Shown: positions 1 through 64,000 of the stretch, piece after piece
Position numbering within the stretch: the first letter of the stretch is position 1
Layout of the letters: each line of letters starts with the position of its first letter
Assembly (NCBI GenBank): GCA_021734835.1
Contig: JAIPIH010000005.1
Coordinates: forward strand, 1 to 64,000
DNA from: Candidatus Cloacimonadota bacterium
GTDB taxonomy: Bacteria > Cloacimonadota > Cloacimonadia > Cloacimonadales > TCS61
Length of the DNA stretch: 64,000 nucleotides
Direction of reading: 5' to 3'
Notes under the pieces: generated by a model
Databases searched by the model: none
Told to the model about the DNA's origin: nothing
The model's input: only the letters and a program-made list of their open reading frames with translations
Translations under genes and position numbers: made by a program

Positions 1-120
<120 letters not shown>

Positions 121-261
121 TATATGCTCTCACTTTTTTTTTGTGAAAATAAAACCGAAATTCCACAAATAGCTCTAAAAGAAAAAATATATTTACAATT
201 GTTGGAACAATTGATATCATGTCACACGTAACTTATTGAAAATTCTAAAATGGAGGGAATG

Positions 262-843
262 ATGAAAAAAATCAGTATTTTAGCAATTTTATTTTTTTGC
301 ATGCTCACAAGTGGTTTAATTGCACAAGAAACCGGACAGAAAATTGCAGAATATCCAGTTGCGTTCCAACCGGGTGAAAAAATCGTTCAAGCCGGTTTAG
401 GCTTCGGTATGATGGGTGTTTATGGTGATGTTGTTATACCACCGCTCAGTGTTAGTATTGATATAGCTAAAGAAATCGAAGGATTTCCGATCTCATTTGG
501 TGGAATTATAGGACTAGCTAAATCCGAATATGATTGGTACTACAGAGATGATTATAAATGGACTTATACCTATTTTTTATTAGGAGGCAGAGCCGCTTAT
601 CACTTAAAACTGAAATCCGAGAAGATCGATCCTTATGGTGGTCTGATGCTGGGCTATAATATTGTTTCTTATAAAGAACCATTGGGTTGGGTATCAACTA
701 ATTCATATAGCGGAGGAAGCAGTTATCTAATGTATGGCTTCTATGCTGGAGCAAGATATTTCATTAATCCTAAAATGGCTGTTTATGTAGAATTGGGTTA
801 CGGTTTTGGATATCTTAATTTAGGAATTTCTTACAAATTGTAA
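262..843 (+). CDS. Exported outer-membrane beta-barrel-like protein
   Basis: Signal peptide MKKISILAILFFCMLTSGLIA, Gly/aromatic alternating strands, ends GYGFGYLNLGISYKL; GGAGG just upstream of ATG 259/262, so track start at 250 is probably too early. Confidence 0.65.
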   Translation: MKKISILAILFFCMLTSGLIAQETGQKIAEYPVAFQPGEKIVQAGLGFGMMGVYGDVVIPPLSVSIDIAKEIEGFPISFGGIIGLAKSEYDWYYRDDYKWTYTYFLLGGRAAYHLKLKSEKIDPYGGLMLGYNIVSYKEPLGWVSTNSYSGGSSYLMYGFYAGARYFINPKMAVYVELGYGFGYLNLGISYKL

Positions 844-865
844 TTAGAAAATATACTTATCTATG

Positions 866-890
866 CCGGATCATCTGATCCGGTTTTTTT
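866..890 (+). terminator. Rho-independent terminator
   Basis: ccggatcatctgatccgg hairpin followed by ttttttt. Confidence 0.85.
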
Positions 891-993
891 ATTCTAAAAA
901 TCAGCAAAACAATTGATCCGATAATTATCATTATAAATTACTCCTCTCTAAAAAAAGATTGCTTTAAAATGGTTTGAACCAATATTTGTCTAA

Positions 994-4318
<3,325 letters not shown>

Positions 4319-4322
<4 letters not shown>

Positions 4323-5407
4323 GATTGTTAGATAAGTATATCTTATGGGAATATATCAAAGTTCTGCTGATCATTCTCTTCTCGTTTTCTGTCCTATTTC
4401 TAGTTGTTGATATTTCAGACAGATTACCGCGTTTGTTGAGTAAAGATGGCGAAGCAAATGATATCATCATGTACTTTTTACTAAGAATTCCTTATCTGGT
4501 TTTGTTGTCTTCACCTGTAATGGTACTACTAGCCGGTTTATTTTTAATGAACAATCTATCCAAGTACAACGAATCAGTTGCAATCAGAAGTGCCGGAATC
4601 AGTATCCTTAGGATGGTAAGTCCTCTCCTATGGTTTGGATTGATTTTCAGTATCCTAATTATGTTTGTTGGAGATCTTGTATTACCCAAAGCTGAAGATT
4701 ATAGAAATTACATCTATAAGGAGAAGATAAAGCATCAAAAAGTCGAAGATAAAAAAATGCGGTCGCAAATTCACTATTTCGGAAGTGATAATAATTTGTA
4801 CTACATCGGATTTTTTGATGGTTATAGAAATGATCTGAAAACTATTGACATTACTACTTTTCATAATGAAACAGGAGAAATTACTAAGAAGATAACAGCT
4901 ACTCAGGCATCCTGGATAAATGATGAATGGGTGTTTCAGGATTGTTATATCAGAACCTTTGATAAAGGAATACTAATCGGAATGGAGCATTATGATGAAA
5001 AGATAATCAAGGAAATTGATGTTTCACCTATTGATTTCATCAAAAGTGCAAAAAGTCCTATGTCGATGAATTTTTTTGAACTTAAACAATATATAGAAAG
5101 GTTAAAAAAAGTAGGGGAAAAACATAGTAAGGAGTTAGTAGAATTAAATCTTAAGGTTTCCTTCCCTTTTGCCAATTTAATCATATTACTATTTAGCATT
5201 CCATTAGTCTCTACGTCTTCACGCAGCAGAGGGAGAGGCTTGATCTTCGGGATAGGGCTTCTTGTATGTTTCTTGTATCTTTCGGCGCTGAGGATATGCC
5301 AAAGTCTGGGATATAATGAAGTACTTTCACCAATGTTAGCTGCCTGGTTGCCCAATGCAGTTTTTAGTACACTTGGGATTTTTTTTGTAGTTAAAGCGGA
5401 AGTATAA
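4319..5407 (+). CDS. lptG: LptF/LptG family LPS export permease (LptG-like)
   Basis: MRLLDKYILWEYIKVLLIILFSF..., PFANLIILLFSIPLVS; tandem paralogue of the preceding gene with 4-nt overlap. Confidence 0.85.
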
Positions 5408-6585
5408 TGAAGATTTTAATGATACTGGAAAATAGTTTCAATCCTGATGTGAGAGTAGAGAAAGAGATAAGAGCTCTTTCAGCAGGTGGACATGAGGTCA
5501 CCCTTGCTTGTTCTTCGATTGAATCTTCTGATCAAATCGTTGATCTGGAATACGCGAAAATTTTAAAAAAGAAGATGCCGAAGTATATCTATAAATTAAG
5601 TACTGTCAGCTTGTTATTCCCTTTTTACTTTAATTTCTGGCGTAAATATCTTAAGAAGATTTTCAATGATGATAAATTTAACGCAATACATCTACACGAT
5701 CTACCGCTTTCCAAGGTAGCTTTTGAATATTCGCAAATGTTTAAAATTCCTTTGATAATTGATCTACACGAAAATCGACCAGAAATTATGAAATTATATC
5801 AACATGTCAGGAAATTTCCCGGGAAGTTATTAATTTCTATCAAGCAATGGCAGAAATATCAGCAAAAATATATCCATTTAGCTGATAATATTATTCTAAC
5901 TACTGAGGAAGCAAAAGAATATTATATACAAAATTATAGCTTAGAAGTGGAAAATATAAGTGTAATTCCAAATTATGTTGAGCTGGAAGTTATTAGAAAA
6001 TTGAAGATCGATAGAAATATCATCAAGAAATACGAAGATAAATTTACTATTGTTTATTTTGGAGATACAGGTGTACGTAGAGGGACTTCTACAATTATCC
6101 AAACTGCTAATCTTCTAAGAAAATATGAGGATATTCATTTTATTTTAATTGGTAAAAGTAAAGATGATCAACTGTTAACAAAAGCTCTCAGCAATTATAA
6201 ATTACAAAATGTTGAATTACTTGGTTGGTTACCTATCGAGAAGGCAATATCATATATTGCTGCTGCAAAAACAGGGATTTGTCCATTTTTACGAAATATT
6301 CACCATGATACAACTTATGCAAATAAGATGTTTCAATATATGGCTTTTGGGAAACCTGTAATCGTTAGTGATTGTATTGCTCAAAAAAAATTAGTATTAG
6401 AGCAAAACTTTGGTCTGGTTTTTAAAGCAAATAATGCAAAAGAATTGGCAAAAGCAGTTTTAAATTTGCGATCTGGTAATGATTATCACCGCTTATCTCA
6501 GAACTCTCTAAAGGCAATAGAAACCAAGTTTAACTGGAATGCGTCGGCTCAACAATTAAACATGTTTTATCAGGAATTGAGATGA
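5407..6585 (+). CDS. GT-B fold (group 1/GT4-like) glycosyltransferase
   Basis: MKILMILENSFNPDVRVEKEIRALSAGGHEV; C-terminal GKPVIVSDC donor-site region. Confidence 0.85.
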   Translation: MKILMILENSFNPDVRVEKEIRALSAGGHEVTLACSSIESSDQIVDLEYAKILKKKMPKYIYKLSTVSLLFPFYFNFWRKYLKKIFNDDKFNAIHLHDLPLSKVAFEYSQMFKIPLIIDLHENRPEIMKLYQHVRKFPGKLLISIKQWQKYQQKYIHLADNIILTTEEAKEYYIQNYSLEVENISVIPNYVELEVIRKLKIDRNIIKKYEDKFTIVYFGDTGVRRGTSTIIQTANLLRKYEDIHFILIGKSKDDQLLTKALSNYKLQNVELLGWLPIEKAISYIAAAKTGICPFLRNIHHDTTYANKMFQYMAFGKPVIVSDCIAQKKLVLEQNFGLVFKANNAKELAKAVLNLRSGNDYHRLSQNSLKAIETKFNWNASAQQLNMFYQELR

Positions 6586-7766
6586 AACCTAAACATTACC
6601 TCAGATCAGTCATCATGGAATTGGTTTCACTGAAATTAAAAATATTGGCATTACTCATTCCCACGCAAAAAGGATTGATTTTGTTTGGAAGCTATTCTGC
6701 AGTTCGTTTTGGTGATAGCTCAGCGGCACTTTTTAATTATATAAAAAAGGCTCATCCGGAGTTTCAAGCAGTATGGATGACAAATAGCAATCCGGTAAAA
6801 AAAATGATAGAGCAAAATGGTGGATGTGCTTACAAGCGTAGATCTTTAGCCGGTATATGGTTATCTCTCAGAGCAGAATTTGCAGTTTCAACTCATGGAG
6901 TTAAAGATGCGATTCTGTTTGAACCAATATACTCTAATCCAAAATTTATTTATTTAGGACATGGTATCCCCTTAAAAAAAGGCTGGATACAGATAGAAAA
7001 TGCACCAAAAAAATTTGTAAAATCCTCATTAAAGAAGGTAAAGTGCTCTTCGTTCATGATCTCTACATCACCCTTTGCAGCCGAACTGCAAAATCACTTT
7101 TTGCCGATTGGAATAAACAAGATAAAAATTACTGGTCTTCCCAGAAATGATATATTACTGAGTTCAGATAGACAAAAAACCAAAAAGATATTTGGGTTAG
7201 AAAGTTACAAAAAGGTTATTTGTTATGCTCCTACATTTAGAATGCAGGAAACAATATTTCTACCTTTCCCGGACGCAGATCTAAAATTACTAAATGAATT
7301 CTGTACAAAATGTAATATCTGCCTTGTTTTCAGGCCTCATCACAATGATATCGATAATCTTGCTACTTCATTTTGGAAAGAAGTTAAAAATTGTACTAAT
7401 TTTAGGATTATTACTCAAAAGCAATGCTCGAATGTAAATGAGTTACTTGTGATTTCCGATTGTTTAGTAACTGATTACTCCTCAATATATTTTGATTTTC
7501 TCTTGTTAAATCGTCCGCTCATCTTTCTTCCTTATGATCTTGATACATATCGAAAAGAGCATGGTTTTATTGTCGATTATCATTCTGTTACTCCTGGGTA
7601 TAAGCCAAAAGATCAAAAAGAATTTTTGAACAATTTAAAGGATATTATGGCTGGAAATGATAATTTTGCAGCTGCACGAATTGAGCTGTGTAATAAAATT
7701 CATTGCTATCTTGATTCTAACAGCTGTTTACGCGTTACAGAGGAGATCAAAAGAATTAGAAAATGA
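6582..7766 (+). CDS. CDP-glycerol glycerophosphotransferase (TagB/TagF-like) family protein
   Basis: YLGHGIPLKKG, YAPTFR, RPHH, VTDYSSIYFDFLLLNRPLIFLPYDLDTYRKEHGF motifs. Confidence 0.85.
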   Translation: MKPKHYLRSVIMELVSLKLKILALLIPTQKGLILFGSYSAVRFGDSSAALFNYIKKAHPEFQAVWMTNSNPVKKMIEQNGGCAYKRRSLAGIWLSLRAEFAVSTHGVKDAILFEPIYSNPKFIYLGHGIPLKKGWIQIENAPKKFVKSSLKKVKCSSFMISTSPFAAELQNHFLPIGINKIKITGLPRNDILLSSDRQKTKKIFGLESYKKVICYAPTFRMQETIFLPFPDADLKLLNEFCTKCNICLVFRPHHNDIDNLATSFWKEVKNCTNFRIITQKQCSNVNELLVISDCLVTDYSSIYFDFLLLNRPLIFLPYDLDTYRKEHGFIVDYHSVTPGYKPKDQKEFLNNLKDIMAGNDNFAAARIELCNKIHCYLDSNSCLRVTEEIKRIRK

Positions 7767-8488
7767 AAAATCTAAAAATTACGATAATTGGAAATTCAGT
7801 CGCGATAAGGAATCGACCTCCGGAAAAATATCCTCATAATAAAAACTATGGAGCTTTATTGGGAGAAGAGTTGTCCGATAAGTATCCTGATTTGCATGTA
7901 ACTGTTTCTAATATGTCATTTAGTCGAGCAACAATAATGAATATTGTTCAAAAATACGACGATTATTTTGCTACCATGCCGGATTATTTTATTATTAATT
8001 TAGGTGTTAGTGATGCTTCGACGAGAGAAATTCCTTATTGGTATGCAGAATTGATCAATAAAAAAGGACATAACTTAATTAGATCTGTTTTTTCTGCTAT
8101 TCATACTTATTGCATAAAACCAAAAAGGAGGTTTTTTGTTTTATTGAGAGGGAAGAGAAGTTGGATATCTCAAAAGAAATTCAGAAAGTACTTCAATGAG
8201 TTAATTATCATGATGAAAAAAGAAACTAATGCCAAAATTATTGCAATTCCAATCAATCCTGCCAATGCCAGAGTTGAAAATGCAATACCTGGAAGTAGAG
8301 TTAAATATATTGAATATAATAAAATAATGGAACAAATCATATTAAAAAATGAAGGTGTATTTGTGAAATTTGATGATCTAGTTCAAAAAGTGCATTATCC
8401 CGACGGCATACATTATTCTTTACAAGGAAATCAATTTGTTACAAAAAAATTATTTTCAATTATTGAAAAGGATATCTCAAATGCTTGA
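7763..8488 (+). CDS. SGNH/GDSL-like hydrolase
   Basis: IIGNSVA block I, INLGVSDA block III, YPDGIHYSLQGN block V (DxxH). Confidence 0.7.
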   Translation: MKNLKITIIGNSVAIRNRPPEKYPHNKNYGALLGEELSDKYPDLHVTVSNMSFSRATIMNIVQKYDDYFATMPDYFIINLGVSDASTREIPYWYAELINKKGHNLIRSVFSAIHTYCIKPKRRFFVLLRGKRSWISQKKFRKYFNELIIMMKKETNAKIIAIPINPANARVENAIPGSRVKYIEYNKIMEQIILKNEGVFVKFDDLVQKVHYPDGIHYSLQGNQFVTKKLFSIIEKDISNA

Positions 8489-9938
8489 TAAACTAAAAGA
8501 CACAGCAAAACATACATTTATTTACAGTTTGGGGAATCTTTCAACAAAGATTATAGGACTTTTACTTTTACCACTTTATACCTCTAAATTATCATTGTTG
8601 GATTATGGACAATTTGCGATACTTGAAACAACAACAATGTTTCTCACAATGGTTTTAGGGCTTCGAATAGTATCTTCTATGATGAGGTGGAGTGCCGAAA
8701 CAGATGTACCTCAAGAACAGAATAAGATTTTTTTTAATACATACTTGATTCTGCTGATCACAGCTGTTGTTATAAATATACTGTTCATTCCAACAAAAGA
8801 TTGGTTGTCTAGTTTGTTTTTCTCAAGTTCAAATTATTCTCACTATTTCACTGTGATCTTTGGTATTATAGGTTTTGAGATCATTAATCAAGTGCCCATG
8901 AATATTTTCCGCTTCCAAGGCAAACCGACGATCTATTCAATTGTATTTGCTACAAAATTAGTTATCGTCCTGGTACTAAATATATATTTTCTGGTTTACG
9001 CCGAAACCGGAATAATCGGAATATTTTACAGTCAGTTAATTGCTAATGCTATACAGATGCTTTTTACTATTCCGATTTTATTGGCTCATTTCCATTATAA
9101 ACTTGATGTAGATCTGATAAAAGAGATGTTGGAATATAGTATACCACTGATATTCAGTGCAATTTCGGTTCAAATTCTTGCAATCGGAGATAGATATATA
9201 ATTAAATATTTACTAGATTATTCCCAGGTGGGTATCTATTCGCTGGGCTACAAGATCGCCGGTGTGTTGAACGTTTTTATAGTTCAAGCTTTTGCTCTGG
9301 GATTTTTACCAATAGCTTATAAGATGCAAAAATCAAAAGATGCTCATATATTTTTTAAAAAAGTTTTTAAATATCTTACTATGTTACTAGTGTTTGGCTC
9401 TTTGGGTCTTTCTTTATTTGCCAGGGAGATATTACTCGTGTTCACAGTAAATCCTGACTTCCAAATTGCTTATAAAGTCGTACCACTTATTACTATAGCA
9501 ATTATCTTTAAAGGTATTCAGTATATGTTTTTACTGGGTTTTCATTATGTCAAAAAAACAAAATATGTGGCTTACATTGTGACATTTGCTTTATTTATCA
9601 ATATTGGATTGAATTTTCTGCTTATTCCTATTTACGGTATTTGGGGCGCAGCATTTGCCACAGTAACTTCTTCACTATTAATTTCGGTGATTTCATACTT
9701 TGTTTCGCAAAAATTTTACCCTATTCGGTATGAAATTGGTAAAATGTTTTTGGTATTTCTGGTTGGGATAATATTGTATTTCACTGCGAAAGCACTGCCA
9801 ATTACTAATATTTATTTACGAGTGCTTGTAAAATTAATGATATGTACCTTGTATCCGGTATTGCTCTATCTACTCAGGTTTTACGAAAAAACTGAATTGA
9901 ATAAAATGAAAAAAGTGTTGATCAGATTCCGGAAATAA
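8481..9938 (+). CDS. Polysaccharide flippase (Wzx/oligosaccharide repeat-unit transporter, MOP superfamily)
   Basis: KHTFIYSLGNLSTKIIGLLLLPLYTSKLSLLDYGQFAILET; multiple TMs; ATG 8481 preferred over track start 8436. Confidence 0.87.
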   Translation: MLDKLKDTAKHTFIYSLGNLSTKIIGLLLLPLYTSKLSLLDYGQFAILETTTMFLTMVLGLRIVSSMMRWSAETDVPQEQNKIFFNTYLILLITAVVINILFIPTKDWLSSLFFSSSNYSHYFTVIFGIIGFEIINQVPMNIFRFQGKPTIYSIVFATKLVIVLVLNIYFLVYAETGIIGIFYSQLIANAIQMLFTIPILLAHFHYKLDVDLIKEMLEYSIPLIFSAISVQILAIGDRYIIKYLLDYSQVGIYSLGYKIAGVLNVFIVQAFALGFLPIAYKMQKSKDAHIFFKKVFKYLTMLLVFGSLGLSLFAREILLVFTVNPDFQIAYKVVPLITIAIIFKGIQYMFLLGFHYVKKTKYVAYIVTFALFINIGLNFLLIPIYGIWGAAFATVTSSLLISVISYFVSQKFYPIRYEIGKMFLVFLVGIILYFTAKALPITNIYLRVLVKLMICTLYPVLLYLLRFYEKTELNKMKKVLIRFRK

Positions 9939-9949
9939 GATATCGTTAA

Positions 9950-11650
9950 TTATTTCAGCAATATCATTTTCCTGGTTTGTATGAACGAATCAGTTTCTAA
10001 TTTATAGAAATAAATTCCCGAAGCCTGCTTAGAAGCGTCCCATATGTAATTATGTTGTCCGGTTTCAAAAAACTGCGACATAATCAATTGTCCTTTTACA
10101 TTATAAATTGAGAGAATTCCATTCTCATTGACCTGGAGACTAAAACTTATAGTTGTTTCTGGATTAAACGGATTTGGATGATTTTGGGAAAGATTTGTAG
10201 TATTTAACATATCATCTGCCTCAATAGAAGTGCCAACAAGATCGATGTCCTCATCATTACGAGGTTCCAATTTAAATTCACCTGCTGTAAAATCGACAAC
10301 ACCTGTGAGATTGTAAATTAAATCATCTAAGGTCGGAGAATAAGTATACACTCCCAAAGCGCCAATAATGCAGGATCCGGATTGATCTTCCACTTCCCAG
10401 TTGCCATTGCCAAGATTTTCGTTTGAAACAGTTACATTCTGGAGTTTTGTTAAAACACTTTCGTAATCTTCTGTTGTTGAAAGAACATCTGCACTGATAA
10501 TGACTGGGTCGGGAAGTGCATTTGCCCCTATGATATTCAACTCAATAATATCGGTTATTTCGGTTTTCCCATTGTACTCTAAGACAGTTCCGGAGATAGT
10601 TATCTCATCTCCAACTTCAACTGCTTGCAAAGGATAGATTGCTATACCGTTCCAAGCACCTTCTCCATCCTGTATGAAAAAATAATTACTGAATTTAGCG
10701 GTAACGACTCCGGTTGTTTCGACCAGCTCTCCCTCCAAAGGTGACGGTCCCGAAGTAGAATACTGGATATCGTAGATCGAATAAGGTGTTATTGTTATTG
10801 GTTCAATAATCGAAAACGCTTCATTACTGTCATCCCAGGGTTCTCCATCATCAGCATCACTAATGATTATAGCATAATAATCCGAGATAAGTAGATCTTC
10901 CGGAATTTCCCATTCCCAGAGTCCATCATCTTCTGTGTTGCTTACTAAAACTTCTCGTTCTCTGTAAATTTGTTCTAATTCTATGGTTACATCGCCGGTG
11001 AAATTCATCGAAGTCCAGGTGATTTGCTGTGTTGATCCCTGTTCCCACTGCTCACCTCCATTGGGACTAAGAACAATTATTACAGGTATAGGTGTGCTGC
11101 TGATTATTTGATCGATGTTTAATTCTCCGGGAGTTTCAAGCGCTGGCAGCTGCCAGATAAACTCACTAAAAGATCCACCAGAGCCTGCTAGCTGTAGTGA
11201 TTCGCCAATTGGAGTAGTAGTGCTTTCTGCTACACCGATATCATTTGAGACAATACCTGCTGCAGGTCCGTTAGTTGCCTCAAACGTTCCTTCATAACTT
11301 AAAAATTGATCTGGGATGAGTGAGCCTTGAAAATCAAGAGCTATTCCGTCCGGTTCACCATTCTGAATACTTGCTGGATACCAAGTGTACAATGTAAAAT
11401 TATCAACCGTAATTCCGAGCGTAAAATTATCAAGTGATTCAGAAGCATAAGATGCTCCATTGTTACCGTTATAAAGTGTAACGGTAAAATCACTTAAAGA
11501 ATAACTTCCAGCATCTTCAAGCACTATTTCAACAAATTCTCCCTCATCAAAACTGACATTATCGTAATGAAATTCATTCAGCCAGACATTTTGAGCAGTT
11601 AAAGGTATTATGATCGTTATGATCATTAAAATTAAGCTTATATTTTTCAT
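9950..11650 (-). CDS. Exported multidomain protein: lamin-tail-like domain, OB-fold-like region, T9SS-type C-terminal sorting domain
   Basis: Signal peptide; VWLNEFHYDNVSFDEGEFVEIV; SPNGGEQWEQGSTQQITWTS; LSQNHPNPFNPETTISFSL...GIYFYKLETDSFIQTRKMILLK. Confidence 0.8.
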   Translation of the reverse strand: MKNISLILMIITIIIPLTAQNVWLNEFHYDNVSFDEGEFVEIVLEDAGSYSLSDFTVTLYNGNNGASYASESLDNFTLGITVDNFTLYTWYPASIQNGEPDGIALDFQGSLIPDQFLSYEGTFEATNGPAAGIVSNDIGVAESTTTPIGESLQLAGSGGSFSEFIWQLPALETPGELNIDQIISSTPIPVIIVLSPNGGEQWEQGSTQQITWTSMNFTGDVTIELEQIYREREVLVSNTEDDGLWEWEIPEDLLISDYYAIIISDADDGEPWDDSNEAFSIIEPITITPYSIYDIQYSTSGPSPLEGELVETTGVVTAKFSNYFFIQDGEGAWNGIAIYPLQAVEVGDEITISGTVLEYNGKTEITDIIELNIIGANALPDPVIISADVLSTTEDYESVLTKLQNVTVSNENLGNGNWEVEDQSGSCIIGALGVYTYSPTLDDLIYNLTGVVDFTAGEFKLEPRNDEDIDLVGTSIEADDMLNTTNLSQNHPNPFNPETTISFSLQVNENGILSIYNVKGQLIMSQFFETGQHNYIWDASKQASGIYFYKLETDSFIQTRKMILLK

Positions 11651-11655
11651 TTAAT

Positions 11656-12657
11656 TTACCATTCCTTAAGTTCTATTTGTGAGAAAATCGGATACATTTT
11701 ATCAGCAGCGCGCTTTTGATAATTTTTGGCAGCTTCCTGAAATCTATACCAATTGGTTTTTTTATAGTTATCATCAAAAGAGAGTTTATCTTTAATAGGA
11801 TCAAATTTAAACTTCTTATCATCAAGAAATTTAATCTCTTCTACAATAGCATTACTAAACCATTTATAAGGATTATAGTCAGCATCTGTATCATGTTCAG
11901 CAATAAGCTCCTTATAGATCATGATCCGTTCTTCCATCTGCCTCTTATATGAAGATATGTGCCGTTCATCTATTTTGTCTTGTAAAACTCGATTGATATT
12001 TGATTTTACTTGTGTCCAGTTAGTTGGGCTGGCAGTAAACATTAAAAAATTTTTATATAGTTTATTCGCGGCGAGTAAAACTCGTTCTGTATTATCGATA
12101 TTTGCATTTTCTTCGATCAAGCGAGGATCATGCCAGATCAGATTGGGAATATCCGGTTTGTTTCCGGCATCAGCATGGCCTATATTTGGAACAAGAGATT
12201 CCCAAACACCTTTCATTGCATTCATCTCATCAAAATTACCGATGAAATTTTGGTGCGATATCGTATCAGCCAGCATATGAGAGGCGATTCCCAGAGAATA
12301 CAGATTTTCACTTTTTGTTGCATCATAAAATATTTCCTGCGCATGAGTACTGGAGGAAGTTGTATTCAATAAATGCATCTTGCCATCTTTACGTCTTGTT
12401 TTTGGACTGGTCGGATTACCGGGCATAAAATGAAATAAAAAATAAATTCTCATCAATTTCTTTTCCGGCTTAGTTATATCCTGTGTTTGTGTGATATAAT
12501 TCTTATATTCAGAACCATCAGGAAGCTTGATCTTATATTGAATTGAATTGTCATCTATATATTGTGATGAGTAAGCTATTATTTCCGCTTCATTACTGTC
12601 AAATCCGGCTTCTAGAGCCAAATACTTTGTCAGGTAATAATGGAATTCAATATTCAT
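11656..12657 (-). CDS. DUF6765-like conserved protein (phospholipase C/zinc-hydrolase-like pattern)
   Basis: MNIEFHYYLTKYLALEAGFDSNEAEIIAYSSQYIDDN, SHMLADTISHQNFIG, HADAGNKPD; family name from memory. Confidence 0.6.
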   Translation of the reverse strand: MNIEFHYYLTKYLALEAGFDSNEAEIIAYSSQYIDDNSIQYKIKLPDGSEYKNYITQTQDITKPEKKLMRIYFLFHFMPGNPTSPKTRRKDGKMHLLNTTSSSTHAQEIFYDATKSENLYSLGIASHMLADTISHQNFIGNFDEMNAMKGVWESLVPNIGHADAGNKPDIPNLIWHDPRLIEENANIDNTERVLLAANKLYKNFLMFTASPTNWTQVKSNINRVLQDKIDERHISSYKRQMEERIMIYKELIAEHDTDADYNPYKWFSNAIVEEIKFLDDKKFKFDPIKDKLSFDDNYKKTNWYRFQEAAKNYQKRAADKMYPIFSQIELKEW

Positions 12658-12843
12658 ATAATCTCCTGCCTAAAATGCATTATATCCTATATTAAAAGAT
12701 ATAATAAGCCATGAATTAATCATTATTTGATAAAGTTCTGGTGTCAACTAATTATTTCTTAAATGCTAAACAGTTAATAAAAAATTGAGTAGTAATTACA
12801 CTGATGATCAAAAAAAATAAAAGCACTTTTTAGCCTTGCAAAT

Positions 12844-12877
12844 ACAAAAAAAGCCTTATTCTTTATCGAATAAGGCT
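12844..12877 (-). terminator. Rho-independent terminator of the glyA-side operon
   Basis: agccttattc-tttatc-gaataaggct, with T-run on the minus strand. Confidence 0.88.
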
Positions 12878-12895
12878 CATTATAATCGCTATTGA

Positions 12896-14200
12896 TCAAT
12901 CTTCCGCAAGCAAGTCGGGATACAAAGGAAAATTGGCGCAGAAAGTTCGTACTTCATTTTTTATCTCAGCTAATTTCTCTTCATTTTCATGATCAGAAAA
13001 AACACGATAGATAAACTCTGCAATTGTTCCCATATCTTTTTCTTTCATTCCCCTGGTTGTTACGGCTGGGGTTCCCAAACGAATTCCGGAAGCTACAAAA
13101 GGTGGTCTTGTATCAAAAGGAACGGTGTTTTTATTAGCCGTAATTCCAGCTTTATCTAAAGCACCTTCCATTTTCTTTCCACTTGGGAATTCACTATCTT
13201 TGTCGCCGAGATCTAAAAGCATAAGATGTGTATCTGTACCACCTGATACCAAACGGAAACTCCTGGCTTCCAATTCTTTTGCCAGTGCATTTGCATTTTT
13301 AATGATCTGAGCTTGATAAACTTTGAAATCATCCTGTAATGCTTCCTTAAAGGCTACGGCTTTAGCAGCAATAATATGTTCAAGAGGACCGCCCTGAATT
13401 CCGGGGAAGACTTCTCTATCAACTTCTTTGGCATATTTTTCTTTGCAGAGTATCATTCCACCTCGCGGGCCACGGAGAGTTTTATGAGTAGTTGTTGTAA
13501 CGATATCAGCGTATGGTATTGGATTCTGATGTTTTCCAGCAGCGACTAATCCAGCAATGTGTGCCATATCTACAAATAATGATGCTCCAACTTCATCGGC
13601 AATAGCACGAAATTTTTCGAAGTCAATTTTTCTGGGATAAGCACTAGCTCCTGTCAATATCATTTTTGGTTTATGTTTTTTAGTTAATTGTCTTATTTCT
13701 TCATAATCAAATTGCTCTGTGTTCTTCTTAACGCCGTAGGGTACAATATTATATAATCTACCGGAAAAACTAAGTGAATGACCGTGGGTTAAATGCCCTC
13801 CATGAGAGAGTTCTAAACTTAAAACAGTATCACCCGGTTTTACCAAGCTAAAATAAGCTGCCATATTTGCCTGAGAGCCGGAGTGAGGTTGAACATTTAC
13901 ATGGTCGGCACCGTATAATTTTTTTGCTCTTTCAATCGCCAGTTTTTCTACTTCGTCTACCCATTCACACCCGCCATAATATCTACCATAAAGTTTATAT
14001 TTCAGTTTTCCGGTTTTCTTACTATATCTATAGGGATAACCTTCGGCATACTTATTTGTAAGAACAGAACCAGCAGCTTCCAACACGCTTCTGGAAACAA
14101 AATTTTCTGAAGCTATCAGTTCCAGGTTTTCAGTTTGGCGCTTTAATTCTTTATACATTGCTTCATATAATTCTGGATCAGATCTCTTAATAAATTTCAT
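12896..14200 (-). CDS. glyA: Serine hydroxymethyltransferase
   Basis: [42 protein letters not shown]-lysine motif. Confidence 0.97.
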
Positions 14201-14647
14201 TTATAAATTCTCCTTTTCAAATTTTAAAATTTTATTTACTCTTCTGGAGTGACGTCCTCCTGCAAAATCAGTTTTTAACCATACTTTGATTATATCTTTT
14301 GCCAGATATTCGGAAATAAATCTTCCGGATAAGACCAGAATATTGGCATCATTATGCAATCTTGACAGTTCAGCAAATTGTTGTGTCTGGCAGAGAGCAG
14401 CTCTGATTCCGGGAACTTTATTTGCAGTTATACTCATTCCTATTCCACTTCCGCAGATCAGGATACCTTTTTCACACTCTCCTTGTGCTACCGCTGTAGC
14501 TGCTTTAAATCCGGTGTCCGGATAATCCATTGGATCAGGATCTTCAGGACCAAAATCGATGAATTGTAATTTCGGTATCATTTTTTTAAGTTTTTCTTTC
14601 ATTTCAAAACCAGCATGATCTGAGGCAATAGCTATTTTCATGATCAC
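14201..14647 (-). CDS. rpiB: Ribose-5-phosphate isomerase B
   Basis: MKIAIASDHAGFEMKEKLK, GILICGSGIGMSITANKVPGIRAALC. Confidence 0.95.
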   Translation of the reverse strand: MIMKIAIASDHAGFEMKEKLKKMIPKLQFIDFGPEDPDPMDYPDTGFKAATAVAQGECEKGILICGSGIGMSITANKVPGIRAALCQTQQFAELSRLHNDANILVLSGRFISEYLAKDIIKVWLKTDFAGGRHSRRVNKILKFEKENL

Positions 14648-15573
14648 TCCTCTATCTCTGTTTCATCTTTGTTTGCCATTAAACATGCAAAGGCGAGTGA
14701 ATATAATTTATTCTCTAAACTATCAGTCCGAGATGAAAGTGTTGTAGGGATTTTTGTACCCACAATATAAGTAACCATCCTGGCTTGAGCAAAATAGGTT
14801 AATGATTTATAAAAAACATTAGCTACCTCGAGAAATGGAAAGACTAGGCAATCTGCATTTCCCTGAACACAACTTGTAACACCTTTATATTTTAGACTTT
14901 CCGGATCTATTGATAGATCAATTGAAAGAGGTCCGTCAATATCGGCATTTTTAATCTGATTCCGATCAGCCATTTTGGAAATAAATGCTCCGTCAACAGC
15001 TGAAGGGATTTTTGGATTTGTTTTTTCGGAAAATGAAATAATTGATACTTTTGGTCTTTTTATTCCAATTTTTCTTGCGATTTGAATTGCATAATTTGTC
15101 ATCGCGATCTTTTGATCAATATTTGGTCTTGGAATGAAGGCAGCATCGGTAAATATGAGCAGTTTATGATAATTTGGTATTTCTGCGATTGAAATATGTG
15201 ATAAAGTTGCATTCGGTATCATAATGCCATTTTCTTTATCTATAATGCATCTCAGCAGTTTATCAGTTGAGATCAAACCTTTCATCAAGACGTCACCTTT
15301 TCCGTTGTTTAAAACTGTTAGTGCTCTCTTTCCTGATTTTATCTCATCCGGTTCATGTATGATCTCATAAATTCGTGGATCTATATTGTGCTTCTTGCAG
15401 TTAGATTTAATAACTTCTCGATCTCCGATAAGAATAAAATCTGCAAATTTTAAATCTATTGCTTTTTTGGTAGCTAATATTGTTAACTCATCCTGTCCAT
15501 AGGCTACAACAACAGTTTTTTTGGGTTTTGTCCTGACAAGTTTGATCAACTGGTCTAACTTAGTAATCGCCAT
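14644..15573 (-). CDS. Phosphate acetyl/butyryltransferase family protein
   Basis: ADFILIGDREVIKSNCKKHNID, DVLMKGLISTDKLLRCIID, SFSEKTNPKIPSAVDGAFISKMA, PFLEVANVFYKSLTYFAQA. Confidence 0.85.
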   Translation of the reverse strand: MAITKLDQLIKLVRTKPKKTVVVAYGQDELTILATKKAIDLKFADFILIGDREVIKSNCKKHNIDPRIYEIIHEPDEIKSGKRALTVLNNGKGDVLMKGLISTDKLLRCIIDKENGIMIPNATLSHISIAEIPNYHKLLIFTDAAFIPRPNIDQKIAMTNYAIQIARKIGIKRPKVSIISFSEKTNPKIPSAVDGAFISKMADRNQIKNADIDGPLSIDLSIDPESLKYKGVTSCVQGNADCLVFPFLEVANVFYKSLTYFAQARMVTYIVGTKIPTTLSSRTDSLENKLYSLAFACLMANKDETEIEE

Positions 15574-15715
15574 TGTTCCTCCGAAATTTTTTATTACTAA
15601 AATAGAATTTTGTTTAAAATGTCAAGAAATTACAGAATATATTAAAGTATTGAAATTTTACAAATCTAAGATTGATCGATCAATGAAGCTAAATATTCTG
15701 TTGAGTAAAAATAAA

Positions 15716-15741
15716 AAAGGGGTTTTTTAAAAAACCCCTTT
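15716..15741. terminator. Palindromic bidirectional terminator
   Basis: Perfect inverted repeat aaaggggtttttt/aaaaaacccc ttt with A/T tracts on both sides. Confidence 0.75.
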
Positions 15742-15757
15742 CCTGAGAATTTAAAAC

Positions 15758-17014
15758 TTAAACTTTTTGAGCTTTTGGTGGTTTAACACCCATAATTATA
15801 GCAGCAGCGAATAAACAAAGTATACCGCAAATTATAAATGCCAGGGAAAAATTATTCATATCTCCCAGTTTGCCTCCCAATATCGGACCAAAGATACCGC
15901 CGATTCCATATGCGAGGAAAACCCAACCGTAATTCTGGCCTATATATTTAGTACCAAAAGTTTCTGCAGTAATTGTAGGAAAGAGAGCAAAGTTCCCGCC
16001 AAAATTAAATCCGATCAAAGCTGCTCCTAAATATAGTAGAGCCGGTGTTCCCGCTATCCATTGGAATAAGATCACAAAAATACCCTGAGTTGTCATCATA
16101 ACAACTATGGATTTTTTTCTTCCAAGTTTGTCACTGACAGCACCCCAAACAATTCGGCCAAGACCATTTGCCAAAGAGAAAAAAACTGCCATCGCAGTGC
16201 CGGCAATTCCAGAAGCGACAATTTCAGAGTAACCATTTGCCATCAAAGCCTGCATAGGAAATAGTTTCATCAATCCAATGCTCATCAATCCAGCACTTGC
16301 TCCGAAAGCAAATGTGAAAAGGATCATATAAAATTGTGGTGTTTTAAGCATTTGTCCGCTTTTCAGCTGACTTTTAGTATCATCGAATTTCTTCTCTTTT
16401 TCACTTTGAACCCAGCCGGTTGGTTTCCAACCTTCGGGAGGATAAACCATCCACAGACTGCCAATGAAAACAGCCAGAAAAAACACAATTCCGTAAATTG
16501 TAAATGTTGTACTAAGCCCTAAGTTTTCGATCAAAGCTCCCCATGTTCCTGCAAGTTTCACCCATAACAAAGCTCCAAAACCAAAGCCTGCAACTGCTAA
16601 ACCTGTGATAAGACCTTTTTTATCCGGAAACCATCTCATTCCAACTGCTATTGGAACAACATAGGCTAAGCCGATTCCCGAGCCGCCAATAACTCCTACG
16701 AAAAAGAATATCGGCCAGAAATTAGTTCCACCAAAAAGTCCAGCTAATAAGTAGCCGAGGCCTAACACAATGCCACCTGACATGGCAAGCTTTTTCGGAC
16801 CGAGCTTGGGCATCAGCCTTCCAGCTATTACCATAACAATTGCAAACAAAGCTAAACCTGCTGCAAAAACAGCTTGTGTTTGGGTTTTTGTCCAACCGGC
16901 ATCAACTAACGGTTTTGTGAATACTGACCAGGCGTAGATAGCTCCTAAGCAAAGTTGTATTAAAATTGCTCCAACTACAACAAGGTTCCTATTCATAACT
17001 TTTTTTCCAGTCAT
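15758..17014 (-). CDS. MFS transporter, oxalate/formate antiporter (OFA) family-like
   Basis: QLCLGAIYAWSVFTKPL, GSGIGLAYVVPIAVGMRWFPDKKGLITGLAVAGFGFGAL, GRIVWGAVSDKLGRKKS. Confidence 0.87.
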   Translation of the reverse strand: MTGKKVMNRNLVVVGAILIQLCLGAIYAWSVFTKPLVDAGWTKTQTQAVFAAGLALFAIVMVIAGRLMPKLGPKKLAMSGGIVLGLGYLLAGLFGGTNFWPIFFFVGVIGGSGIGLAYVVPIAVGMRWFPDKKGLITGLAVAGFGFGALLWVKLAGTWGALIENLGLSTTFTIYGIVFFLAVFIGSLWMVYPPEGWKPTGWVQSEKEKKFDDTKSQLKSGQMLKTPQFYMILFTFAFGASAGLMSIGLMKLFPMQALMANGYSEIVASGIAGTAMAVFFSLANGLGRIVWGAVSDKLGRKKSIVVMMTTQGIFVILFQWIAGTPALLYLGAALIGFNFGGNFALFPTITAETFGTKYIGQNYGWVFLAYGIGGIFGPILGGKLGDMNNFSLAFIICGILCLFAAAIIMGVKPPKAQKV

Positions 17015-17029
17015 ATTGACTCCTTCTCA

Positions 17030-17058
17030 AAAAAAGCCGGAACTTATTAGTCCCGGCT
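17030..17058 (-). terminator. Rho-independent terminator downstream of acs
   Basis: agccgg-N12-ccggct with minus-strand T run. Confidence 0.82.
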
Positions 17059-17075
17059 AGTTTTAATTAATTCAC

Positions 17076-19061
17076 TTATTTTATCAATTTTCTATCTTGT
17101 ATAAGTTTCTCAACAACACTTGGATCTGCCAGAGTTGTAATGTCGCCGAGATTGCCTGTATCTTTTTCTGCGATTTTACGCAAAATTCTTCTCATGATCT
17201 TACCTGATCTTGTTTTTGGAAGAGATGGAGCCCATTGGATAGCTTCCGGAGTTGCTATGGGACCGATTTCAGATCTAACGTGCTTGATCAGTTCTTTTTT
17301 TAGTTCTTCTGTTTCTTCCACGCCACCTACGAGAGTAACGTAAGCGTATAACCCCTGTCCCTTTACTTCATGAGGAACTGGTGTTACAGCAGCTTCTGCG
17401 ACTGCATGGTGACTAACAAGTGCACTTTCTACTTCTGCTGTTCCAATCCTGTGACCAGAAACATTAACAACATCATCAATTCTTCCCATTAACCAGTAAT
17501 CACCGTCATTATCAACACGGCAACCATCGCCGGCAAAATAAGTATCGTTGTACATGGTGAAATATGTGTCGATGAATCTATCGTGATCACCCCACATAGT
17601 TCTCATCATTCCCGGCCAAGGTTTTTTAATACATAGTTTACCACCTTCGTTACGGTCACATTCTGAAGCGTCATCTCTTAATATCACAGGTTCAACACCG
17701 AAGAATGGTCTTCCGGCGCTTCCCGGCTTCAGAGTATGAGCACCAGGGAGTGGTGTGATCATAAATCCACCAGTTTCTGTTTGCCACCAAGTATCAACGA
17801 TTGGGCAATTGCCATGTCCAACCTTTTCATAATACCACATCCAGGCTTCAGGATTGATAGGTTCACCAACAGAACCTAAAATCCTTAATGAATCCAGTTT
17901 ATATTTTTCTACCCACTCAACGCCTAATCTCATCAAAGCTCTGATAGCTGTAGGTGCTGTGTAGAAGACAGTGATTTTGAACTTATCAACAATCTGCCAG
18001 AAGCGACCGGCATCAGGATAAGTAGGTACACCTTCGAACATAACAGAAGTTGAACCATTGGCCAAAGGACCATACACAATATAACTATGTCCAGTTACCC
18101 AACCAATATCAGCAGTACACCAATAAACATCATCTTCGTGAATATTGAATACATATTTATGAGTAAGAGTTGTGTGCATCAAATATCCGGCAGTTGTGTG
18201 AACAACGCCTTTTGGTTTGCCTGTGGAACCTGAAGTATAAAGTATGAAAAGAGGATCTTCAGCTTTCATGGGAACTGCTTCACATACTTCATCTGCTTTT
18301 TCCATTAGATCATGATACCAAAAATCTCTTCCCGGTTCCATATGACATTTTTCATTATTTACTTTAGTAACAACAACACTCTCAATTGAAGGTGTATCTT
18401 TAAGAGCTTGGTCAGAAATATCTTTTAAACGAATATGCTTTCCAGCTCTATTAGAAACATTCGAAGTTATAAGCATTTTACAATCAGAATCATTAACTCT
18501 ACCACGGATAGCATCAGCGCTAAAACCACCAAAAATGATAGAATGGATAGCACCAATTCTTGTGCAGGCAAGCATTACGATTGTAAGTTCCGGAACCATA
18601 GGCATGTAGATAGCAACACGATCACCTTTTTGAATTCCTTTTGATTTAAGAACATTAGCAAATTTGCTCACTTCAGTATGAAGCTCTTTGTAGGTATATT
18701 TTTTAACTTCATTTTCAGCTTCACCTTGCCATAAGATTGCAGTTTTGTTTTCAGTAGGTGTTCCCAAATGTCTATCAAGACAGTTGTAACTCACATTGAG
18801 TTCACCATCTTCAAACCAGGAATGTTCAATCAGCCGATTTTTTGTATCCCAATTATACTTGAGACTTTTTGTTGGTTTTTTGAACCAGTGTAAAGATTTT
18901 GCTTGTTCTAACCAAAATCCATCAGGATCTTTGATCGATTTTTCCCACATTTCTTGATACTGCTTTTCAGACGTGATGTAAGCATTTTTTTGTAGTTCAG
19001 CTGGTGGTGGGAATGTTTTACCTTCTTGCGCTAACGAAGTGATTGTTTTTTTTTCGGACAT
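17076..19061 (-). CDS. acsA: Acetyl-CoA synthetase (AMP-forming)
   Basis: YTSGSTGKPKGVVHTTAGYLM, VDTWWQTETGGFMITPLPG, MGRIDDVVNVSGHRIGTAEVESALVSH, LPKTRSGKIMRRILR. Confidence 0.97.
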   Translation of the reverse strand: MSEKKTITSLAQEGKTFPPPAELQKNAYITSEKQYQEMWEKSIKDPDGFWLEQAKSLHWFKKPTKSLKYNWDTKNRLIEHSWFEDGELNVSYNCLDRHLGTPTENKTAILWQGEAENEVKKYTYKELHTEVSKFANVLKSKGIQKGDRVAIYMPMVPELTIVMLACTRIGAIHSIIFGGFSADAIRGRVNDSDCKMLITSNVSNRAGKHIRLKDISDQALKDTPSIESVVVTKVNNEKCHMEPGRDFWYHDLMEKADEVCEAVPMKAEDPLFILYTSGSTGKPKGVVHTTAGYLMHTTLTHKYVFNIHEDDVYWCTADIGWVTGHSYIVYGPLANGSTSVMFEGVPTYPDAGRFWQIVDKFKITVFYTAPTAIRALMRLGVEWVEKYKLDSLRILGSVGEPINPEAWMWYYEKVGHGNCPIVDTWWQTETGGFMITPLPGAHTLKPGSAGRPFFGVEPVILRDDASECDRNEGGKLCIKKPWPGMMRTMWGDHDRFIDTYFTMYNDTYFAGDGCRVDNDGDYWLMGRIDDVVNVSGHRIGTAEVESALVSHHAVAEAAVTPVPHEVKGQGLYAYVTLVGGVEETEELKKELIKHVRSEIGPIATPEAIQWAPSLPKTRSGKIMRRILRKIAEKDTGNLGDITTLADPSVVEKLIQDRKLIK

Positions 19062-19319
19062 ATTATATTTCCTCCTTTTTTTAATAAATAATTATGTTCA
19101 AATCTTATACTAATAATGATAAGTCAAGTGTTTTCTATATTTTTTCTATCCTTGAGATTCCTTGGCTAATCTATAAACTTATTAGTCATTTGTTGTGTCC
19201 TAAAATTATAAATTTATTTATCGAACTTGAACATTTTTCTTGCAAAAAGATTACAATTACAAAATCTGACATGAATTATATGAAAGAGGTAATTAATAAT
19301 ATTAATGTATGGAGATAAA

Positions 19320-19721
19320 ATGAAACAAGATACTTTACTTTTGATCAAACCCAATTCAACCAAGAAGAATCAGATTGGCGAGATCTTACAAATTGTTGAA
19401 AAGAATGGCTTTACAATTGAGAGACTTAAAATGTTCGAGATGGATAGTGATCTAGCGGATGCTTTTTACGTAGAACATTTGAGCAAAGGATTTTATGAAG
19501 AATTGAGCGAATTTATGCGTTCAGGCAGGATTGTTGCTGCTATGCTGAACCGGGAAGAGGCTGTTGCAAAGTTACGTGAACTTGTAGGAGATACAGATAG
19601 TACTAAGGCTGCACTTGGTACTATTCGAGCTATGTACGGTAAGTCTAAAGGTGAAAATGCTGTCCATGCTTCAGACAGTATCAAAAGCGCAAAAAGGGAA
19701 ATAGAATTAATTTTTAAATAA
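19320..19721 (+). CDS. ndk: Nucleoside diphosphate kinase
   Basis: DTLLLIKPN, GDTDSTKAALGTIRAMYGKSKGENAVHASDS (NxxHxSD active site); ATG 19320 after ggag preferred to track start 19305. Confidence 0.95.
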   Translation: MKQDTLLLIKPNSTKKNQIGEILQIVEKNGFTIERLKMFEMDSDLADAFYVEHLSKGFYEELSEFMRSGRIVAAMLNREEAVAKLRELVGDTDSTKAALGTIRAMYGKSKGENAVHASDSIKSAKREIELIFK

Positions 19722-19731
19722 TTATTATAGG

Positions 19732-19763
19732 TCAATTGCGGATTAAAAAGAATTCGCAATTGA
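19732..19763. terminator. Hairpin between convergent ndk and aminotransferase genes
   Basis: tcaattgcg/cgcaattga stem, AT-rich loop and flanks. Confidence 0.5.
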
Positions 19764-20963
19764 TTATTCTTTCCTGATTTTTTTATATTCTTCAAGACCT
19801 TTGCGGAAAATCAACATTGCTCTTTTTAGGTCATTCACATTTAATATGTATGCAATTCTAATCTCATCTTTACCTAAATTTGTTGTAGTATAAAATCCTT
19901 GTGCAGGAGCTACCATCACGGTTTCATTTTCATAAGAAAACTTCTCCAGCATCCAGCGTGTGAAATCCTCTGAATCTTTTATTGGCAGTTTAGCAATTAT
20001 ATAGAAAGCCCCGGTTGGTTTAACACAGATTATGTCATCAATTTTCTGTAACTCTGAGAAAACTAAATTTCTTCTTTCATTGTATTCTGCCAGAATATCT
20101 TTAAAATATTCTTCTTCAATGTCGATAGCCGCATTTGCGGCTAATTGGTCTATTGTTGGAGGACACAAACGTGCTTGCGCAAATTTGATGACAGATGCTA
20201 TTAGTTTTTTATTTCTGGAGATCAGGCATCCAATTCTGGCTCCGCAAGCACTGTAACGCTTTGAAATACTATCTACCATGATCGCCTGATCTTTTAATCC
20301 TTTAATATTCAAGATGCTTGTGTGTGAGCTGCCGTCATAAACAAATTCACGATAAACTTCATCTGAAATTATATAGAGATTGTTTTCTCTGGCAATCTTT
20401 GCTACTCTTTCAACCTCCGCACGGGAATATACTACGCCGGTAGGGTTGCCGGGGTTACATAATATAATCGCCTTCGTTTTAGCCGTTATCAGCTTTTTAA
20501 TGACATTACTATCAGGTAATTGAAAGCCATTCACAGCGAAGGTTGTAATTGGGATAATTTTCACTCCCGTCATTGTTGCAAAACCATTATAATTAGTGTA
20601 AAAAGGTTCAGGAATAAGTATTTCATCGCCATAATTACAAGTTGATAATAGTGCAAAAACGATTGCTTCTGAACCGGCAGTGGTCACGACAATATCATCT
20701 ACTTCCAACTCAATGTTATGCCTTTTATAATATCTCATCAGATTTTTCCTATAAAGATCTAACCCTTGTGAGGGACCATACGCAAGTATTTTAGATCCAA
20801 AATTTCGGTATTCATTTAAAATTTCTTTTGGTGTTTCGATATCTGGTTGTCCGATATTCAAATGGTAGATATCAATTCCTTTTTCCCTTGCTTTGTTTGC
20901 ATAGGGCATCAATTTTCTGATTGGTGATTCCTGAACATCAACTGCACGATTGGATAATTTCAT
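19764..20963 (-). CDS. Pyridoxal-phosphate-dependent class I/II aminotransferase (aspartate aminotransferase-like)
   Basis: YHLNIGQPDIETP, LCNPGNPTGVVYS, SDEVYREFVYDG, SISKRYSACGARIGCLIS. Confidence 0.92.
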   Translation of the reverse strand: MKLSNRAVDVQESPIRKLMPYANKAREKGIDIYHLNIGQPDIETPKEILNEYRNFGSKILAYGPSQGLDLYRKNLMRYYKRHNIELEVDDIVVTTAGSEAIVFALLSTCNYGDEILIPEPFYTNYNGFATMTGVKIIPITTFAVNGFQLPDSNVIKKLITAKTKAIILCNPGNPTGVVYSRAEVERVAKIARENNLYIISDEVYREFVYDGSSHTSILNIKGLKDQAIMVDSISKRYSACGARIGCLISRNKKLIASVIKFAQARLCPPTIDQLAANAAIDIEEEYFKDILAEYNERRNLVFSELQKIDDIICVKPTGAFYIIAKLPIKDSEDFTRWMLEKFSYENETVMVAPAQGFYTTTNLGKDEIRIAYILNVNDLKRAMLIFRKGLEEYKKIRKE

Positions 20964-20965
20964 AA

Positions 20966-21571
20966 TTACCTCATTGAATTTTCTATTTTTAGCTCATCAA
21001 ATATATTTTGTAAAAGAGTTTTTTTATTTATTAGATCATTTTTTGTTTTAATATAAAATGGTTTGCCATAAGTTACATTAATTTTAGCAAAAAAATAGGG
21101 AAGTCTGAACTTATCCCAAGATTTGAAGGTTTTTTCTGCTGATACATCAACAGCTACCGTTATAATAGGAAGTTCTGTAGCATAGGCCAGAAAGAGAACA
21201 CCTTCTTTTATTTTCTCACTAGGACCGCGAGGTCCGTCTGGGGTGATGGCAATAGGATGATCTTTTGAGCGTTTGATGAGTTCTTTTGTCGCTTTGCTGC
21301 CCTTTCTACCTGAAGAACCGCGAGCAGTTTGATAACCAAGTAATTCAGCCGGACCGGAAATGAAGTCTCCATCCTTAGAAGAGGAGATCATAATGATAAT
21401 ATCCTGATTGCGATGTAAATACATTAAAGGAAGCATATTCCTATGCCAGAAAGCATAGATGACTTTTCCTTCCGGTTTTGGTGATCTCAAGTTGTATCTC
21501 CAGGTTAACCCCATGAGTTTCACCAAAAAAGCTCCGAAATATTTTGCCAGAAATAATAATATCTTATTCAT
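20966..21571 (-). CDS. DUF374 lysophospholipid acyltransferase-like protein
   Basis: IYAFWHRNMLPLMYLHRNQDIIIMISSSKDGDFIS, AITPDGPRGPSEKIKEGVLFLA. Confidence 0.88.
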   Translation of the reverse strand: MNKILLFLAKYFGAFLVKLMGLTWRYNLRSPKPEGKVIYAFWHRNMLPLMYLHRNQDIIIMISSSKDGDFISGPAELLGYQTARGSSGRKGSKATKELIKRSKDHPIAITPDGPRGPSEKIKEGVLFLAYATELPIITVAVDVSAEKTFKSWDKFRLPYFFAKINVTYGKPFYIKTKNDLINKKTLLQNIFDELKIENSMR

Positions 21572-22712
21572 TAATAAATTTCCTGATTATTTTGGAAACT
21601 ATTACAGAAGGCTTTTTACTTCCAAGGACATTATGGATCAGTTTCAACTCAGCTTTCATTTTATCGTAATTAGTACTTGTGGATAATAAATTGTTTAATT
21701 CCTGATGGATTATTATTTCATTAACATCATTTTGGATCAATTCAGGAACTACATGTTTATTTAATATTAAATTTGGAAGTCCTATCTGATCGATTCTCAC
21801 GAATTTCTTACCGATCTGATAGGATATTTTGCTGGTCTTATAAACAATGATAAAAGGAGTCCCAATATATGCTGCTTCTACTGTTGCAGTTCCAGAAGTA
21901 ATAGTAAGAAGATCACAATGCTTCATCAAATCATAATTCATATCCTCTATAATATGAACCTGATTTTTAGTTTTATTGGCATAACATTCAAGCAAGTTAG
22001 ATGAGACTGATGATGCTTTGGAAATTAAAAACTCGTATTTGGCCGGGTCGAATAACTCTATTGCTTTAATGAAATTAGGTAACATATTTGTTATCTCAGC
22101 TTCCCGACTTCCAGGGAGAAAGCCCAGCCATTTTTTCTTGATATCCAGATTGTATTTTGCTGCAAATTCTGCCTTGGAACATTGAATAATGATCTCTTCT
22201 GAGATTGGATGACCGGTAAAACTGGCAGTGATCTTGTGTTTTTTAAAATGTTCTCCTTCAAAAGGCAGTATATAAGCAATATGATCAGCATATTTTTGTA
22301 ATTTAAATATCCGCTTGTATTTCCAAGCCCAAAATTGAGGAACGATATAATATAAAACCGGTATTTGGAGATTCTTTGCTATTTTGGCAATTCTCATATT
22401 TAAACCAGGGTAATCTACCAGGACAACTAGATCCGGAGGGTTATGTTTAAATATTTTCTTAATTCGTTTTTCAACATTTAAGAAAAAAGTTATATGTTTT
22501 ACAATTTCTATAAATCCCATAACTGAGAAACGTTCAAATGGGAAAATAGCTCTAAAACCCTCGGCTGTCATTTTTTTTCCACCGATTCCAAAATTCTTAA
22601 TATTAATATTCTCATTATTAAGTTCCCTCAATATTATAGAGGAATGCAGATCAGCAGAATTCTCTCCAGCAATCCAGAAAACGCGTTTAATACTCTTATT
22701 ATTCGTCTTCAT
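21564..22712 (-). CDS. lpxB: Lipid-A-disaccharide synthase
   Basis: FWIAGENSADLHSSIILREL, VDYPGLNMRIAK, YYIVPQFWAWKYKR, GFLPGSREAEI. Confidence 0.93.
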   Translation of the reverse strand: MKTNNKSIKRVFWIAGENSADLHSSIILRELNNENINIKNFGIGGKKMTAEGFRAIFPFERFSVMGFIEIVKHITFFLNVEKRIKKIFKHNPPDLVVLVDYPGLNMRIAKIAKNLQIPVLYYIVPQFWAWKYKRIFKLQKYADHIAYILPFEGEHFKKHKITASFTGHPISEEIIIQCSKAEFAAKYNLDIKKKWLGFLPGSREAEITNMLPNFIKAIELFDPAKYEFLISKASSVSSNLLECYANKTKNQVHIIEDMNYDLMKHCDLLTITSGTATVEAAYIGTPFIIVYKTSKISYQIGKKFVRIDQIGLPNLILNKHVVPELIQNDVNEIIIHQELNNLLSTSTNYDKMKAELKLIHNVLGSKKPSVIVSKIIRKFINE

Positions 22713-23403
22713 TAAATAACTTCGTTATCTTTGTGAGTTTGTTCTTATCAAGACTGAAATTAATATAGTTGGCAAAATTGTCTAAAATTATCAGTGCATT
22801 TGCATTCGCGTCGAAACCTTTTAGAAAGGATAAACGTTCATAAAATGCTTTATTAACTTTATGGATATCATTATACATATCCAGCAAACCAGTTAATTCC
22901 CAATCCGGTTTTTCCCCTTTTTTATTTTTCAGGTACTGTTTTACCAGGTACATTGAAACTGCTCTGTATATTGTCTCATCAATAGTTGCAAAGGGAAGAT
23001 GATACCTTACCATTGGCTTCAATTGTATAAGTATCGGGCATCCAGAGGTAACCATAATTATTCCTAAGATAGAACTTGCACCTTGTTGGAGAGATGCTTT
23101 TTTACTGTATTCTCTTTCCGGTGTTTTTATTTTAACGCTAATATTCTCGAATGATTTGAAGTCTTTAAAAAACTCGGAGATCCCGATTATATTTGCTGCA
23201 ACTGGGCAGTATTGTGATCGTTCTTTCTTAAGTCTACAATTTGGACATTGATTAAAATCAAGATCAGTCCAATTCGGAAGATCATTATAAGGTTCATGTT
23301 GTAAGGTAAAAGATTCCGGATCTAAATTGATCTCAAATACTCTCTGAGTTCCGTTTCCCCAATAAAAAGTATAAGTAAATTTTAAATTTGTATGTTCTTC
23401 CAT
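22699..23403 (-). CDS. Conserved hypothetical protein with CPNCRLKK...C cysteine cluster
   Basis: Long ORF overlapping lpxB start; WTDLDFNQCPNCRLKKERSQYCPVAANI. Confidence 0.7.
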   Translation of the reverse strand: MEEHTNLKFTYTFYWGNGTQRVFEINLDPESFTLQHEPYNDLPNWTDLDFNQCPNCRLKKERSQYCPVAANIIGISEFFKDFKSFENISVKIKTPEREYSKKASLQQGASSILGIIMVTSGCPILIQLKPMVRYHLPFATIDETIYRAVSMYLVKQYLKNKKGEKPDWELTGLLDMYNDIHKVNKAFYERLSFLKGFDANANALIILDNFANYINFSLDKNKLTKITKLFNEDE

Positions 23404-23413
23404 TTAACCCTCT

Positions 23414-24595
23414 TTACAAAGTTAATAATGCCAGTAAATAAAGGATCAAAAAACCTATTAAAGTTGGAAGATAAGCTTGTTTGACGAATTGCCAGTAAGT
23501 AGTTTTAAAGTACTCCATAGTAACAATTACCCAAGCGTGTATAGGTGATATCATATAACCCAAATAAACGGCAGTATACATAATAACAAAGGCTTTAATT
23601 GTAAATTGTTCCGCTCCGAACTTAGCTAAAAAGATCGGTATCAAAATTGAGATTGCCAGCTGAACTCGACCTGAAACAAAACTAAGACTTCCGGCAATGA
23701 CTATCAGTAAAAATCCTTGAGAAAAATTTAGCAGGGATATTCTGGCAGAAATCTCAGTTGCCTGGAAAATTTTCAAAAATAAGAAAATACTTATTATGAT
23801 CAAAAAATATCTCCATGGTTTCATTTTGTTTATCACAGGTAGGATATGCCTGAAAGTTAGTTTTCCAAAAAGGAATGTGATAATTAGTGTAATTAAAACA
23901 GCAGTTACTAAAGCAGCTTCATCCAGGATCGGTGCAAAATTTAATATAGTATGAATTATTGGAGCACTCAGAATTATCATTAAGGGGATAATTAATTTTT
24001 TCTTATCAAATTTAAAAGGTCGGGGCATTTCTCCTTTGATTTGGCGTAGATAAAAATAATATCCAAGATAGAATAGTATAATAAAGATTGGAAAGATATA
24101 GAGCATTGCTGTATAAACATTGAAATTCCCCATTTTACTACATGGAAGTAGTGCTCCTAAAGGATAGATCAGAATTAAGATATGTCTGAACCAGATATTG
24201 ATAGAAGTATAGGTTACGGGAGAAATGTCTTTTCCGCATCTGTTTAGCATTGGCGCTGAGAGTAAAGCACCACCCGGAATTGGTAAAAGTCCCATTAAAG
24301 CCGGAGCGAAACCAAGAAAAACCTTTCTCTTTACCTGTAAATTATTAACCAGGTCCTGCAAAAGTCCTGAGATCTGAAGTCCGCCTCCGATCAGGGATAT
24401 AATCCCTACGGCGGTTGCAAGTAATACTATCTGCTGATCAGTTATAGTGTGAAATGTTATACTATAAAGATCACGGAAAGATAGATTTACAGAACCCAAA
24501 AAAAGTGAACCGATGAATAAAGCTAACCACAAACTTTTTCTTGCAATGAATAAAATGATAACTAATGCGATTAAAAAACTTAACCAAATCTGCAT
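23414..24595 (-). CDS. DUF401-like multi-TM membrane protein
   Basis: GFAPALMGLLPIPGGALLSAPML, YLGYMISPIHAWVIVTMEYFKTTY; family assignment from memory. Confidence 0.75.
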   Translation of the reverse strand: MQIWLSFLIALVIILFIARKSLWLALFIGSLFLGSVNLSFRDLYSITFHTITDQQIVLLATAVGIISLIGGGLQISGLLQDLVNNLQVKRKVFLGFAPALMGLLPIPGGALLSAPMLNRCGKDISPVTYTSINIWFRHILILIYPLGALLPCSKMGNFNVYTAMLYIFPIFIILFYLGYYFYLRQIKGEMPRPFKFDKKKLIIPLMIILSAPIIHTILNFAPILDEAALVTAVLITLIITFLFGKLTFRHILPVINKMKPWRYFLIIISIFLFLKIFQATEISARISLLNFSQGFLLIVIAGSLSFVSGRVQLAISILIPIFLAKFGAEQFTIKAFVIMYTAVYLGYMISPIHAWVIVTMEYFKTTYWQFVKQAYLPTLIGFLILYLLALLTL

Positions 24596-24993
24596 TAATT
24601 TGCCTGAAAAATAACTGTTCTATGACGCGGTCCGTCAAATTCACAGAAATAAATACTCTGCCATGTTCCTAAGATCAAATCTCCGTTATTAACGATGACA
24701 TTTAGAGAACATCCAATCAGGGAGCTTTTTGTATGAGCATCCGAATTACCTTCCGTATGCTTGAAGGCTGGCAGATCCGGTGAAATCCTATTCAGAGCTA
24801 AGATAAGATCATGTTTAACATCCGGGTCGGCATTTTCATTAATAGTAACAGCGGCTGTAGTATGCGGGATAAAAACTGCGATCGTACCATTTGAGATGCC
24901 AGCTTCATTGATAAAAGTTTTAACTTCAGATGTAATATTGATCAGCTCTTCTCGTTTTTTAGAATGTACTGAAATTTTTTTGGCCATAAACAA
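24595..24993 (-). CDS. YjbQ/UPF0047 family protein (secondary thiamine-phosphate synthase-like)
   Basis: VFIPHTTAAVTINENADPDVKHDL, HTEGNSDAHTKSSLIG, GTWQSIYFCEFDGPRHRTV. Confidence 0.92.
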   Translation of the reverse strand: MFMAKKISVHSKKREELINITSEVKTFINEAGISNGTIAVFIPHTTAAVTINENADPDVKHDLILALNRISPDLPAFKHTEGNSDAHTKSSLIGCSLNVIVNNGDLILGTWQSIYFCEFDGPRHRTVIFQAN

Positions 24994-25122
24994 TCCTTAC
25001 AAAATATTATCGATTTTCAAAATCTTATTAGTAGGTTTTATGTCAATTTTTATCATTTTTCTTGACTTAAAATAAGATAGGTCATCAATGCAAATATTAA
25101 TAATAACAAATTAGGAGGGATT

Positions 25123-25524
25123 ATGAAAAATTTACATATTTCTGAAGAAGATAAGATGATTCTGGGCGTTTGCGGCGGATTAGAGGAATCTTTTAGTGTG
25201 AATGCTAATATTTTCAGGATTGGTTTTATAATTTCTGCTTTCTTTGGATTCGTAGGAATTGCTGGCTACATAATTCTAGGCATCATATTACCTAAAGGAG
25301 AACAAAAACCTACGGTGATCGATGTTGAGGAAACAGAAAAAAAAACAAAATTAGCAAGAAGCTGGGAAAAAAGAATGATCGCAGGAGTATGTGGTGGCTT
25401 TTCTCAATATTTGGGTTGGGATGTCAGCTTGATCAGAATTGCTTTTATTGCAATGGCTTTTGCTGGAGGTGTTGGAATATTTTTGTATTTCTTTTTTTGG
25501 TTTATATTCCCAAACGAAGAATAA
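25123..25524 (+). CDS. Tandem PspC-domain membrane protein
   Basis: Two PspC-like units: MILGVCGGLEESFSVNANIFRIGFI... and MIAGVCGGFSQYLGWDVSLIRIAFI... Confidence 0.9.
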   Translation: MKNLHISEEDKMILGVCGGLEESFSVNANIFRIGFIISAFFGFVGIAGYIILGIILPKGEQKPTVIDVEETEKKTKLARSWEKRMIAGVCGGFSQYLGWDVSLIRIAFIAMAFAGGVGIFLYFFFWFIFPNEE

Positions 25525-25539
25525 ATTTATGGAGGAAAA

Positions 25540-25719
25540 ATGCCTATAATAACATTAGAAAATGCCGGTACACTTACTGCTGAACAAAAAACTCAACTCA
25601 TCAGGAAACTGACCGATGTTGTTACAGAAGTTACCGGGAAACCTGCAGCAGCAGTTTATGTGCGATTGGATGAAGTTCCGCGTGAGAATTTCGGTGTCGG
25701 CGGAAGAAGTTTAGGTTAA
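25540..25719 (+). CDS. 4-oxalocrotonate tautomerase family protein, 59 aa (missing from the ORF track)
   Basis: MPIITLENAGTLTAEQKTQLIRKLTDVVTEVTGKPAAAVYVRLDEVPRENFGVGGRSLG; N-terminal Pro1; GGAGG upstream. Confidence 0.88.
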   Translation: MPIITLENAGTLTAEQKTQLIRKLTDVVTEVTGKPAAAVYVRLDEVPRENFGVGGRSLG

Positions 25720-25839
25720 TTATCAGCATTCATAAATTTAGAAAATTAAACTTAAAGTTCTCAGCAAAGAAAAGTTAATTTTTAATGATTTTATCTCACT
25801 AATAATTTGTGTCAAATTTTCCAATTTAATAACAATTTC

Positions 25840-25868
25840 TTGACTTTCATATATATATTTTGTTTAAT
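25840..25868 (+). promoter_or_regulatory. Candidate sigma70-like promoter
   Basis: TTGACT-17 nt-TTTAAT in the intergenic region upstream of the 25899 gene. Confidence 0.35.
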
Positions 25869-25898
25869 AATAAATAAAGAATTGGATAATATTATTAT

Positions 25899-28800
25899 AT
25901 GAAGATAAAATTATTTATCATAATGAACTTACTGCAAACAGTATTATTTTCTTATAATTTCTTCTCTCCAATGATTAAATGGGAATATTTAGCTATTATT
26001 GAACCTGAAACATCAATTCAGTTAAAGGCAAAAAACATTATCGAAAATTCAGAGAAAGTAGTACAAGATTCTATTATCATCAGTCCTGAAAAATATGATA
26101 TTGATTACAAAACCGGTACAATTAACTTTGAAGAAACTTTGGGAAATTGTATAATTGAATACTATATTTACCCGCCTCAGCTCATTGATAGATATTTTCT
26201 TTTTCAGACACAAGAGTATTCAGATTCAACAGATTTCAAAGTAAGAAAGATAAGCTCGAGAAGATATTCGTACAATTCCAACCTTGATATTACAGGCAGT
26301 AAGACAATTTCAGTATCAGTTGCAAATAATGAAGATCTTGATTTGGATCAATCTTTGTTCCTGAAAATTAACGGGAAATTGAGTGATGAGATGAGCATTG
26401 AAGCACAGTTGTCTGATAGTCAAACTCCTATCACACCGGAGGGGGATTCACGTGAACTAAGTAATTTGGATAAAATATTCATCCGGCTTTATGGTGAAAG
26501 ATACGAGATTGCTTTCGGCGATCTGGAAATGGATTTTCCTGACTTAGAGTATATGAAATATTCTACCCAATTTGAAGGATTAAAATTAAGTTGGGATGGT
26601 TATAATAAGGTTACAGGTGCCCTTGCAGTTGCAAAGGGGAAGAGAGCCGTTTGGACATTTACCGGAATTCAAGCTAAACAAGGTCCCTACTATCTTGCCG
26701 TAGATGGAATCTCAGGAGTGCTGGTAATACCAGGTTCAGAAGAAGTGTTTCTCAATGGAGAACAAATGCAGCGTGGGGTAGATTATACAATAGATTATTC
26801 TGAAGGCGGTATAACTTTTTCCAATCAGCATTTTATTGCTTCTACCAGTAACATTCGGGTTGTTTTTCAGCATTCTGATGAAAACTATAATCAAAATATG
26901 TATTTAGCTTCAAGTGAAATAAAGATTATAGATGATTTCAAACTTACAAGCGGGTTGATAATTCAAAATGATGATAAAAACAATCCTTTGCAGGATGTTT
27001 ATACAGATGACGATCTTATTGCTTTGAAATCAGCTGGTGATCAACCAGTTTGGGTTACCGGGATCATGGAATCAGAAGACGGAAATTATGAAATATCAGA
27101 AGACGGTATATTCTATTATTATGTTGGAAATGACAGCACAACTGCAGGTCACTATAACATCTACTTTGTGAATGTAGGTTCGGGTAACGGAGATTATATC
27201 TTAAGTTCGGATGGCAGCTACTACGAATACTCCGGAGCTGGAAATGGTAATTACCTTCCAATAAAAGAATTGAAGTCTCCTCAGCAGCAATTGAACTGGG
27301 GTTTGAACTTGAATTACTTGGGGGAATTTTATCAATTGTCTGCGGAAGGGTTATTTACTTCTCATGATAAAAATACTTTTTCTGATCTTGATGATAAAGA
27401 TAATAACGATCTTGCTGCCAAGTATAGTGTCAGAATGTTTTCTGACTATGATAAAATTAATCCGGAGATCAAATTGATTTATGAAAGACTGGGAGGCAGG
27501 CTTTCGCCATTTGCACAGTTGCAGAGTGCGGTTGATTCTTATGAATTCACGCAGCTTCCGGACAGCCTTAATAGTTCAGAATTCTCGGCTGAAGTTAATA
27601 TGGACATTTTGGAATGCTATGCTCCGAAGTTCATTTATCGTAAGAAAAATATTTCTGATTATGCCGATCAACACTATATTTCAATATCTTCACATTTAAA
27701 GCAGCAGAAGTTTTCCCCTAAAATATTTCATCGATATCTTCGTATCAAACAAATGTTTGTTCAAAACCAGGAACCTGATTCAAAAATTTATCAACACGAG
27801 CTGAAAAGTCAATACAAGTTTGGTAAATTTGCTTTGGGATTTAACTTACTTAAGCGAAACAGAGTAGAAGATAACGTGGGTATTATTATCTCCACCGAAG
27901 ATAATGATGACCTTCGTTTTCAATTTGAAACAATAAATTGGAAATGGTTTTCATCAAGATTATTTTATGAAAAAAGAAAAGACCTCTTTTCAGCGGCTTC
28001 AGATGAAGAGAACAATATTCTTCAGGATGAAACTACGTACACTTATGGCGTAAAGACTTTTGTGAATTCTGCTAAGAACAGAATAAATGTCTCTCTTACT
28101 CACCGAAAAGTTGTAGATGATCTAGAAAACAAAGTAGAAGAATATGATCTCGCAGATATTTCAACTGTTAATAATCTCCTAGACAACTTGATAAATGTAA
28201 ACACCAATTATTCTTTAAGAAATATTGAATTTTATCCCAAGATCAAAGAATTTCAATTTGTGGGAGAAAATCTAGGCTCTTATAGTGCTGACACACTCTT
28301 TGTCGGTTATTTTCAAGGTGATTATGAGTGGAGAGTGATCGAAATAGATTATGATAATCCTGAAATGTCAGTGGAAGTAAATACCAATTTATCTCTTCAT
28401 ATATCACCGGAAATGATTACAGATTCCTTTCTGAAGAAATTTCAAAGTGAAACTTTTTTATTGCTGACTGAAAATTCTCGGAGTAAAGATAAAAGATCAA
28501 TTTACTTCCTTGATCAAAATGCAATGATGGATGAGGAAACAACCATTTACGGACGCAGAAGCATCAAACAGACTTTATGGTACCAAATACTGGAGAGAAA
28601 AATAACTTCTAAACTCGGATATAAAATAGAAGAGACCCTTGACAGCCGCTATAATGAAGAAATTTCCAATAAAGAGCAGAAATTGTGGGAAACGGAACTA
28701 CGGATTTCAGCAATCAAAAATACAAATCTGGAACTTCATTACGATCACTCAATAGAGAAAGATTCGCGTTACAATTCACGTCTGTTACTGGATACTTATG

Positions 28801-29180
28801 GAGTGGATATTTTAAACAGAATGTCTTCTGATCTGACATTAAGATCATCGGCGGCTTTTTCATTCGAACAAGGTAAGAGTGATACAATTCAAAGTGAGTA
28901 TACAATTAGTGCTTTTGAGCTAGGCGAATCTGCTACATATTTCTTTAAGAATAAATATAGATTTTTTGTAAAATTGAGTTATAAAAAAAATCAGAGAACC
29001 GGTTCTAATTTTTTGAACTTCTTATCAGAAAAAAAAGGAGGGCATATTTTTAAATGGGATTTTAATCTGAGTTATAACTTAAGTAACTTCACATTAATGA
29101 ATTTACAATATTCTGGTAATGCTTATCCGGGCGAAAAACAGAACCATAGAGTGAGTCTTGAACTAAAAGCAGAATTATAA
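25899..29180 (+). CDS. Large outer-membrane beta-barrel protein, possibly SprA-related
   Basis: N-terminal signal; VIPGSEEVFLNGEQMQRGVDYTIDYSEGGITFSNQ; long alternating aromatic strands at the C-terminus. Confidence 0.65.
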   Translation: MKIKLFIIMNLLQTVLFSYNFFSPMIKWEYLAIIEPETSIQLKAKNIIENSEKVVQDSIIISPEKYDIDYKTGTINFEETLGNCIIEYYIYPPQLIDRYFLFQTQEYSDSTDFKVRKISSRRYSYNSNLDITGSKTISVSVANNEDLDLDQSLFLKINGKLSDEMSIEAQLSDSQTPITPEGDSRELSNLDKIFIRLYGERYEIAFGDLEMDFPDLEYMKYSTQFEGLKLSWDGYNKVTGALAVAKGKRAVWTFTGIQAKQGPYYLAVDGISGVLVIPGSEEVFLNGEQMQRGVDYTIDYSEGGITFSNQHFIASTSNIRVVFQHSDENYNQNMYLASSEIKIIDDFKLTSGLIIQNDDKNNPLQDVYTDDDLIALKSAGDQPVWVTGIMESEDGNYEISEDGIFYYYVGNDSTTAGHYNIYFVNVGSGNGDYILSSDGSYYEYSGAGNGNYLPIKELKSPQQQLNWGLNLNYLGEFYQLSAEGLFTSHDKNTFSDLDDKDNNDLAAKYSVRMFSDYDKINPEIKLIYERLGGRLSPFAQLQSAVDSYEFTQLPDSLNSSEFSAEVNMDILECYAPKFIYRKKNISDYADQHYISISSHLKQQKFSPKIFHRYLRIKQMFVQNQEPDSKIYQHELKSQYKFGKFALGFNLLKRNRVEDNVGIIISTEDNDDLRFQFETINWKWFSSRLFYEKRKDLFSAASDEENNILQDETTYTYGVKTFVNSAKNRINVSLTHRKVVDDLENKVEEYDLADISTVNNLLDNLINVNTNYSLRNIEFYPKIKEFQFVGENLGSYSADTLFVGYFQGDYEWRVIEIDYDNPEMSVEVNTNLSLHISPEMITDSFLKKFQSETFLLLTENSRSKDKRSIYFLDQNAMMDEETTIYGRRSIKQTLWYQILERKITSKLGYKIEETLDSRYNEEISNKEQKLWETELRISAIKNTNLELHYDHSIEKDSRYNSRLLLDTYGVDILNRMSSDLTLRSSAAFSFEQGKSDTIQSEYTISAFELGESATYFFKNKYRFFVKLSYKKNQRTGSNFLNFLSEKKGGHIFKWDFNLSYNLSNFTLMNLQYSGNAYPGEKQNHRVSLELKAEL

Positions 29181-29263
29181 TATTTTGGTAATAAGTAAAA
29201 ATACTGTTGACGTAGTTCTTAGCTTATTGAAAAAATAAGCCAGCTTGAAGAAGGAAGGAAGGC

Positions 29264-29857
29264 ATGGAAAATTATATCAAATCAGCATTTAAGAAAAGTG
29301 CCGATAACTTTATTGAATTTCAGAAGGATAAGGATGCTCTCAATACTATAAGCAGTGTTTCTCAGAGTTTAGCTGATTTGTTCAGGAATGGCAATTTTGT
29401 GCTTATTTGCGGTAATGGGGGAAGCTCAACTGATGCGATGCATTTTGCTGAAGAATTAACTGGAAGGTTCCGCAATGAACGAAAATCTCTGCCAGCTATA
29501 TCTTTAACAGATCCGGCTCATATTACCTGTGTTGGTAATGATTATGGATTTAGTGAAATTTTTGCCCGCGGCGTGGAAGCTTATGGTAAGGCGGGTGATC
29601 TCTTAATAGCTATATCTACCAGTGGTAATTCGGAAAATGTGATCAAGGCAGTTAAAAAAGCAAAAGAAAAGAAAATGTTAACATTTTGCCTTTTGGGAAA
29701 AGACGGGGGGAAACTCAACCAAATGGGAGATCATCAAATAATTGTTCCAGGAAAAACAACGGACAGAATTCAGGAACTGCATATTGCTATTTTACACATA
29801 ATGATTGAAATGGTCGAAAGGATATTGTTTCCCGAAAATTACCAGGCGAGTAGATGA
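29264..29857 (+). CDS. gmhA: Sedoheptulose-7-phosphate isomerase (SIS domain)
   Basis: CGNGGSSTDAMHFAEELTGRFRNERKSLPAISLTDP, ISTSGNSENVIKAVKKAKEK. Confidence 0.93.
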   Translation: MENYIKSAFKKSADNFIEFQKDKDALNTISSVSQSLADLFRNGNFVLICGNGGSSTDAMHFAEELTGRFRNERKSLPAISLTDPAHITCVGNDYGFSEIFARGVEAYGKAGDLLIAISTSGNSENVIKAVKKAKEKKMLTFCLLGKDGGKLNQMGDHQIIVPGKTTDRIQELHIAILHIMIEMVERILFPENYQASR

Positions 29858-30291
29858 GATCAGTTGTTCAAAGAGTAAAATTTGCCTTGGTAGAAATTGA
29901 AAATAAGCGAATATCAGAGATCGGAAAAGGATTATTGGTACTTATCGGTATATCCCACGAGGATGATGGAGAACAGATTGAATGGATGGCAAAAAAACTT
30001 GTTAATTTGAGAATTTTTGAAGATGAAAAAGGGAAAATGAATCTATCAGTTTTAGAAGTAAAGGGAGAAATATTACTGATTTCCCAATTCACTCTGTTAG
30101 GGAACTGTATGAAAGGACGCAGACCTGATTTTCTAGATGCTGCGAAACCTCAAAAAGCTGAAAAATTTTATCTGGAACTAGCCGCAGCACTTCAACGGAA
30201 TGGAATAAAACCAAAACTTGGAGAATTTGGCAAACACATGAGTATAACCTTGCTGAATGATGGACCCGTAACTATGATCTTGGAAAAATAA
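29854..30291 (+). CDS. dtd: D-aminoacyl-tRNA deacylase
   Basis: MRSVVQRVKFALVEIE, ISQFTLLGNCMKGRRPDF, GEFGKHMSITLLNDGPVTMILE. Confidence 0.96.
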   Translation: MRSVVQRVKFALVEIENKRISEIGKGLLVLIGISHEDDGEQIEWMAKKLVNLRIFEDEKGKMNLSVLEVKGEILLISQFTLLGNCMKGRRPDFLDAAKPQKAEKFYLELAAALQRNGIKPKLGEFGKHMSITLLNDGPVTMILEK

Positions 30292-30292
30292 T

Positions 30293-30913
30293 ATGAATAT
30301 AATTTTTGATCTAGGTAAAGTATTGGTTGAACTCGATTTTACTAATCTCTATAGTGAATTACAGTATGATACAAAAACTGACTTAATCTCAGAATATTGT
30401 GACCCAGTCATTGAATTTGAATCTGGGAATCTTTCAAGTTATGATTTTTATCTGCAGCTCAAAAAGATATATCAGTTTCAACATTCTTTTAGAGAATTTG
30501 AGAATGTGTGGTGTAGTATATTTACCGATCTTACACCCTTAGTAGAATATGCCAGAGAATTAAATGCAGATCATAAAGTCTTTGTTCTATCAAATACGGA
30601 TGAACTGCACTTTAGAAGGATTTGGCAGGATTTTCCCGAACTTCATTTTTTTGAGGATAATCTTATGCTATCCTACGAATTGAAGAGTGTAAAACCTAAT
30701 AAAGAAATTTTTAACCGAGCTCTGGAAAAATTTGATCTTCAATCGGGAGATTGTATTTTTGTAGATGATAAAGTTGAGAATGTAAAAACAGCAGAGGGTT
30801 TAGGCATAAAAGCTGTATTATATACTGATTCATATGAAACCCAAAAAACGGTTAAACAAATTTTAAATTCTGTTAAGAGAGGTGAAAACAAATGCTTAAA
30901 TACGAAAAAATGA
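30293..30913 (+). CDS. HAD family hydrolase
   Basis: MNIIFDLGKVLVELDF, VLSNTDELH, DCIFVDDKVENVKTAEGLGIKAVLY. Confidence 0.88.
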   Translation: MNIIFDLGKVLVELDFTNLYSELQYDTKTDLISEYCDPVIEFESGNLSSYDFYLQLKKIYQFQHSFREFENVWCSIFTDLTPLVEYARELNADHKVFVLSNTDELHFRRIWQDFPELHFFEDNLMLSYELKSVKPNKEIFNRALEKFDLQSGDCIFVDDKVENVKTAEGLGIKAVLYTDSYETQKTVKQILNSVKRGENKCLNTKK

Positions 30914-31536
30914 TTTTGATCAGTATTAATGAACAAAAAATAATTCTAATTCAGGATAATGTGAAAGTAGCTGAATATCCTATCTCAACATCTAAATTTG
31001 GAATTGGGAACGATCAAGACAGTTATATGACTCCTCTTGGTAATCATGTGATCAAGCAAAAAGTGGGTGAACATGTTCCCAAAAATTCAGTTTATAAAGA
31101 TGGTAAATTCTCAACAGATATTGCTCAAGTGGATACAAAGAAAGCACTTTCGCATGATCTTATAACAACAAGAATTTTAAAATTAGACGGTTTGGAAAAT
31201 GGGATCAATAAGGGAAAGGGAATTGATTCCTTTGAAAGGAATATCTGGATCCACGGAACTCCCGCTGAATGGCAGATCGGGACCCCTTCATCGCATGGCT
31301 GTATTAGAATGAAAAATGATGATATTATTCATTTATATAATTCAATTGAAGTTGGAACTCCGGTAAAAATTGAGCTTGATTTAGTTGAGAAAGTGCAGAA
31401 TAAACATGATGCATTCTCAGACAGAAGACATACTTTCAGATTGAAAGACAGACGAAAAAAGGGCGTTCTGGATTCTTCGTTGTGGAAAATGAATAATAAA
31501 GAACGCCGTAAAAGAAGTGAAAGAAGAAAAAAATAA
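30892..31536 (+). CDS. L,D-transpeptidase (YkuD) family protein with basic C-terminal tail
   Basis: IWIHGTPAEWQIGTPSSHGCIRMKNDDIIHLY (HxxSHGCIRM); tail RRKKGVLDSSLWKMNNKERRKRSERRKK. Confidence 0.9.
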   Translation: MLKYEKMILISINEQKIILIQDNVKVAEYPISTSKFGIGNDQDSYMTPLGNHVIKQKVGEHVPKNSVYKDGKFSTDIAQVDTKKALSHDLITTRILKLDGLENGINKGKGIDSFERNIWIHGTPAEWQIGTPSSHGCIRMKNDDIIHLYNSIEVGTPVKIELDLVEKVQNKHDAFSDRRHTFRLKDRRKKGVLDSSLWKMNNKERRKRSERRKK

Positions 31537-31690
31537 ACTGATCATAAAAAGAGGAGGAGATGCTTATTCTTGGACTATACTTTAAAAAGTGGCTTTAGAT
31601 TCAAAAATAGTAACTGTTTAAATAAAATTGATTGTAGTTTATCTCTATGAAATTATAATATTTAAATAATTTAAAAAAAAGGAGGAGAAA

Positions 31691-33619
31691 ATGAAAAAAA
31701 TTTTCTTTATTTTATTAACAATTCTAATGGCGACAATGCTTTTAAGTCGCCCGGCAGCAAACACTGTTACCCTTAACGATCTCAGAGAAAACAGAGAATT
31801 TGATTGGGATCAGCAAAACTCTGGATTTCCAAACGGTTCAACCGGGATCAATTTTATGCATGCAGTTGATTCTAATGTAGTCTGGGCATCCGGCTATGAC
31901 GGAAGTGGTGGAGCTGCACCATATCAAATTGTAACTCACACAACTGACGGAGGTGCTAACTGGACTGCAACACAGATCAATACAGCGCCTACAGGTGGTG
32001 ATGCTGCAATGATCTTTGCGGTTGACGGTGATAGAGCTTGGGTACCAATTCATACAGGTGTACCGCAAGGTATTTACTACACGGATGACGGCGGTTCATC
32101 GTGGACTCGTCAGGAATCAGCAGATTATAACCTTACCGGCTCTTTTCCGAATGTAGTTCATTTCTTCAATGATAATGAAGGATTTGCTCAAGGTGATCCG
32201 GTTGCTGGATACTTTGAATTATACACAACCGTTGATGGTGGAGAAAACTGGGTAAGAGTACCTCAGGAAGACATTCCAGCTCCTTTAGCAGGAGAGTGGG
32301 GGATTGTTGGATATTACGATGCTTATGGTGACAATATCTGGTGGGGAACTCAAAAAGGCAGAGTTTTCTATTCTAATGATAAAGGATATACTTGGGAGGT
32401 TACTCAAACTACCTTGGGAACCGCTGTTTATACTGATGTAACCTTTAAAGATGCTTTAAATGGAATAGCACAAGATAAAAATGTCGCATCAACAGGAACT
32501 ATCTGTGAAACAAGTGATGGCGGACTTACCTGGCAAGCTGTAACTCATACGGGAAACTGTTTCACCAATGATATGGATTATGTTCCCGGAACCGATAATA
32601 CTTATGTGTCTACAGGGGCTGCAACTGGTTTCTCAGGTGCTTCATTTAGTTATGACGGCGGCCATAATTGGATAGATTTTGATCAAACTGCAAGTGTACA
32701 ATTCCTTGCTACAAGCTGGATAGACGGAACTACAGGTTGGGCAGGTGACTTTAATGATCAAACAAATCCAAACTTGATGGGTGTTTATGCTTATACAGGT
32801 GATCTAACACCACAACCTATGGGAACTATCAGCGGTGTTGTCACAGATCTTGACACCGGAACTCTCCTCATGAATGCACTTATTACTTTAGGGACAAATA
32901 CAGTTACCACCAATAGTAATGGAGAATATGAAATGCTAGTTGATGTTGGAACTTATGATTATTCGTGTGAATTATTAGGATTTGATACATACAATCAGGC
33001 TGGGGTCGTAATAGAAGAAGATCAAACAGAAATAATAGATGTTGCCTTACAAAACCAATATGTGCCTCCTACTAACTTAAATTGCAGTGTTACAGGAAGT
33101 AACGTTTTGATCACATGGACGCCTCCGGAAACTGAAGCAAATGTCACAAATTACAATATTTACCGTAATAGTGAAATACTATACGTTGTGAATGGATCTA
33201 CGACCTTGAAAATTGATATTGATGTCCCCACCGGAACTTATACTTACAATGTTAGTGCTCTTTATTATGATCTATATGAATCTGAGCTGACAGATGATTT
33301 TGTTGTTGAAGTAGTTGCTGCAGATGGTGCCATTAATGTGGATGCAAATCAATTAATTGGTAACATACCAAATCCATTTAATCCAAGTACAGCAATCAGT
33401 TTTTCTTTGGAGAATCCAGGTCACGTAAGTATTGAAATTTACAATGTTAAAGGCAAAAAAATCCGTACTTTGATCAATCAACATTTAGAAGCTACCACAC
33501 ATAGTGTAGTTTGGAATGGAAAAGATGATCAAGCGCAGGATGCTGCTAGCGGTGTTTATTTCTATAAAATGAAATCTGGTAATTATACAGCTTCAAAGAA
33601 AATGATCTTATTGAAATAA
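31691..33619 (+). CDS. Exported YCF48/BNR-repeat-like protein with carboxypeptidase-regulatory-like, FN3-like and T9SS-type C-terminal domains
   Basis: Signal peptide; repeated 'TTDGGANWT', 'TDDGGSSWTR', 'SYDGGHNWID' motifs; GTISGVVTDLDTGTLLMNALITLG; IGNIPNPFNPSTAISFSL...ASKKMILLK. Confidence 0.82.
   Translation: MKKIFFILLTILMATMLLSRPAANTVTLNDLRENREFDWDQQNSGFPNGSTGINFMHAVDSNVVWASGYDGSGGAAPYQIVTHTTDGGANWTATQINTAPTGGDAAMIFAVDGDRAWVPIHTGVPQGIYYTDDGGSSWTRQESADYNLTGSFPNVVHFFNDNEGFAQGDPVAGYFELYTTVDGGENWVRVPQEDIPAPLAGEWGIVGYYDAYGDNIWWGTQKGRVFYSNDKGYTWEVTQTTLGTAVYTDVTFKDALNGIAQDKNVASTGTICETSDGGLTWQAVTHTGNCFTNDMDYVPGTDNTYVSTGAATGFSGASFSYDGGHNWIDFDQTASVQFLATSWIDGTTGWAGDFNDQTNPNLMGVYAYTGDLTPQPMGTISGVVTDLDTGTLLMNALITLGTNTVTTNSNGEYEMLVDVGTYDYSCELLGFDTYNQAGVVIEEDQTEIIDVALQNQYVPPTNLNCSVTGSNVLITWTPPETEANVTNYNIYRNSEILYVVNGSTTLKIDIDVPTGTYTYNVSALYYDLYESELTDDFVVEVVAADGAINVDANQLIGNIPNPFNPSTAISFSLENPGHVSIEIYNVKGKKIRTLINQHLEATTHSVVWNGKDDQAQDAASGVYFYKMKSGNYTASKKMILLK
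33228..33619 (+). repeat. Near-identical direct repeat, copy 1 (3' end of the 31691 gene)
   Basis: Shares long identical DNA runs with 35114-35505. Confidence 0.9.
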
Positions 33620-33670
33620 AATAGCATCATTTTGAGAGAATTCTAAAGGAATGATAGTTTTTAGAAAGCA

Positions 33671-33697
33671 AAAACCCTCCAGCTGGAGGGTTTTTTT
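33671..33697. terminator. Palindromic terminator
   Basis: aaaaccctccagctggagggttttttt. Confidence 0.87.
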
Positions 33698-33700
33698 ACT

Positions 33701-33730
33701 TTGACAAAATTAATTTAGTTTAAATACATT
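33701..33730 (+). promoter_or_regulatory. Candidate promoter upstream of the 33757 gene
   Basis: TTGACA-18 nt-TACATT. Confidence 0.35.
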
Positions 33731-33756
33731 ACGAGTAAGAAAAAAAAGGAGGAGAA

Positions 33757-35505
33757 ATGAAAAAAATTGTATTTTTAATCACTTTTTTAGTTATTTTTGT
33801 TGCGTTAATTGCTCTTAATGATGAGGAATATCTCGAAGAAAATGGTTTTGAAACGATTCGGAAAGCGAGAACATCAGAACAGCGTACACTCAGAGACATT
33901 CCAGAGGGCGGACTTCTTTTAATACCGGAATCAGGTGATGACAAAGTGATGGCATTTGATCCTGAAACGGGTGATCTTGTTGATGCTGATTTTATTCCTG
34001 CTGATCCGGAAAATCTTTCCACACCGATAGCTGCTTCTCTACATCCTGATGGAAACAGTATTCTGATCTCTGATCAAATTGAGGATGGACTACTACAGTA
34101 TGATCTGGATGGTAATTTTATGGGCTGGTTTGCTCCGGCTGGTGGTGTCAACAATGCAATTCTCGATAATGTTCGCGGTTGGGATATAAAAGCTGACGGG
34201 AACATTCTGGTTACTACTGCAAGCGGATCTAATTCTGATGCAATAGTCGAGTTTGATACAAGCGGTAATCACATTGGTAATTTTATTGCTAACGGTGCCG
34301 GTGGATTGGATGGACCATTCTGTGTACTTTACCGCGAAACACAGGATGATTATCTGGTGTCAGCTAGTTCCAGTGATGCCTTACATCAATACGATAACTC
34401 AGGAGCTTACATTGGAGATCTTGTAGCTGGACTGAATTTTTTGGAACAGTTTTCAATAACTCCTTCCGGTAATCTACTTATAGCAGAATTCAGCACTCCT
34501 AGTGGATGTTATGAATACACTAGTGACGGAACTTTTGTAGGTCATTACGATGTCATTACAAGTCTCAGAGGTGTCTATGAACTTGGGAATGGAAATATTC
34601 TTGTAACTAACGGTAATGGTGTGTTCGAAATTGATCGGGATAATACTCTTGTTTCAACAAAAATCGATAATGTTAGTGCTAGATTTATTTACTTTGTAAG
34701 TGGAGAAACAACAACGGGAACTGTTGACGGTTTTATTAATGATGCAGATTTAGGTTCTGCTCTGGAAGGCGTGATGGTTACACTTGGTACAAATACTACA
34801 ACCACAGACGAAACTGGATATTACAACTTGAATGTTGATCCGGATATATACGTTCTCTCTTGCAACCTAGCAGGATATGAAGAATATATTCAGGAAAATG
34901 TTGAGGTTATTGTTGGAGAAACGGTTTCGATAGATGTTGAATTGCAGCATTTATATAATCCGCCTCATACTTTGGTTTGGGACTTTATTGAACCGGATGT
35001 GATCTTATCCTGGCAAGCCCCAATTGGACAGGGATTGACCGGATACAATGTATATCGTGATCTTACGATAATACACACTGGAACTGAACTTACTTACACT
35101 GATCAAAATGTTCCGACCGGAACTTATACTTATAATGTTAGTGCTCTATATTATGATCTATATGAATCTGACCTGACAGGCGATTTAGTAGTTGAAGTAG
35201 TTGCTGCAGATGATGTCTTTAATGTGGATGCAAATCAATTGATTGGCAACATACCCAATCCCTTTAATCCAAGTACAGCAATCAGTTTTTCTTTGGAGAA
35301 TCCAGGTCACGTAAGTATTGAAATTTACAATGTGAAAGGCAAAAAAATCCGTACTCTGATCAATCAACATTTAGAAGCTACCACACATAGTGTAGTTTGG
35401 AATGGGAAAGATGATCAGGCGCAGGATGCTGCAAGCGGTGTTTATTTCTATAAAATGAAATCTGGTAACTATACAGCTTCAAAGAAAATGATCTTGATGA
35501 AATAA
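33757..35505 (+). CDS. Exported beta-propeller-like protein with carboxypeptidase-regulatory-like, FN3-like and T9SS-type C-terminal domains
   Basis: Signal peptide; propeller-like repeats (GNILVTTASG, GNLLIAEFST, GNILVTNGNG); C-terminal half paralogous to the preceding gene. Confidence 0.82.
   Translation: MKKIVFLITFLVIFVALIALNDEEYLEENGFETIRKARTSEQRTLRDIPEGGLLLIPESGDDKVMAFDPETGDLVDADFIPADPENLSTPIAASLHPDGNSILISDQIEDGLLQYDLDGNFMGWFAPAGGVNNAILDNVRGWDIKADGNILVTTASGSNSDAIVEFDTSGNHIGNFIANGAGGLDGPFCVLYRETQDDYLVSASSSDALHQYDNSGAYIGDLVAGLNFLEQFSITPSGNLLIAEFSTPSGCYEYTSDGTFVGHYDVITSLRGVYELGNGNILVTNGNGVFEIDRDNTLVSTKIDNVSARFIYFVSGETTTGTVDGFINDADLGSALEGVMVTLGTNTTTTDETGYYNLNVDPDIYVLSCNLAGYEEYIQENVEVIVGETVSIDVELQHLYNPPHTLVWDFIEPDVILSWQAPIGQGLTGYNVYRDLTIIHTGTELTYTDQNVPTGTYTYNVSALYYDLYESDLTGDLVVEVVAADDVFNVDANQLIGNIPNPFNPSTAISFSLENPGHVSIEIYNVKGKKIRTLINQHLEATTHSVVWNGKDDQAQDAASGVYFYKMKSGNYTASKKMILMK
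35114..35505 (+). repeat. Near-identical direct repeat, copy 2 (3' end of the 33757 gene)
   Basis: Shares long identical DNA runs with 33228-33619. Confidence 0.9.
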
Positions 35506-35547
35506 TACGAATTTGAAGTCGCGTTTACTTCAGATAGAAGAATATAG

Positions 35548-35574
35548 ATAGCCCGGTCTTTATAATCGGGCTAT
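35548..35574 (+). terminator. Probable terminator
   Basis: atagcccg-N11-cgggctat hairpin after the stop at 35505; weak T-run. Confidence 0.6.
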
Positions 35575-35682
35575 TTGTTTAGCCTAATAATTGCAGTAAA
35601 AAAAGTAGCTTATTAAAAAAGATTATACAATTACTAATTTTTATAAAATTAGAAAATTTAGGGTTGGTTCATTGAAAAAAAA

Positions 35683-35761
35683 TGGTCGGGATGAGAAGAT
35701 TTGAACTTCCGACCTTTCGGTCCCGAACCGAACGCGCTTACCGGACTGCGCTACATCCCGA
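35683..35761 (-). tRNA. tRNA-Pro (anticodon CGG), CCA encoded
   Basis: Minus strand TCGGGAT-GT-AGCGC...-TTCGG-TTCGGGA-CCGAA-...-GGAAGTTCAAATCTTCT-ATCCCGA-CCA; loop TT-CGG-GA with G37. Confidence 0.92.
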
Positions 35762-35904
35762 CGCGAACATTTTTTAAAGTGTGGTTAATATGTCAATAAA
35801 TCCGCTAAAAATTATTGGAAAAATAAAAAAAACAATTAACTTGACTTGATATTGTTGCGAAATTTGCATAAAAACCATTAATAAAAAAAGCTTAGGAGAA
35901 GAAA

Positions 35905-38900
35905 ATGAAAATAAAATTATGTGCAATGACATTATTATTACCAATGTTGATTTTCGCAATTAATATCAAGATTGATGATCCTGTTATAACCGGAAGTAAA
36001 TTTCAAAATAAACTTCCAAAGATGATGCGGGTGGGACAACCAGAAATGAGTTTTGTCCCTGTAAAATTACTGTTGCCGATGGGGCACAAACTTGTATCAA
36101 CCGATGCAGTTCTATCTGATCAGAATTATTTAGAAGGTACTTATGAGATCGATCATAGCAGGAAGATGCAGCCTATTTCGAAATCAGTGCCGGATGATAC
36201 CAGTAAAGATGAAACAATTTACAGACAAAACAGTGCTTATCCAAACACTGATTACGAAGTACTCGGAACACAAAGATTAAAAGGTTACGATCTTGTCCTC
36301 ATCAATATATATCCTTATAAATTTAATCCGGTTACGGGTAAGATCAGTTGGTTTAAAAATGCTGAGATCAATCTGGAAACAGCGTATGACAAAAAAATCT
36401 ACAACAATCAGAATAAAATGATGCTGGAAGGCTCAAAGAGCGAGATTGAGAAATTGATAATTAATCCCAAAGCATTAAGAAATTATCATAAAACATATGC
36501 AGCTCCAAACCGCACACTGGTCAGTCCTTCTGAGCCCTACAGCATGGTAGTGATCACTGATAGTGAAAGGGAAGCTTATCTGCAGGATTTTGTAACCTGG
36601 AAAAACGATCATGATGTTCCCACAGCAACTTTTCTAACTTCAGATATATATGCTGACTATACGGGTGTTAATGAACAAGAAATGATAAAGAACTTTATAA
36701 TTGATGCTTATCAAACTTATTCTGGAACTTCTACTCCCTTGGAATATGTACTTCTTGGCGGTGATGACGAAGTAGTCCCGATCCGAACGGTATTTATAGA
36801 TACAGGGTGGGGAACTTTAGATTATAATATGCCCTGCGATCTTTATTACGGCTGCTTGGATAATGATTGGGATGGAAATGGTAATGAAATATACGGTGAA
36901 GTGGAAGATGTTGTAGATATGATCCCGGAAGTTTCAGTCGGCAGATTCCCGGCTGAGACAGAAAGTGAATTTAATAATATTTTTAATAAGACTTCCTATT
37001 ATATTGATAATCAAACATTTACTAATGATGTTGTTGTACTACTGGGTGAGAATCTTAACAATAATCCGCTTACCTGGGGTGGAGATTACAAAGATGAAGT
37101 AGCAGATCTAGCACCGAGCCTAGATGCAGATTATCATGTAAGTAGGCTGTATCAGAGAGATGGAACTTACAATCCTGATTGGGTAAGTGCTGCTATTAAT
37201 GATGGCCTTGCGGTTATCAATCACATGGGACATTCAAATGAAAATATAGTTTTTGGACAAACTACCAGCTATGTTAACGCTTATACAAACACACATTACG
37301 GTTTTGCCTATTCTCAAGGCTGTTATCCGGCTGCGTTTGATGAACTTACTAGTTTAAGTAATGAAAGTATCGCGGAAAATCTTGTTATGTCTGAACATGG
37401 ATTATTTGCCTTTGTTGGAAACACACGATACGGATGGTATAGTCCCGGGAACACAAATGGTGCTTCCCAATATTACGACATTGCTTTTTTTGAAGCAATG
37501 TTCAACAATGATCTGCGACAACTGGGAAAATCACTCGCTTCCTCGCGGGTGGATTTGGTTAATATGGCTTTGGAAAACTCTGTAATGCGCTGGGTTCATT
37601 ATGAACTTGTAGTGCTGGGTGATCCTTCTTTAGAAGTTAAATACGCTAATGGCTCATTCCCTTTTATCCAACCTGCCGGAGTTCAATATGATGATTCGAT
37701 TTATGGTGATAATGACAATACACCAAATCCGGGTGAACAGATAGAAGTATTTATTGCACTTGAAAATATGGAAGGTTGGGCAGATGCAGAGGATGTAACT
37801 GCTTCTATTATTTTCGATGATGAAACTATTGAAGTTATTAATGGTGTTGTTGATTTTGGGAATATTCCGGTTGGATCATCTGTAACGGGTCCCTCCTTTA
37901 TAATTCAAACTCCACAGGATTGTAATTATGACACCTATTATTATACTTTAAATATAACAGCTCCAGTTAGTGGAGGCGCTACGTTTGAAATGGATTACCA
38001 GATGGAATTTGAAGTTTCACTCTTTCAGCAAAATTGGCCTTGGTATGGCAGTAATCAGGTTTTTGCTAATCCAATAATATCCGATTTTGATGAGGATGGA
38101 GTAAAAAACGTACTGATAATTGATGCAGAATCAAATATTAATTTGCTGCAGCCTAATGCTCAAATGGTAAGTGGTTTCCCTTGGAGCGGAGAAGCTAATA
38201 TCTGGAAAAGTGTTGCTTATGGAGATATTGATGCTGACGGATCAGATGATATTGTAATTGCCGACAGAGATGGAGAGATCTATGCTTTGAATTCTGCTGG
38301 GTCTCAAATATTTTCAGTAAACGTAGAATCGCAAAATCTGCTCACACCGATGATATCTGATATTGATGGTGACGGCCAGCTTGATGTTGTTACATTTGAT
38401 CTTGGGAATAAGCTTTCGGTATTTAATAATGAAGGCGATATGCTCCCGAATTTCCCGGTAGAACTTTCTAATACTCTTTTCCGCGACATGGCCTCTGTTG
38501 ACCTGAATGAAGATGGGAAAAATGAAATTTTAATCACCTTGTTAGATGCGAAATTATATGCTTTCAATGATAGCGGTGAAAATCTTGAAGGTTTTCCATT
38601 TGAACTTTCTGCAATATCTGCAACTGAGCCAATAATTCTTGATAACAAAAAAATTATTATTGGTACAGTTGATGAAAAATTGTATATAATAAGCCCCGGA
38701 GGGGATCTGCTATTTACACAAGTGCTTAACTCTAAAGTTGCAGGCTCTGCTATAGCAGCTGATTATGATAACGATGAAGTTCTTGATATTGCTTTTGTAA
38801 CAGAAAACGGAGAATTTTTTGTAATTCACCAAAACGGTGATCTATTACCGGGTTGGCCGGTTAATATTGTAGGATCTTTTTCTAAGCCTCCCTTAGCAGT

Positions 38901-39513
38901 CGATCTTGATAATGATGATGCTCTGGAGTTAGTTGCCTTTTCAGATAGCAATGATATGTATGCTTTCCATCAGGATGGCACTGAATTAGAATTTGCTCCG
39001 GTTACAGTGGCTATAGGCTGTTATGGGCCGGCAAGCGTTGAAGATATTGACGCTGATGGTGATTTTGATTTTGTATCCGGGATCAGTTCCGGTGTACTGA
39101 TCATTGATTGCAAATTGCCAAAAGGTACTAAGATACCATGGTCAACTTATCGTGGAAATTATAGAAGAACCGGATATTACGGAGATAATGTTGTTCTCAC
39201 AGAAGCGGATCCTGTTCACGAGTTATTAACCGTTCCAATACTTGAGCAAAATTATCCTAATCCCTTCAACCCAAGAACAAATATTTCTTTTAGTTTACCT
39301 GAAGAAAGTAGAGTTGATCTTGATATTTACAATATTCGTGGACAAAAGGTCAAGCAGCTTGCTAATGATGAACTTAGGACGAAAGGAAAACAGGTCATCC
39401 AGTGGGACGGGACAGATAATAACGGGAAAAATGTCGGTTCAGGGATTTATTTCTACAAACTACAAGTAAATAATGCTGCAGTTGATGTTAAAAAGTGTAT
39501 ATTGCTTAAATAG
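35905..39513 (+). CDS. Gingipain-like peptidase C25 family protein with FG-GAP/VCBS-like repeats and T9SS-type C-terminal domain
   Basis: LEYVLLGGDDEVVPIRTVF, INHMGHSNENIVFG, FAYSQGCYPAAF; DFDEDGVKNVLIID, DIDADGSDDIVIADRDGEIYAL; LEQNYPNPFNPRTNISFSL...DVKKCILLK. Confidence 0.88.
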   Translation: MKIKLCAMTLLLPMLIFAINIKIDDPVITGSKFQNKLPKMMRVGQPEMSFVPVKLLLPMGHKLVSTDAVLSDQNYLEGTYEIDHSRKMQPISKSVPDDTSKDETIYRQNSAYPNTDYEVLGTQRLKGYDLVLINIYPYKFNPVTGKISWFKNAEINLETAYDKKIYNNQNKMMLEGSKSEIEKLIINPKALRNYHKTYAAPNRTLVSPSEPYSMVVITDSEREAYLQDFVTWKNDHDVPTATFLTSDIYADYTGVNEQEMIKNFIIDAYQTYSGTSTPLEYVLLGGDDEVVPIRTVFIDTGWGTLDYNMPCDLYYGCLDNDWDGNGNEIYGEVEDVVDMIPEVSVGRFPAETESEFNNIFNKTSYYIDNQTFTNDVVVLLGENLNNNPLTWGGDYKDEVADLAPSLDADYHVSRLYQRDGTYNPDWVSAAINDGLAVINHMGHSNENIVFGQTTSYVNAYTNTHYGFAYSQGCYPAAFDELTSLSNESIAENLVMSEHGLFAFVGNTRYGWYSPGNTNGASQYYDIAFFEAMFNNDLRQLGKSLASSRVDLVNMALENSVMRWVHYELVVLGDPSLEVKYANGSFPFIQPAGVQYDDSIYGDNDNTPNPGEQIEVFIALENMEGWADAEDVTASIIFDDETIEVINGVVDFGNIPVGSSVTGPSFIIQTPQDCNYDTYYYTLNITAPVSGGATFEMDYQMEFEVSLFQQNWPWYGSNQVFANPIISDFDEDGVKNVLIIDAESNINLLQPNAQMVSGFPWSGEANIWKSVAYGDIDADGSDDIVIADRDGEIYALNSAGSQIFSVNVESQNLLTPMISDIDGDGQLDVVTFDLGNKLSVFNNEGDMLPNFPVELSNTLFRDMASVDLNEDGKNEILITLLDAKLYAFNDSGENLEGFPFELSAISATEPIILDNKKIIIGTVDEKLYIISPGGDLLFTQVLNSKVAGSAIAADYDNDEVLDIAFVTENGEFFVIHQNGDLLPGWPVNIVGSFSKPPLAVDLDNDDALELVAFSDSNDMYAFHQDGTELEFAPVTVAIGCYGPASVEDIDADGDFDFVSGISSGVLIIDCKLPKGTKIPWSTYRGNYRRTGYYGDNVVLTEADPVHELLTVPILEQNYPNPFNPRTNISFSLPEESRVDLDIYNIRGQKVKQLANDELRTKGKQVIQWDGTDNNGKNVGSGIYFYKLQVNNAAVDVKKCILLK

Positions 39514-39528
39514 ACTGTTATAAAAATA

Positions 39529-39552
39529 AAACGGGCGGGTAACCGTCCGTTT
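39529..39552 (+). terminator. Probable terminator
   Basis: aaacgggcgg-gtaa-ccgtccgttt hairpin. Confidence 0.65.
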
Positions 39553-39592
39553 ATTATTTGACATAATTAATTGAACACCAAAACATCATTTC

Positions 39593-40762
39593 ATGAATAT
39601 TAAGGGATTAACTGAATTTTTAGATTCTGAGGATAACAGACAATTTTTCAAAATCTTACAGGGATTAGATGAAATATCGATCAACAAAATTCAAAATTTA
39701 GAATCAGCCAATCCGGATAAACCGATCAAAGAACTTCTAAGTCAAATACAATTGCAAAAAGAGAATATTAAAAAGATCCCATCAGCTAATAATTTACTCT
39801 TATCAAGAAAAGGTGCACAACAAGCAAGTTCCCAGCAGCTGGCGAAATACCACGCAGATAAATTCCAAAAATTTGATATCATTGCTGATCTCTGTTGCGG
39901 GATTGGTATTGATCTAATTAATTTAGCTCAAAACAAAAAACAGGTTTATGCGGTTGAATTGGATAAAGACACTTTACAAATCGCTAAATACAACTGTAAC
40001 AAATTGAAGAATATCAAATTTATTAATAGAAGAGCTGAAGAATTTGCCGATGTTGTGGATGCGATCTTTATCGATCCGGACAGACGGTCAGGGAAAACAC
40101 GCAAAATAGCTCCTGAAAAGTATTCTCCACCGTTATCTTCAGTTATTAAGCTGAGATATGTTTGTCCTGATATTGCTGTTAAGCTGTCTCCTGCACATGA
40201 TTATCACAAACTTAAGTTACCACAAGATTCAACTTTAGAATTTGTATCGGAATCCGGAAATTTGAAAGAAATCCTGCTTTGTATGGGAAAATTAGCAACA
40301 AAAAACTGCCAAATTAAAGCCGTCCTTTTGCCATCACTTCTAACAATCCATGAATCAAGACCGCATCTAGATGTTAGCGAAATTAAAAACTATTTGTACG
40401 AACCTGATGCTGCTATTATCAGAGCCGGTTTAGTAAAAGAACTTGGAAATATGATAGGATATCAGCTTATCGATAAAAAAATTGCCTTATTGACAGGATC
40501 AAAAATGATCCTTAATGAATTTGGAAAGACATATAATGTTAAACAAATAATGCCATTTAATTTGAAATCTGCCCGGAAATATCTCCGAGAGCATTCTATT
40601 GGTAACTTGATAATTAAAACACGCGGGTTCCCTGAAAAAGAAGAAAAATTCCGGAAGAAGTTTAAACTTAACGGCACTAATTCTGTTATTATGTTCATTA
40701 TTCGAAGAGGAAAAGGTCACTTGATCATTTTTGCACTGCTTCAGAATAAAACACTTGCCTGA
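39593..40762 (+). CDS. Class I SAM-dependent methyltransferase (THUMP-like/RNA methyltransferase-like)
   Basis: IIADLCCGIGIDLINLAQNKKQVYAVELDKDTLQIAKYNC; AIFIDPDRRSGKTRKIAPEKYSPPLSSV. Confidence 0.82.
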   Translation: MNIKGLTEFLDSEDNRQFFKILQGLDEISINKIQNLESANPDKPIKELLSQIQLQKENIKKIPSANNLLLSRKGAQQASSQQLAKYHADKFQKFDIIADLCCGIGIDLINLAQNKKQVYAVELDKDTLQIAKYNCNKLKNIKFINRRAEEFADVVDAIFIDPDRRSGKTRKIAPEKYSPPLSSVIKLRYVCPDIAVKLSPAHDYHKLKLPQDSTLEFVSESGNLKEILLCMGKLATKNCQIKAVLLPSLLTIHESRPHLDVSEIKNYLYEPDAAIIRAGLVKELGNMIGYQLIDKKIALLTGSKMILNEFGKTYNVKQIMPFNLKSARKYLREHSIGNLIIKTRGFPEKEEKFRKKFKLNGTNSVIMFIIRRGKGHLIIFALLQNKTLA

Positions 40763-40806
40763 ATTAACATAAATAGGAAAGTGTAAAAAAAGACAAGGAA
40801 GGATAA

Positions 40807-41019
40807 ATGAAGGGAAAAGTTAAATGGTTCGATGAAGGTAAAGGATACGGATTCATACTCTCAGATGAAGGGAAGGAATTTTTTGTTCACTGGAAATCAA
40901 TTGTTACCGTCTCTGAATTGGGTAGGAAGACACTTGTTCCTGACGAAGATGTGGAATTCGATACAATTGAAACAGACAGAGGGATACAAGCAATTAATGT
41001 GATCAGGTTGAATCCCTGA
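40807..41019 (+). CDS. Cold-shock domain protein
   Basis: MKGKVKWFDEGKGYGFILSDEGKEFFVHWKSI. Confidence 0.93.
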   Translation: MKGKVKWFDEGKGYGFILSDEGKEFFVHWKSIVTVSELGRKTLVPDEDVEFDTIETDRGIQAINVIRLNP

Positions 41020-41062
41020 TAAGCAATAGAACTTTTTGCGGCGTTCTGACGTCGCTTTTTTT

Positions 41063-42802
41063 ATGAGCAATTTTTTACCCGTAACTAAAAAGGACTTAGA
41101 AAAAAGAGGTTGGAAACAACTCGATATCATCGTCGTTACAGGAGATGCTTATGTTGATCATCCTAGTTTTGGTCCTGCTATCATCGCCAGAACGCTGGAA
41201 GCAGAGGGGTATAAAGTAGGTATTATTTCGCAACCGGATTGGAAAAGTGATACCGACTTTAAAAAACTTGGTCGTCCCGAGCTATTTTTTGGTGTATCCT
41301 CCGGTAATATGGACTCGATGGTAAATCATTATACTGCAAGACGTAAGATCAGAACAAATGATGCTTATTCTCCCGGAGGGAAAAGCGGTTTTAGGCCAAA
41401 TCGAGCGACTATAGTTTACACCCAAAAACTAAGATCTATTTTTAAGGGTACTCCGGTTATTTTAGGTGGTATCGAAGCCAGTATGCGCCGGATTCCGCAT
41501 TTCGATTATTGGAGCAATAAACTAAGAAATTCCATCATCTTCGATTCCAGAGCTGATATTCTGGTTTACGGGATGGGAGAAAGAACTATAAAAACCATAG
41601 CGTCAAGACTGAAAAAAGGTGAAGAGATAAATACTATGCATGATATTCCGGGAACGGTAGTCATGGGTGATGAGCTAGAGAATGCTGTAACTTTACCGGA
41701 ATTCACCACTGAGTTTTCCGAACAGGATTTTTTTAATATGCATAAAATATTCCGGGAAAATTTTCAGGATAAAGTACTCATTCAAAAATTTGAGAAAAAA
41801 TATTTGATTCACAATCCACCGGCAAAACCGTTAACTACTCAGGAACTTGATACAGTATATAATATCAAATTCACACGCAAGCAGCATCCGGATTATAATG
41901 GTAAGGCAATCCCGGCTTTTGAACAGATAAAAAATTCCATTACAGTCCACCGCGGTTGTTTTGGCGGCTGCAGTTTTTGTGCAATTGGATCTCATCAGGG
42001 GAAGACAATACGTTCAAGAAGTATTAATTCAATAATCAAAGAAATTGAAAACATTTCTTCAGATAAAAGTTTCAGAGGAACGATTAGTGACATTGGTGGT
42101 CCTTCGGCAAATATGTATGGAATGAACTGTCGCCTGGAGATTAGTGAAACTTGTAAAAGAACTTCTTGTCTTTATCCCGTTATCTGCCCTCAACTTGATA
42201 CATCTCATATTGAGCAGAAAAAACTATTGAAAGAAATTAGAGCATCTGCAAAAGTAAAACACGCTTTTATCTCCTCAGGTATAAGATTTGATCTGGCACT
42301 AAAAGACGTTGATTATATAGAGATCGTTGCTAAATATCATACCAGCGGACTGCTCAAGCTTGCTCCTGAACATCTTAGTGACGAAGTTCTAAAACTGATG
42401 CATAAACCTTCATTTGCCCTTTATGAACAGTTTCATGAAATCTTTAGTGAATACTGCCAAAAACTGGGAAAGAAGCAGTTCATAGTTCCTTATATCATTG
42501 TAGGACATCCAGGGTCCAATCTAAAAGATACAATTCAACTGGCCGTGTATCTTAAAAAGCAGGATATTAAATTAAAACAGATCCAACAATTTACACCTAC
42601 TCCAATGACGGAAAGTACATTAATGTATTATGTCGAAAGTGATCTGAACGGGCAGAATATCTATGTTCCCAAAGGTAGAGAAGTCAGGCTGCAGAAGGCA
42701 CTTGTTCAATGGTTTGTCCCACAAAACAAAAAACTTATCTTCGAAGCGTTAAATAAGTCTGGCAGAAAAGATCTTATTGGCTTTTTCCTTAATAAAAATT
42801 AA
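41063..42802 (+). CDS. YgiQ family radical SAM protein
   Basis: FLPVTKKDLEKRGWKQLDIIVVTGDAYVDHPSFGPAIIARTLE; VHRGCFGGCSFCAIGSHQGKTIRSRS; track start 41036 is TTG, ATG 41063 preferred. Confidence 0.92.
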   Translation: MSNFLPVTKKDLEKRGWKQLDIIVVTGDAYVDHPSFGPAIIARTLEAEGYKVGIISQPDWKSDTDFKKLGRPELFFGVSSGNMDSMVNHYTARRKIRTNDAYSPGGKSGFRPNRATIVYTQKLRSIFKGTPVILGGIEASMRRIPHFDYWSNKLRNSIIFDSRADILVYGMGERTIKTIASRLKKGEEINTMHDIPGTVVMGDELENAVTLPEFTTEFSEQDFFNMHKIFRENFQDKVLIQKFEKKYLIHNPPAKPLTTQELDTVYNIKFTRKQHPDYNGKAIPAFEQIKNSITVHRGCFGGCSFCAIGSHQGKTIRSRSINSIIKEIENISSDKSFRGTISDIGGPSANMYGMNCRLEISETCKRTSCLYPVICPQLDTSHIEQKKLLKEIRASAKVKHAFISSGIRFDLALKDVDYIEIVAKYHTSGLLKLAPEHLSDEVLKLMHKPSFALYEQFHEIFSEYCQKLGKKQFIVPYIIVGHPGSNLKDTIQLAVYLKKQDIKLKQIQQFTPTPMTESTLMYYVESDLNGQNIYVPKGREVRLQKALVQWFVPQNKKLIFEALNKSGRKDLIGFFLNKN

Positions 42803-42930
42803 ATTAGTTTCTTCGATTCATCGACTGCTTGTTCAGATCAAAGTAGGTTATTAGAGTGATTTAAAAAAAACTTGCCTATAATCTCAGAATAATAATTTTA
42901 ACACAAAAATATATCATTGGAGGCGGAAAA

Positions 42931-44010
42931 ATGAGAGTTCATAATTTTAGTGCAGGTCCGGCTGTATTACCGGAACAAGTATTAAAAGAAGTTCAAGAGA
43001 ATTTAGTGGATTTCAAAGGAAATGGTCTTTCAGTAATGGAGATGAGTCATCGCTCAAGTCAATATATCGAGATAATAGAAAGCGCTCGTGCAAGGATACT
43101 TAAGATAATGGGACTGGGAGATGATTATGTTGCTTTATTCCTACAGGGCGGTGCCAGCACCCAGTTCTTTATGATCCCGTTGAATTTTTGCGATGACAAG
43201 AAAGTAGCAAACTACATTGATACAGGAGCTTGGAGTACTAAAGCAATAAAAGAAGCAAAAATATTAGGCAAGAATTTACATATCGCAGCTACATCTCAGG
43301 ATAAAGAATTTACCTATATTCCCAAAACCTGGCAACTTTCTGATAATCCTGCTTATTTGCATATTACGACAAATAATACAATTCGCGGTACAGAATGGAA
43401 GATTGATCCTGATGTTCCGTCTGATGTTCCACTTATTGCAGATATGAGTTCAAATTTCCTGAGCCGACCTCTCGAATTCAGTAAATATGATCTGATCTAC
43501 GGCGGAGCACAAAAAAATATTGGACCAGCAGGTGTTACTTTTGTAATAATTAAAAAGGCAATGTTGGATAAAATAAATCCGAACCTCCCAACTATGATGA
43601 ATTATAATACCCACGTAAGCAAAGATTCTATGTTCAATACGCCACCGACATTTTCAATTTATGTTTTAGGTGAAGTATTAAAGTGGATTGAAGGCAATGG
43701 CGGACTACCAGGAATGCAAAAGATAAATGAGGAAAAGGCTGACTCTATCTATGATGTTATAGATGATTCAGATTTTTATCGTGGTACTGTGGTAAAAGAA
43801 GACAGATCTTTCATGAATATTCCATTTAGATTACCTACAGAAGAATTGGAAAAGAAATTTGTATCAGAAGCAATCACAAATAAGATGTTCAATCTCAAAG
43901 GACATAGAAGTGTTGGCGGCTGTAGAGCATCTGTTTATAATTCACTTCCCATGAGTTCAGCAAGAGCTCTAGCTAAATTTATGATTGATTTTGAAAAGGC
44001 AAATAAGTAA
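42931..44010 (+). CDS. serC: Phosphoserine aminotransferase
   Basis: HNFSAGPAVLPEQVLKEVQENLVDFKGNGLSVMEMSHRS; LIYGGAQKNIGPAGVTFVII. Confidence 0.96.
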   Translation: MRVHNFSAGPAVLPEQVLKEVQENLVDFKGNGLSVMEMSHRSSQYIEIIESARARILKIMGLGDDYVALFLQGGASTQFFMIPLNFCDDKKVANYIDTGAWSTKAIKEAKILGKNLHIAATSQDKEFTYIPKTWQLSDNPAYLHITTNNTIRGTEWKIDPDVPSDVPLIADMSSNFLSRPLEFSKYDLIYGGAQKNIGPAGVTFVIIKKAMLDKINPNLPTMMNYNTHVSKDSMFNTPPTFSIYVLGEVLKWIEGNGGLPGMQKINEEKADSIYDVIDDSDFYRGTVVKEDRSFMNIPFRLPTEELEKKFVSEAITNKMFNLKGHRSVGGCRASVYNSLPMSSARALAKFMIDFEKANK

Positions 44011-44027
44011 GCAAACCAATTAATCTA

Positions 44028-44060
44028 TGCGGGTTTCCCCGACTGTACGGGGATCCCGTA
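44028..44060 (+). other. Strong hairpin just before the 44068 start codon (terminator or regulatory structure)
   Basis: cggg-tt-tccccg-actgta-cgggga-t-cccg. Confidence 0.6.
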
Positions 44061-44067
44061 TTATCTT

Positions 44068-44616
44068 ATGAAAGTAGAAACAACTTTAAAAAACAATTTC
44101 GATTTCTCTAATTTGAGGCTGATCCACCTTGCTTTTTTCACAGCTCTTGCTATCGCTTTATATGTTGTTGAAAGTTTCATTCCCAGACCATTCCCATTTA
44201 TTAAACTTGGGCTTGCAAACTTGGTTGTTCTTTTACTTTTAGTTAATGACTATCGCAGATTTGCCTTGATTGTTATCCTTGGTAAAACAGTTATTGGCGG
44301 TTTTTTTTCTGGATTGCTCTTCAGTCCGACCACCCTTCTTTCACTAGGAGGAAGCTTAATCTCATTTTGTGTTATGGTATTTATTATTAAATCCAGAATT
44401 CCATTCAGTATCATTGGAATAAGTGTGTTAGGAGCTGTATCACATAACATCACTCAAATAGTTATTGTACGCTTTGTATTAATCAAAGAAAATACAATAT
44501 TTTGTTTGACGCCGCTGCTAATCATATTGGGAATAGTAACTGGTATTATAATAGGGTATCTGGCAAAAATATTCATGGGAAGGCTCAATGGAGAACATGA
44601 AAAAAGAAGTTCTTAA
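44068..44616 (+). CDS. Gx transporter / heptaprenyl diphosphate synthase component I-like membrane protein
   Basis: LIHLAFFTALAIALYVVESFIPRPFPFIKLGLANLVVLLLL; TVIGGFFSGLLFSPTTLLSLGGSLIS. Confidence 0.83.
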   Translation: MKVETTLKNNFDFSNLRLIHLAFFTALAIALYVVESFIPRPFPFIKLGLANLVVLLLLVNDYRRFALIVILGKTVIGGFFSGLLFSPTTLLSLGGSLISFCVMVFIIKSRIPFSIIGISVLGAVSHNITQIVIVRFVLIKENTIFCLTPLLIILGIVTGIIIGYLAKIFMGRLNGEHEKRSS

Positions 44617-46987
44617 ATATTTATTTATCATCATCGCAATTGTTGTATTTTTTTCTGGTATTGGCTTTGGGCTTTTCTATTATTTCAGCAGGGAACTCCC
44701 GCCGCTTTCGGAATTACAAAGTTATGAAATGAAAGTAGGATCAGAAATTTATGACCGTAACGATAATTTAATTCATATTTTCTACATTGAAAAGAGACAG
44801 TTAACGCAATTAAGTGAATTACCCGAATATCTTACTCAAGGTATAATTGCCGTTGAAGATAAAAATTTTTACAACCATTGGGGTATGGATCAGTTAGGCT
44901 TGATCCGAGCTATTATAATCGATATTAGTAAAGGAGATTTTTCCCAAGGAGCAAGTACTATTACGCAGCAGCTTGCCCGCAATATGTTCCTTTCACTTGA
45001 TAAACAAATACCGCGCAAGATCAAAGAATTGATCCTTGCAATAAGAATTGAGAGCAACTTTTCAAAAGATGAGATTCTGGAAATGTATCTTAATAAATCT
45101 CCCTTTGGACCGGGATTATACGGTATTGAAGTTGGAGCAAAAAAATATTTTGGAATTGAAGCTAAAGACCTCTCTATCCCGCAAGCTGCACTTTTGATCG
45201 GAATGCCTCAACTCCCCAGTGCTTATTATCCAATCCGCTTTCCAGAAAGAGCATTAAAAAGAAGAAATATTGTCCTGAGACGTATGTTGGAAGAAAATGT
45301 GATCACGAAAGAACAATTTGTTTCTGCTCTGGAAACTGAACTGGAACTTTTTGAACCAACCGGAAATTTTGGAGCGAAAGATTACTTTATAGAATTCATT
45401 CGGAGAAGACTGGAAAATGAGTTCGGAACAACTCAGTTATTTACAGGTGGGATGAAGATTTATACTACTCTGGATATGGATTTGCAGGAGTATGCAGATT
45501 CAGTACTGAACATGAATTTAAGGAAATTTGAAAATAAAAATAACTATGAATTCAAATACGATGATTTCCCAGCAGATACAATAAATATAGTAACACCTTA
45601 TGTTCAGGGCGCTGTATTCTCAGTAGAACCTGAAACTGGATATGTGAGAGTTATGATAGGAGGTAGAAATTTCAATCATAGTAAATTGAACCGAGTAATG
45701 CAATCTATCAGGCAACCGGGATCATCTTTCAAACCAATACTTTACAGTACAGCTTTGGTTAATGGTTATACAGCAGCTACGATAATAAAAGATGAGCCAT
45801 TCTCATTTATACAGAATGATACTTTATTTTGGTCTCCGAAAAATTACTCTAATAAAAATTTTGGTTATACAAGATTGCGGACAGGATTAAAGAGATCGAG
45901 AAATGTATATGCAGCAAAAACTATTTATGATGTCGATCCCAGAAAAGTTGTAGAATATGCAGAACGATTTGGAATCACTACTCCAATTTATCCCTACTAC
46001 ACTCTGGCTGTTGGCAGTATGGAAGTTAAACCATTTGAATTGATAACTGCCTATACAACCTTTCCAAATGGGGGAGAGCGCGTTAAACCGATATATATCA
46101 GAAGAGTTGAAGATAAGCATGGGAAGATCCTGAAATCTAATGAACCAGAAAAAATTAGAGTGATAAATGAGCAGGTTGCTTACGTTATGGCAGATCTGAT
46201 GCAATCAGTTTGTGAAACAGGAACCGGTGTAGGAATACGCTGGCAATCGGGATATCAAACCTTGGGATCTATCAGCTACAAATGGAATGCAGCCGGTAAA
46301 ACAGGGACAACCGATGATTTCCGAGATGCCTGGTTTATAGGTTATAATAAAAAACTTGTTACTGGAATCTGGGTAGGATTTGACGACAACTCCACCTTGG
46401 GAAAAGGTCAATCCGGAGCAACCGCTGCACTTCCTTCCTGGCCTTATATCATGAAAAAAGCTGTTTATCTGGATTCACCGGTGAATAGCAAAGGATATCC
46501 AATTGTGAATGGTAAGGAATTGCAGTTCACAAAACCTGCTGATATTGTTACAGTAGAAATTTCAAAAGAAACAGGATTGCTCCCAAAAAGTGATTATGAA
46601 GAGACTATGCAGGAAATATTTATTACTGGGACTGAGCCTACTCCACTTAGTGATAGTTTGAACTACAATTTTTATCCGACTTTTTACCGTGAACACGATA
46701 AGGATTCACTGGTAGTAGATCTGGGCGGCCCTGCTTATGTTTGGCCAGATTCTATCATTTTAGAACCAACTTATCCTGATACGACCAGACCAGATCATAT
46801 GGTTATGGCGCCGCGTCATGAACCTGATCCGATAGACATGAGAGGTGCTTTGATAATTCAAAACAAGAAAATTGTTAACAGACCAGATAGCCTTTTATGG
46901 AAAGGACCTATATGGCTCAAAAATCAACCTGATTCCCTCGATGCGATAGATAAGCTAATGGACTCTTTGATCAAGGATAGAAGGTGA
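44588..46987 (+). CDS. Penicillin-binding protein 1A family (glycosyltransferase/transpeptidase)
   Basis: AVEDKNFYNHWGMDQLGLIRAI, GASTITQQLARNMFLS, RQPGSSFKPILYSTAL (SxxK), AAGKTGTTDDFRDAWFIGY (KTG). Confidence 0.96.
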   Translation: MENMKKEVLKYLFIIIAIVVFFSGIGFGLFYYFSRELPPLSELQSYEMKVGSEIYDRNDNLIHIFYIEKRQLTQLSELPEYLTQGIIAVEDKNFYNHWGMDQLGLIRAIIIDISKGDFSQGASTITQQLARNMFLSLDKQIPRKIKELILAIRIESNFSKDEILEMYLNKSPFGPGLYGIEVGAKKYFGIEAKDLSIPQAALLIGMPQLPSAYYPIRFPERALKRRNIVLRRMLEENVITKEQFVSALETELELFEPTGNFGAKDYFIEFIRRRLENEFGTTQLFTGGMKIYTTLDMDLQEYADSVLNMNLRKFENKNNYEFKYDDFPADTINIVTPYVQGAVFSVEPETGYVRVMIGGRNFNHSKLNRVMQSIRQPGSSFKPILYSTALVNGYTAATIIKDEPFSFIQNDTLFWSPKNYSNKNFGYTRLRTGLKRSRNVYAAKTIYDVDPRKVVEYAERFGITTPIYPYYTLAVGSMEVKPFELITAYTTFPNGGERVKPIYIRRVEDKHGKILKSNEPEKIRVINEQVAYVMADLMQSVCETGTGVGIRWQSGYQTLGSISYKWNAAGKTGTTDDFRDAWFIGYNKKLVTGIWVGFDDNSTLGKGQSGATAALPSWPYIMKKAVYLDSPVNSKGYPIVNGKELQFTKPADIVTVEISKETGLLPKSDYEETMQEIFITGTEPTPLSDSLNYNFYPTFYREHDKDSLVVDLGGPAYVWPDSIILEPTYPDTTRPDHMVMAPRHEPDPIDMRGALIIQNKKIVNRPDSLLWKGPIWLKNQPDSLDAIDKLMDSLIKDRR

Positions 46988-48096
46988 TTATTCAGCTTTT
47001 ATCCATTTTAACCGTTATTTCTCTGATCATTTACCTGTATTATATGATTTTGTTTTACTTAGGATTAAAAAACAGAAAGACAGAATTTAATCATTCCAAA
47101 CCTTACGTTTCAGTGATCATAGCAGCAAGGAATGAAGCGAAAAATATCAGTTACCTGTTGACATCATTAGCAAATCAAACTTACCCAGCTGAAAAATATG
47201 AAGTGATCATTGCCGATGACAATTCACAAGATGAAACTCAAACTATTGTACAACAATACTGCGATAAATGGAAGAATTTTAAGTTAGTGAATGTAATTGG
47301 AAGAGATAAAGTTATCTCTCCTAAAAAAAATGCGTTATCTCAGGCAATTGAAAAAGCTAAAGGCGATATTGTCCTTTCTACTGATGCTGATTGTCTGGTT
47401 GGTAAATATTGGATAGAATCGATGATCGCCAGTTTTGATGAAAATGATATGATGATAGGATTTTCCAGAACTAAACTGAAAGACTGGAAAAAAACAAATT
47501 TGACCAAGAAGTTCGAGCACTTTGATTTCCTTGCCATGTTCTTTGCTGCGGCAGGCGCTATAACTTCTGGGAAATATTTTTCCTGCTCAGGTCAAAACAT
47601 AGCCTACCGTAAACAATCCTTCCAAAAAGTGGGAGGCTTTGAAAAAATAAAGCATCTCATCTCAGGTGATGATGTTAACTTGATGCAGTTATTTAGAAAA
47701 ATGAATATGAAGGTCATGTTTGCTTTTACTAATCATAGTTACGTTTACACTCAGCCTGTAAAGGATCTTTACACCTTACTGAGTCAACGCAGCAGATGGT
47801 CATCAAACAGCAAGTGGCAAATTATTTTGAATCCGGAGTTCTTTCTCTATCTTTTGAGTGTGTTTTTTATCACATTTTTACCTTTTATCCTGCTGTTTGT
47901 ATTTTGGCAGTTGGCTCTAGGGGTTCTGTTATTAAAGATCAGTTCTGAATTGCTCTTTTTAAGATATGGGTTGGATGTTTTTAGCGAAGATAAAAATAAG
48001 TTGATGTTTTATCCTACCTGGTTTATTTTGCAACCATTATACATTGTCACTGTTGCAATTATGGGTGGATTGAATATTTTCACTTGGAAGAAGTAA
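46984..48096 (+). CDS. Family 2 glycosyltransferase, membrane
   Basis: VSVIIAARNEAKNISYLLTSLANQTYP, STDADCLVGKYWIESM, QRSRWSSN; C-terminal TMs. Confidence 0.9.
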   Translation: MIIQLLSILTVISLIIYLYYMILFYLGLKNRKTEFNHSKPYVSVIIAARNEAKNISYLLTSLANQTYPAEKYEVIIADDNSQDETQTIVQQYCDKWKNFKLVNVIGRDKVISPKKNALSQAIEKAKGDIVLSTDADCLVGKYWIESMIASFDENDMMIGFSRTKLKDWKKTNLTKKFEHFDFLAMFFAAAGAITSGKYFSCSGQNIAYRKQSFQKVGGFEKIKHLISGDDVNLMQLFRKMNMKVMFAFTNHSYVYTQPVKDLYTLLSQRSRWSSNSKWQIILNPEFFLYLLSVFFITFLPFILLFVFWQLALGVLLLKISSELLFLRYGLDVFSEDKNKLMFYPTWFILQPLYIVTVAIMGGLNIFTWKK

Positions 48097-48109
48097 TATG
48101 GAGGTTATA

Positions 48110-49567
48110 ATGAAGCTTTTAAAAAAAATTATTGTTATGGTTGTTTTTGCATCAGTATTATCAATTGTTAATGCTCAAGACGACTATGAGAGTTGGAAAT
48201 TACAGCAAAATTCCAGTATGAAAAAATACATAAATGAAGAAGATAAGGCATTTGCAGATTTTCTCAAAAAAAACTGGGAAGAATTTGAAACATTCAAAGC
48301 TGAAGTTTATGATCCGACTCCAAAACCTGTTGAGATCCCGGTACTTGAGCCAAAAAAGATTGAGCAGATTAAAGTTACAGATAAGATCAAAGAAATAAAA
48401 ATTCCTCCTAAAATGCAGATCGAAGAAAAAGAACAGGACGATTGCCTTGTAAATGTTGAAATGACAGCAGATCCTAGAATTCAAATAAATTATCTTGGCT
48501 TACCCTTGGAGATGAACTACACTCCTCAAATGGATATACAACTTAAAAGTCCTATGAATGAAGAAGGCATTTCTGATTTCTGGTATTTTATCAGCAATAA
48601 GGATTATGCCACATTACTAACTCAAACAAAAGATTACAGAGAACAATTGAAATTAAATGATTGGGGATATTGTCTGCTGCTTAACGAAATATCAAAGGAA
48701 GTATCCGGCGGATCTCAAAATCTTTCTAGACTCATTTTATGGTTTTTACTATCTAAATCCGGTTATGAAGCAAAGATTGGATTTGCAGAGGATAATGTAT
48801 ATCTTCTACTTCCATGTAAAAATAAAATTTATGGTGTATCCTATGTGATCATAGATAACAAAAGATTTTACACTCTTTCCTTCGACAAAAAAGAACAGCT
48901 GAATATTACTATTAATACTTATGAGGGGAAATATCCCAAGGCAGATGATCTGATTGATTTGAATGTTAGCAATGCTCCAAAAATTAAAAGTGCACTGATT
49001 GAAAAAGAACTGAAATTCAAATATAATGATCAGGAATACTCCATTCCAGTAACCTATAATCAGGCTAGTGCAGAATATTTCAAAAATTATCCTCAGACAG
49101 ATCTGGAAGTATACTTTAAAGCACCTCTTTCGGAAGAAGCTACTTATTCTCTCACTATCGGATTGAAACCTATCTTGGAAGGAAGATCGGAAATAGATGC
49201 CGCAAATGTGCTTCTACGCTTCGTTCAAACTGCCTTCCAATATAAAACAGACGGAGAACAATTCGGCAGCGAAAAGAGCTTATTCTCAGATGAAACACTC
49301 TTTTATCCTTATTCCGATTGCGAAGACAGATCAATTATTTATTCCTTTTTAGTTAAGAGCATTTTGGATCTGCAGGTTATCGGTTTGGATTATCCTGGCC
49401 ACGTTTCTACCGCAGTTTGGTTTAACACTGAACCACAGGGAGATAAAATAGAATATAACTCTAGAAACTTTGTTGTATGTGATCCTACCTATATTAATGC
49501 GAATATTGGTATGACGATGCCACAATTCAAAGATGTAAAACCTAAGATAATTGAACTGCAAAAATAG
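48110..49567 (+). CDS. Exported transglutaminase-like protein
   Basis: Signal peptide MKLLKKIIVMVVFASVLSIVNA; PYSDCEDRSIIYSFLV, DYPGHVSTAVWF, VVCDPTYINANIG (Cys-His-Asp spacing); ATG 48110 follows ggagg. Confidence 0.68.
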   Translation: MKLLKKIIVMVVFASVLSIVNAQDDYESWKLQQNSSMKKYINEEDKAFADFLKKNWEEFETFKAEVYDPTPKPVEIPVLEPKKIEQIKVTDKIKEIKIPPKMQIEEKEQDDCLVNVEMTADPRIQINYLGLPLEMNYTPQMDIQLKSPMNEEGISDFWYFISNKDYATLLTQTKDYREQLKLNDWGYCLLLNEISKEVSGGSQNLSRLILWFLLSKSGYEAKIGFAEDNVYLLLPCKNKIYGVSYVIIDNKRFYTLSFDKKEQLNITINTYEGKYPKADDLIDLNVSNAPKIKSALIEKELKFKYNDQEYSIPVTYNQASAEYFKNYPQTDLEVYFKAPLSEEATYSLTIGLKPILEGRSEIDAANVLLRFVQTAFQYKTDGEQFGSEKSLFSDETLFYPYSDCEDRSIIYSFLVKSILDLQVIGLDYPGHVSTAVWFNTEPQGDKIEYNSRNFVVCDPTYINANIGMTMPQFKDVKPKIIELQK

Positions 49568-49578
49568 CGGGAGTTAAG

Positions 49579-50781
49579 ATGAAATGTGTACTCTTTGACG
49601 ATGCTAAATGGTCTAATTTCTTCCCGATAACACTAACACGTTCCATAGGAGATCTGCGGGTAGGAATTTTAAAACTAAGACAACGAATATCCGCTTATCT
49701 AGATATGATTATATCAAATGTAATTGTATCTTCACAATTGGAGGCTATTTACAAAGAAAGACATAAAGATTGGCAAGTGAATGAGTTAGAAGCTGTAGAT
49801 ACGATCTTTGTTAATAGCCGCCTTAAAATAGATGAAAAAGTAAAAAAACAGATCCTGGCTTTACAGAAAGGTGAATGTTTGATAAAGGATAATGTGATCC
49901 TAGCTGCTAGATTACAGCCTAAAAAAGGAAAATATCAAGCAGAAAGTGTAGAGAAAATTTTTTCTGATCTTACAAAGATCGAACCTTCCGAAATCGGCTA
50001 TTGGAAATATTTATGGGATCTGATCCAAGCTAATTCTCATTATATCAATCGGGATTTCAACTATTTCTTTTACGAGAAAGATAACTATTTTGAAACCGAA
50101 TTGGGGACAACTGTAATAAATCCTTATAATGTGTGGATTGGGGAAGGAACTGTCATTAAACCCGGTGTAGTTATCGATGCTGCGGATGGGCCGGTAGTTT
50201 TGGATGAAAATGTTACGATTCTCTCGAATTCAGTTATCATTGGACCGGTTTACATTGGGAAAGGTTCGACAATCAAGTCAGGAGCGAAGATATATGCCGG
50301 CACATCTATTGGACCAGTCTGCAAGATAGGCGGTGAAATTGAAGAAACAATATTCCAGGGATATTCTAATAAACAGCATGATGGTTTTCTGGGTCATAGT
50401 TACCTGGGAGAATGGATAAATATCGGTGCTGGAACAAATAACAGTGATCTGAAGAATAACTATCAAACGGTTGCAGCTTATTTTTATCCTGAAAATAAAA
50501 AGATTGATACAAAAGGGAATTTTCTGGGAACCATTATTGGTGATCATTCGAAAACAGGTATCAATGCAACTATTAATACTGGAACGGTTATCGGGGTTGG
50601 ATGCAGCTTATTCGGTTCTGAACTGATAAGAGATCATAAACCTAGTTTTAGTTTTGGTACAGGTTCTAAAACGGTAAAATATACTGTAACTGAATTCCTG
50701 GAAACTGCCGCACTGGTAAAAAAACGTAGAGGTTTAGACCTTTCCGGTTCTGAGAAAGAGCTTTACAGCCAGATAGACTAA
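49579..50781 (+). CDS. GlmU-like sugar nucleotidyltransferase with left-handed beta-helix
   Basis: MKCVLFDDAKWSNFFPITLTRSIGDLRVG; hexapeptide repeats NVTILSNSVIIGPVYIGKGSTIKSGAKIYAGTSIGPVCKIGGEIE. Confidence 0.84.
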   Translation: MKCVLFDDAKWSNFFPITLTRSIGDLRVGILKLRQRISAYLDMIISNVIVSSQLEAIYKERHKDWQVNELEAVDTIFVNSRLKIDEKVKKQILALQKGECLIKDNVILAARLQPKKGKYQAESVEKIFSDLTKIEPSEIGYWKYLWDLIQANSHYINRDFNYFFYEKDNYFETELGTTVINPYNVWIGEGTVIKPGVVIDAADGPVVLDENVTILSNSVIIGPVYIGKGSTIKSGAKIYAGTSIGPVCKIGGEIEETIFQGYSNKQHDGFLGHSYLGEWINIGAGTNNSDLKNNYQTVAAYFYPENKKIDTKGNFLGTIIGDHSKTGINATINTGTVIGVGCSLFGSELIRDHKPSFSFGTGSKTVKYTVTEFLETAALVKKRRGLDLSGSEKELYSQID

Positions 50782-50823
50782 AAGGTTTTGTCCTGAAAGA
50801 TTAAATTTATCAATGGAGCTTAA

Positions 50824-51654
50824 ATGCAAGAATATATAAAAGTAGAATTCCGTACCGGTAGAAGCGGTTATTATTTTAATGAAAAAGAATATCCAATCGA
50901 ACCGGATATACAAGTGATCGTTAAAGCAGAGCGCGGAGAGGATATTGCCAAGGTTGTCAATTGTGCAATTGAAGCAGATCAAATTGACCAAAACCTTGAT
51001 GAAAAAAGCATTACATCGATTAAACGTATAGCTACCGATGCAGATATAAATCAACTTGAAATTGTTAATAAAAAGGAAAAAGAAACTGAAAAGAAATTTC
51101 TTGAATTACTAAAAAAACAGCCTTTTACAATGAAACTTCTGCAAGCAATCTACCAGCTGGATGGCAACAAATTGACATTCTTTTTTTCAGCAGATGGACG
51201 TATTGATTTTCGTGATTTTGTGAGAGAACTTGCTTCTGAATTTAAAACAAGGATCGAACTACATCAAACTTCCGGCCGTGAAGATGCGAGGAGATTAGGC
51301 GGATTAGGTATGTGCGGGAAAACTTATTGTTGCGTTAGTTTCTTAACTAAATTTAACCAAGTCACTATTCAAATGGCAAAAGATCAAAATCTTCTTAGTA
51401 ATTTATCTAAGATCTCAGGTCCCTGCGGGAGACTACTTTGCTGTCTGCATTATGAAGAAGATTTCTATTTAAAAAAATCAGAGGATTTTCCTGAACTTGG
51501 TCAGGTTGTGCGGTTTAAAGACCAAAAAATGTATGTGGAAAAGAACGATTTTTATAATAATCGTATAAATCTGATAGCAGAAGATCACGATCGCTATATT
51601 GTTACTTTGGAAGAATTTAGAAAGATTGTACAAGATGACAAAAAAAATTCTTGA
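50824..51654 (+). CDS. PSP1 domain / RicT-like protein
   Basis: FFFSADGRIDFRDFVRELASEFKTRIELHQTSGREDARRLGGLGMCGKTYCCVSF...GPCGRLLCCLHYE. Confidence 0.9.
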   Translation: MQEYIKVEFRTGRSGYYFNEKEYPIEPDIQVIVKAERGEDIAKVVNCAIEADQIDQNLDEKSITSIKRIATDADINQLEIVNKKEKETEKKFLELLKKQPFTMKLLQAIYQLDGNKLTFFFSADGRIDFRDFVRELASEFKTRIELHQTSGREDARRLGGLGMCGKTYCCVSFLTKFNQVTIQMAKDQNLLSNLSKISGPCGRLLCCLHYEEDFYLKKSEDFPELGQVVRFKDQKMYVEKNDFYNNRINLIAEDHDRYIVTLEEFRKIVQDDKKNS

Positions 51655-52663
51655 GTTATTACCGACTGAGTTAACAAATTATTTAATCAGTATTGGTGAA
51701 AAAGAGTATAGAGCAAAACAAATTTTTAATTGGATATATAATAAGAGAAGTTCCGATTTCAATGAGATGACTTCGCTTTCGGAAAATTTACGGGAGAGAC
51801 TGAATTCAGATTTTTCTTTCAACCTCCCGATCATTGAACAAAAAAGTATTTCACAAGATGGCACAACTAAATATCTACTATCGCTGGCAGATGATGCTAA
51901 AATTGAAATGGTGCTGATCCCCAATGAAAAAAAGAACACCCTATGTATTTCTTCACAGGTCGGATGTTTCCGAAAATGTGAATTTTGTGCAACTGCAACT
52001 CTGGAATTCACCCGGAATTTAGAAACGTATGAGATAATAGCACAGGTTTTTTTAGCGATAAATGAACTCAAGGAAACGAAATTGACAAATCTTGTTTTTA
52101 TGGGAATGGGCGAACCTTTAGATAATTTTGACAATTTGGTGAAAGCAATAAATATTATGCAGCATGATCTATGTTTTAATTTTAGTCCCCGCAGAATTAC
52201 AGTTTCAACTTCCGGTGTAGTTCCCAAGATAACAGACTTAGCTGACACAGGTTTAAAGATAAAATTAGCCGTCTCATTAAACTCTGCTAATCAAACTAAA
52301 AGAGAAGAATTAATGCCGATAAGCAAAAAATATCCACTAACAGAACTAAAAAAAGCCTTGATAGATTTCAGGAAAAAAGCTAGCTATCGCATAACTTTGG
52401 AATATGTAATGATCAAGGATTTTAACATAGGCAAAGAAGATGCGAATGCTCTTATTAAATTCATGGGCGATATTTCATGTAAATTGAATTTGATAAAATG
52501 GAACGCTGTTAATGGTCTTAAGTATGAAGCACCTTCCGGAAATGAAGTAGAGAGATTTAGAAAACTAATGAATGTTCAAAAATCAGCTGTTACTTTCAGA
52601 AGAAGCAGAGGTGAGGATATTGAAGCAGCATGCGGACAGCTGGCTGCTAAGAATGTCCACTAA
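51635..52663 (+). CDS. rlmN: 23S rRNA (adenine2503-C2)-methyltransferase
   Basis: SSQVGCFRKCEFCATATLEFTRNLETYEI, LVFMGMGEPLDN, RRSRGEDIEAACGQL; ATG 51635 preferred. Confidence 0.96.
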   Translation: MTKKILELLPTELTNYLISIGEKEYRAKQIFNWIYNKRSSDFNEMTSLSENLRERLNSDFSFNLPIIEQKSISQDGTTKYLLSLADDAKIEMVLIPNEKKNTLCISSQVGCFRKCEFCATATLEFTRNLETYEIIAQVFLAINELKETKLTNLVFMGMGEPLDNFDNLVKAINIMQHDLCFNFSPRRITVSTSGVVPKITDLADTGLKIKLAVSLNSANQTKREELMPISKKYPLTELKKALIDFRKKASYRITLEYVMIKDFNIGKEDANALIKFMGDISCKLNLIKWNAVNGLKYEAPSGNEVERFRKLMNVQKSAVTFRRSRGEDIEAACGQLAAKNVH

Positions 52664-52677
52664 ACTAAGGAGCGAAT

Positions 52678-53508
52678 ATGAGGGATATTGATATTGATAA
52701 ACTTGCAAAAATGATAGATCATACTGAACTGAAATCAAGTTCCGGAGAGGGTAAGATCAAGGATCTCTGTGTGGAAGCTGATCAGTTTGGATTTATCACT
52801 GTTTGTGTTAATCCTGTTAATGTAAAATTTGCAGCAGGACAACTCAAGGATAGTGATGTATTGGTTTGCAGTGTGGTTGGATTTCCACTTGGGATGAACA
52901 CTACAGAAATAAAAGCTCTTGAAGCAAAAAAAGCGGTGGAAGAAGGTGCAGCGGAAATCGATATGGTAATAAATGTTGGAGCTATGCGTGATGGGAAACA
53001 CGATTATATAAAAGCAGATATTGAAGCAGTGGTAAAAGCTAGTGCTCCGGCTCATGTTAAAGTGATCTTAGAAACCTGTTATCTTACGGATGAAGAAATT
53101 ATCAAAGCTTGTGAACTTTCTGTTGAAGCAGGAGCTCACTTTGTGAAAACATCAACCGGCTTTGGTGCTTTTGGCGCTTTTGCACATCATGTAAAATTGA
53201 TGCGTGAAACGGTAGGTCCGGATATTGGTGTGAAGGCTTCGGGCGGTATCTCCAATATCAAAGATGCAATGAGAATGATAAACGCTGGAGCAACCAGACT
53301 TGGTACCAGTGCAGGAATTGTGATCCTCGAAGGTGCAAAGTTATTGAAATATGCTACAGATTCCTGGTTGGAACCGGAAATACCTTGTCATACCTGCCCG
53401 GCTCGAAGCGCTTCTATTGCAAAATTACCAAAAGCACTTTATCAATACTATACAAATAAGTGTATGAAATGTGAATACCGCGAAAAATATAATAAGTTCT
53501 ACGAATAG
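52678..53508 (+). CDS. deoC: Deoxyribose-phosphate aldolase with Cys-rich C-terminal extension
   Basis: LAKMIDHTELKSSSGEGKIKDLC, EIDMVINVGAMRDG, VKTSTGFGAFGAFAHHVKLM, GVKASGGISNIKDA; tail CHTCPA...CMKCEYR. Confidence 0.95.
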   Translation: MRDIDIDKLAKMIDHTELKSSSGEGKIKDLCVEADQFGFITVCVNPVNVKFAAGQLKDSDVLVCSVVGFPLGMNTTEIKALEAKKAVEEGAAEIDMVINVGAMRDGKHDYIKADIEAVVKASAPAHVKVILETCYLTDEEIIKACELSVEAGAHFVKTSTGFGAFGAFAHHVKLMRETVGPDIGVKASGGISNIKDAMRMINAGATRLGTSAGIVILEGAKLLKYATDSWLEPEIPCHTCPARSASIAKLPKALYQYYTNKCMKCEYREKYNKFYE

Positions 53509-53519
53509 GAGGTCACATT

Positions 53520-55289
53520 ATGAATGGATATATGGATAGGATTATTAAGATTGACCTCACAACAGGTAAACAGGAAGAAATTTTAATTAGTAAGAAGATA
53601 AAGCGAGAATTCATTGGCGGTAGAGGACTAGGTGTAAAATTATACACTGATATGTGTCCGGTTAAGTTAGATCCTTTAGATAAAGAGAACGCTTTGATAT
53701 TTTCGACAGGACCGATCACAGGATTGATCCAAACCGCCGGTCGCTACCAGATCACTTCGCGATCACCATTAACAGGCACAATTATAACTTCCAGTTCAGG
53801 CGGATTCTTTGGAACAGCAATGAAGAAAGCAGGATTTGATTGTTTGATAGTTACAGGAAAATCTGAGAGACCAGTTTATCTCGATGTAAATGATGGTAAA
53901 ATAACTATCAAACAGGCTACACATCTCTGGGGTGCCGATACACATGAAACTATGAAAATAATCAAACAAGAGATAAATTCAAGTGCATCTGTTGCTTGTA
54001 TCGGACCGGCAGGAGAAAATCTGGTGCCTTTCGCCGCAGTTATGAATGATAAAGACAGAGCCGCAGGTCGGGGTGGTATCGGAGCAGTTATGGGTTCTAA
54101 AAACTTAAAAGCCATTTCCGCTTTTGGAAAAAAAGATATCTCCGTTCATGAACCAGAAGCTCTGAAAAAGATGATCTCAACTTTAAATACTCTGATCGAT
54201 AAAAATCCGGTTACCGGGAAATCCTTGCAACTTTTAGGAACTTCAGTTCTGGTTAATGTGATCAATGAACATGGAATGTATCCAACCAGTAATTTTCAAA
54301 AAGGAGTATTTAATGATGCTGAAGGCACTAGTGGTGAGAAGATTGCAGAATCTATCCTGGAGGGAAGGAGTGCCTGCTTTAAATGTCCAATTGCTTGCGG
54401 TAGGAAGACCAGAACCAGCACAAGAAGTGGTGAAGGTCCCGAGTATGAAAGTGTTTGGGCTTTAGGAGCTCAACTTGGCATCAATGATCTGGAAAAGATA
54501 ACTGAAGCTAACTATACTTGTAATGAATTGGGTTTAGATACAATTACAACAGGAAGTACGATCGGCTGCGCGATGGAACTTTATGAAAAAAATGCTTTTC
54601 CGGAAAAGCTTATTTGGGGTGATTCAGATAATCTTGTCAAAATTGTAGAAGATATCGCATATAAAAGAGGTATAGGAAAAGATCTGGCACTTGGCTCCAA
54701 GAAATTGGCCGAAAAATATGGAAAACCTGAAATTGCTATGCAGGTTAAAGGTATGGAAATCCCAGCTTACGATCCAAGAGGAGTTCAAGGACAAGCTTTA
54801 TCTTTTGCCACATCCAACCGAGGTGGTTGCCATATGCAGGCATATATGATTTCCTCAGAGATTTTGGGCTCTCCAGTTTTTACTGACAGGTATTCTGTTG
54901 ACGGCAAGGCTGAGATCGTAGCTTTATTGCAGGATATTTCCGCTGCTGTTGATTCTCTGGTACTTTGCAGATTCCTTCAGTTTGCAGTCAGTTTGGATAC
55001 ATTCAAGGAAATATTAAATATCGTAACCGGTTCAGATTACAGCGAAGATGAACTTCTGAAAGTTGGTTCCAGGATTTATAATCTGGAAAGAAAATATAAT
55101 GTCGAAGCCGGATTTGACCGTAAAGATGATACATTACCGGCCAGATTCCTCAAAGAAGAACTAAAAGAAGGCGCTTCTAGAAACCGACTGGTAAAACTGG
55201 ATGAAATGTTGGATAAATATTATGAGTACCGAAATTGGGATAAAAACGGAGTTCCAACCGATAAAATAATGAAGGAATTAGGACTTTGA
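53520..55289 (+). CDS. aor: Aldehyde:ferredoxin oxidoreductase (tungsten-pterin family)
   Basis: EFIGGRGLGVKLYTD, GPITGLIQTAGRYQITSRSPLTGTIITSSSGGFFGTAMK, DRAAGRGGIGAVMGSKNLKAI, CFKCPIACGR; SLVLCRF distal Cys. Confidence 0.95.
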   Translation: MNGYMDRIIKIDLTTGKQEEILISKKIKREFIGGRGLGVKLYTDMCPVKLDPLDKENALIFSTGPITGLIQTAGRYQITSRSPLTGTIITSSSGGFFGTAMKKAGFDCLIVTGKSERPVYLDVNDGKITIKQATHLWGADTHETMKIIKQEINSSASVACIGPAGENLVPFAAVMNDKDRAAGRGGIGAVMGSKNLKAISAFGKKDISVHEPEALKKMISTLNTLIDKNPVTGKSLQLLGTSVLVNVINEHGMYPTSNFQKGVFNDAEGTSGEKIAESILEGRSACFKCPIACGRKTRTSTRSGEGPEYESVWALGAQLGINDLEKITEANYTCNELGLDTITTGSTIGCAMELYEKNAFPEKLIWGDSDNLVKIVEDIAYKRGIGKDLALGSKKLAEKYGKPEIAMQVKGMEIPAYDPRGVQGQALSFATSNRGGCHMQAYMISSEILGSPVFTDRYSVDGKAEIVALLQDISAAVDSLVLCRFLQFAVSLDTFKEILNIVTGSDYSEDELLKVGSRIYNLERKYNVEAGFDRKDDTLPARFLKEELKEGASRNRLVKLDEMLDKYYEYRNWDKNGVPTDKIMKELGL

Positions 55290-55420
55290 TTTAAAGACCG
55301 CTTGTGAAACGCTAGCCTGATCATTTAGCAGAAACTCTGAAATATTGGTGATCTAGGTAGATAACAATAGATAATATTGGCATCCCAAGAGCGGGATAAG
55401 TAAAAATTTTGTGAGGCCTT

Positions 55421-56968
55421 ATGAAAGTCAATTTAGCAGGGTTTAATATTGATAAAAACCTGATAGATAAATTACCGAAAGATTCTATAGCGACACCGGA
55501 AACAATTTCCGCTGCGTATGCTCGTATTAGCCGTGATCCGCGCGATGTTCCTGAACTTCGTCAAGAAGCACTTAAGCAAATTAAAAAAGCCAGACGCTCC
55601 AATCAATCTATCGTGTTCGGTATGAGTCATCACTCGGTAGCGGAACATGCATATTTTAATTTTGATATTTTACAAATATCACGACTTGCTCTGGAAGAAT
55701 TGGAGGCAAGACGTATAGGGGCTGCTTACACTGAAAAATCGCAGCGTTACATTACACTGAAAGGTGATTATGTAATTCCACAGGAATTTAATTATAATGA
55801 TCGCAAAAAATATATTGAACTAGTAAAGTTACAGAATGAATTTTATCAAAAGAATCTGAAGAAGTTAACAGAATATCAGTTCAGATCACATCCACAATTA
55901 GCAGAGAAAGCTATAACAGCTGCAGCCAAGGGTGTTTCGGATAAAATGAACCGGGCAAAGAATACACTTGAGGGATGGGCAAAAGAAGATGCCCGTTATG
56001 CACTTAGTTTAGGAACTCAAGCACAGCTTGGTATGTCTTTCAATGCGCGAACTCTTGAACATGCGATCCGAATTATGCGGTATTCGGAATTAGCAGAATG
56101 TCGGGATCTGGCACAAAAACTTTTTGCTGTTACTAAAGAAATTGCTCCTTCTCTAATTATTTTAACAGATCCGGACGAATTCATGAAAACTTTCAAAACA
56201 GAATTGCAAGACGATTTTTTCAAATATACTGATTCAAGTTTAAAAAAATATGTAGAAGAGTTGATCAAAAAATATTACAGTAAGGCTAATCCTGAAACTA
56301 TAGAAGGTAGGGCAGTTGAAGAGGCTATAATGATCAATAATTCAAATGTAGATCTCAACATTACAGCAGCTGTTCTTCACCATAATTCAAAACTATCAGG
56401 CAAAGAATCTTATAGTATCGCAGAACGAATATTAGCAGATGATGAGCAAGGGGAAGAATTCTTCGCAAAAGTAATGAACTTTATCTCTGCTTTTGATCCG
56501 CTGCCGCGTGAATTTGAATTTACGGGAGAATTAAAATTTGAACTTATCGTAAGTGCCAGTAATTATGCTCAACTTAAACGTCACCGCTTAATGACGATCT
56601 TAGCTCAGGATTATGATCCCAACCTGGGAATTACTATTCCTGCATCGATCAAATCTATAAATGCTGGGAATGAGTTGATGGAAGTGGCTAATCTCAGTCA
56701 GGAGCTTTATTATGAATTTCTGCCTAAATTCGGCAAAGCAGCTGAATACTGTCTCATTAATGCACATCGCCGTCGTGTATTAGTTTCTACGAATCCGCGA
56801 GAACTTTACCACATTTCCAGACTGAGGGAAGATGAACATGCGCAATGGGATATTAAAAAAACTGCCACTAGGATGTTGACTCTGGCTAAAAAGGTTGCTC
56901 CCAGAACGTTTCTGTATTCAGGCGGAAAGGATCATTTTGAACGATTAAAAAACAAAGATCAAATATAA
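55421..56968 (+). CDS. ThyX (FAD-dependent thymidylate synthase)-like protein, tandem domains
   Basis: GMSHHSVAEHAYFNFDILQISRLALEELEARRIGAAYTEKSQRYI; FNARTLEHAIRIMRYSELAECRDLA; second copy YAQLKRHRLMTILAQDYD...TNPRELYHISRLREDEHAQWDI. Confidence 0.85.
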   Translation: MKVNLAGFNIDKNLIDKLPKDSIATPETISAAYARISRDPRDVPELRQEALKQIKKARRSNQSIVFGMSHHSVAEHAYFNFDILQISRLALEELEARRIGAAYTEKSQRYITLKGDYVIPQEFNYNDRKKYIELVKLQNEFYQKNLKKLTEYQFRSHPQLAEKAITAAAKGVSDKMNRAKNTLEGWAKEDARYALSLGTQAQLGMSFNARTLEHAIRIMRYSELAECRDLAQKLFAVTKEIAPSLIILTDPDEFMKTFKTELQDDFFKYTDSSLKKYVEELIKKYYSKANPETIEGRAVEEAIMINNSNVDLNITAAVLHHNSKLSGKESYSIAERILADDEQGEEFFAKVMNFISAFDPLPREFEFTGELKFELIVSASNYAQLKRHRLMTILAQDYDPNLGITIPASIKSINAGNELMEVANLSQELYYEFLPKFGKAAEYCLINAHRRRVLVSTNPRELYHISRLREDEHAQWDIKKTATRMLTLAKKVAPRTFLYSGGKDHFERLKNKDQI

Positions 56969-57093
56969 TTGCAAATACCCAGCCTGAGTCGGAGCTAAAT
57001 GTTCGAATTGTTCTTACCGTTTTCTAAAATTATTTTTACTTCACTAAATCATCCCTTATTCTGAGATAACGTTTTACATAACCCGAAAAAATC

Positions 57094-58572
57094 TCAATGT
57101 TGATTTACCAACCCACCTTCTTTGAATTTTTCTACCTGATAGATAAATATCTCAGTTTCATCATCCTTAAAAGCATTATATGGAAGTCCGGCTTTATGAG
57201 AGCAGAGATTACCAAGGAAAGTTGTAAGGTCCCAACCGGTTTCGGTAGCAACCTGTGGCAGGAAAACTCCGCTACGGAAACCTTTTTTTACCCAGACACC
57301 ATCGATTCCCAATCTGATCGTTTTATAATCAGATATACGTTCCATAGGTGAAAGTATAGAAATTTCTATCTCGATTTCTTCTAACTCTTTTTCATTGCGA
57401 ACTATCGGGAAACGCGGATCTTCAAAGGCAGCTCCTATTGCCATCTCAATAACAGCTTCATAAAGCGGCAGCCTGGGCTGCATATGTCCAATGCATCCAC
57501 GGAGATCACCTTTAGAATTCAAGGTTACAAATACTGCTCGTTTTTTCAACAATTCTGGATTGTCCGGTTTTGTTATTTGCAATTGCTTGTGATTCTGTAG
57601 GTAGTATTGGATACTCTGTCTTGCCAAGTTCAGCAGGAATTTCTTTTCCGAAATTTTCATAGTTTCGTCCTTTATTTTGGTTTCTTCTTTTTTGGGATAA
57701 ATGATAGAACAATAACCTACTACACGGTCTGAATGTGTGTTCCCGACAGCGTCTCCTGAGTTGGCATACTTCAGTAATACAGGATTATCTGTCTGCAAGT
57801 TTTCCATAATTTGTAAAAATGAATACATCGCATGAAAACCGCAAAGTTCACTTTTCCCAGAGAGTATATCATTTTTTAAAGAGTCCCATTTTTCATTTAA
57901 GATCAGATCACAAGTTCTTTTATCCATTGTATTGGCAAATGCGTAACTATGAAAATGAGACATATCACTGCTACTGATAAAGAGCAGATTGCTGGTTGTA
58001 TCTCTAGTTATCCGAGTTAACTCATCAGCTAGTTTATCGAGTAATTGGAAGTTATTTGTTGAAGTCAAGATCAATACTATATTGAAATCGTGGAGTTGAT
58101 ATTGCAAGAAAGGTAGCTGAACCTCCAGGCTGTGTTCCGAAGAGTGAATTTTTTTGTTGAATACAAATCTATCATCTGCTTTGATCAATTCTTCGGAAAT
58201 CATTTTGTTGATGGGAATATCTCCCAAAGGTGTTTTAGCAAAATCACCATTATAAATACTTATTGTATCCTCTAAATAATGATGACTGCTGCCGAGTAAT
58301 ATAACTGTGTCGTAATGTTTGTTCTGCAAAACTGAATAACCATGTGCAGCAACTTGTCCGGAATAGATAAATCCGGCATGAGGTGAGATTAAACCAAGAG
58401 GATCTGATTTTGTTGGAATATTTTCAACGTTCTGAAAGAAATTCATAAGCATCATTTCAAGTTCCGCCTTATTATCGGGATACCAAGTACCTGCAACGAC
58501 AGGTTCGAGCGTCTGTGAACAAATTGTCATTGCAATAGCAATAATTAATGCAAGAATAATTATTCTTTTCAT
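57094..58572 (-). CDS. AmmeMemoRadiSam system: Memo (B) - AMMECR1 (A) fusion with N-terminal signal-like segment
   Basis: Memo: VVAGTWYPDNKAEL, GLISPHAGFIYSGQVAAHGY, LLGSSHH, SELCGFHAMYSF; AMMECR1: GDLRGCIGHMQPRLPLYEAVIEMAIGAAFEDPRFP. Confidence 0.93.
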   Translation of the reverse strand: MKRIIILALIIAIAMTICSQTLEPVVAGTWYPDNKAELEMMLMNFFQNVENIPTKSDPLGLISPHAGFIYSGQVAAHGYSVLQNKHYDTVILLGSSHHYLEDTISIYNGDFAKTPLGDIPINKMISEELIKADDRFVFNKKIHSSEHSLEVQLPFLQYQLHDFNIVLILTSTNNFQLLDKLADELTRITRDTTSNLLFISSSDMSHFHSYAFANTMDKRTCDLILNEKWDSLKNDILSGKSELCGFHAMYSFLQIMENLQTDNPVLLKYANSGDAVGNTHSDRVVGYCSIIYPKKEETKIKDETMKISEKKFLLNLARQSIQYYLQNHKQLQITKPDNPELLKKRAVFVTLNSKGDLRGCIGHMQPRLPLYEAVIEMAIGAAFEDPRFPIVRNEKELEEIEIEISILSPMERISDYKTIRLGIDGVWVKKGFRSGVFLPQVATETGWDLTTFLGNLCSHKAGLPYNAFKDDETEIFIYQVEKFKEGGLVNQH

Positions 58573-58800
58573 TTTTTCCTCATGCTTACTGATGTAAATT
58601 ATTAAAAGTTAATAAAAGTAACAAGGAAAAATTTAATCAAAAACAGAACTTACCAATCTGTTAAGTAGATAGTTTCATAGCTAACAAAAAGGATAAATAA
58701 GATTATCCATCCGGAATTATAAAGTTAGGGGTTTGTGAAAATACACGAGGATATTACAATATTAATTGACACCTGCTATCATTAACTTGCAGTTTACAAC

Positions 58801-59892
58801 ATGAAAAGTGGATATATTTTAATTATTCTTTTATCTGCAATCTTCCTTGCTGGCGGAATCAAAGTTAGTGAACTGCTGCGGGAAGCTGAATTCTATACTA
58901 AACTAAAGAATGATTTTGTCCGCTGTGATCTGTGTCCGAATACATGTGTCTTAAAAGACGGTGACACGGGAACCTGCAATGTTAGGCAAAATTTAAACGG
59001 AACGCTCTACTCTCTAGTTTACAATCAACCTGTATCACTAAATATTGACCCCATCGAAAAAAAACCACTTTATCATTTTCTGCCTGGCTCAAAAGTATTT
59101 TCACTGGCAACAGTAGGCTGTAATCTGAATTGTAATTTCTGCCAGAATTGGACGATTTCCCAAAGTGCACCACATGAAGTTCAGACATACGAAGCGACAC
59201 CAGAGGAAATTGTGCAGATGGCAAAGGATTACAATTGTAAAAGCATTGCCTTCACATACACTGAACCAACAGTTTTCTTTGAATATATGTACGACATCGC
59301 AAAAATAGCGCAGGAAAATGATCTCAAGACAGTATGGGTTACCTGTGGTTATATAAATGAAGCACCTTTGCGTAAACTAGCACAATTTATAGATGCGGCT
59401 AATATTGACTTGAAGGGTTTTTCAGAAGAGTTTTACACAACTTATACAACAGGTCACCTTGATCCTGTATTGAATACCTTACAAGTTGCCAAAGAAGAGG
59501 GAATATTTTTCGAGATAACGAACCTCGTAATTCCAAATGGCAACGATGATCCTAAAATGATACGTGCTATGTGTGAATGGATAAAACAAAATTTGGGAGA
59601 CGAATATCCTTTACATTTTTCCCGCTTTTTCCCCAACTTCAAGCTTACAAACTGTCCTCAAACGCCGGCTAAAACTTTAAAACAAGCCTATAATATAGCT
59701 TTAGAAGAAAGTTTAAAATTTGTCTACGTCGGTAACATAAGTACCATTTCGGAAGATACTATATGTCCGAATTGCCGTAAAAGAGTGATCATCCGTTCGG
59801 GTTATACAATTCTGGAAAACAATCTTGAGGAAGGTAATTGCAAATTCTGTGGAGAAACAATTTCGGGATTGTTTATAAATGAAAAAAAATAG
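58801..59892 (+). CDS. AmmeMemoRadiSam system radical SAM enzyme with hydrophobic N-terminus
   Basis: REAEFYTKLKNDFVRCDLCPNTCVLKDGDTGTCNVRQN; VGCNLNCNFCQNW (CxxxCxxC); IDPIEKKPLYHFLPGS; C-terminal CPNC...CKFCG. Confidence 0.93.
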   Translation: MKSGYILIILLSAIFLAGGIKVSELLREAEFYTKLKNDFVRCDLCPNTCVLKDGDTGTCNVRQNLNGTLYSLVYNQPVSLNIDPIEKKPLYHFLPGSKVFSLATVGCNLNCNFCQNWTISQSAPHEVQTYEATPEEIVQMAKDYNCKSIAFTYTEPTVFFEYMYDIAKIAQENDLKTVWVTCGYINEAPLRKLAQFIDAANIDLKGFSEEFYTTYTTGHLDPVLNTLQVAKEEGIFFEITNLVIPNGNDDPKMIRAMCEWIKQNLGDEYPLHFSRFFPNFKLTNCPQTPAKTLKQAYNIALEESLKFVYVGNISTISEDTICPNCRKRVIIRSGYTILENNLEEGNCKFCGETISGLFINEKK

Positions 59893-61975
59893 AATTCCAC
59901 TTATAGTCTTAGGGGTAATAACCATTCTGTCACAAACAATTTTATTACGTGAAATGCTAGTGGAGGTGAACGGAAACGAGATCATTTTCTCTATTTACCT
60001 TTCACTCTGGCTTTTTTTTATTGCTAGTGGTAGTTATTTGTCAGGATTTGTTAAAACTACCAAAAATAAAACAATAATTGGTTTTTCGGCTTTATTGGTC
60101 GTTTTGCCATTGCAATTCTACCTTGTGCGCAGTTTATCTTCATTATTCACTTTCGTTTCAAATCAGATTCTTGATCTTCCTTCAGTTTTTTTGCTTGGAT
60201 TTATTATTCTTCTACCAGGTTGCCTTTTGAGCGGCTGGCTTTTCCCACAATTGTGCAATCAGCTTAATGCCCGGGAAGGATCTCTCAGACAAGGCTATTT
60301 CTTGGAGTGTATTGGAATAGTTTTAGGTAGTATTGTTTTTGCTGTTGCGATGTTAATCATTTCTCAAATCATTTTACTCTGCTTTCTGAGTGCAGTTGGA
60401 TTCCTAATTTTGTATTATGTCTATAGGAAGAAAATTCTGCTGATCCCTTTTATCATATTCCTGTTTATTATTCCATTTTCAACTTCATTTTATCAAAAAA
60501 GTTATAGTAAAAAATACCAGCCTCAGAAACTCATTGCTTTTCGTGATTCTCATCTCGGGAGATTTGATCTCACAGAAATGTCGGGTCAGAAAAATTATTA
60601 TTGGAATGGAGAACTTTTTGCCTCTTCAGGCAATGAAATGTATAGTCAGCAAATGGTGAATTTTGTAATGTTGCAGCATCCAGAACCACGAGAATTATTA
60701 ATTGTAGGTGGATTGTTAAACGGATTTATGCAGGAAATTTTGCAAAATGAATATGTTTACAACATAGATTATCTGGAGATGGATAAGAACATTTTAGATC
60801 AAGCTCAGAAATTCAAGAAAGTAGAATTTATACATGCTGATCCGGTGTGGTTCTTGCAGAATACCGAAAAAAAATATGATCTAATTTTATTGGATTTGCC
60901 GGATCCATCCTCACTATTATTAAATAGATTCTATACTCGCGATTTTTTCAATATTCTTAAAGAAAATCTTAAAGACACGCTTTCTATCGTTGCAATAACA
61001 CTTAGCAACGGAAAAAACTTTATGACTCAAGAGATAAAGGATTTAAATGCAACTATATTACATACATTTTCAGCTGAATTTCCCAATGTGATCCTGATAC
61101 CGGCCACAAAAAATATCTTCATCGGCAGCAAAGGTAATTTTATTTCAAATCAGTATGAAATACTGCAGAAACGCAATAAAACAGAAAGCGCCTGGTTCAA
61201 TAAAACAGTGATCTATGAAAAATGTAATTCGCTTCGCATTGAACAAATACTGAAATCCATAAGTTCCAGTTCAGCAGAGATGAACACTATTGCAAATCCT
61301 CGTGCCTACCTTTCTACAATTTTACTTTGGACTGATCTTGTTGATCTAAGACAGCAAAAAACTGTGGATTTTCTGCAGTCGAAAAGCTGGTTAGTGATGT
61401 TTATTGCTTTTGTTATAATATTCACAATCGGTTTGTTCGCATCTCTGATAAGTAGATCACCGGAAAGAAGACTGGATCTGCATATTTTTTCAATAAGTTT
61501 GATAAATTTTGTGATCGAGCTTGTTTTGATATATCTTTTCCAAATTAGATTCGGTTATGTTTATTTTGTGATCTTTCTTTTTACAGCTAGTTTCATGATA
61601 GGATTAGCAGCCGGATTTTCAAATTATAATTTCCTGAAAAAGAACTCAATTACAAAGATCTGGTTTATAAACTTGTCTCTGGTTCTATTGATGATAATTA
61701 TATACAACATCCGCCTGCCGGCAGTTTTTTATTTTATCTTAAATATTATTTTTGCTTTTCTGGAAGGAACCATACTGACCAAACTACTGGATAAGAAGAG
61801 TAACATTATGGGAAAAGGAAGCACATTTTATTTTCTTGATAGCTTCGGTGCAATGACAGGCGGGATAATTGTAAGCATTTGTATTTTCCCACTTTTTGGA
61901 TTACAGAGTAGTCTCTATTTCTTGAGTTTCATCCTGCTTGTTAATTTGCTGCTCAGCTTGATTCCAAAATACTAA
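59879..61975 (+). CDS. Membrane-fused spermidine-synthase-like protein
   Basis: N- and C-terminal TM bundles flanking RELLIVGGLLNGFMQEILQNEYVYNIDYLEMDKNILDQAQKF and YDLILLDLPDPSS. Confidence 0.8.
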   Translation: MKKNRIPLIVLGVITILSQTILLREMLVEVNGNEIIFSIYLSLWLFFIASGSYLSGFVKTTKNKTIIGFSALLVVLPLQFYLVRSLSSLFTFVSNQILDLPSVFLLGFIILLPGCLLSGWLFPQLCNQLNAREGSLRQGYFLECIGIVLGSIVFAVAMLIISQIILLCFLSAVGFLILYYVYRKKILLIPFIIFLFIIPFSTSFYQKSYSKKYQPQKLIAFRDSHLGRFDLTEMSGQKNYYWNGELFASSGNEMYSQQMVNFVMLQHPEPRELLIVGGLLNGFMQEILQNEYVYNIDYLEMDKNILDQAQKFKKVEFIHADPVWFLQNTEKKYDLILLDLPDPSSLLLNRFYTRDFFNILKENLKDTLSIVAITLSNGKNFMTQEIKDLNATILHTFSAEFPNVILIPATKNIFIGSKGNFISNQYEILQKRNKTESAWFNKTVIYEKCNSLRIEQILKSISSSSAEMNTIANPRAYLSTILLWTDLVDLRQQKTVDFLQSKSWLVMFIAFVIIFTIGLFASLISRSPERRLDLHIFSISLINFVIELVLIYLFQIRFGYVYFVIFLFTASFMIGLAAGFSNYNFLKKNSITKIWFINLSLVLLMIIIYNIRLPAVFYFILNIIFAFLEGTILTKLLDKKSNIMGKGSTFYFLDSFGAMTGGIIVSICIFPLFGLQSSLYFLSFILLVNLLLSLIPKY

Positions 61976-62005
61976 TTTTGATTCCTGGCATCGGATAGTG
62001 GCGGA

Positions 62006-62674
62006 TCATTTCTTCAATTCCACTTTGAACATAGAAAAATCTTCTAATTCTAAGATGAGCATTGAGTTAATGAGCAATGGCTTATCAAAAAGGTTATTGA
62101 TAATTTCCTGAATCATCAAAGAGCCTATCAGCATAACAATCTGCGGAATAACGGAAACAGAAACAGGAATATGAGTTCCGGGATATATCTCTTTTAGAGA
62201 TTGCGTTTTATCCGGTATGATGGTAGTGACCTGTCCGAAATCATTTTGTACTCCACCATGAACAAGGAATTGTTGCTTCGATAGAAGTTTCTCTAGATAA
62301 AAGCGGGCAGCAAAATTATCAAGGCAATCTGCAATACCATCGTAGAGGGGGAGATCCTTAACTTTCATTTCTGCAATATCCACTTGAAAAATTTCAATTT
62401 CCAGTTCCGGATTTATAGCCTTTAATCTTCGTTGAGCAATTTTAACTTTTGATTTACCAAAATCAGTTTGATCGAATAAGATCTGGCGGTTTAAATTTGA
62501 GATTTCTACCTTCCCATTATCGATCAGTATCAATTTACCGATACCTGCTCTGGTCAATCCTTCTGCAACAAGGCAGCCTAAACCGCCCACTCCGGCAACG
62601 AGAACCGAAGATTCTGATAATTTCTGCTGTTTTTCCTTTCCCCAGAACTGGACATTACGCTGGAACATATTCAT
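62006..62674 (-). CDS. ThiF/MoeB/HesA family adenylyltransferase (E1-like)
   Basis: SSVLVAGVGGLGCLVAEGLTRAGIGKLILIDNGKVEISNLNRQILFDQTDFGKSKV; ATG 62674 preferred over GTG 62683. Confidence 0.92.
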   Translation of the reverse strand: MNMFQRNVQFWGKEKQQKLSESSVLVAGVGGLGCLVAEGLTRAGIGKLILIDNGKVEISNLNRQILFDQTDFGKSKVKIAQRRLKAINPELEIEIFQVDIAEMKVKDLPLYDGIADCLDNFAARFYLEKLLSKQQFLVHGGVQNDFGQVTTIIPDKTQSLKEIYPGTHIPVSVSVIPQIVMLIGSLMIQEIINNLFDKPLLINSMLILELEDFSMFKVELKK

Positions 62675-62675
62675 A

Positions 62676-62954
62676 TTATCCACCTCCTCCCGGTGGGAAA
62701 ATACTTACCACATCACCATCCTGCACAATTGTATCGAGTTTTTTCAAATGAAAAATATTGCGTCCGTTGATCAAGATCATTGTACCTGGAATGATCTCAT
62801 AATCAGCGTTGATCAGCAGATGGAGAAGTAACTTATCTAGTTGTTTTTCAGCGATTTGCAGAAGATCGTATATCGATATTTTATCAGCTTCGATCTGGAT
62901 TTCGTTAATTCCAAGATGTAGTCGAATAAGACTGTAGAATTTTATTTTTATCAT
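62676..62954 (-). CDS. MoaD/ThiS family sulfur-carrier-like protein
   Basis: 92 aa beta-grasp-like sequence, ILINGRNI...LDTIVQDGDVVSIFPPGGGG with terminal Gly-Gly. Confidence 0.9.
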   Translation of the reverse strand: MIKIKFYSLIRLHLGINEIQIEADKISIYDLLQIAEKQLDKLLLHLLINADYEIIPGTMILINGRNIFHLKKLDTIVQDGDVVSIFPPGGGG

Positions 62955-62996
62955 ACGAATAATTGATACCTCTTAGTAATATCTGTCAAATAAGAA

Positions 62997-63014
62997 CGCC
63001 CCGTTTCTGGGGCG
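62997..63014 (-). terminator. Probable terminator of the 63042 gene
   Basis: cgcccc-gtttct-ggggcg hairpin downstream of the minus-strand stop at 63042; weak T-tract. Confidence 0.6.
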
Positions 63015-63041
63015 CTTTAATTTGTTTAGGAATAAGCAGTA

Positions 63042-64000
63042 TTATTTAATTAACAACATCTTCTTAGAAACGTTGTTTGACGCTGTTGTCATCTTAACAA
63101 AGTACATACCGCTGGAAGTTGAATTACCATTGTTATCTTTCCCATTCCAGACAAAGTTTGTATTTTGAATTACTGCATTATTCACAATTGTTTTAACCAG
63201 CTGACCTTTAATGTTGTAAATCTCAACTGATACTGGATGCAGAATATCATTCTCGTTAATTGAGAGAGCAATATTAGCTGATGGATTGAATGGATTAGGA
63301 TATACTGAAATAGAGTTAAGAGTAACTATCTCTACAGTATTGTTTTCAGAACCTGTTGGTTCCATACCGTTCGGTCCACCATAAGCACCCATATCATTTC
63401 TGGAGCCGTCAACGTCATTATACATTTCATCCGGATCTCCTGCATTGATACAGGGAGAACCAGCTTGTAGTTGCCAATCAGCTACAAGTCCATTATAAAC
63501 TGTTCCTTCTCCCTCTGTAGGTGCAATGAACATGGGAGCTTCATCAATGTTACCTTCACCAGCAAAACCACCGGTAACACAAGTATAAGTGATCTCCGGT
63601 GTACTTTGTGGGAAATAGATATTACCATTATCAATAATGATCGAGTTTGTTATAACAGGGACTGAGTTAAGCAGGAAGAAAAGATAGGGTGTGTTATTTG
63701 TCGATTCGTTATTGGCAATCGTATTGTTAGTTAGTTCCACATCAGAACCGTTTTTCAAACTGAAAGCTCCCCATTGTCCTGTATTATTTACGATAATGTT
63801 ATTATCAATTACAGGTAAGGAAGCAGTACAAGCAATTCCACCAGAATTACTTACGCTTGTATTGTTAGCGATCATATTTTTTTGGATCAAAACGTCATCT
63901 GAGCCGATAATTTCCAATGCTGCTCCTAATGTTGTAGTAGAGTTATCAAAGATCTTACATCCTATAACATCAACTTTGGAATCGCCTTCAACTTTAATTG
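63042..64000 (-). CDS. Right-handed beta-helix-like exported protein with T9SS-type C-terminal domain (partial; N-terminus beyond window)
   Basis: Parallel-helix-like NNTIANNEST...ITNSIIIDNGNI; SVYPNPFNPSANIALSI...GMYFVKMTTASNNVSKKMLLIK; frame stays open to 64000, upstream of the TTG used by the track. Confidence 0.85.
   Translation of the reverse strand, partial: IKVEGDSKVDVIGCKIFDNSTTTLGAALEIIGSDDVLIQKNMIANNTSVSNSGGIACTASLPVIDNNIIVNNTGQWGAFSLKNGSDVELTNNTIANNESTNNTPYLFFLLNSVPVITNSIIIDNGNIYFPQSTPEITYTCVTGGFAGEGNIDEAPMFIAPTEGEGTVYNGLVADWQLQAGSPCINAGDPDEMYNDVDGSRNDMGAYGGPNGMEPTGSENNTVEIVTLNSISVYPNPFNPSANIALSINENDILHPVSVEIYNIKGQLVKTIVNNAVIQNTNFVWNGKDNNGNSTSSGMYFVKMTTASNNVSKKMLLIK

Follow-up and report, generated by a model that had tools for sequence, protein, structure and literature searches.

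AmmeMemoRadiSam is a widespread three-part system of unknown function, with components recognized by the profiles TIGR04335 (AMMECR1), TIGR04336 (Memo) and TIGR04337 (radical SAM). Because their chemistry depends on SAM and low-potential electrons, radical SAM enzymes are regarded as cytoplasmic. Points of comparison for the individual parts are the pyruvate formate-lyase (PFL) activating enzyme; the fused MFS/spermidine synthase proteins (NF037959 and PRK03612) along with spermidine synthase itself (PF01564); and human MEMO1, whose metal (Fe/Cu) ligands are H49, H81, and C244 (PMC11081632). For Memo-Ammecr1 systems, the literature (PMC7159879) cites Burroughs et al. 2019. As far as titles and abstracts go, localization is not a topic of the papers found that mention AmmeMemoRadiSam, and earlier notice of exported forms is not excluded; similarly, the titles and abstracts found on radical SAM together with periplasm or twin-arginine contained no extracytoplasmic radical SAM enzyme, and none found combined AMMECR1, radical SAM, and spermidine synthase. 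The locus described here is like the known system in that its components score above the cut-offs, with metal ligands and cysteines intact. Unlike the typical system, it has two of the parts fused, predicted export segments on both proteins, and an added gene for a SpeE-like protein with 14 transmembrane (TM) helices, and the variant to which it belongs has Tat-type or Sec-type versions across phyla.

Architecture of the locus

The window, i.e., the whole 64,000-nt stretch of DNA analyzed, contains at 57094-61975 a fusion gene, a divergent radical SAM gene, and an overlapping SpeE-like gene. An earlier note on this DNA had described a Memo-AMMECR1 fusion divergent to a radical SAM gene, and both open reading frames are indeed present. 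The fusion (AmmeMemoRadiSam proteins B and A; 492 aa; 57094..58572, minus strand) matches TIGR04336 at 251 bits and TIGR04335 at 180 bits, each above the curated cut-off, and the radical SAM enzyme (363 aa; 58801..59892, plus strand) scores 400 bits with TIGR04337 (cut-off, 220), the domain starting at residue 30. Between the fusion gene and the radical SAM operon lies a divergent intergenic region of 228 bp (58573..58800). Missing from the earlier note was the third gene (59879..61975, plus strand), which codes for a SpeE-like polytopic membrane protein of 698 aa and whose first 14 nt overlap the end of the radical SAM gene. Contamination of the contig was considered and rejected, as a ThyX-like gene flanking the locus shares 70-81% identity with same-genus genomes, and the contig thus fits the genome. 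Other genes in the window code for an aldehyde ferredoxin oxidoreductase (53520-55289); a 515-aa protein with two ThyX-like stretches (55421-56968; two matches to TIGR02170), apparently a tandem ThyX; ThiF-like and MoaD-like proteins past the operon (62006-62954); and a protein with a T9SS C-terminal sorting domain (63042-63998) that continues past the window end.

In the fusion, the Memo domain (57700..58506, minus strand) retains H65, H97, and C244, the motif equivalents of the MEMO1 Fe/Cu ligands; all 24 fusions compared have these three residues, and D203 and H206 are likewise invariant. Unlike human MEMO1, this Memo domain is fused to AMMECR1 and predicted to be exported. The AMMECR1 domain (57124..57639, minus strand) matches 1vaj, 1zq7, and 1wsc. 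The radical SAM protein (all positions on the plus strand) has an N-terminal Cys motif, C42-X2-C45-X3-C49-X9-C59 (58924..58977), the radical SAM CX3CX2C motif formed by C107, C111, and C114 (59119..59142), and two zinc-ribbon-like C-terminal Cys pairs, C322/C325 and C347/C350 (59764..59850). None of these 11 cysteines varies among the 34 radical SAM sequences compared, whether exported or not, and the core residues checked are equally constant, save for E155, replaced by Asp in two. No solved structure was found for the AmmeMemoRadiSam radical SAM family; the nearest solved fold to the model is the PFL-activating enzyme (3c8f; TM-score of 0.82 on the target), which is also matched at the profile level (E = 1.7e-15). 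The window enzyme differs from it in the extra N- and C-terminal Cys motifs, the export segment, and an identity of only ~15%.

Signal-like segments and predicted export routes

Both proteins begin with hydrophobic N-termini, a claim of the earlier note that is borne out. In the radical SAM protein, the segment MKSGYILIILLSAIFLAGGIKVSEL (58801..58875, plus strand) resembles a Sec-type signal or anchor without a twin-arginine, whereas the fusion starts with the signal-peptide-like segment MKRIIILALIIAIAMTICSQ (58513..58572, minus strand). The further claim that the radical SAM gene offers no alternative start also holds, there being no ATG, GTG, or TTG from codon 1 to the radical SAM domain. 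The fusion has an internal Met15, eight residues ahead of its domain, which makes a later start formally possible; the related fusions in the phylum retain the full-length N-terminal segment, which in relatives closes with ..SQT, ..AQT, or ..SET, followed by REPAVAG. Of the features of a Sec signal, a basic n-region and an h-region are present, and the small residues expected at -3/-1 of a cleavage site were assessed only by eye. The window fusion lacks a lipobox, the -1 residue in MTIC being Ile; lipobox-like sequences occur in several of its relatives. No RR is present in the window radical SAM N-terminus, and no TatC match was found in the window genome. The radical SAM model (pLDDT of 92.7) has a helix at residues 5-25, with low confidence in that part.

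Within the host phylum, the high-scoring radical SAM form (>380 bits) was found in 27 of 125 genomes searched, and each readable N-terminus in this clade opens with at least one basic residue, followed by a hydrophobic run in which sequence identity is low. Within the genus, the window genome alone among those searched showed the exported radical SAM form, so the distribution is patchy. The Memo matches in the phylum comprise fusions in open frames near 500 codons, which possess signal-like N-termini, and stand-alone proteins near 275, which, where checked, lack them. A scan of genome contigs across phyla recovered a sample of at least 80 loci, those listed coming from Omnitrophota, Bacteroidales, Deltaproteobacteria, Planctomycetota, Latescibacterota, Nitrospirae, Clostridia, and others. 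When 127 distinct radical SAM sequences were classified by rule, 55 N-termini were Sec/TM-like, 30 Tat-like, 7 split, 33 without a signal, and 2 unreadable. The 55 Sec-type sequences have a mean net charge of +2.9 ahead of the hydrophobic stretch and +0.1 behind it, and on account of this bias we predict an N-in/C-out topology. Upstream of the 33 signal-less genes there is an in-frame stop within 30 codons in 31 cases and an open hydrophobic stretch in none. The earlier note had held that its reading would fail if homologues lacked the segments and started later; instead, the segments are conserved. The fusion and the radical SAM protein of the same locus tend to share their export class (p = 2.5e-5): alongside a signal-bearing radical SAM protein, 33 fusions appear exported and 2 do not, whereas alongside a signal-less one the counts are 3 and 8. 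In L147, L158, and L184 it is the fusion alone that appears exported, and the discordance at L140 seems to stem from misalignment of a real TM segment.

In the split loci, the catalytic open reading frame has no extension, and a small frame just upstream encodes a signal or TM segment ending in the radical SAM N-terminal motif (e.g., SLREARFYTTLKK and then a stop). These small frames lie at 6825-7031 in L173, 6768-6971 in L179, 5041-5298 in L193, 1345-1596 in L196, 6667-6996 in L199, 6751-6981 in L201, and 6599-6874 in L149, and in several cases overlap the next start. Programmed frameshifting was considered and is not settled; because frames and gaps differ among the loci (e.g., a gap of ~18 nt in L179), separate reading frames are more likely. 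Some Bacteroidetes, as well as one Omnitrophota genome, have the exported radical SAM gene in two or three tandem copies bearing Tat-type signals (L144, 1293-5048; L143, L168, L171, and L185).

The window genome contains a second set of all three AmmeMemoRadiSam proteins, identified by family searches only, without signals: stand-alone Memo proteins on contigs 11 and 59, AMMECR1 on contig 5, and a radical SAM paralogue of 324 residues on contig 35. In the last of these the domain starts at once (MNEALFYTKL), whereas in the window protein about 27 extra residues, MKSGYILIILLSAIFLAGGIKVSELLR, precede the equivalent EAEFYTKL. A selenocysteine at a TGA in the contig 35 paralogue was ruled out; the TGA is simply the normal stop codon, which the profile match runs past at its end. 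The signal-less paralogue recurrently adjoins small membrane proteins (L089, L091, L093, L097-L100, and L102), and several of these loci have a gene that, by its sequence start, resembles PdxJ or Kdo transferase, without identification by a profile.

Tat is able to carry folded, cofactor-loaded proteins, whereas Sec normally exports protein unfolded. Tat-type orthologues occur in Bacteroidales, Deltaproteobacteria, Omnitrophota, Clostridia, and others, and TatC is present in the genome for 20 of 22 Tat-type loci as against 6 of 26 Sec-type loci (Fisher p = 2e-6). Only 5 of the 125 host-phylum genomes have a TatC match over the cut-off, and the exported locus is absent from all five; the match in G085 is sub-threshold only. 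Each of the two signal labels, Tat and Sec, must have changed at least six times on well-supported branches of the tree. The Fisher and other association p-values given here are uncorrected for relatedness; tree-controlled pair tests point in the same direction, with five pairs for Tat/Sec, too few for significance. As signal type follows the presence of TatC, cultured relatives offer a way to check the compartment.

Membrane partner and possible electron supply

Alignment-averaged hydropathy of the SpeE-like protein indicates seven TM helices, a 298-residue domain, and another seven TM helices, and an AlphaFold2 model (pLDDT of 89.4) has the same layout. The summed Lys/Arg of its short loops is ~16.6 for those assigned inside versus 3.8 for those outside; based on this positive-inside charge, the domain in the TM7-TM8 interval (60491..61384, plus strand) is predicted to be periplasmic. 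It has the fold of spermidine synthases (Foldseek probability of 1.00; TM-scores of about 0.65-0.73 on the targets), and the window protein matches PF01564 at 57.8 bits. There is no match between the window protein and NF037959 at E 0.001; a relative in L202 scores 61.3 against that profile's cut-off of 40. The fold is shared with NF037959, PRK03612, and PF01564. The window protein differs from these in the 14 TM helices flanking an externally oriented domain and in the lack of conservation, within its family, of the first Asp of the DxxDP motif, which is present in the window protein and replaced in many relatives. The family's glycine motif is also variable, whereas an N-R-[FYL]-[YF]-[ST] motif is nearly constant. 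Given the varying glycine motif and the unconserved Asp, an ordinary aminopropyltransferase is unlikely.

A SpeE-like neighbor is present in 57 of 69 signal-bearing loci and in 2 of 12 signal-less ones (p = 1.6e-5), not counting loci too short for a decision. In L184 and L190, the radical SAM protein is signal-less and a SpeE-like gene is nearby all the same. In the host phylum, the SpeE-like gene follows the exported radical SAM gene wherever there is room, with G107 having it on another contig, and full-length relatives co-occur with the exported enzyme, the exceptions (G074 and G081) being at contig edges.

Clustering of the neighbors beyond the three known families yielded one family, located inside or adjoining the operon in 22 loci from other phyla among those listed. 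Pfam identifies DsbD_2 in L169, FMN_bind and Fer4_5 (NosR/RnfG/NapH-like) in L201, and all three in L140; the remaining loci were assigned to the family from their similarity in sequence to these. DsbD, NosR, and Rnf-type proteins move electrons across the inner membrane. In other phyla, operons of this system include proteins (PF13386, PF04205, and PF12801) like the DsbD/CcdA-like and NosR/RnfG/NapH-like carriers; in the window, by contrast, no electron carrier adjoins the locus. DsbD_2 proteins were considered as donors in the host phylum and rejected; they are present but not specific to carriers of the exported locus.

Proposed location and competing explanations

The earlier note inferred that this version might be membrane-tethered or exported. 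That inference is upheld by the conserved extensions, the N-in/C-out charge bias, the Tat-type signals of orthologues, the signals or lipoboxes of fusions in the same loci, the periplasm-oriented membrane partner, and the signal-less paralogues of all three proteins. Taking these findings together, we regard it as very probable that the locus is an extracytoplasmic variant of AmmeMemoRadiSam, a statement that concerns location and composition rather than roles and has no experimental localization behind it. The radical SAM enzyme would cross the inner membrane, using a Sec-type signal or anchor here and Tat where TatC is present, and act in the periplasm or on that membrane's outer face, its partners outside being the exported Memo-AMMECR1 protein and the 14-TM SpeE-like protein. 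Whether the window proteins are tethered or cleaved is not resolved, and an envelope-associated substrate, also suggested by the earlier note, may exist but is an inference.

The chief alternative is that the N-terminal helix merely tethers the enzyme, the catalytic domain staying in the cytoplasm near SAM and electrons. Such a tether would avoid the problems of electron supply, SAM, and cluster assembly, and it accords with the split forms, whose catalytic frame has no signal of its own. Nevertheless, we consider it improbable: the charge bias predicts the opposite orientation, the Tat-type orthologues are hard to reconcile with it, the partner fusions bear signal peptides or lipoboxes, and the SpeE-like domain is predicted to be outside. 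Alternatively, the exported radical SAM domain might be a noncatalytic metal- or SAM-binding scaffold, with the cytoplasmic paralogue performing catalysis. As Sec cargo is normally unfolded, the 4Fe-4S cluster of a Sec-exported enzyme would need to be inserted outside, and we know of no machinery that inserts such clusters outside the cytoplasm; this difficulty in cluster loading, together with the signal-less paralogues in the same genome, speaks for a scaffold. Against this, the 11 cysteines and the checked core residues are conserved as described above, several lineages use Tat, and electron-carrier genes stand alongside in 22 loci, making a mere scaffold very improbable in our view. Finally, an annotation artefact, in which a later nonstandard start codon leaves the hydrophobic segment untranslated, has little beyond Met15 of the fusion and general start uncertainty to recommend it and can be practically dismissed, since the segment is found in all readable clade members at a similar start position with basic residues before the hydrophobic run, and 31 of the 33 signal-less homologues have upstream stops.

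If the enzyme is extracytoplasmic, as we prefer, its requirements would have to be met outside, and here our inferences are weaker. We see an even chance that the electrons come from membrane carriers, e.g., the DsbD-like or FMN/4Fe-4S proteins of other phyla. More tentatively, as the SpeE-like protein keeps the fold of enzymes binding decarboxylated SAM and MTA while the catalytic Asp is unconserved, it might serve the adenosyl side outside, either by supplying SAM or by binding and clearing 5'-deoxyadenosine. No less speculative is the inferred possibility that the PFL-activase-like core generates a radical whose target is a protein, lipid, or cofactor of the envelope, with the product passing to the Memo metal site.

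For a family of unknown function, an exported version with membrane partners provides a testable context: a substrate in the envelope, electrons delivered across the membrane, and a candidate for handling the cofactor. It is conceivable, though we would put it at rather less than even, that many phyla conduct extracytoplasmic radical SAM catalysis, in which SAM and low-potential electrons cross the membrane, 14-TM SpeE-like proteins service the adenosyl cofactor there, and an envelope substrate is modified by the exported AmmeMemoRadiSam complex. The surprise lies in the fact that radical SAM chemistry has been thought to need the cell interior, yet a version apparently built for export spans many bacterial phyla.
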